This document shows, one piece after another, positions 1 through 27,282 of a DNA stretch of 27,282 bases. The notes beneath the pieces were generated by a model. It was not told where the DNA came from. It searched no databases and was given only the letters and a program-made list of their open reading frames with translations. The position numbers were made by a program, and so were the translations under genes. This DNA comes from a virus. The stretch is taken from IMG/VR virus record IMGVR_UViG_3300025626_000106, positions 1 to 27,282 of that record; one strand, written 5' to 3'. The number at the start of each line of letters is the position of its first letter. The first letter of the stretch is position 1.

Positions 1-272
1 GGGTGAGCGCTTTGCTCCATCATTAGCTGCACCCTTTCATTCTGTTCGACAGGTAGGTCGAAGCATAGCTGCGACCAGTCGCTGACGCGCTTAGTTGGCC
101 GGACCTTGGCTACGTGGGCATACAGATCGCCACGCCACCAGTTGAGATTATTGTTGAGTGACTCGATGGTGTTATAAGCTTCGGCCAGTTGGGCATCGCT
201 CACATCATCCGGCAGCGTTAGCACCTGCGCTTTAATATCAAAAATGGGTTTATGTGTCAGGGTTGTCTTCAT
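1..272 (-). CDS. Small unknown early protein, cut by the window start (probably continues at the right end)
   Basis: Open from ATG at 272 to the window edge (90 full codons). The start begins MKTTLTHKPIF and overlaps the stop of the upstream gene as ATGA, so the two are translationally coupled. Visible features are an acidic stretch around residues 20-30 and a Trp-rich segment near residue 45 (NNNLNWWRGDLYAHVAK). I do not recognise a family. If the last base of the window is joined to base 1, the frame continues CCG GAT AGG CGT and ends at a TAA at 27254-27252, giving a protein of about 101 residues, 26 bases ahead of the small terminase gene. It would then be the last gene of the early leftward operon. 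Coding is well supported by the overlap; the function is unknown. Confidence 0.65.
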   Translation of the reverse strand, partial: MKTTLTHKPIFDIKAQVLTLPDDVSDAQLAEAYNTIESLNNNLNWWRGDLYAHVAKVRPTKRVSDWSQLCFDLPVEQNERVQLMMEQSAH

Positions 273-736
273 TGTTTGCGCTTGGTTTGATTGGTTGATC
301 TGTAAGTCGCACACGCTTCGGCCGACTTCATGTAATTAGATGGCGGCAGCCCATACTTCTCAGCGTATGCCTTTACTCGTTTAGAGATTGCAGCCTTGCC
401 CCGAGTGCCGAGCCCATACACTCGAGCGGCATCCTTCATGCTGACCATGCCAGGCAATCCAATCGCATAGCCGACGATCACTGCGGCCAGTCCACTCGCT
501 GTGCCTTTGGGTGGATGTATGACGTCGAGCAAAGCGGCGCGGATCATGTGGAGCGCAGCGTCGCGCTTACCCTTGTCGATCTCTTCGTCGATATAGCCCG
601 CAAAGCCAGCCTCTGCAAGAATGGCATCGACCTCACGCCGTTCGCCACGGTCCGCATCTTGGATCGGTACCGGCATCCTACCTTCAAAGGCAAAGCCGGC
701 ATGCCCGCTTGGGAGTTGCTGATTATGCTCTGGCAT
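269..736 (-). CDS. Small helix-turn-helix-like early protein
   Basis: About 155 residues, starting MPEHNQQLPSG. The longer frame to 802 is less likely: the ATG at 736 has a strong purine run (GAGAGGGGGGG) a few bases upstream, whereas the extension runs into the repeat cluster. The central part is acidic (IDEEIDKGKRD). The C-terminal 60 residues (VSMKDAARVYGLGTRGKAAISKR and on) look like a helix-turn-helix of the kind that scans a helix, makes a turn at GLGTRG and presents a basic recognition helix. Role is unknown; it lies directly downstream of the candidate origin and shares an ATGA overlap with the next gene. A replication accessory or a regulator are both possible. Confidence 0.7.
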   Translation of the reverse strand: MPEHNQQLPSGHAGFAFEGRMPVPIQDADRGERREVDAILAEAGFAGYIDEEIDKGKRDAALHMIRAALLDVIHPPKGTASGLAAVIVGYAIGLPGMVSMKDAARVYGLGTRGKAAISKRVKAYAEKYGLPPSNYMKSAEACATYRSTNQTKRKQ

Positions 737-763
737 TAGTACCCCCCCTCTCGTTTTTAAACG

Positions 764-992
764 TGTGACAGTAAGCCAAATTGCTCGCCAATCTAGTGTC
801 ACGCATCGAGCCCTTTATACATGCGCATCGCAGCGTTTTGTGACAGTAAGACAGAAGAATGTATAATAAGTTAGTGTGTGTGCGCGCACATGAAACGTGT
901 GGTGATTCTAGTGTCACAGTGTCACAGCCCGCCCCCAGTGCAGGTTTCAGCCGATTTTGAAGTGTCACAAACGCCACGGCTAGTGTCACAGA
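764..992. promoter_or_regulatory. Cluster of seven 11-bp repeats, candidate replication origin (iterons)
   Basis: A 230-bp non-coding stretch between the helicase stop and the next gene carries seven copies of an 11-bp element with consensus (C/T)TA(C/G)TGTCACA. Copies reading on the plus strand: 793-803, 908-918, 918-926 (partial, abutting the previous one), 960-970 and 980-990. Copies reading on the minus strand: 775-764 and 850-839. A short AT-rich, alternating purine-pyrimidine segment lies at about 858-890. Repeated binding sites next to a primase/helicase pair are the usual build of an iteron origin, as in P4 or iteron plasmids; that it is the origin here is inference. An operator array is the alternative. 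Confidence 0.6.
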
Positions 993-1002
993 TTGGGGCC
1001 TT

Positions 1003-2493
1003 TTAGTCGTTCGGATCATATCTCTCCTCCTGTTGTTCGGGTTGTTTTTCATTGTCGAAGGCTTCTTGTGACAGTAATCGCCAATAGCGTTTCTTGCCGC
1101 CAGACTCTCGGCCCTGCACGATGCGGCCAGCGTAGGCGGGTCGCTCGGATAGCTTCTTGAGCATCTTGCCAAGGTTCGGATTAGCCTGCGGCACCTTGCC
1201 GCGCTCCTTGTAATCAAGGCCGCTGTCTTCATCTTTAAGGGCCGCTTCGAGATCCACCGCCGAGCCCTTCCACTCACCAGCACCGAGCATGATGTCGTTG
1301 TAATGATTAGAAGATCGCAGCACGGTGCGCTCGATATAGCCCCACAGCCGCGCTTCGGGGCTTAGGAAGTCGATACCCTGCACGATCTCGGGATGCGCAT
1401 AGGGCTTTACCCCAAAGCGCAGGTGCTCTTCTTGCAGCGCTTCGGGTAGTTCAAACTTATTAAGCAACCACCAAAGGAATGCCGGCAGCTCTTGTGACAG
1501 TAAATCCCACACCACTTTCTTAGTGGCGTGCTCATCCCAAGGCCACGCACCGGCGTGAAATTTAAAGCAGTGGACCTTGCCGATCAAATCGTCGTCGAGC
1601 GGCGGCAGCACCAGCAGATTCTCTTCTTCGAGATTGCACGCAAACGTGAGGCGCATAAAGGTCTCGATCTCAAAGCTGTCCTTGTTCTTACCTTCGCAGC
1701 TCGCACCACTCACCGCCACGCACTGCTTTGTGCGGGCCTTTACGATCATGCGATCGCCGATGTGCGTCTTCGATCCCTCATCGTCCACCACCAGGTGCGA
1801 CGAGGTAAACATCTCAGCATTAAAATTACTCTCGCCGAATATATAGCGCAGCGGACGACAGAGTCGGCCGCCGAGCAGCTCAGTGATGATGGCAATGTGC
1901 AGCGACTTACCGCAGCCAGGATCGCCAGCCATGATCAGCGCGTGCCCCTGGTTGGGTTGCCCTTCCTCGAGCGCGAGGTATCCGCGCTTCAGCCATGCGA
2001 GGTGGTAGGGTAGCTGATCGATCTCTTCGGTGCCATATACACCGCGAAAGCCACGATCGAGGAACTGTCCAAGGTTCGGCCAGCCGGCACAGTCCCCGCC
2101 CCATGGTAATTCACTATCGAGCCGCGCCGCATTATCTTCGGGGCTGGCTGGAGCGATCAGTCGCGGGGATTCTGTTATCAATACTTTTTTACCAGAGATC
2201 CAATGCTCGCCAGCATGCCAGCCAGAGTATGGGCCAGCAAAGTCCACCTCGCGTTGATTTGTAATTTCTAGCAGCGCGGCGTCCACTTGGCTCATCTCTG
2301 CCTCGCTCCCCTTAGGGATAGTGGCTTGCAGACCCTCGCTTTTCAGCTGGCGCATCATCTGCCGCTCGTTGCGTTGATGATAGCGCCCATTAATATCGAA
2401 CCAAAAACGCCCACCGCCGCTCGTTGCCTCATAGTAGCAACGCTCGACCGGGCCTTTCGACTCCCCTATTTCAAATTGTCCAATCTCGCCCAT
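1003..2493 (-). CDS. Replicative helicase, SF3-like/DUF5906 type P-loop ATPase
   Basis: 496 residues. The ATPase core shows Walker A GDPGCGKS (190-197), Walker B LVVDDEG (234-240) and a sensor-1-like RLTFACNLEEENL (281-293), the arrangement of phage and plasmid superfamily-3-type helicases in the D5/DUF5906 group. The N-terminal 130 residues hold no motif I recognise and may contact the primase or DNA. The C-terminus (YAGRIVQG to RYWRL, about 453-474) looks like a winged helix as in DUF5906 proteins. It starts two bases after the primase stop, so primase and helicase form a coupled pair; the ring helicase would unwind the origin located just beyond its 3' end. Two copies of the TTACTGTCACA element lie inside the gene and both encode Leu-Leu-Ser-Gln-Glu. 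Confidence 0.88.
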   Translation of the reverse strand: MGEIGQFEIGESKGPVERCYYEATSGGGRFWFDINGRYHQRNERQMMRQLKSEGLQATIPKGSEAEMSQVDAALLEITNQREVDFAGPYSGWHAGEHWISGKKVLITESPRLIAPASPEDNAARLDSELPWGGDCAGWPNLGQFLDRGFRGVYGTEEIDQLPYHLAWLKRGYLALEEGQPNQGHALIMAGDPGCGKSLHIAIITELLGGRLCRPLRYIFGESNFNAEMFTSSHLVVDDEGSKTHIGDRMIVKARTKQCVAVSGASCEGKNKDSFEIETFMRLTFACNLEEENLLVLPPLDDDLIGKVHCFKFHAGAWPWDEHATKKVVWDLLSQELPAFLWWLLNKFELPEALQEEHLRFGVKPYAHPEIVQGIDFLSPEARLWGYIERTVLRSSNHYNDIMLGAGEWKGSAVDLEAALKDEDSGLDYKERGKVPQANPNLGKMLKKLSERPAYAGRIVQGRESGGKKRYWRLLSQEAFDNEKQPEQQEERYDPND

Positions 2494-2495
2494 TG

Positions 2496-3671
2496 TTATT
2501 TTGCTTTTGATACGCTCGTCAGCGCCTCAGTAAATGAATCAGCAGCCAAAGTACCCGCCGCCCACCAATCGTTGATGTCCTTATGTGCGGTGCACTTCAT
2601 CCACCTCACCTCGATCTTAAATATCTCGCGCAGCTTGTGCGCAAAGCTCCACACCGGCAGCGCACCTGCGTGTGCGCGGCGGTCTTCTGTCCAGCCCTTG
2701 GCGGCGTCGTCGGCGTCGGGGATTAACACGATCACCGGCTTGATGCGGCGCAGCAGCGGCGCATAGTGCGACATAAATACGCCCACACCACTCGCTCCAC
2801 GGATGCCAAACACTGCGGCCTGTAATTCTGGATAGTCACTAAATCCACCGATCATTCCAAAGATGGTCGCCGCGTCCCATTGCCCCTCAGTGATCACCCA
2901 CACTGGCGCCTTCACCGACCCCAGTACAAATGGCAAAGCCACCGTCGCTTGCTTATCCCATTTGATGTTCGGCCGATAGCTCCACATTTTGCGGCCATCA
3001 TCATCACACCACCGACTATGGACCCCACACAGCGACCACGCCCCCAGTTTGTGACAGTATTTTTCAACGCTAAACTCAGGCTGCAACTTCCGCCCGGCAC
3101 CCATACGTCCCAGGCTTACCAGGCCAGCCACCCACTCGATCGGCCAGCCGCGTTCAGTCGCCAAATCTTCTTGCCAATTATTATCCGCCGCACGCTCCAG
3201 CGCTAGCTCGTAGCCCCGCGCCACTGGCTTCGGTGCCGGTAGTAAAAGCTCGCCCGCGATCTCATCCAGCCCGAGCTGCGCCCGCACCCAATCGGTACGC
3301 GCTTTCTCGATCGCCTTCTCCTTCTCGGCCTTCCATTCTTGAGCGCTTTTGCGCTGCGCATTCGGGTCCTTTTGATCAGGGTCGCCCCCTGCCAACTCGA
3401 TCAACTTGCGCGCCAGCTGCTGCTTGCTCCATTCAGGAAAGCAAAGCGCCACGAAATTCCACACCCCGCCCTTCTGAGCTTCGTCGGCGTGATCCTTAAA
3501 TACCTTTAATCCCTTCGACACTGAAAAGCTCGCGCCCTTTTTATCCAGGCGAAACGGCGATTTAACCACCCCGTCACGCATCGGGCACGGTGTGCCGTTC
3601 GGGTTCGGGGCCAGCTCCCACACATCGGCGAGGGTCAGCGAGGCAAAGGCTTCTTCTAAAGTAACAAACAT
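2496..3671 (-). CDS. DNA primase with Toprim domain and degenerate CHC2-like N-terminus
   Basis: 391 residues. The N-terminus (CPMRDGVVKSPFR, SFSVS, KVFKDH, GGVWNFVALC; residues 29-77) follows the layout of a CHC2 zinc-binding primase domain, but the Cys-His-Cys-Cys ligand set is not intact: C29 and C77 are seen, while H61 is only a weak candidate. A charged linker (107-127) leads to the catalytic half. The Toprim motifs are clear: TEGQWDA (E262, D266), IPDADDA (D319, D321) and KDINDW (364-369). It should make RNA primers for phage DNA replication with the helicase encoded directly downstream. A purine-rich GGAAGGG precedes the ATG at 3671. It abuts the upstream small gene. The primase assignment is firm; whether the N-terminus still binds zinc is open. 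Confidence 0.88.
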   Translation of the reverse strand: MFVTLEEAFASLTLADVWELAPNPNGTPCPMRDGVVKSPFRLDKKGASFSVSKGLKVFKDHADEAQKGGVWNFVALCFPEWSKQQLARKLIELAGGDPDQKDPNAQRKSAQEWKAEKEKAIEKARTDWVRAQLGLDEIAGELLLPAPKPVARGYELALERAADNNWQEDLATERGWPIEWVAGLVSLGRMGAGRKLQPEFSVEKYCHKLGAWSLCGVHSRWCDDDGRKMWSYRPNIKWDKQATVALPFVLGSVKAPVWVITEGQWDAATIFGMIGGFSDYPELQAAVFGIRGASGVGVFMSHYAPLLRRIKPVIVLIPDADDAAKGWTEDRRAHAGALPVWSFAHKLREIFKIEVRWMKCTAHKDINDWWAAGTLAADSFTEALTSVSKAK

Positions 3672-3890
3672 TTAGCAGTAGCCCTTCCAACGCCGCCACA
3701 GTCGATCGATCTCGTCCCGCTGGGAGCCTGTAAAGTGCACCCGAGCAGATTGATCGCAGACGAAATCGCGGTCCCAGATATTCAAGCGCGCATAGCACTG
3801 GGATGTAATCCAGTCGAGGCGTTCGCGGCGGTCGGCATCCGTCACCACGGCCACCTCTAGGCTATCGCTCACAAGTTTAAACTCGCTCAT
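3672..3890 (-). CDS. Small unknown early protein (72 aa)
   Basis: 72 residues, MSEFKLVSDSLEV and on, ending RLWRRWKGYC. The N-terminal half is acidic and the C-terminal half rich in Arg and Trp. I see no known domain, membrane segment or signal peptide. Its start overlaps the end of the preceding gene by 14 bases and its stop directly abuts the primase start, so it is part of the coupled replication operon. Because of this position an accessory replication or host-takeover role is plausible but unproven. Confidence 0.65.
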   Translation of the reverse strand: MSEFKLVSDSLEVAVVTDADRRERLDWITSQCYARLNIWDRDFVCDQSARVHFTGSQRDEIDRLWRRWKGYC

Positions 3891-4308
3891 GATCCCCCTT
3901 TTTTCGACCTACTCGTTGGAGTGCCGGTAATTGCCCGCCATAACGACTGCGCCACCGTATATAGTTACTGTACTCGACCTTAGCGATCTTACACGCCTCG
4001 GCCGCAAAGTGCCCCGAGTGCATTAAAGCGTTTACCTCTTCGAGTAGTTCACGGCGGCGCTGATCGGTGTAAGAGGTCCGCAGCACCGGCTTAGATAGTA
4101 TGCGCTGGGCTAAATCATAAGCCGCCAATTCGTCACTCAACTCACTTTCAGATTTTAAACGGATCTCAAAGCCCTGCTCAGCTACTTTTTTGATCGATTC
4201 CTGCACCACTTCTGGCGGAAACTTGCCAGCCGCTGTGCTGAGATAGCGCTCGGAGTGCACGTCGCAAAGCTGATTACAGCGCTGCGCTGTTTGAGCCAGC
4301 CCACTCAT
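3877..4308 (-). CDS. Putative DNA-binding protein with C-terminal helix-turn-helix
   Basis: 143 residues. The N-terminal part (residues 1-90) is helical and charged with no motif I know. From about residue 93 the sequence LEEVNALMHSGHFAAEACKIAKVEYSNY followed by IRWRSRYG resembles the helix-turn-helix of transposase/Rep-like DNA binders (helix, AAEACKIAKV turn, recognition helix with Tyr-Arg-Trp-Arg). The start at 4308 overlaps the stop of the 59-residue gene upstream (ATGA), preceded by a G-rich run. Given the repeated motif downstream, it is one candidate for the protein that binds the iterons; other early genes are also candidates. Function is not proven. Confidence 0.65.
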   Translation of the reverse strand: MSGLAQTAQRCNQLCDVHSERYLSTAAGKFPPEVVQESIKKVAEQGFEIRLKSESELSDELAAYDLAQRILSKPVLRTSYTDQRRRELLEEVNALMHSGHFAAEACKIAKVEYSNYIRWRSRYGGQLPALQRVGRKKGDHERV

Positions 4309-4484
4309 CGCCCCCCCCTTTCGCGTATACTTCTCGCTTGACCATACGCAGCATCCCGCAGCGTCGGCCAGTCTTGCCCATGCTTTTCGGCGATCTGCTT
4401 GGAGCGCCGAACCCCGCGTAATAGTGTCACACCATCACAGGCCCGCACGATGCGCGCCACTAACATTTCTATATGTGTATTCAT
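4305..4484 (-). CDS. Small unknown early protein (59 aa)
   Basis: A short frame of 59 codons from ATG at 4484 to TGA at 4305. It starts MNTHIEMLVARIVRACDG and ends RSIRERGGR. It is supported by an ATGA overlap at both ends: its start overlaps the stop of the 95-residue gene upstream and its stop overlaps the start of the 143-residue gene downstream. A GAGG element lies 11 bases before the start. The segment SKQIAEKHGQDWPTLRDAA could be a small helix-turn-helix (residues 28-46). One copy of the phage's 11-bp repeat (4422-4431) is embedded. No family recognised. Confidence 0.65.
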   Translation of the reverse strand: MNTHIEMLVARIVRACDGVTLLRGVRRSKQIAEKHGQDWPTLRDAAYGQARSIRERGGR

Positions 4485-4768
4485 TTTGTTGATACCTCTG
4501 TCGGTTCGTTGTTGGCAGGATAATAAAGTTCGGTCGCTACCTCTGCATGCCCGTCTTTATAAGCCAGGTGTTCCATCTCGTATCTCAAGTCTGTCACTGT
4601 ATCATACAGCTTACGCGCGTATCTTCCCGCCCGTGACCTTTTGCCGTAGGCATTAGGAATGTCGCATGACATACCAATGACGATTGGATCGGTCATAAAT
4701 TTTGCGATTCTCTGGTGCTGTTCGACCGTCAATTGTTTCTTCTTTTTTATAGCCACATCTGTATTCAT
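4481..4768 (-). CDS. Small unknown early protein (95 aa)
   Basis: 95 residues with a lysine-rich start (MNTDVAIKKKKQL) and an acidic end. No domain recognised and no membrane segment. A good ribosome site (AGGGAGGG, 10 bases before ATG) supports the start. The initiation region of this gene, from about 14 bases before the ribosome site through the first codons, is copied at the start of the next gene downstream (4484), where it doubles as the coding end of this gene. It overlaps that gene by ATGA. Early accessory protein by position only. Confidence 0.62.
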   Translation of the reverse strand: MNTDVAIKKKKQLTVEQHQRIAKFMTDPIVIGMSCDIPNAYGKRSRAGRYARKLYDTVTDLRYEMEHLAYKDGHAEVATELYYPANNEPTEVSTK

Positions 4769-4795
4769 TTTATTAATACCCTCCCTGGTTCGTTG

Positions 4796-4981
4796 TTATC
4801 GTTGCCGCTGCTCGTCCCACAGCGCCTCGGTTGTAAAATGGTTGCCAGTGCCAGCACGGTCCCACTCGACGATGTCGTGCTGTAATTGCACAAGGTCCGG
4901 CGTCACCAGATCGCCCGCATCCGCGATGGCCTGCTCGAGCACTGGAAACACGCGCCGGATGATGCTCTCTTCGGTGCCCAT
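4796..4981 (-). CDS. Small unknown acidic early protein (61 aa)
   Basis: 61 residues, MGTEESIIRRVFPVLEQAIADAGDLV and on, mainly helical and acidic. A clear GGAGGT sits 8 bases before the ATG, and the start overlaps the upstream stop as TAATG, which selects this frame over the competing frame 4773-4991 whose product is Arg/His/Gly-rich low-complexity. No known domain. It belongs to the row of small genes between the switch and the primase. Confidence 0.62.
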   Translation of the reverse strand: MGTEESIIRRVFPVLEQAIADAGDLVTPDLVQLQHDIVEWDRAGTGNHFTTEALWDEQRQR

Positions 4982-5199
4982 TATTTGGCACCTCCCATAA
5001 AATGAATGCAGCCGCCCCGCGCTAGGAGCGTGAGGGATGTAGGCTTATAGGTGGGGCGATTTATGCGGCACGGAGCTGCTCGGTCCCATTTTGATAGGTT
5101 CGCCCTCAGCTGACTGCCGAGACGACTGCAAAGTATGTAGTCCTGTAAAGTCGAGCGGCCCAGTGGCTGGCGATCGTGGGGAGTATTAGAAGTGGTCAT
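4981..5199 (-). CDS. Small unknown basic early protein (72 aa)
   Basis: 72 residues, MTTSNTPHDRQPLGRSTLQDY and on; basic, with three Cys residues (C24, C44, C64). It overlaps the upstream stop by ATGA and the downstream start by TAATG, and AAAGGA lies before its start, so it fits the coupled operon. Composition is a little unlike a folded globular protein, and no family is recognised. Coding status rests mainly on the overlaps. Confidence 0.5.
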   Translation of the reverse strand: MTTSNTPHDRQPLGRSTLQDYILCSRLGSQLRANLSKWDRAAPCRINRPTYKPTSLTLLARGGCIHFMGGAK

Positions 5200-5462
5200 A
5201 GTCCTTTACGTGTCTCGATTTGTTTTCCGTTGCGCATCGCCCGATCCACATCTGCGATATTAAAATAGGCCGTCCCGTTGATTTCTTTAGGTTTAAGCCT
5301 TTCCTCTGTTGCCCAGGCTCTCGCAACTCGTCCCTGTTTATCCGACGACCCCAGGTAGCGACCCAAAGCCACATATCCCGCGATCCAAGATGTGCGATAT
5401 GCCAGCGCCTCTTTCATTTCACGAATCTCAGCCAGTACGGTCTCTTCAAAAGCTGTCCTCAT
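5196..5462 (-). CDS. Excisionase-like small DNA-binding protein
   Basis: 88 residues. The second half (ERLKPKEINGTAYFNIADVDRAMRNG) resembles the wing and last helix of MerR/Xis/AlpA-type winged-helix proteins, where an Ile-Asn-Gly turn is followed by an aromatic strand and an Asp-rich helix start. The N-terminal 30 residues form a probable amphipathic helix. It is the second gene of the leftward operon; its ATG overlaps the RHH gene's stop (ATGA) and has a strong GGAGGGGG site. Position beside the switch, about 1.1 kb from attP, suits an excisionase or a second regulator. Family assignment is a pattern judgement. Confidence 0.55.
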   Translation of the reverse strand: MRTAFEETVLAEIREMKEALAYRTSWIAGYVALGRYLGSSDKQGRVARAWATEERLKPKEINGTAYFNIADVDRAMRNGKQIETRKGL

Positions 5463-5632
5463 AGCACCCCCTCCGTATCACTGCGTAGTACGGCAGAGGC
5501 CAAAGCTTGTTCGATAATAAAGCGAATCTGACCTGACACCGTTCGATGGTTCTCTTTAGCGGTTTTTGTCAGTTCTTCCTTCATTTTTCGGGTGATCTCA
5601 AAGGTTTGTATTATTCGTTCGTCGTCTTCCAT
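5459..5632 (-). CDS. Ribbon-helix-helix regulator, first gene of the early operon
   Basis: 57 residues from ATG at 5632 (MEDDERIIQTFEITRKMKEEL and on). A longer frame to 5824 crosses the divergent promoter region and the other RHH gene, so the short start is preferred. Layout is that of an Arc/MetJ-type ribbon-helix-helix: a beta strand (IQTFEITRK, 8-16) that would enter the DNA major groove, helix A (KMKEELTKTAKEN) and helix B after the RTVSGQI turn. It is a paralogue of the divergent plus-strand gene (shared KEN(H)RTVS, I, EQ, L positions). No convincing Shine-Dalgarno site; the leader contains the inverted repeat, so self-regulation is likely. Confidence 0.72.
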   Translation of the reverse strand: MEDDERIIQTFEITRKMKEELTKTAKENHRTVSGQIRFIIEQALASAVLRSDTEGVL

Positions 5633-5714
5633 CCACGCACCGTAATATTCCGTATTACGGCAAGTCAATAAATAATTTGCATTATTTTGTAATACCTTTA
5701 AATCCTTAGCTTGT
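5633..5714. promoter_or_regulatory. Divergent switch promoter/operator region
   Basis: 82 bases between two head-to-head RHH genes. A perfect 8-bp inverted repeat CCGTAATA-N5-TATTACGG lies at 5640-5660, and a further half-site GTAATAC at about 5690-5696. For leftward transcription, TTGACT (5668-5663) is a good -35 and TATTAC (5647-5642), inside the repeat, a possible -10 with a short 15-base spacer. A rightward promoter is less clear: TTGCAT at 5678-5683 followed by AT-rich sequence. RHH repressors commonly bind short inverted or tandem half-sites, so this is the likely operator of the lysis-lysogeny switch. Confidence 0.55.
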
Positions 5715-6020
5715 ATGAGAACAAGAAACCATGGACGGGCAGTGGATAAAACTGCCATCAGCGTATCTATGTCGAAAAGTTTAAAGGCTAAGATACAAAC
5801 AGCAGCAGCAAAGGAAAACCGCACTGTTTCAAATTACATAACTCACCACTTAGAACAGTTCCTCGAGAAGCAACGACCCGGCACAAGTTGGGAACAATTA
5901 ATACCGGCAGCAAAAGCCCAACAATCGGACGACCCAGAGGCGCGCGAGCAAGTGCTAAAAGACATCGCCGCCCGGCAGCTCAAAGATGATGCCGACAAAC
6001 TACGCCGCGATAAGGCATAG
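5715..6020 (+). CDS. Ribbon-helix-helix regulator, divergent from the early operon
   Basis: 101 residues. The RHH core spans about residues 12-52: strand KTAISVSMS, helix A KSLKAKIQTAAAKEN, turn RTVSNY, helix B ITHHLEQFLEK. A charged C-terminal tail (QSDDPEAREQVLKDIAARQ to RRDKA) is probably helical and could mediate oligomerisation. It is transcribed away from the early operon and is the only regulator on the plus strand, the position of a prophage repressor or anti-repressor. No Shine-Dalgarno is visible before the ATG at 5715; an internal ATG at residue 19 would cut the strand and is unlikely. Role as the lysogeny repressor is inferred from context. Confidence 0.75.
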   Translation: MRTRNHGRAVDKTAISVSMSKSLKAKIQTAAAKENRTVSNYITHHLEQFLEKQRPGTSWEQLIPAAKAQQSDDPEAREQVLKDIAARQLKDDADKLRRDKA

Positions 6021-6130
6021 CCCATACAAAAATAACCAGTCATAAAAATAAATAAGGCGCCATCGCTTACCCACTAAAGCACAGGAGCCCGCCGATGGCT
6101 CACCACTGAGCCGTCAGAGGGTTTAGATCC

Positions 6131-6364
6131 TTATACCCCCCCCCCATCGACTAGCCCAAGGCTCGCTTGGGGGTCCATACGGCGCAACAATGCGCTGTTC
6201 TGAAGTTTAAGCGATTCGATCTCTGCATCTCTTTCGGCCATCTCAGCCTCCAGCTGCGCTAAGTAGCCAGGAATCACTTTAAAAGTTGGCCCCCCCATCT
6301 TACAGCCAGAGCATAAATCGTAGCTCATCTTAGCCGTCTCTTTTAATAATCTGAATCCATCCAT
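6131..6364 (-). CDS. Small unknown coiled-coil protein (77 aa)
   Basis: 77 residues: a short N-terminus with CSGC (18-21), then a clear coiled coil (LAQLEAEMAERDAEIESLKL and on, about 35-62), then a Gly-rich end coded by a run of ten G. It lies alone on the minus strand, convergent with the RHH gene and upstream of attP. No good ribosome site before ATG 6364; the internal ATG at residue 13 is an alternative. The heptad pattern argues for real coding, but isolation and weak initiation signals keep this uncertain. Confidence 0.45.
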   Translation of the reverse strand: MDGFRLLKETAKMSYDLCSGCKMGGPTFKVIPGYLAQLEAEMAERDAEIESLKLQNSALLRRMDPQASLGLVDGGGV

Positions 6365-6575
6365 GCCAGGATTACAAACGCCTTACAATTCAGCAGTCAA
6401 AACAAATTTAACCGCTCAATAAAATTGGTCCTCAGGGACTAATTCTTGTCGCCGCTAAGAGTTATTTTTTATTTGTAATATATTTTAAAAAGGGAATTTA
6501 AGCCGATAAAACAGTACAGAAACACGACAAAAAGTAAAAGAGATGCGTAAGTAGTTGACTATCAGCAATGGTAAA

Positions 6576-6603
6576 TTGGGTTCAAATCCCATCTTCTCCG
6601 CCA
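6576..6603 (+). other. attP: attP core: 3' end of a tRNA gene (probably tRNA-Ser)
   Basis: The bases read as the T arm and acceptor of a tRNA: TTGGG (6576-6580), loop TTCAAAT (6581-6587), CCCAT (6588-6592), acceptor strand CTTCTCC (6593-6599), discriminator G (6600), CCA (6601-6603). No matching 5' acceptor GGAGAAG or anticodon arm is found upstream, so this is only a tRNA tail. The outermost T-stem pair is T-T, which suggests identity with the host tRNA begins at about 6577. G73 and the TCTCCGCCA ending are typical of bacterial tRNA-Ser. Recombination here restores the host tRNA, a common strategy of tyrosine integrases. Confidence 0.75.
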
Positions 6604-6606
6604 ATA

Positions 6607-6633
6607 CCCCCTCGCTTATTGCGGGGGTTTTTT
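6607..6633 (+). terminator. Rho-independent terminator following the tRNA tail
   Basis: CCCC and CGC arms (6607-6615, with a small bulge) pair with GCG and GGGG (6621-6627) around a TTATT loop, followed by TTTTTT (6628-6633). It starts three bases after the CCA and is presumably the host tRNA terminator carried in the phage, so that a tRNA rebuilt by integration keeps its terminator. It would also stop transcription entering int from the left. Confidence 0.75.
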
Positions 6634-6767
6634 ATGCCTAAGTGGCTGACTGCAAAGGGCATACGCTATAAACAAAGCTTTTTTTAATTTCTGCTTATTA
6701 TGCAATATGCCCCATAAAAGTGCCTTATAATGTTTGAAAACGGTACAAAAAGAGTACAGGATTCAGT

Positions 6768-8000
6768 ATGGCTCGACGTAAAGGATCAATTAATAAGGTA
6801 GATATCAATCATCTGCCGCGTGGGGTTTCGATGTTTAAGGATGATCGCGCACGTCCTTTTAAAGTTCAACACCGTAAATTGCCGGTGGAAACTTTCAAAA
6901 CTGCGGAACAGGCCGTGGCCCGCAAAGCGGAACTGGTGGCACTGGAGCGCGCGCAAGGCGTCGAGGCGCTGTCGTATTCGCGAGCGATACATGCGGACGT
7001 TACAGCGGCTCGGGCGCTATTACCTGAGAGCATTAGCCATACAGATGCGGCCCAGTTCTGGGCGCTGCATCATCCCACATCGGGCGGCATGCGCGTGCAG
7101 GAAGCGGTCGAGCGCTTTCTGGTAGCTAAGCATGCGAGCAGCGGACAGACGCCGGATGCTGCTGCGACTCCTCATGTCCAAGACCTGCGCACCCGGCTGC
7201 ATCAGTTTGCGCTGGTATTTGGCCAGGAGGATTTGTCAGACCTTACTGGCGAGATATTGCGCAGATGGATATTGGACCTGGGCCAGTCGCCGCGATCGAT
7301 TACAAACTATCGCGGCGCGCTGCAAAACTTCTTTAACTACGCGATCAGGCGCCACTGGTTGGCGAGCAGTCCGATCAAGCAGGTGTTTGTCGAGGACTTA
7401 CCAAAGGTCGGGCGCAGTGATAAACATGCCCTTACAGTTGACCAGGCAAATGCGGCGCTGGCCGTTATCGAGCGCGAGCGCCCGCAGTGGCTGGCGCATT
7501 TTGCGCTGCGCTTCTTCCTGGGCTTTCGCTCGGCAGAGGCGGGTCGCTTTGAGTGGCAATGGATCCAACCTGAGCTGGGCCGTGTTTACATTCCTGCGCG
7601 CGCCACTAAGACTGGGGATGCTTGGAGCATTGACGACGTGCCGCCGCGCTTCTGGGCTTTGATCCAGCCACTGCTGCAAGATCAATTCGGTAAAAGCCGC
7701 ACTGGCCACATCGCAGCTCCTTATCCGCGTGAGTGGGATGGCTGCAATGGCGACGACGGCCGCGCGCCGGTCGTAGGCTTAAAGGCCAAGATCCTCAAAG
7801 AGATAAAGCATAAAAGCTGGGCGCAGAATACCACCCGCGACACCTTCTGTACTTTGCACATGAGTGCGTATCGAAGCGCTGAGCGCACGGCGCTGGTGCT
7901 GAAACACCGCAACAGCCAAACACTCTGGCAGAGCTACCTCGGCACGCTGGTGCCAAAGGCGGAAGCTCGGCGCTTCTTTGGTGATCTGAGCACCGACTAG
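6768..8000 (+). CDS. int: Phage integrase, tyrosine recombinase
   Basis: 410 residues. N-terminus (GVSMFKDDRARPFKVQHRKL to TFKTAEQAVARKAEL) resembles an AP2-like arm-binding domain; residues about 108-210 are the SAM-like core-binding domain; the catalytic domain follows. Catalytic residues by motif: R254 (FLGFRSAEAG), K281 (ATKTG), R357 (NTTRDTF), H380 (VLKHRNSQ) and the nucleophile Y390 (WQSYLG). The usual His of the HxxR box is Asn (N354), and the GLR of box I is GFR. It would recombine the tRNA-tail attP, 165 bases upstream, with the host tRNA gene. Weak AGGA precedes the ATG. It is convergent with the last late gene. Confidence 0.93.
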   Translation: MARRKGSINKVDINHLPRGVSMFKDDRARPFKVQHRKLPVETFKTAEQAVARKAELVALERAQGVEALSYSRAIHADVTAARALLPESISHTDAAQFWALHHPTSGGMRVQEAVERFLVAKHASSGQTPDAAATPHVQDLRTRLHQFALVFGQEDLSDLTGEILRRWILDLGQSPRSITNYRGALQNFFNYAIRRHWLASSPIKQVFVEDLPKVGRSDKHALTVDQANAALAVIERERPQWLAHFALRFFLGFRSAEAGRFEWQWIQPELGRVYIPARATKTGDAWSIDDVPPRFWALIQPLLQDQFGKSRTGHIAAPYPREWDGCNGDDGRAPVVGLKAKILKEIKHKSWAQNTTRDTFCTLHMSAYRSAERTALVLKHRNSQTLWQSYLGTLVPKAEARRFFGDLSTD

Positions 8001-8377
8001 TCTTTGCGCTGCTTGAATCTGGGGCCGAACATGCGCACGGCCCAGTACATTTTGTTGCGGCGATGCGCTGGGACGCCGCAGACGGCCATCGCCTCGCGAA
8101 AGACTTTGGCGGCGGTGATGCTATCGACACAGTGTTTTACACAGAACCAGTCATGGACGATCGCGGCCTCTAGGTATCTGCCAAAAGGCGGAAAGATTGA
8201 CCACAGGAAGCGCGGCACGCTGGCCCCGTCGGAAGCGAAGCCGACCGGCACAAGTATATCTCCAGCGATGTCCGACTGATAGAATAAATCATTATTGAGT
8301 ATGGCCACGCGGGTAAAATTATTACCGCGCAGTTGCTTAGATATTCGCGCATCCAGCTGGTTAACGAATTTGCTCAT
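7997..8377 (-). CDS. DUF1353 family protein
   Basis: 126 residues from ATG 8377 (MSKFVNQLDARIS and on); AGGTGA just upstream and an ATGA overlap with the preceding gene choose this start over the longer frame to 8470. The family signature is clear: GFASDGASVPRFLW (47-59), then AAIVHDWFC (71-79) and a helix ADKVFREAM-like (90-97), ending AVRMFG. DUF1353 proteins are common in tailed phages, often near lysis genes; their biochemical role is not known. The conserved Asp/His pair could be catalytic or structural. It is the last gene of the late operon and its stop codon shares bases with the integrase stop. Confidence 0.85.
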   Translation of the reverse strand: MSKFVNQLDARISKQLRGNNFTRVAILNNDLFYQSDIAGDILVPVGFASDGASVPRFLWSIFPPFGRYLEAAIVHDWFCVKHCVDSITAAKVFREAMAVCGVPAHRRNKMYWAVRMFGPRFKQRKD

Positions 8378-8769
8378 TTCACCTGAGACGAGCCGAAGTA
8401 AAAGCCGACGATCGCGAGCGCAGTCTGCCGTATCTCCGGCAGGATAACAAAGCCTTGAACTGTGGACCATTCTAGGTGCTTAAATAGCCCAAAGAAACCC
8501 TTGGATTCCGTTTGAAGGGTAACGCCTACGCCAGTAAATGCAAAGACGAATGGGGCTATTACAATGGCAAAGATAACTGCCGCTGTAATTGCACGTCGCA
8601 TGTAGACACCACCACGGGCGGCAGCCTTGTCTGCGGATTCGTCCGCAACGGTTTGTCGGGCAATCATACGCTCAAAGAGTCGCGCCTGATTGTCGGCCTG
8701 GGCCGCGATCATCTTCATTACAAAGCCGCTTACGCCCCCGCCTAGCATTGCTATCAGTTCTGGTGTCAT
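8374..8769 (-). CDS. Phage membrane protein, possible holin or lysis accessory
   Basis: 131 residues from ATG 8769 (MTPELIAMLGGGVSGFVMKM). A TTG start at 8799 is possible but would have no spacing to its purine run. Hydrophobic segments: a short Gly-rich one at 5-22, a strong membrane segment at 60-83 (ITAAVIFAIVIAPFVFAF), and a weaker C-terminal one at 114-128 ending FYFGSSQVK. Between them lies a charged helix (28-58). It resembles small membrane proteins often found next to holins in marine phages, a family resemblance from memory, not proven. With the 56-residue membrane protein upstream it probably forms the lysis module. Confidence 0.7.
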   Translation of the reverse strand: MTPELIAMLGGGVSGFVMKMIAAQADNQARLFERMIARQTVADESADKAAARGGVYMRRAITAAVIFAIVIAPFVFAFTGVGVTLQTESKGFFGLFKHLEWSTVQGFVILPEIRQTALAIVGFYFGSSQVK

Positions 8770-8795
8770 ATAGGTTAATCCCCGAGGGCTTTTCT

Positions 8796-8966
8796 TCAAT
8801 CCTTCTCGTTGCGTAGTTCTTTAATGATCTTAAATGCGGCGGCAGTCATATATACAAAAGTTGCCAGGCCGGCAATGATGCCAGATAATTCGTTGATGTT
8901 TCCAAGTTCGATCGTGGCAATAAAGCCCCCAGTCCCTATGGTCGATTTGTAGATAATGTCGTGCAT
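8796..8966 (-). CDS. Small one-span membrane protein, holin candidate (56 aa)
   Basis: Short frame from ATG 8966 to TGA 8796: starts MHDIIYKSTIGTGG and ends KIIKELRNEKD. One membrane segment at about 27-46 (LSGIIAGLATFVYMTAAAF) is followed by a short charged C-terminus, as in small class III-like holins or membrane pinholin-type proteins. The start overlaps the stop of the upstream gene (TAATG), which supports translation. Together with the next gene it would be the hole-forming part of lysis; no experimentally known relative recognised. Confidence 0.65.
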   Translation of the reverse strand: MHDIIYKSTIGTGGFIATIELGNINELSGIIAGLATFVYMTAAAFKIIKELRNEKD

Positions 8967-9283
8967 TATACTTCCTCTTCTGGTTCAGGTGGTAGCAGTG
9001 CTAGGAATGCAGCCTTGTCCACGACTTCGCATTCATCCAGTTTAGCTTGGTCAAGCATCTCCCATAGTTCGTGGTAGATACCGCCTACGCCGACCTCTGT
9101 GTAAAGGTCACAGCAAGCACCGTAGCGTCCGTCAATCAACAGCACTGGGCTGATATGGTTGTGCGTCGTCAAGGTGTCCTGCTTTGCGATCATTGAGTCC
9201 CGCAGTTCTGCTGGGATCAGCAGATAGTTGTAGCTGTGTTCGTCAGCCGTAGGATTAGTTAGTAGGTATTCTGAGGGTGTCAT
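8966..9283 (-). CDS. Unknown protein following the receptor-binding protein (105 aa)
   Basis: 105 residues, MTPSEYLLTNPTADEHSYNYLLIPAEL and on, with a Glu-rich C-terminus (PPEPEEEV). It starts three bases after the stop of the large receptor-binding gene and overlaps the next start, so it is in the late operon. No family recognised; it looks like a small soluble alpha/beta protein. The place directly after the receptor-binding protein is where tail-fibre chaperones are often found, which is a guess by position only. Confidence 0.68.
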   Translation of the reverse strand: MTPSEYLLTNPTADEHSYNYLLIPAELRDSMIAKQDTLTTHNHISPVLLIDGRYGACCDLYTEVGVGGIYHELWEMLDQAKLDECEVVDKAAFLALLPPEPEEEV

Positions 9284-9285
9284 AA

Positions 9286-11568
9286 TTAAATTGCTGCGAT
9301 TTCTGTGATTAGGGTGTCTTGCAATCCTTCTAAGGTAGCTAGGTCAAGTGCAGGGCCAGCGTGATAGGTTGCTAGGCGAGCATCAGCAGATGGGGTTGCT
9401 CCAATTGAGTATACGTAGAGATCATTTGCACTTGGGGCAATAGATGTGATTGCTGCCGAATAACTAGTCTGATTGCTGCGAACGTCGATTGTAGTGCTTG
9501 ATGACCTCGATGCTCCGTAGATTCCAGATGTAGGGACTGTTCCGAGTGTCGCTAATGATGACGAGTTAAGGGATTGCTGCGGAGTTGATCGCAATGAGAG
9601 ACTAGCACCTCCCGCATTTGTCATATAGAACTTGTTAGCCCCAGTTGCGGCTGTCGTGATATGCACGGATGCCGATGCGTCGTCTTGGAGTAGCGCAGTC
9701 CCAGCTACATTGGTAGCAATATACTTAGTCGAACCATCACCTTTCAGTCCAGTCAACTGATCCAAGTCACCTGCAACAAAGTTATTGTTTACGTTTGTAA
9801 TAGAGGCCATTCCAGCACGTAGAGGAACAGTAATACCTTGAATACCTACACCCACAAAGGATGCAGAGGATTGCATCGTATCCCAGTAAGCACCACCAAG
9901 TTCAACAAGTGACGTAATGTAATTCGTCAGCGGTTGCTTGTAGGCTACGTGCGTAGTGTCACCTGCGGCTGCAAGGCGTGAGAAATAAGATGCAGCAGCT
10001 ACAAATGTGTGCGCTGTACGGATCTCGGAAAGTAATGTGTCTTGCAGACCTTCTAAGGTTGCGAGGTTGAGTGCAGGACCTGCGTGGTAGGTTGCTAATC
10101 GGAACGAACCACTTGTTGTTCCGTTAATAGCAAACATATCCAGATTGCCAGAAGCTGGCGTAACCGATGCTGTTGTGCGTGTACCAGTTGTCCCGTTTGA
10201 TCGGTAGTCGTAGCCTGTCGAAACCGAGCGAGAAAGTCCCAATAGGCCAACGGTAGTAGAAGCACTTCCAGTTACAGCCTGCGCACCGTAACAGGCAGTT
10301 ATAAAGCTCGCTGTGCCTCTAGCCCCAAAGCCATTTGCAAGGTTTGTTCCGAAGTAAAAAGGATTGGTTCCGCTTACAGTTTCTGTTCTGTATGTACTGG
10401 CTGAAGTGTCATTCTGTGCGTAATTTGATTGATCCGTGTTAGTGCTGATTCTCTTAGAGGAACCATTGCACAATAGACCAGTCAACTGATCCAAATCACC
10501 CGCAACAAAGTTATTTTGCGTAGGGACAGTCATCCCATCCCTAAGAGGAACTGTGATACCCTTAATACCTACACCCACGAAAGATGCTGCAGATTCCATC
10601 GTATCCCAGTAAGCTCCACCAAGCGTTACTAAGCTGTCGATGTAGTTAGCTAGAGGTTGACGGTACGCTAAGAATGTTGTGTCACCAGCACTTACCAGTC
10701 GGCTAAAGTAGTTAGCTGCTTCTGTTGAAAAGCCTATCCCTGCTATCTCGGAAAGTAAAGTGTCTTGCAGACCTTCTAGGGTTGCTAGGTTTAGTGCTGG
10801 GCCGATATGGTAGGTTGCTAGTCGTGGGTCTGTCTTAGGGCTGGCTCCAGCTGCGAACACCCGAATTACATCTGTAGTTGGAGCTAATGAGGTGCTAGAA
10901 AACGGATAGTCCGTTTGATTTGTTCGCTGAGTTTGAGTAGTTGAAGATGATCGACTTCCTCCGACTAGTCCACTTACCCAGCCCGTTCCATTTGATACCA
11001 GTCCTCCGTGGACAGCACATTGAATGGTAGATCCCAGATCACGAAGAAATACTCCACCGCCTATACCTCCATTGAATCCACTTCCAGCCGTATAATTTCC
11101 AGACGTTACAGCTTCAGTTTGATACACCGATAATGAACCGTCATTCTGAGAAATGTCATTACTTAATAGATTCGTATCAATAACCTTAGTCGAAGCATCA
11201 CCTTTCAGTCCAGTCAACTGATCTAGGTCAGCAGCAACAAAGTTATTTTGCGTAGGGACAGTCATCCCATCCCTAAGCGGAACTGTGACACCCTGTATGC
11301 CTACACCCACAAAGGACGTGGAGGATTCCATCGTATCCCAGTATGCACCACCCAGTGCCACTAAGCTATCAATGTAGTTAGCGAGTGGCTGCTTGTAGTC
11401 AACGTATGTAGTATCACCCGCAGTGTCCAAGCGGTCGAAGTAGTCCTGTGCTTCTGCCGAAAAAGCAGAGCTAGTATATACCTGCGTTGCGCCCAAATAT
11501 GCAAGTGCGACCTCGGTTGCTCCGAGATACACCTTGCTCGCCAATGAACTGCCGAGTGCTAAAGCCAT
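9286..11568 (-). CDS. Receptor-binding/tail fibre protein with three ~240-residue repeats
   Basis: 760 residues. A short N-terminus repeats the motif YLGAT(E/Q)V (14-20, 24-30), common at the start of phage tail proteins. Three tandem repeats follow (about 37-278, 281-517, 523-760), each running from a YF(D/S)RL-x-x-AGDTT start through PLxNYIxSLVxLGGAYWDTM, FVGVGI, VPLR, NNF, DLDQLTGL, a variable middle, an SRS(S/V)ST loop and the end RLATYHxGPALxLATLEGLQDTL. The middle resembles a lectin-like (concanavalin/LamG-type) fold judging by alternating strands and SRSSST-type loops, which is inference. Constant edges and divergent centres fit receptor binding. It lies at the end of the tail-tip genes. 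Confidence 0.78.
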   Translation of the reverse strand: MALALGSSLASKVYLGATEVALAYLGATQVYTSSAFSAEAQDYFDRLDTAGDTTYVDYKQPLANYIDSLVALGGAYWDTMESSTSFVGVGIQGVTVPLRDGMTVPTQNNFVAADLDQLTGLKGDASTKVIDTNLLSNDISQNDGSLSVYQTEAVTSGNYTAGSGFNGGIGGGVFLRDLGSTIQCAVHGGLVSNGTGWVSGLVGGSRSSSTTQTQRTNQTDYPFSSTSLAPTTDVIRVFAAGASPKTDPRLATYHIGPALNLATLEGLQDTLLSEIAGIGFSTEAANYFSRLVSAGDTTFLAYRQPLANYIDSLVTLGGAYWDTMESAASFVGVGIKGITVPLRDGMTVPTQNNFVAGDLDQLTGLLCNGSSKRISTNTDQSNYAQNDTSASTYRTETVSGTNPFYFGTNLANGFGARGTASFITACYGAQAVTGSASTTVGLLGLSRSVSTGYDYRSNGTTGTRTTASVTPASGNLDMFAINGTTSGSFRLATYHAGPALNLATLEGLQDTLLSEIRTAHTFVAAASYFSRLAAAGDTTHVAYKQPLTNYITSLVELGGAYWDTMQSSASFVGVGIQGITVPLRAGMASITNVNNNFVAGDLDQLTGLKGDGSTKYIATNVAGTALLQDDASASVHITTAATGANKFYMTNAGGASLSLRSTPQQSLNSSSLATLGTVPTSGIYGASRSSSTTIDVRSNQTSYSAAITSIAPSANDLYVYSIGATPSADARLATYHAGPALDLATLEGLQDTLITEIAAI
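9289..10002 (-). repeat. Receptor-binding protein repeat 3
   Basis: Codes for residues 523-760. Shares the conserved edges with the other two copies but has an altered VPLRAGMASITNVNNNF segment in place of VPLRDGMTVPTQNNF and a different middle. The block coding DLDQLTGLKGD matches repeat 1 more closely than repeat 2. Confidence 0.75.
10018..10728 (-). repeat. Receptor-binding protein repeat 2
   Basis: Codes for residues 281-517. A 44-base block (10502-10545) is identical to one in repeat 1 (11234-11277). The DLDQLTGL segment is followed by a divergent LCNGSSKRI in place of KGD(A/G)STK. Confidence 0.78.
10735..11460 (-). repeat. Receptor-binding protein repeat 1
   Basis: Codes for residues 37-278. 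Contains the 44-base block shared exactly with repeat 2 and a Gly-rich middle (GSGFNGGIGGG) not found in the other copies. Confidence 0.78.
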
Positions 11569-11571
11569 ACT

Positions 11572-12297
11572 TTAAGTAATGATGTAGAATGTAGTAGCGA
11601 CTGGTGTGCCAGCGTCGTACTCTGCTTGAGTAAGACTGACGACATTCAGGACTAGATCGCTGCCGGATGGCTCGCCCGCTACCGCACTGTCAATCGTGTT
11701 GACCTCTGCGCCTGTTGCGATGCCTGCCAACTTGGAGGAGTCTGCGCTGGGGTAAGTGACCTTTAAAGTGTTGGCGGCGATCTCATCGGCCTGCGCTGTG
11801 GTGATGCCAGTCTTTAAAGTGTTGGCGGCGATCTCATCGGCCTGCGCTGTGGTGATGCCAGTCTTTAAAGTGTTGGCGGCGATCTCATCGGCCTGCGCTG
11901 GGGTGAAGTTTGCGGCTATATTGGCATCAACTTCGATCTTAGTATAAGTGTTCGCAGAGAGAGGATAGTAAGTTAGCATACTATCTACTTGACCAATGGT
12001 GTAGGTGGTCGATTGATCTGCTTTGGCTGCTACGGTTGTATTGTTGCTAACCTCAGCGTCAAAGTCAGAAATGGTAGATGCGGTCTGCGTGCCTGTATGG
12101 TTGGCTCTCGCGAAGGCATCGGCGGCCACGGTGTTCGGGTCATATACCGAGGCATTCATGTCGCCGCTGCCGGCGATGTTGGTGATTAGACTGCCATCGA
12201 GGGCGGGGTATTTACCATCCGCAGTGGCGACGATTGCATTGTATGGGAGGTTGCCTTTGTCGGCCCAGACGTCCTCGATAGGGGTAGTGGTTGGCAT
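11572..12297 (-). CDS. Tail fibre protein with 17-residue tandem repeats
   Basis: 241 residues. Contains HTGTQTASTISDFDAEV (67-83), a motif very common in phage tail fibres, then three tandem copies of a 17-residue unit (ITTAQADEIAANTLKTG and variants, about 131-180), predicted helical or a trimeric stalk, and ends LTQAEYDAGTP to TFYIIT, another frequent fibre C-terminus. It lies four bases upstream of the receptor-binding gene. It is probably a short fibre or a connector that holds the receptor-binding protein. The leader TTTTTAAATT directly precedes ATG; there is no Shine-Dalgarno site. Confidence 0.8.
   Translation of the reverse strand: MPTTTPIEDVWADKGNLPYNAIVATADGKYPALDGSLITNIAGSGDMNASVYDPNTVAADAFARANHTGTQTASTISDFDAEVSNNTTVAAKADQSTTYTIGQVDSMLTYYPLSANTYTKIEVDANIAANFTPAQADEIAANTLKTGITTAQADEIAANTLKTGITTAQADEIAANTLKVTYPSADSSKLAGIATGAEVNTIDSAVAGEPSGSDLVLNVVSLTQAEYDAGTPVATTFYIIT
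11762..11914 (-). repeat. Three tandem copies of a 51-bp unit inside the fibre gene
   Basis: Units at 11762-11812, 11813-11863 and 11864-11914. The first two are identical and the third departs only near its end. Identity at the DNA level, silent positions included, indicates recent slippage or unequal exchange; copy number probably varies. Confidence 0.9.
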
Positions 12298-12358
12298 AAT
12301 TTAAAAAGCTTAAAATGGATACGCCGAAAGAGGTCAGCGCTTTACTTTTGCGCGGGTG

Positions 12359-12799
12359 TCAAAGTATGCCGCGTCGGGCTAGGTCGCGCTTGAGTGTTTT
12401 GACCTGCGCGGCCAGCTCGGCCAGAGATACGGTGCTCTCGTCGTAGTTGCTGCGCGATTGGGTAAAGCCGTCCTCGACGTCGGCGTAGATGCTATCCTGG
12501 GCCCCGAGAGCACGCAACTCATAGAGGATGCCGCCACCATACAACCCGCGCTCAAAGATGATGTTTGAGTTCTGCTGAGCCAATTGCACGGCGGCGCCCG
12601 CATCGAGCTTCGAGACTTGCTGCTGCGCGATCGACTCGCGGCGATATTTGCCTAGGTCGCGGGTAGTGCCACCGACCACGTTTTGTCGCAACAGTTGCGT
12701 CGTCATGCTCGAGCTAAGCGCGGCTTGCCGATACTTTGACAGGTCTTGAAGGCTGCCGTAAATTGGGCGGCTGCGGGTGCTGGAGTGTTCACTATTCAT
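12359..12799 (-). CDS. Unknown tail-region protein with C-terminal coiled coil
   Basis: 146 residues. The first 60 are basic with an imperfect internal repeat (LQDLSKYRQAALSS at 17-30 and TRDLGKYRRESIAQQ at 46-60). The C-terminus (SLAELAAQVKTLKRDLARRGIL) is a short coiled coil. It sits between a tail-tip protein and the fibre, so it is probably a small structural or assembly protein of the tail tip. No family recognised; no signal peptide or membrane segment. Confidence 0.7.
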   Translation of the reverse strand: MNSEHSSTRSRPIYGSLQDLSKYRQAALSSSMTTQLLRQNVVGGTTRDLGKYRRESIAQQQVSKLDAGAAVQLAQQNSNIIFERGLYGGGILYELRALGAQDSIYADVEDGFTQSRSNYDESTVSLAELAAQVKTLKRDLARRGIL

Positions 12800-12805
12800 T
12801 ATGGA

Positions 12806-14320
12806 TTAGATAGTGTCGTACAGTTCGGCGACGTTGATATTAGTCAGGCGCACTTGATAAACTCCCGGATAGATCCGTTCGGGCTGAGTGGCTTCGGTGG
12901 TAATTTCGACAGTTTGATTGGCGAGCGCTTCTAGTAATAAATAGTCGTGATCGACTAATACGGGCTCAGGTATATCGGCTGGGGTGGTGATGCCCGGCGT
13001 GACGCCAGGTATATAAAATTTAAAAACGAACCGCGAGCGCACTGGCTTGGAGCGGTTATACCAGTAATAGATCGGCTGATATTGAGGCAAAGCAATTTGA
13101 TGTGTCGAGTCTTCGAGGGCTACATCAAAGTTATTTGCATCGACGCGCGTAACCACAAAATTTGCCGGGCTCACATAGACGAGATCTCCAGTTTGTAATT
13201 TGTGAGCTGCTTTGTTAATACGGGCGCTGCTCGGATAAACGGTAAAGCGCTCAAGAATGCCAATATCAGCTAATGCTGCCTTGGCTATTCCGCTCCCGTT
13301 ATGCGATAGACCGGTTATATCGATAGCCGCTTTGACATCATTAGTAAATACATAATACCCATTACCCGCTCCGCTAAATTGGCGTTTTGCATAGTAAAGT
13401 GAAATCTCAAAATTTGTTGAATTATCAATAGTCACTGAATCAAAGCATGTATCGACGACTTGCAGCTTGGATAGTATTGTCTCGGCAGCGTCGTCGTAAT
13501 TGATAGTCGCTACCACTAGACCATCTTGACTAGTAAATGTCCAAGTGCCGGCAGTTAAATCGCCAGCGGTTACTGTGATCGTTACTTTTATAAATAAATT
13601 ACTCGATGAGGTTTCTCTCTCAAACGCTCCAGCAGGCGTGAGTCCAGAGAGATCAAATGTCGGAGTCTCGTTTGCGAGCGATGTGTCGCGATACAATCTA
13701 TCCATCCAAAAAGGGAGCGAAGGATCCAGTCCTGGATTATCAATTTTGCTGACATTATAGACGATGGGATCAACTGCTTGCAGCGCAGCTGTTGCCGTCA
13801 ATGAATTATCATCGAAGTTTACAGCGGCACTCTCGGTCGAGCTGACCGGCCCCGTATAAGTCCAAGATCCGGCAGTCCAATAACTTACTGACTGCGGGGT
13901 TTGAGCTGATAATAATATCTCTAAGCGGCGCTTAGACTCGGTATAAGTTAAGGTAACGCCTGGATAGACTAGGCCGCGTAAGTCAGGCAGAGGATAGGTA
14001 ATGCCCCCATAGTCTATAATGTCGGCCCACTGTGGCGCCCATAGCCGCGATACCCGCGCTTTACCAATCACCGTATAGCCAGGGTCGAGCGGCGACTCGT
14101 CGACTAGATATAGCGGATCGCCGAGCGGCGCGACCGGGCCATCCGCGGCCGTGGCCGTGGTGCCGAGCGCGGGAGTGCTAAAGTCGGACAGCTCTTGCAG
14201 CACAAAGCGCTCGACTAAATAGTTGCTCAGGTTGCCAGCGTTTAAAAACGGGCGGTGGATGATGTCTGCCCCGCTGGGGCTTTGATCAGTAAAGTCGTCG
14301 TCGGATCGAAAGGTGCTCAT
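12806..14320 (-). CDS. Putative tail-tip/baseplate protein
   Basis: 504 residues directly after the tape measure gene, the place of distal tail or baseplate hub proteins. Rich in beta strands, with Thr/Ser/Asp-rich segments (SWTYTGPVSSTESAAVNFDD at about 162-181, and again TAGTWTFTSQDGLVVATINYDD at about 255-276) that look like a repeated beta-sandwich unit. The C-terminal part (SKPVRSRFVFKFYIPGVTPG and on) is strand-rich too. I do not recognise a named family. Leader TTTTTAACTT precedes ATG with no Shine-Dalgarno site. It probably replaces the whole lambda M-L-K-I-J set together with its two small neighbours. Confidence 0.65.
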   Translation of the reverse strand: MSTFRSDDDFTDQSPSGADIIHRPFLNAGNLSNYLVERFVLQELSDFSTPALGTTATAADGPVAPLGDPLYLVDESPLDPGYTVIGKARVSRLWAPQWADIIDYGGITYPLPDLRGLVYPGVTLTYTESKRRLEILLSAQTPQSVSYWTAGSWTYTGPVSSTESAAVNFDDNSLTATAALQAVDPIVYNVSKIDNPGLDPSLPFWMDRLYRDTSLANETPTFDLSGLTPAGAFERETSSSNLFIKVTITVTAGDLTAGTWTFTSQDGLVVATINYDDAAETILSKLQVVDTCFDSVTIDNSTNFEISLYYAKRQFSGAGNGYYVFTNDVKAAIDITGLSHNGSGIAKAALADIGILERFTVYPSSARINKAAHKLQTGDLVYVSPANFVVTRVDANNFDVALEDSTHQIALPQYQPIYYWYNRSKPVRSRFVFKFYIPGVTPGITTPADIPEPVLVDHDYLLLEALANQTVEITTEATQPERIYPGVYQVRLTNINVAELYDTI

Positions 14321-14342
14321 AAGTTAAAAAGGCGGCAGGTGA

Positions 14343-16130
14343 TTAGTAAACAGGCGTGCGGGCATTGACGACCGCCAGCCGATCGTCGATCGATTCCAGC
14401 AGGCGCGTCTGCTCTTGGGCATCGGTCTGCGGAGTGGTGACACGGTCGAGCTGCTGCTGTTGCGCCGGGTTAAAGAGTAGATCGCGAGCCGCACCAGAGG
14501 TGTTTTCGTAGCGGCGGCGCAGCTCCAGCTCTTGCTCGACATTATAGACGATCGCCTGCATCATTCCGCTCGTTGCGATGCCGCGGATACCTAGAGAGTT
14601 TGACTGATTATTTTCAAACATGTCGTCCTTAGTGTCTTTAAGTAGGTATTTTAATTCCTTCTCTGACATGTCGTTATAATTAATCCCAGAGGCGCCGCTT
14701 TGCAGTAAGGCGGTGGATACCTGTAACTCCTCTTTTTTCACATTCAACAGGCCCTGCGCTAAACTCAGCGCCTCTCTGCGGCCGAGATTAGTATCGGCCA
14801 TGATCTGACCGATCATACTTTCGAGCGTGATCTGATCTTCGATTTCTTTGATCAGATTCTCTTCCTCGCCAAGTTGCGCCTCGAGTAATTGCAAGTTTAA
14901 CGCTTTTAATCTGTTGGCGCTCGAGCCCGCTTCGGCCGCTTCTTCGGCGGCTTTGGCGGCGGCTTTGGTCGCTTCGTCGGTCGCTTTGGCATCGGCTTTG
15001 GCCGCGTTGGCATCGGCTTTGGCGGCGTCTTCTTTGACCTTGGCCTCTTCTTCGGCCAGTTTGATCAGCAGCTTATCGATCTCGACGCGGCTCTTTTCGA
15101 GTTCGAGCATGCCCTCGCTCCACTGTTTCGAGCCTTGTTTGGCCGGTGCGACTTGCGTGTTGTAGATTTCGACCTCGCGCTCAAGTAGAGTGTTGATCTG
15201 CTCCTGCGTGCTCATCGCCGCTAAAGAGCTCTGGCGCTGCGACTCAGTGATCTTGGCATAGGTCGCAGCGATACCGGTGAGTCGCTCAGTCTGGTCGGCC
15301 AGCTGTTTCATTTTTTTCGCAGCCGCTTCCGCCGAGGCACCCGCATCGAACGTAGCGGCGCCCACATCATTCCAGACCGTCTCGATCCCTTGGAGCTTAT
15401 TGACCATGTCGGCAGTCAGCTCTCCGATCAGTGTGCCGGTCATTAAAATGTTGCCGACATACCACGCCATAAAGCCTTTGATACTGGACTTCACGGTAGT
15501 AATTTGATCGTCGAAAATTTCAAATTGATTGACTGTCTCCTCAGCAATCACCGCGCCAGCTTTACGCGCTGCCTCGCGAAATGCGTCGAGCCCTTCTTTA
15601 CCGCCGCGCAAAGTGTTGACCAGTGCCGCGCCTTCGGAGTCGAACGCTTTAAAGGCGATGCGCAGCTGCTCGGCGGGGTTTTGGGTGTTCTTAATTACCT
15701 CGGCCAGATCGCCCAGCACTTCGACGTTGGAGCGGGTGGTGCCGTCGGCATTGCGCAGCTGGATGTTGTACTGCTCGAGTACGCCTTTGAGCTCTCCCCC
15801 ACCCTGCGCGGCTTCGGCGAGGCGTCGGGTAAAACGTTGCAGGCCCATATCGAGCGCACTCTGTGCCACGCCAGTAAGCTCGGCGGCAAAGCGCATCTCC
15901 TGCAATAGTTCGACGCCGACCCCGAGCTTGCGCGCGGTCTTGCCAGTGTTACTGATTTCGGCAGTGAGCCGTTGCAAGCCACCGATAAGGAGCCCAATCG
16001 AAAAGGCTGGGCCGAGGCTTTTAAGTAGCGATTTAAACTCAGTCGTGCGCGAGCTGGCGCCTTTGATTGCGGTGTTAAATTTGGAGGTATCGCCCCCCAT
16101 CTTCCAGATTAGTGCAGGTCCGAGGCTCAT
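14343..16130 (-). CDS. Tail tape measure protein
   Basis: 595 residues, largely helical. The N-terminus (GGDTSKFNTAIKGASSRTTEF) is a typical tape-measure start. There are two hydrophobic segments (about 41-52 and about 215-240, FMAWYVGNILMTGTLIGEL) and a long Ala/Lys/Asp/Glu coiled-coil stretch (about 355-400). By the usual 0.15 nm per residue, the tail would be about 90 nm, shorter than lambda's, as family knowledge applied to length. It overlaps the tail assembly gene by ATGA. The protein sets tail length and helps DNA entry through the membrane. Confidence 0.88.
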   Translation of the reverse strand: MSLGPALIWKMGGDTSKFNTAIKGASSRTTEFKSLLKSLGPAFSIGLLIGGLQRLTAEISNTGKTARKLGVGVELLQEMRFAAELTGVAQSALDMGLQRFTRRLAEAAQGGGELKGVLEQYNIQLRNADGTTRSNVEVLGDLAEVIKNTQNPAEQLRIAFKAFDSEGAALVNTLRGGKEGLDAFREAARKAGAVIAEETVNQFEIFDDQITTVKSSIKGFMAWYVGNILMTGTLIGELTADMVNKLQGIETVWNDVGAATFDAGASAEAAAKKMKQLADQTERLTGIAATYAKITESQRQSSLAAMSTQEQINTLLEREVEIYNTQVAPAKQGSKQWSEGMLELEKSRVEIDKLLIKLAEEEAKVKEDAAKADANAAKADAKATDEATKAAAKAAEEAAEAGSSANRLKALNLQLLEAQLGEEENLIKEIEDQITLESMIGQIMADTNLGRREALSLAQGLLNVKKEELQVSTALLQSGASGINYNDMSEKELKYLLKDTKDDMFENNQSNSLGIRGIATSGMMQAIVYNVEQELELRRRYENTSGAARDLLFNPAQQQQLDRVTTPQTDAQEQTRLLESIDDRLAVVNARTPVY

Positions 16131-16780
16131 GGGTTGGCGGTGGCGGCGGTTGATTGTTGGGCGGCGGCACGCTTAGCGCGCAGGCGGTCGCCATTTTTGC
16201 GGTCTTCGACTGCGTTAAAAGCGGGCTGACCGGCGGCGGCATTGCCTTGGCCACTGAATGCGTTGAGCAGCTGGTAGCTCTGCGCGATCGGCATCTCTAA
16301 AATATCGCGGCGGCTCCAGCCGTACAGTTTGGCAAAGCAGCCAATGATGCCGCCCAGTAGATGCGCGGCTGGAAAGCTGGTATCGGCCGCCGCGGCGCTG
16401 CTGCGGTTGCTGGCGCCTGACTCGAGGAAAGCGTCGATGATATACAGCCGCAGAGCATGCTGCAACTGCCGGCGCTTAAACAACGCGCAGCAGTAGTGCC
16501 TGAGCCGATACAGCCGCCAAGCAAGCCGCGAATGACTAAAGCCTGGGCTCAGCACCCACAGTGTGCGCAGTAACTCGATGCGCGGGATCGAGCCTGGGTT
16601 TGGCAGTAGCACGCGGTGCTGCTCGCCGCATAGCTGGTGGTAGCGAATCCACGATAGCGGCACCACTGGCGGACCGACCGACGGGCCGAACCAGCCAGGC
16701 TTTATCCATAACGGGCGCGGACACTCGATAAATGCTTCGTCGCGGTGGCGCTCGATGTTGGCGATCTCGGATTCGGTCAT
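16127..16780 (-). CDS. Tail assembly protein (position of lambda G/T)
   Basis: 217 residues between the major tail protein and the tape measure, the invariable place of tail assembly chaperones. Central Arg/Leu-rich helices (LLRTLWVLSPGFSHSRLAWR) and a later segment IIGCFAKLYGWSRRDILEMP resemble chaperone-like GP-rich segments of tail-assembly proteins. Unlike lambda there is no visible -1 frameshift extension: the frame ends in an ATGA overlap with the tape measure. The C-terminus is Ala/Arg/Lys-rich. Assignment rests on synteny. Confidence 0.6.
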   Translation of the reverse strand: MTESEIANIERHRDEAFIECPRPLWIKPGWFGPSVGPPVVPLSWIRYHQLCGEQHRVLLPNPGSIPRIELLRTLWVLSPGFSHSRLAWRLYRLRHYCCALFKRRQLQHALRLYIIDAFLESGASNRSSAAAADTSFPAAHLLGGIIGCFAKLYGWSRRDILEMPIAQSYQLLNAFSGQGNAAAGQPAFNAVEDRKNGDRLRAKRAAAQQSTAATANP

Positions 16781-16793
16781 GCGTAAAGGTGCG

Positions 16794-16828
16794 ATAAAAA
16801 AAGAAGCCCGCCCAGGTTTGGGCGGGCT
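16794..16828 (-). terminator. Strong rho-independent terminator after the major tail gene
   Basis: Perfect 10-bp stem AGCCCGCCCA/TGGGCGGGCT (16805-16814 with 16819-16828), four-base loop, followed on the minus strand by TTCTTTTTTT. It lies 69 bases past the major tail stop and just before the tail assembly gene, so most transcripts should end here. Confidence 0.88.
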
Positions 16829-16896
16829 CCCCCTTATGTATTAGAACAGACCAGCTAGGTCAGAAAAAGAACAGGCCGTGGAGCCTGGCGAGACGC

Positions 16897-17520
16897 TTAT
16901 GCGGTAACGGTAAACGGGATGTAGCGCACGCCTTTGATGGTGTTGCCGTCGGAATTGGTCGAGCTGGCAAAGATCTTAGCGGTGGTGGTTTCGACGGTGT
17001 CGGGTGTGCCACTGATTACGCCAGTGCCAGAATCGATCGAAGTGCCACTCGGCAGGCTGCTCGCCGACCACGTATAAGTAAGGCCAGACTCAGGGCCGAC
17101 GGCGGCACTGTTAATGGCAGTCATGGCGACGGATTGAGTCAGCGCGACAGCGGCGATCGGCTCGGTGATCAATGGGTTAGACAGTAAGCGCAGTCCGGCT
17201 GATAGCTTCCACTCGCCGTTTTGCTCCTTGGCTAAGCCGCGCGATGTGAGCGCGTAGCCGAGGGCACCGATGGTAAATGTGTTATTGATCAGCGGTAGCG
17301 CTTGGTCGGAGTCGGCTAGCTGCAAGTCGAGAGTGCCATTGGTAAAGCCAGGCTTTACCTCGAAGCCTTTCGGCAGGCCGTCGGCGTGGTTGCGCATTAG
17401 GTCAGAGACCGTGTCCTGCGACCATGAGAAGTTGTTCGCTGTATAGACCTCGCTCGATTCGAGGATGGTGATGTCGACGCTGCCGGTGGGGAATGTGCCG
17501 TCTGTTTTAAATGTAGTCAT
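16897..17520 (-). CDS. Major tail (tube) protein with C-terminal Ig-like domain
   Basis: 207 residues (position of lambda V). Residues 1-118 form the tube domain (MTTFKTDGTFPTGSVDITIL and on). From about 121 an Ig-like module of the putative-Ig (He_PIG) type follows: LTYTWSASSLPSG (148-160), SIDSGTGVISGTP (162-174) and a final strand pair. Lambda V also carries a C-terminal Ig-like domain, so the architecture matches although the Ig subtype differs. A strong terminator downstream and a 154-base spacer upstream isolate the gene, as expected for an abundant protein. Confidence 0.8.
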   Translation of the reverse strand: MTTFKTDGTFPTGSVDITILESSEVYTANNFSWSQDTVSDLMRNHADGLPKGFEVKPGFTNGTLDLQLADSDQALPLINNTFTIGALGYALTSRGLAKEQNGEWKLSAGLRLLSNPLITEPIAAVALTQSVAMTAINSAAVGPESGLTYTWSASSLPSGTSIDSGTGVISGTPDTVETTTAKIFASSTNSDGNTIKGVRYIPFTVTA

Positions 17521-17674
17521 TAGATTTAGGAGTTACGATGTGAGGTTTGATTCTTGGGAGGTGTCAACTCACGCCGCGGTGGCTAGAGTTAAAGAGAGTC
17601 GGCGCGCGCGCGAGAGTGTCTAAAGCTCGTCAACATGATTGATTGATGGCCCGCGCGCCGTCTTAAAGTGTGGC

Positions 17675-18256
17675 TTACTCGGTAGTCACCCAGCTGCCGT
17701 CGGTGGTGATGACGTAGCTGCCATTGCTGGTAATGACGCGCGGCCAGATGTCGGCGGGTATGTGGTAATCGACCGACCAGCTGAGCACCATATAGTCGCG
17801 GTGATACTCGGCCTCGTGCGCACTGACCGTCGGCGCGGGCAGCATGTAGGTGATCTTCGGGCAGACCAGCTCGTCGTTGATCGGTAGATGATCGCTCGGG
17901 GTGGTCTTGGCATGGCGCAGCGCGTAGCGGATCTGGCCGACGATCATCGTCAGCGGGTCTTGCGAGATGGTGTCGGTCGGCTCGAGTTCGGCGACCGTCT
18001 CTAAGTCTTCGCGCTCGCGGGCCACTTCGATCTGTAAGTTGCCGCCGACGAATGCGTCGTACAGTTTAACGCCATCGTGCGCGGTGGTGACGTGGCCGTT
18101 AGCGCTGCCACCGGTAAAGCGGATCACGATGCTGATATCGTTTAGGCCAGTGCTCTCGCGTTGCAAGATCGCATCGGCGCCGATCAGGGTGCGGACCGCA
18201 TCGCAGATCGGGTCCTCAAAGTTGAATAGCTCGTATTTGTTGGCAGGCGCAGGCAT
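17675..18256 (-). CDS. Putative tail terminator protein (position of lambda U)
   Basis: 193 residues, MPAPANKYELFNFEDPICDAVRTLIG and on. The N-terminal part (a helix followed by IVIRFTGGS) and its place between the completion protein and the major tail protein match tail terminator proteins, which cap the tube when it reaches its length. The C-terminus ends in a short strand repeat (VITSNGSYVITTDGSWVTTE). Sequence alone would not identify it; synteny carries the call. Its start lies 23 bases past the previous stop. Confidence 0.55.
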   Translation of the reverse strand: MPAPANKYELFNFEDPICDAVRTLIGADAILQRESTGLNDISIVIRFTGGSANGHVTTAHDGVKLYDAFVGGNLQIEVAREREDLETVAELEPTDTISQDPLTMIVGQIRYALRHAKTTPSDHLPINDELVCPKITYMLPAPTVSAHEAEYHRDYMVLSWSVDYHIPADIWPRVITSNGSYVITTDGSWVTTE

Positions 18257-18281
18257 GCACTCGCGGCGATGTCAAACAGCG

Positions 18282-19061
18282 CTAAGGCTGCACGAATAGT
18301 CCAGGGTAACGCTGGGCGCGGGTCTTTATGTCTTTAAACACGCCGCGCCGCATATCGTTGCTGATCGCAGTGCCGCGGCGGTTGATGGCGATTTGCAGTG
18401 CGCCCTGCCAGTAGCCAGGCTGAAACTTACCGGCACCAATGTGCGGGCCTTTGCGTACAGCCTTGGCATTATTCATCATCACCATGCTAAACTGCGCGCC
18501 GCTCACTGTGGTGCTGCCCTGCCCCAGTCTGCCCGGCATCGGCACGGTGCGCGCTTTAGTGGCGCCACCAATCACTCCACCGCTGACTTTGGCGAGGTTG
18601 ATGCCCATCGAATCAGCGATCTGCATAAAGCTCATGCGCAACATACCAGCGCGTACCTTGCGGCGCGCCACCTCGGCGCTGATATATTTAGTGCGCTCCT
18701 TTTTTGTGACTTGAAAGTCGGACCATTCGCGATCGCCCAGGTGCCAGCCGCGCGAGGGACCACTATCAAACACCAGCCGCTTCTTTACGCTATACGCAGA
18801 GCGGAACCACATCTTGCCATCCTTACTGCTCAAGATCTGACCGACCGAGCCGGTAAAAGAGTTCATCGCTTGGCGGGTGACTGAGCGCTTAATCGCAGCC
18901 ACCGCCGCTGGCTTTGCGGCCTTATCTTTGGCGAGGATCTTGATGATCGGCCCGGCGCCGGCTAGTTTAAACGTATCGACATAAGTCTTGCCGCTGATCT
19001 TAGAAAGTTCGGCGATGCTGGCGCGGAACTGGCGATCATCGAGCGTGCTGGTGGCGGACAT
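18282..19061 (-). CDS. Putative tail completion/minor tail protein (position of lambda Z)
   Basis: 259 residues, basic. N-terminus DDRQFRASIAELSKISGKTYVDTFK is like the start of HK97 gp10/lambda Z-type proteins (a short helix and a long basic helix after it). Rich in Lys/Arg through residues 60-140, with a Gly-rich region at 155-200. Lies between the FII-position gene and the tail terminator, as in lambda. Probable role at the head-tail or tail-tip junction; confidence rests on gene order and general composition. Confidence 0.55.
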   Translation of the reverse strand: MSATSTLDDRQFRASIAELSKISGKTYVDTFKLAGAGPIIKILAKDKAAKPAAVAAIKRSVTRQAMNSFTGSVGQILSSKDGKMWFRSAYSVKKRLVFDSGPSRGWHLGDREWSDFQVTKKERTKYISAEVARRKVRAGMLRMSFMQIADSMGINLAKVSGGVIGGATKARTVPMPGRLGQGSTTVSGAQFSMVMMNNAKAVRKGPHIGAGKFQPGYWQGALQIAINRRGTAISNDMRRGVFKDIKTRAQRYPGLFVQP

Positions 19062-19064
19062 GTG

Positions 19065-19436
19065 CTATGGTCGCGGGTGCGCTTCGGTGAGGGTAAATTG
19101 CCAGCTGATGTGGCTGGTAGTGGGTATGCCTTCGATGCGCCAGGTGCGGCCGCGCAGCAGCACCTTGACGGTGCGCGCGGGTAAGGTGCTGCGGTAGTCG
19201 ACCGCGGGATCAAACAGCGCAGGGTTGGCGAGGAATTGATCGATGCGCAGCGTCGCCTGGAGCTGCTCGCGCGGACGGGTGCCCGCCTCTTCGGTGTAGA
19301 ACGGCTCCTCGAGCGCCGAGAAAATACCGACCTTTGCACCGACTGCACCGGGGAAGGTGATCGTCTCGCCGTCCATCGCTTCGCGCTGTTTAGAGGCGAC
19401 GATCATCTGGTTGAGAATGGTGGCTTTTATCGTCAT
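19065..19436 (-). CDS. Putative head-tail joining protein (position of lambda FII)
   Basis: 123 residues from ATG 19436 (MTIKATILNQMIVASKQREAM). A GTG start at 19460 lies inside a terminator hairpin and is unlikely. Strand-rich C-terminal half (ARTVKVLLRGRTWRIEGIPT and on), compatible with the small beta-barrel of FII/HK97 gp9-type joining proteins. It comes four bases ahead of the Z-position gene. The call is by order and size. Confidence 0.5.
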   Translation of the reverse strand: MTIKATILNQMIVASKQREAMDGETITFPGAVGAKVGIFSALEEPFYTEEAGTRPREQLQATLRIDQFLANPALFDPAVDYRSTLPARTVKVLLRGRTWRIEGIPTTSHISWQFTLTEAHPRP

Positions 19437-19452
19437 ATTATAAAAAAGTGAA

Positions 19453-19480
19453 CCCCGCACGCGGGAGGTGCGGTGCGGGG
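19453..19480 (-). terminator. Hairpin terminator between the FI- and FII-position genes
   Basis: 8-bp stem CCCCGCAC/GTGCGGGG (19453-19460 with 19473-19480), 12-base loop, followed on the minus strand by TTCACTTTTTTA. It lies 36 bases past the stop of the upstream gene and 17 bases before the next start. Confidence 0.65.
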
Positions 19481-19515
19481 CTCGTTTAGGGTTTGGATAT
19501 TAGCAGTGGGCTAAA

Positions 19516-19803
19516 TTATTTACCGTCTAAGATATCCACGGGGGGGGCTACGGTGGGCTCTTCGGCGGCGGCTTTGCTGGCCTTTTTAGGGCTGGCCTTC
19601 TTGGCGGCAGGCTTGGCCTGCGGCGCAGGCTTGGGCTGCACGATTTTGCTCGGCGCGGGATGCAGGAACACATCGACCTCGCTGGCCTTGTCGGTGGTGA
19701 CTTTGATGGCAGCGGCCATCGCCTCTACTTCGGAGGGGCCGCAGTAAACGACTGCCACGTTGCTGCCTTTACGAGCAACGACTAGATGATAAGGATTTGC
19801 CAT
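19516..19803 (-). CDS. Small head-region protein with Lys/Ala/Pro tail (position of lambda FI)
   Basis: 95 residues. The N-terminal 48 form a small alpha/beta unit (YHLVVARKGSNVAVVYCGPSEVEAMAAAI). The C-terminal half is a disordered, basic, low-complexity tail (PKPAPQAKPAAKKASPKKASKAA) ending in an acidic PVDILDGK. It follows the major capsid gene, where lambda has FI, a DNA-packaging accessory protein. A DNA or capsid contact through the basic tail would fit; not proven. Initiated from an AT-rich leader (TTTTATAATCT) without a Shine-Dalgarno site. Confidence 0.65.
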   Translation of the reverse strand: MANPYHLVVARKGSNVAVVYCGPSEVEAMAAAIKVTTDKASEVDVFLHPAPSKIVQPKPAPQAKPAAKKASPKKASKAAAEEPTVAPPVDILDGK

Positions 19804-19830
19804 AGATTATAAAAGTTAAGGTTAAGGAAA

Positions 19831-19859
19831 AGCACCGGCGGGATCGACCCGCCGGTGCT
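19831..19859 (-). terminator. Hairpin terminator after the major capsid gene
   Basis: Perfect 12-bp stem AGCACCGGCGGG/CCCGCCGGTGCT (19831-19842 with 19848-19859), five-base loop, then TTTCCTT on the minus strand. Seventeen bases past the capsid stop. The U tract is short, so termination may be partial; the hairpin would also protect the capsid mRNA 3' end. Confidence 0.75.
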
Positions 19860-19876
19860 GAAACTTAGCGGACAGC

Positions 19877-20746
19877 TTACGCTGTGCCGTCTTCGATGAT
19901 GCCACCTGCGGTCGCATCGCCTACTTGGAAGCCAGCGACGATGTCGATGGAGTTCCAAGTCGCACGGCTCGCTGTGGATACCCACTGAGCGATCTGTGCT
20001 GTCATGCCGTTTGGCAGTTCGATCAACGCGATGTCGATCACTTCGCGCACCGCGTCGTCGTTGAGCGGCAAACGTGTCGCACAAGCCAGGGCTGTGGTGT
20101 CGGCGATGATGCCGTTGACGTTTGTGCCAGCGTTGGACCAGTCAGTCGCATAGCTCATGGAGTCGAGGCCGTAGGCTCCGTCCATTACGCCGAGGCTGTT
20201 TTTATCGCTAGTCGCGGCAAACTGCGCCCAGAACACGGCGTCCGTGATCAGGTTGCGCTGGTTGTATTTGCCAGAGGCTGCAATCAGTGTTTTGATGTCG
20301 GCTGCGGTGACAGTGGTCGGATCTTTATCGAGCACCGCTGCGCCAAAGTTGGCGACGGTGAACAATGCCGAAGCGACAGAGTCGAGCTTGTCGAGTAGGC
20401 CGTGCATGTTAGCGCCGAGCAGCTTCTCGAGCTTGCGGCCACTGTTGCGCTCGGCAGCAGTGATGTGGAATGCGGAGCTGTACTCGTTCATCGCCACCGA
20501 CACAGCTGTAACGCTGGCATCGCCAGACTCATAGTTAGTCGGGTTAGTTTGAACGGTCGAGCCAGAGCCGACTAGGTCGACTTGAATCGTGGAGCGTGCG
20601 CCGGTTCCGTTTGGAGAAACTGCGACAGCTTCGTTGGAGAAATCGGTGCAGAATTTGTCGAATGGAAGGTGCTTGTTTTGAAGCGCAAGCATTTCCGACG
20701 ACATGATGATATCAGCGAGAGTTGCTGCTGGATATGTATTAGCCAT
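19877..20746 (-). CDS. Major capsid protein
   Basis: 289 residues from ATG 20746 (MANTYPAATLADIIMSSEMLALQ). The longer frame to 20956 would add 70 residues of Pro/His/Ser-rich sequence read out of the upstream gene and is rejected. N-terminal arm, then a segment TGARSTIQVDLVGSG; residues 100-160 form the helical spine (AAERNSGRKLEKLLGANMHGLLDKLDSVA); the C-terminal half is strand-rich. Length and place between scaffold/protease and FI-position gene fit an HK97-fold coat protein, though no specific family is recognised. Followed by a strong hairpin, as expected for the most abundant product. Confidence 0.85.
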   Translation of the reverse strand: MANTYPAATLADIIMSSEMLALQNKHLPFDKFCTDFSNEAVAVSPNGTGARSTIQVDLVGSGSTVQTNPTNYESGDASVTAVSVAMNEYSSAFHITAAERNSGRKLEKLLGANMHGLLDKLDSVASALFTVANFGAAVLDKDPTTVTAADIKTLIAASGKYNQRNLITDAVFWAQFAATSDKNSLGVMDGAYGLDSMSYATDWSNAGTNVNGIIADTTALACATRLPLNDDAVREVIDIALIELPNGMTAQIAQWVSTASRATWNSIDIVAGFQVGDATAGGIIEDGTA

Positions 20747-20798
20747 GTTTGTGAGGTGGTTTTTGGGTGTGTGAAATGCCGCGAGCGGCGGGAGAATG

Positions 20799-21389
20799 TT
20801 AGCTGATGAGCTCGGCCATGATGGCGGCTTTATTAGCGGCGAAATACTCAGTGCGTGCGCTGCCGGACAGAGTGCCGTAGTGCGCCGCGATTTCGCTGGA
20901 AGTTTGTGGTGTGCTGTCGGTCTCAGATGTCTCTGGTGTCTCTTCAGAAGTGGCACCCGCAGCGGCGACCGTAGCGATCGACTTATTGCTGATCATCGTC
21001 TCGAGTTGCTCGGAGATGTAGCTGGTGATAAATTCAGGCGTGAGCGCTGTATCAGCCGAGGCGACTGGCAGCTTTAAGCCCGCCGCATTGATGCTGGCGG
21101 TGAGTTCGGCGAGGGACGATCCGGCCAGCGCAGACTCTGCCAAGTGATTGGCCAGCGCCGCTTCGTGACTCTCGTCTTCGCCGCGTTCGATGCCAGCATC
21201 GGCAAACAAAGTGTCGCAGGCAGAATCGCCGATCGCTTGCAGGTCGGGCTGCTCAGTGGCGAGCATGGCCTCGAGCGCAGCTGCGTCGGCGCAGTCTTCG
21301 AGATTGATATCAGTACCGGCGATGTTTTGCGCAGCGGCTTCGAGACTCGTTAAGTAAGCGAGGCGTTCGTTGGAAATGAATTTAGGCAT
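20799..21389 (-). CDS. Acidic scaffold-like protein upstream of the capsid gene
   Basis: 196 residues from ATG 21389 (MPKFISNERLAYL). Very acidic and Ala-rich, largely helical, with a Ser/Thr/Glu-rich linker near 142-162 and a C-terminal motif AAHYGTLSGSARTEYFAANK (about 168-187) that recurs at the ends of phage scaffold- or head-associated proteins. Place between the S49 protease and the capsid gene matches a scaffold (Nu3-like) that the protease removes during maturation. The longer frame to 21482 overlaps the protease and has no initiation signal. Confidence 0.65.
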   Translation of the reverse strand: MPKFISNERLAYLTSLEAAAQNIAGTDINLEDCADAAALEAMLATEQPDLQAIGDSACDTLFADAGIERGEDESHEAALANHLAESALAGSSLAELTASINAAGLKLPVASADTALTPEFITSYISEQLETMISNKSIATVAAAGATSEETPETSETDSTPQTSSEIAAHYGTLSGSARTEYFAANKAAIMAELIS

Positions 21390-21426
21390 TTTTTGTTTGG
21401 GTTGGGTTTCTAGGTTCGGGAGGGTG

Positions 21427-22302
21427 TCAACTCGCAGCGGCGAGATCGGCGAGTAGTTCGCCGATGCTATCGACATGGGCATCGACTAGACCGGTGCTGA
21501 GCTGCGCGGCATAGCTAAAAGTCTGCCCCTGCATGGAGCTCTCCTCGAGGGTGCGCGTCGCGGTGCATGCGGCTTTAAACATGGTCCATATCTCGTCGAC
21601 CTCGGCTTGTAGCATGTTGCGCTCGTCGTCGCTAAGGTGCTGGAGCGGGTGGCCCATCGCCTTAAAGTCGCCGGCTTTGATCAGTTCGAGTTTGAGGCCC
21701 TGCTCGGTGGCGGCTTCGGTTTGGTCGATCCAGCTGAGGTAGACGCCTATGCTGCCGACATCGCTCGAGGGCGCGGCAAAGATATGCTCGCACTGTGCGG
21801 CCAGCCAGTAAGCGGCCGAGCAGCACATGCCGTCGGTGTAGGCGTAGAGCTTCTTGATCTTGTTAGCAGCCGCGATCCGACGCGCCGCTTCGGGCACCCC
21901 GGTCACGACGCCGCCTGGCGAGTTGAACCACAGCACCGCCTGCTCGACCGATTCGTCGGCCACTGCGGCATCGACTACGCTGCACAGCGCATCGACATCG
22001 AGCCCGCCGCAAAAGATTTCCATCGAGGAGAGGTGCTTGCCGACCACGCCAAACACGGGGATCACCGCCGTGCTGCCGTGGATATGATAAGGCGCCGCCG
22101 CGGCGGTGCTCTCGCCAAACATTGCCGCCGCCTGGGCGCTCATCGCGGGCAACGCGGTGCCAGCAGGTGGCGGGCTGAAGTCGGAGCCGAGGTGGCCAGA
22201 CATCGCCGCATCGAGCAGCGCGCCGACGGCGTCGACCGTCTCAGGAGTAGAGGCCCAAACGGTGCGGCGCAGGCGTGCGAGGATGTGGGGATAGTTTGGC
22301 AT
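21427..22302 (-). CDS. S49 (SppA/lambda C-like) head maturation protease
   Basis: 291 residues. Signature segments of family S49: strand AVIPVFGVVGKH (79-90), VEQAVLWFNSPGG (119-131), the nucleophile in GMCCSAAYWLA (S162) and the general-base Lys in LIKAGDFKAMG (K214), with ASSDVGSIGVYLSW between. Soluble, no signal peptide, as in phage head proteases of the lambda C type. It lies between portal and scaffold/capsid genes and should process the scaffold in the prohead. Leader ATAAAACTTT before ATG; no Shine-Dalgarno. Confidence 0.9.
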   Translation of the reverse strand: MPNYPHILARLRRTVWASTPETVDAVGALLDAAMSGHLGSDFSPPPAGTALPAMSAQAAAMFGESTAAAAPYHIHGSTAVIPVFGVVGKHLSSMEIFCGGLDVDALCSVVDAAVADESVEQAVLWFNSPGGVVTGVPEAARRIAAANKIKKLYAYTDGMCCSAAYWLAAQCEHIFAAPSSDVGSIGVYLSWIDQTEAATEQGLKLELIKAGDFKAMGHPLQHLSDDERNMLQAEVDEIWTMFKAACTATRTLEESSMQGQTFSYAAQLSTGLVDAHVDSIGELLADLAAAS

Positions 22303-22308
22303 AAAGTT

Positions 22309-23940
22309 TTATTCGGCGGGTTCGCCTTCGGCCTCTAAGTCTTCTCCTGCTTGGATAGTGACTGGGCGACGTGCACCGCCGTCGTCTTTCCATGAGCTCT
22401 TTACAGCATCGCTAGAAGCTGGAAGTCCGAGTAAGTCGCGGTGGTAGTTTTCGTCGTCTTCTTGTGGAGTGATCACACCAGCGCGGACGCCGATACCGTA
22501 TGCATCGACCTTCGTCTTGGCGTCTGTGTTATCGACAGCGACAATAGTGCCATCTGGATCGAGGCCAGCGGCATTGGTGCGCTCGGTCTCTTTAAGGATT
22601 TGCGCTTCGACGCGGCGCCAGCTCTTGCCGCGGCGACCGTGAAACTCTTTGCGGCTGAGCAGGCCGGCTTCGACTTGAGCCATCTCGAGCTTGCCGTCGC
22701 GGCCTTTGTCAATCGACGGATCGGGGGCGCCAGGGATGTAGTCGGCGCGGTACCAGTTCGGGTGCGCGTCGAGTTCGCCGCGCTCGATGGCGTTGGCGAT
22801 CGCATAGTTACGCAGGCGGTGCGTGCTGCGGATCTCGCAGGTCTGGCGCAGCAGCGCGGTGCGCGAAATAGAATCGAGGATCTGGCGGATCGCGGTACCG
22901 GGGATGCCGGTCGGGTTCCAGCTGAACTCGTAGCGCCAGCCAGTCGAGGCGGTGACCTCGCGGCCGAGCAGCTCGAGGAAACCTGCAAACGCGGTGCCGG
23001 GGCGATCGCTCGCAAAGCTGCTCATATCCTCGCCCACATTGAGGCGGATAATCTCGCCGCCGACGACTCTCTCGTAAGGCACCGAGGACATATCGCGCGG
23101 CGAGCCTGCGGCCACGGCGTCGAGTTGGGCTTCGACATCGCTGCCGTCGTCTTCGTCTTCGTAGCCGTTGTAGTCCTTTTTGATGATGCGCGACACGCGG
23201 CTGTGGTCCTTGATTGCTAGCTTCTCAAAGCCGAGGATCTCGGCGCTGTCTTGGCAGTGCTCGATCGCGGCGTGCAGGGCCGAGACTTGACGCACCTCGT
23301 CGCCGGCTTCCATCATCATCGAGTGATCGACCGAGCGCGCAGGCAGGGTGCGATAGGTGCCGTCAGGCTGGAGAAACTTGATCCGCTGAGTGGCGCCGTG
23401 GCGGTCGACCTTGATGCCGTCGTTATAACCATCCTCGCCATCGCTGCGGACGTTATGTGGGCGCACTAGCTTGAGCTGTGGGTAGCCAGAAGGTTTTTGC
23501 GTTAAGATGGTAAACACATCGCCAGACTCGAAGCGGTTCGACTCGCGCGCGCGTTGCATATCCCAGAAGGACATGCGGCCGCTGATGTCGCAGATGTCGG
23601 CCCAATCCATAAACCACTCGTCGGCGGCTTCGTCCCAGCCCTCGTCGCCAGAGTCTGCATAAGGGAAGATGCCAGGGCCGATGACGTACTTTACAAAGTC
23701 GAGCTTGAGGCCCTTGATCATGCCGTTATTTTTGCACAAGTAGCGCGCGATGCGGTCGATCTGGCCACGGGTAAAAGGAGTAATGTCGCGCGAGGAATCG
23801 GTCGCGGCGTTGGTAATGCGGGCACGGTCGGGCGACCATGCGGCGGCGTTATAGCCACCAGGAGACCAGCCACGGATCGACGCTGAAACGCGCGGAGGAA
23901 GTGCTGCGGGATTGCCGAAAGAGTCGAGGATAGTAGTCAT
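22309..23940 (-). CDS. Portal protein, lambda gpB family
   Basis: 543 residues. The N-terminal segment (DITPFTRGQIDRIARYLCKNNGMIKGLKLDFVKYVIGPGI, about 52-92) and the later RFESGDVFTIL, QLKLVRPHNVRSDG and SSFASDRPGTAFAGFLELLGREVTASTGWRYEFSW are the characteristic blocks of the lambda B-type portal. It forms the dodecameric DNA channel at one capsid vertex and docks the terminase. A very acidic C-terminus (GEDLEAEGEPAE). Five bases separate it from the connector-position gene. Confidence 0.92.
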   Translation of the reverse strand: MTTILDSFGNPAALPPRVSASIRGWSPGGYNAAAWSPDRARITNAATDSSRDITPFTRGQIDRIARYLCKNNGMIKGLKLDFVKYVIGPGIFPYADSGDEGWDEAADEWFMDWADICDISGRMSFWDMQRARESNRFESGDVFTILTQKPSGYPQLKLVRPHNVRSDGEDGYNDGIKVDRHGATQRIKFLQPDGTYRTLPARSVDHSMMMEAGDEVRQVSALHAAIEHCQDSAEILGFEKLAIKDHSRVSRIIKKDYNGYEDEDDGSDVEAQLDAVAAGSPRDMSSVPYERVVGGEIIRLNVGEDMSSFASDRPGTAFAGFLELLGREVTASTGWRYEFSWNPTGIPGTAIRQILDSISRTALLRQTCEIRSTHRLRNYAIANAIERGELDAHPNWYRADYIPGAPDPSIDKGRDGKLEMAQVEAGLLSRKEFHGRRGKSWRRVEAQILKETERTNAAGLDPDGTIVAVDNTDAKTKVDAYGIGVRAGVITPQEDDENYHRDLLGLPASSDAVKSSWKDDGGARRPVTIQAGEDLEAEGEPAE

Positions 23941-23944
23941 GGGA

Positions 23945-24322
23945 TTAGCAGAAAGACGGACGGGTGCGGGTGCGCTTAGTCAAAAGGCCAGCATAGATCG
24001 CCGGCACAAGCGCGGCAGCTGAGAGCGGTACGGTGCGGGCCGCATTCTTATCGATCCACAGCTCGATGCGCGCCATCGCCTCCTCGCAGTAGCCCATGAT
24101 CTGGAGCCGCGATAAGCCTGGCGTGACTTGGAATTGGAAGGTTTTACCAGCTTCGGAAGTCGCGATCAGCGTGGTGTCGGAGTCGGTGCCGGTGGTGTAG
24201 TTGCCGAGCTGCAAAGCCTGCAAGGCATCCAGCGCGAGCTCGGCATCCGTGACCAGGTCGCCGGCGCCGTCGAGCAGGGCCTGCCGAATGAAAACTTTGG
24301 TGATCAGATAATTAACACGCAT
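23945..24322 (-). CDS. Putative head-tail connector protein (position of lambda W)
   Basis: 125 residues from ATG 24322 (MRVNYLITKVFIRQALLDGAGDLV). A TTG start at 24343 would add seven residues. Helical N- and C-terminal parts with a Thr/Ser/Asp-rich middle (LGNYTTGTDSDTT). It lies between the packaging genes and the portal where lambda has gpW, but it is larger (gpW is 68 residues) and I see no gpW signature. Structural by position only. Confidence 0.55.
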   Translation of the reverse strand: MRVNYLITKVFIRQALLDGAGDLVTDAELALDALQALQLGNYTTGTDSDTTLIATSEAGKTFQFQVTPGLSRLQIMGYCEEAMARIELWIDKNAARTVPLSAAALVPAIYAGLLTKRTRTRPSFC

Positions 24323-24405
24323 ACGACTTCGTGACCGTGTCAAATAGCCCGCGCGCTGCCGGGCGGATTGGTATGCGTGAGCGTGTGTAGATCGGTGATT
24401 ATTCG

Positions 24406-24816
24406 TCAGCGCATTGCGGTCCGTGCCCGTTGCCAGTATCTATCAGTCGCAAATGTTTTGTAGCCATTGGGTCCACCATTATGGATGCGCGCGATGTCTT
24501 CGGCAGTGGGTGGTCTGCCTAGACGGTCCTCGGTTGCATAGCGAGCCATGTAGGCTGCAAAGATCTGAATGGCAGTATCACGGTCGAAGGCATCCTCATG
24601 CACCCAATCCTTGCCAGCGTATTCCGCAGCGTCTTGGACGTAGGCAGCGTGCATCTGGAGACACCCAAATGCCGCGCCGTTGTCGCCGATTGCGTCATTA
24701 TTGCCGTTCGATTCGATTGTAATCAGTGCTAGTATGAGTGATAAATATGACATCTGTTTAGAGGTTGAGAGGTTTGCAAAAGGTCTTTGAGAGCCGCGCC
24801 TGACAGCGTTAGTCAT
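24406..24816 (-). CDS. SLT-type muralytic protein (endolysin or tail lysozyme candidate)
   Basis: 136 residues (or about 115 from the internal ATG 24753). The fold signature is that of lysozyme-like lytic transglycosylases: helix ending in the catalytic Glu (LALITIESNGNN, E35), then DAIGDNGAAFGCLQM (41-55), the ES-x-GN...AFG-x-LQ order of SLT domains, and a C-terminal IHNGGPNGY (111-119). It would cleave glycan strands of peptidoglycan. There is no signal peptide proper: the hydrophobic segment belongs to the catalytic helix. It overlaps the terL stop by 8 bases. It is the only muralytic gene seen, so it is the endolysin candidate, although it lies far from the membrane genes. Confidence 0.78.
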   Translation of the reverse strand: MTNAVRRGSQRPFANLSTSKQMSYLSLILALITIESNGNNDAIGDNGAAFGCLQMHAAYVQDAAEYAGKDWVHEDAFDRDTAIQIFAAYMARYATEDRLGRPPTAEDIARIHNGGPNGYKTFATDRYWQRARTAMR

Positions 24817-26761
24817 CGACCACCATCATCAGCTGTCGGTCGTCGACTTGCAGATCCTTTTTGGTTTTGCGTTCGAGTTGCTTAGACTCTGCGGGGGTCG
24901 GTTCGGGCGCTGGCTCATCATAGGCCAACACGTCAAACGGTAAGAGGCCCGCCATCAGCGCGCGCGCGAATTGCATGCACTCGCAGTCCCAGATATGGTT
25001 GTTCGGATTACTGCGCACCTTCGGCTCCCAGCGATGGCCCCAGCGGCTGCCCTTGCGGATCTTCTTGCGCTGCTCGCTGTCGAGCTGGTCGCGATACCAG
25101 TCGGGCACGTCCATCGGTAGTTCCCACAACACGCCGTTGCCGTGGCGGACGCGGTGCAGCATGTCTTTGATTGTCGGATTCGACCACAGCAGATAATTGA
25201 CATAACGCGCGGGGCCTTTGCCCTTCATCACGTCATACTTCTGCACCTTCGAGAAAGGCTTCTGCACGGTCTCTTTACGGCGGCCCTTGCGGATCTGGTG
25301 CGGGAAGCTTTCGCGGTCGTCGCCCATGAGCATCACCCAGCCATGCCGGCCACACATCGCCGCCACCTGCGCGGTCTTATTACGACCGTCGGCCACTACG
25401 TATTTTGCGGGCACGCCATGAGTGCGCTGCATCTCGACCAGATCATCTTCGAGCTCGACGCGGCCGGCCCAGATCAGGCCACTCGATCCAGAGCCCGCGA
25501 TCCAGCCACGCACATCGACCCAGAAGTGCGGCGTGTCGTCGCCGATGCCTTCCTGGCAATCGATCGACATCAGCCGGTCGGTCTCGCCCGCATAGCCCTC
25601 GCCCATTTGGTAGCCGCTCAGCTGGAGCTCGGCGACTTGCTCAGTCATCGTATCGGTGTAATAGACCGCGAGTTTCTTTTGCAGAAATTGCTTTTTGAGA
25701 GTGATGTCGCCGAGCTTGTGCATCGCGTCCGCGGTCAGCCATTCTTTGACGAGTTCCGGCAGCGGCACCGTTACCAGCGAATTCCAGTGATAGCTTTTGA
25801 TGTAGGGCACGCCTGGCGGATTGCCGACCACCCGCTCGGGCAACTCCATCGCGTGGTAGGCGGCGCTCGGGTATTCGGTCGAGTAGCTGCAAGTGCTGAT
25901 GAGCTTTTTCATCGCCGCATCGTTGGCGGGGTGATGGTGGCCGCACAGTGGGCAGCGGTAGTGGACCGTCGCTTGCGCAGTGGCGATGTCGGGCCGTCCG
26001 TCCAAGTACTTTTTATTCTCCCACACCACGCCGGCCCAGCTGCCATCGGCGAGACGTTGCGACCAGATCAGCGGATGCGTTTTGGTACAGTCTGGGCAGC
26101 GCACCACCAGCTCATGCACGACGCCCTCGTTAAACACCACGTCCCAGTCGGAGTCGCGCTCGTTACCTTGCGAGATGTTGTAAATCTTCTTAGCCGAGCC
26201 GAACGCATCGGTGCGGCCTTCGGCTTGATAGAGCAGCCCCGGGTCCCATTGCCATACCTCGTCGTTGATCTGCACCTGGATAGAAAGCGTCTGCAAGTTC
26301 GACTCATTATGGCCGCCGCCTTGGATCAACACATCGCAGCCCGGCAGCGAGATAATGTCGTGCGACAACGCCTGGCGATCGGTCGGCATGATGTCTTTGA
26401 TGCAGGGAGCGGTGCGAAACAACGGCCCGAGCCGCGTGCGCCACGCTTTATCGCGGATCGCTTCGGTCTGAAAGTTCCACATGATCGGTGCCGGGTATTC
26501 GACGATTCGATACAGCGCGTAAATCTCGCCGACCAGCGAACCGCCGGTCTGCAATCCTTTAAGCGAGTTCACCTTTTGCACGTGGTGATCCATCAGCGCC
26601 TCAAGTGGTGGGATCAGCCAGGGCGAGGGCCGCAGATCGAGCGGTCCGCTTTTTGCATACGCATCGGGCAGGATGATCTGCTGCCGCGCCCATTCGGTAA
26701 TCGGTAAACGGTTCGGCCGCTCCCAGGCGCCGTGCTGGATTCTGGCGAGTGTTAGATCCAT
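24809..26761 (-). CDS. terL: Large terminase subunit, lambda gpA family
   Basis: 650 residues. N-terminal ATPase: degenerate Walker A in VNSLKGLQTGGSLVGE (64-79), Walker B INDEVW (D167, E168), then YNISQGN (194-200). A zinc-ribbon-like insert has CPDC (222-225) and CPLCG (270-274), as in gpA-type subunits. The nuclease domain shows LMSIDCQEG (D401) and YVVADGR (D458). The protein pumps DNA into the prohead and cuts the genome at its packaging site. Its start overlaps the small subunit by ten bases. The gpA type suggests cos-type packaging, which is inference. Confidence 0.95.
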   Translation of the reverse strand: MDLTLARIQHGAWERPNRLPITEWARQQIILPDAYAKSGPLDLRPSPWLIPPLEALMDHHVQKVNSLKGLQTGGSLVGEIYALYRIVEYPAPIMWNFQTEAIRDKAWRTRLGPLFRTAPCIKDIMPTDRQALSHDIISLPGCDVLIQGGGHNESNLQTLSIQVQINDEVWQWDPGLLYQAEGRTDAFGSAKKIYNISQGNERDSDWDVVFNEGVVHELVVRCPDCTKTHPLIWSQRLADGSWAGVVWENKKYLDGRPDIATAQATVHYRCPLCGHHHPANDAAMKKLISTCSYSTEYPSAAYHAMELPERVVGNPPGVPYIKSYHWNSLVTVPLPELVKEWLTADAMHKLGDITLKKQFLQKKLAVYYTDTMTEQVAELQLSGYQMGEGYAGETDRLMSIDCQEGIGDDTPHFWVDVRGWIAGSGSSGLIWAGRVELEDDLVEMQRTHGVPAKYVVADGRNKTAQVAAMCGRHGWVMLMGDDRESFPHQIRKGRRKETVQKPFSKVQKYDVMKGKGPARYVNYLLWSNPTIKDMLHRVRHGNGVLWELPMDVPDWYRDQLDSEQRKKIRKGSRWGHRWEPKVRSNPNNHIWDCECMQFARALMAGLLPFDVLAYDEPAPEPTPAESKQLERKTKKDLQVDDRQLMMVVDD

Positions 26762-27225
26762 TTAGAAAAAGCCTTTTGTTTTTCGACGCAGATACGATCG
26801 AAGATGTCCTCGGTCAGTTCGATCAGCGCAGCGCGGCTGAGCATCTCACCTTTCGCCGGCAGCTCGTTGAGGAGAAACTTTCGCAGCACCGCTTTCGAGG
26901 TTGTCTCGGTTTTGCGCACATGCTCGGCCAGCTCGCCGCGGTGGATGTAGTCGCCTTTGACTAGGTCCAGATCAAACTGCGCCTTTTGTTTTTTGACCGC
27001 TTTGGTCTCAAAGTCGAGCCGGTCCGCCGGGCTCAAGTTCAGCAAGGCAGGATTAGCAGCGAGAAACTCATCGAGCTCATCCAGGTAAACTCTAGCACCA
27101 CGGAATCCAGCGCAGCCGGCTTTCTTTGCCGCGCTGATCACGTCCAAAGTGAAGCCCGACATCGACGCGGCCGCCTTCATTGTTTGGGCAACTCGATTTG
27201 GATTTGATGCTTTAGATTTACTCAT
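26752..27225 (-). CDS. terS: Small terminase subunit, Nu1-like
   Basis: 157 residues. An N-terminal DNA-binding region (TLDVISAAKKAGCAGFRGARVYLDELDEFLAANP, about 26-59) carries the helix-turn-wing pattern of Nu1-type small terminases; a long helix follows (ADRLDFETKAVKKQKAQFDLDLVKGDYIHR, about 67-96), and the C-terminal helices should bind TerL. It begins the late operon, 26 bases after the TAA that would end the gene running in from the left end of the window. No Shine-Dalgarno; leader AAACTATAAACACAC. Confidence 0.85.
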   Translation of the reverse strand: MSKSKASNPNRVAQTMKAAASMSGFTLDVISAAKKAGCAGFRGARVYLDELDEFLAANPALLNLSPADRLDFETKAVKKQKAQFDLDLVKGDYIHRGELAEHVRKTETTSKAVLRKFLLNELPAKGEMLSRAALIELTEDIFDRICVEKQKAFSKWI

Positions 27226-27282
27226 GTGTGTTTATAGTTTTTTAAAAAGTTTTACGCGAAAAACGTCGCGTAACGCCTATCC
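27226..27282 (-). promoter_or_regulatory. Junction segment upstream of terS with a 7-bp hairpin
   Basis: An inverted repeat TTACGCG (27252-27258) / CGCGTAA (27267-27273) is followed on the minus strand by AAACTTTTT. If the window is circular, the repeat covers the last codons and TAA stop of the gene running in from base 1. It could be a weak terminator between early and late operons, or lie near the packaging site; neither is shown. The remaining bases are AT-rich terS leader. Confidence 0.45.

Follow-up and report, generated by a model that had tools for sequence, protein, structure and literature searches.

A candidate iteron origin of SaPI/PICI-type layout beside a DUF5906 helicase gene in a tailed phage

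We analysed a 27.3-kb phage sequence (positions 1 to 27,282 of IMG/VR record IMGVR_UViG_3300025626_000106, hereafter the window) and concluded, with a probability that we put at roughly 80%, that a cluster of short repeats at 764-990 is an iteron origin of replication with the layout of SaPI and PICI origins, carried by a full tailed phage. This reading is the best supported because the cluster lies 3' of a helicase gene, because its sites form two sets around an unstable patch, and because a 21-43-8 bp spacing of its sites is shared with the prophage contig L230. A preliminary description of this DNA had suggested an iteron-type origin here, and the same three features support that suggestion.

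Results

Repeat cluster in the intergenic region

The cluster occupies the intergenic stretch (737-1002) between the helicase gene and the gene for a 155-aa HTH-like protein. Seven TGTCAC(A/G) cores, counted with the pattern STGTCAC, were found in the 263-bp intergenic region (Table 1), compared with a mean of 0.16 and a maximum of 3 in shuffled sequences. The preliminary description had counted seven copies of an 11-bp element. Seven cores are indeed present, but just four of them belong to exact 11-mers (764-774, 839-849, 908-918, and 980-990); a single mismatch is present in the copy starting at 793, and the sites at 920 and 963 match in the core only. Over the whole window, the 11-mer is matched nine times at up to one mismatch (0.75 expected), a number reached in 0 of 100 shuffles. 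Common to the sites is TGTCACA, mostly with TAC or TAG just before it, and this near-palindrome is the functional unit of the repeats.

Read in the direction of transcription, the helicase stop codon is followed by 12 bp, four same-orientation sites at spacings of 21, 43, and 8 bp, an unstable segment of 30 bp, and three sites of mixed orientation. The adjacency to the helicase gene and the AT-rich patch between the sites, both noted earlier, are real, the patch with the genome-wide rank given in Table 1. The region had also been called non-coding, which is probable: a minus-strand frame stays open across it in the window, but the relative L001 has an indel in that frame. Helical phasing of the sites gave P=0.02 in the window but was absent in Xanthomonas phage AhaSv and weak in L230, and was rejected as a general feature.

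Further sites lie outside the cluster, and all sites are confined to 764-4431 of the window. The earlier statement that no full match occurs to the right of 4431 is true but generous, since the last exact 11-mer starts at 1493 and only the one-mismatch copies at 3050 and 4421 lie beyond. The intragenic copies at 1067, 1493, and 3050 (TACTGTCACA) fall in two reading frames, and 0 of 5000 synonymous-codon shuffles gave three; the copies in the helicase and primase genes exceed what codon use explains. Two oriented classes of site had been proposed, and in the window all five TAC-type sites are on the minus strand and all four TAG-type sites on the plus strand. This rule is not conserved elsewhere, as AhaSv has TAC-type and L025 has TAG-type sites on both strands. 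In L001 (98% identical to the window), 11 of 11 sites are unchanged, which at 2% divergence is weak evidence alone.

Table 1. Repeat sites and neighbouring features in the window
Feature	Position	Strand	Core (strand)	Remarks
155-aa HTH-like protein; its gene is the first on the packaging side	269..736	-		88% identical in L006
Iteron TTACTGTCACA, distal set	764..774	-	764-770 (-)	Exact match; conserved in L001
Iteron CTAGTGTCACG, distal set	793..803	+	797-803 (+), G-ended	One mismatch; conserved in L001
Iteron TTACTGTCACA, distal set	839..849	-	839-845 (-)	Exact match; ACTGTCACAAAACG conserved in L230 too
Sigma-70-like promoter match GTGACA-N16-TATAAT, 11/12	840..867	+		Consensus match only; overlaps iteron at 839
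Unstable 30 bp separating the iteron sets; candidate unwinding element	845..874			Lowest stability of any intergenic 30-bp stretch; by nearest-neighbour energy, at the 99.6th percentile of the window
Iteron CTAGTGTCACA, proximal set, site 4	908..918	+	912-918 (+)	Exact match; 21-43-8 spacing conserved in L230
Iteron core TGTCACA, proximal set, site 3	920..926	+	920-926 (+)	8 bp from site 4, likewise in L230
Iteron core TGTCACA, proximal set, site 2	963..969	+	963-969 (+)	43 bp from site 3, likewise in L230
Iteron CTAGTGTCACA, proximal set, site 1	980..990	+	984-990 (+)	21 bp from site 2, likewise in L230; 12 bp past helicase stop
496-aa DUF5906 helicase (SF3/D5-like AAA+), proposed initiator	1003..2493	-		PF19263 E=1.5e-9; NrS-1 primase-helicase 6k9c E=8.7e-13 by profile
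Iteron TTACTGTCACA, intragenic, helicase gene	1067..1077	-		Exact 11-mer
Iteron TTACTGTCACA, intragenic, helicase gene	1493..1503	-		Exact 11-mer
391-aa primase, adjacent to helicase	2496..3671	-		Weak PHROG primase matches; 32% identical to primase beside L230 helicase
Iteron ATACTGTCACA, intragenic, primase gene, other reading frame	3050..3060	-		One mismatch
Iteron ATAGTGTCACA, outlying, inside 59-aa ORF 4305-4484	4421..4431	+		One mismatch; conserved in L001

Genome context

The primase and DUF5906 helicase genes are the last of the early minus-strand genes, and the window encodes its own terminase and ORFs resembling head and tail genes. In L001, the 155-aa gene is followed by genes for a 301-aa protein, TerS, and TerL. 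This contig joins the window end (27282) to the start (1) with ∼0.6 kb of extra sequence, which holds part of the 301-aa gene with NEGG-type repeats. Because L001 runs across the window end into its start, the phage map is probably circular, at about 27.9 kb. The contigs of several relatives also break at window position 27282.

No close relative of the helicase was found among named phages or plasmids, and a first scan of genome contigs gave no match. An AlphaFold model of the helicase built with three sequences had a pLDDT of 31 and was unusable, and we infer a DNA-binding C-terminus from the sequence of the protein instead.

At 6512-6603, ∼95 bp match contig L217 of an Opitutia MAG and terminate, next to the integrase gene, in what resembles the 3' end of a tRNA or tmRNA (ggttcaaatcccatcttctccgcca). 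This 3' end (6579-6603) matched one genome of the GTDB set, the Opitutia MAG; ARAGORN called no gene in L217. The segment is a probable attP and points to a Verrucomicrobiota host. At 5459-6020, two Arc/RHH-like genes diverge from an AT-rich gap and are candidates for lysogeny control. A predicted 760-aa protein (9286-11568) consists of three modules that resemble one another, each roughly 200 residues long.

Repeat arrays beside related helicases

Relatives were picked by the helicase protein alone, in the class to which G020 belongs, the Opitutia genome that L217 comes from. Helicase relatives were encoded in 30 of the 286 genomes of this class. A significant repeat array was present within 700 bp downstream of the helicase at 7 of 28 loci and upstream at 0 of 28; at 21 of these 28 loci no significant downstream array was detected. 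A second sample of the phylum yielded five further downstream arrays (P≤0.005) and none upstream. The repeated word varies between the helicase relatives, and the motif of the window clearly recurs in only two or three of them.

One of the relatives, L230, is a prophage contig in a Verrucomicrobiota genome with the gene order primase, helicase, sites, and then TerS/TerL-like ORFs. Its word is TGTCAC, and four same-orientation sites directly after the helicase stop are spaced by exactly 21-43-8 bp, followed by an AT-rich gap and two sites of opposite orientation. The helicases of L230 and the window share about 30% identity, or 33% when counted over the alignment. Random placement of sites reproduced the 21-43-8 spacing in 2 of 200,000 trials. 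Since L230 was selected without use of the motif, we regard this spacing match as the strongest evidence. In L230, the primase and helicase genes are preceded, immediately upstream, by a gene for a DnaN-like sliding clamp (L230:7622-8758).

The sister phage L006 (IMG/VR) keeps the 155-aa gene, TerS, and TerL (94% identical) and has a different replication module. In the same place as the cluster it carries other repeats, four copies of ATGTAACAGCAGGT. L006 thus keeps the packaging side but has swapped the replication module together with the repeats, which indicates that the repeats travel with the replication genes. The 155-residue HTH protein had been named as a candidate binder of the sites; it is disfavoured, as L006 retains it yet has other repeats. 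L012 was discarded as a comparison because it has a DnaC-like module and the intergenic gap is absent at that place.

The motif in other phages and viral contigs

In viral contigs, a two-copy motif pattern was found in at least 119 stretches, vs. 46 for a reversed control. Among the matches listed, 57 of 117 loci had at least four cores in 400 bp, compared with 6 of 46 in the control (P=1.5e-5). The genes beside clusters of at least five cores were then scanned blind, with the genes beside two-copy loci serving as comparison. DUF5906 led among the genes by these motif-selected clusters (12 of 75 proteins, compared with no more than 1 of 64 for two-copy loci). Many of these proteins belong to one large family, in which the array is 5' of the gene, and the enrichment in viral contigs drops to P=0.09 when this family is counted once. 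Other clusters adjoin genes for DUF3987, DUF927-Cch, and VapE-like helicases; the VapE phages Mano, FoX2, ep3, and PPpW-3 had no arrays. A family of ∼1300-aa DUF5906 proteins (46-65% identical; L061, L068, L087, L106, L126, L157, L158, and L166) has AAGTGTCACA clusters that directly adjoin the gene on its 5' rather than its 3' side.

A look for the motif in relatives had been suggested earlier. Besides the matching place, orientation, and spacing in L230, there are 12 TGTCAC copies past the DUF5906 primase gene of AhaSv. Eight of the nine genomic TGTSACA of this phage sit past its PrimPol-DUF5906 gene. The position past the primase gene is kept with other words in AH2 and BcepNazgul (GGTCCGAA) and in SeWh-1 (GGTTACAA), and the iteron word likewise differs at a kept position in THSA-485A and Epona. 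That the relatives of AhaSv carry other words in the same position argues for recognition by a phage-encoded rather than a host protein. THSA-485A (GGTAACCGAA) and Epona (TAGGTGAAAC) (L043/L052, L044/L053) have iteron arrays of about ten copies just past DUF927-type primase-helicase genes, where the annotation shows no feature.

Discussion

Comparison with known origins

The C-terminal domain of SaPI Rep helicases recognises an iteron origin directly downstream of the helicase's own gene, and binding by the C-terminal domain on its own has been demonstrated for Cch2 of SCCmec (PMC7581432). PICI origins are located immediately 3' of the initiator gene and have an AT-rich patch between two iteron sets, an organisation stated to be known from no other bacterial replicon (PMC6092414); the same paper used plasmids in E. 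coli K-12 to test a PICI origin. The window is similar in that its genes for the primase and the AAA+ helicase, the proposed initiator, are directly followed by an intergenic iteron array. As in L230, the first site comes 12 bp after the helicase stop; four and three cores flank 845-874, and the AAA+ helicase (DUF5906 and NrS-1 matches) has a primase gene next to it. It differs from SaPIs and PICIs in being a tailed phage that carries terminase and structural genes of its own, and in its DUF5906 helicase, separate primase, TGTCACA iteron, and intragenic copies. We rejected the window as a PICI element itself, as it has its own terminase and head/tail-like ORFs, whereas these are helper-dependent satellites without virion genes. 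In the SCCmec Cch2 operon, the helicase C-terminal domain also binds direct-repeat iterons in the downstream intergenic region (PMC7581432), but there are three iterons of 5 nt (AAGTG), the helicase is of another family, and the element is not a phage.

The Casjensviridae (AhaSv, AH2, BcepNazgul, and SeWh-1) resemble the window in having an iteron array downstream of the primase gene. AhaSv has the same TACTGTCACA iteron, and DUF5906 occurs in its relative L016. They differ in that PrimPol, PriCT_2, and DUF5906 are fused in AhaSv and L016 and that most carry other iterons; the arrays are without annotated function in the regions read. In a lambda-type origin the iterons lie within the initiator gene, whereas here the main array is intergenic and the two helicase-gene copies are outliers. 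Satellite phage P4 has an SF3-type initiator helicase, alpha, and short iterons both at its origin and at a second cis region, crr. Alpha is a single fused primase-helicase, and iterons and layout are different, whereas the window has separate primase and helicase genes. With crr one may compare the extra copies at 1067, 1493, 3050, and 4421 of the window; our guess is that the copies inside genes may serve to titrate the initiator or have a crr-like role.

A literature search for TGTCACA or GTGTCACA origins, which covered open-access papers and missed most subscription journals, returned nothing relevant. The origin had been called possibly undescribed. Within the open-access papers searched, the iteron and its fixed spacing appear to be so, but origins of this kind have been described in SaPI, PICI, and SCC elements (PMC7581432, PMC6092414). 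A wider and more tentative idea, which we hold to be possible but rather doubtful, is that TGTCACA is a recurrent, undescribed origin box across phages, comparable to the DnaA box in bacteria. Initiator helicases of the DUF5906, DUF3987, DUF927 (with Cch-type HTH), and VapE-like types would recognise the clusters next to their genes through C-terminal DNA-binding domains that are either related or convergent.

Alternative explanations

The sites may instead be operators or stoperator-like sites at which a repressor, e.g., one of the two Arc-like RHH proteins, silences the early and packaging operons. We consider this unlikely. The sites are dispersed in the early region with all TAC-type copies in the direction of transcription, a promoter-like match overlaps one of them, and the phage does encode two Arc-like proteins; yet the core is absent between the divergent RHH genes (∼5630-5715), a place where one would expect a repressor of this kind to act, and in relatives the arrays go with the gene for the replicative helicase, at exact spacing beside its stop codon. 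Stoperators of the mycobacteriophage L5 type are found genome-wide and at the early promoter, whereas the sites here are restricted to 764-4431. The packaging module, which the cluster precedes in the direction of transcription, could be served by a pac/cos or partition site in place of an origin, but L006 retains this module with other repeats in that position, and no ParA/ParB gene was found among the proteins scanned. A packaging or partition role is very improbable.

Cumulative GC skew, which had been proposed as a check, does not support the site, as the minimum lies at 6.6 kb and the maximum at 24.9 kb, neither at the cluster. The skew minimum is about 300 bp from the iteron array in THSA-485A and away from the array in AhaSv and Epona, and because of this disagreement we treated skew as a weak guide; as origin evidence it does not point to the cluster. 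It would fit a scheme in which the sites bind the helicase for copy control or initiator titration and replication starts near the minimum at ∼6.6 kb. Position 6462 is where the DNA of the window is least stable, and the extra intragenic sites would suit titration. No notable repeat array was seen in 5600-6700, however, and the probable attP and the integrase boundary lie there, which means that the skew step may stem from the junction of modules. In addition, origins of this kind sit 3' of the initiator gene (PMC6092414). We regard a start near 6.6 kb as quite improbable.

Proposed mechanism and implications

In the favoured reading as an iteron origin, TGTCACA with its TA(C/G) flank would be the iteron, and the DUF5906 helicase, encoded just upstream in the direction of transcription, would be the initiator. 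Judging from its sequence, the C-terminal region of the helicase may bind the proximal array of four sites as well as the distal sites. The protein would assemble as a hexameric AAA+ ring, perhaps as two rings, melt the unstable patch at 845-874, and load itself, after which the adjacent primase would prime and the origin would fire.

Such an origin would provide a readable landmark for the many phages whose initiator helicase is of the D5/DUF5906 type and in which origins have seldom been mapped. It would also extend to full tailed phages an origin layout that had been described as confined to the SaPI/PICI satellites (PMC6092414), and this bears on the source of satellite replication modules. 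The fixed 21-43-8 spacing and the co-varying iterons make initiator specificity directly testable.
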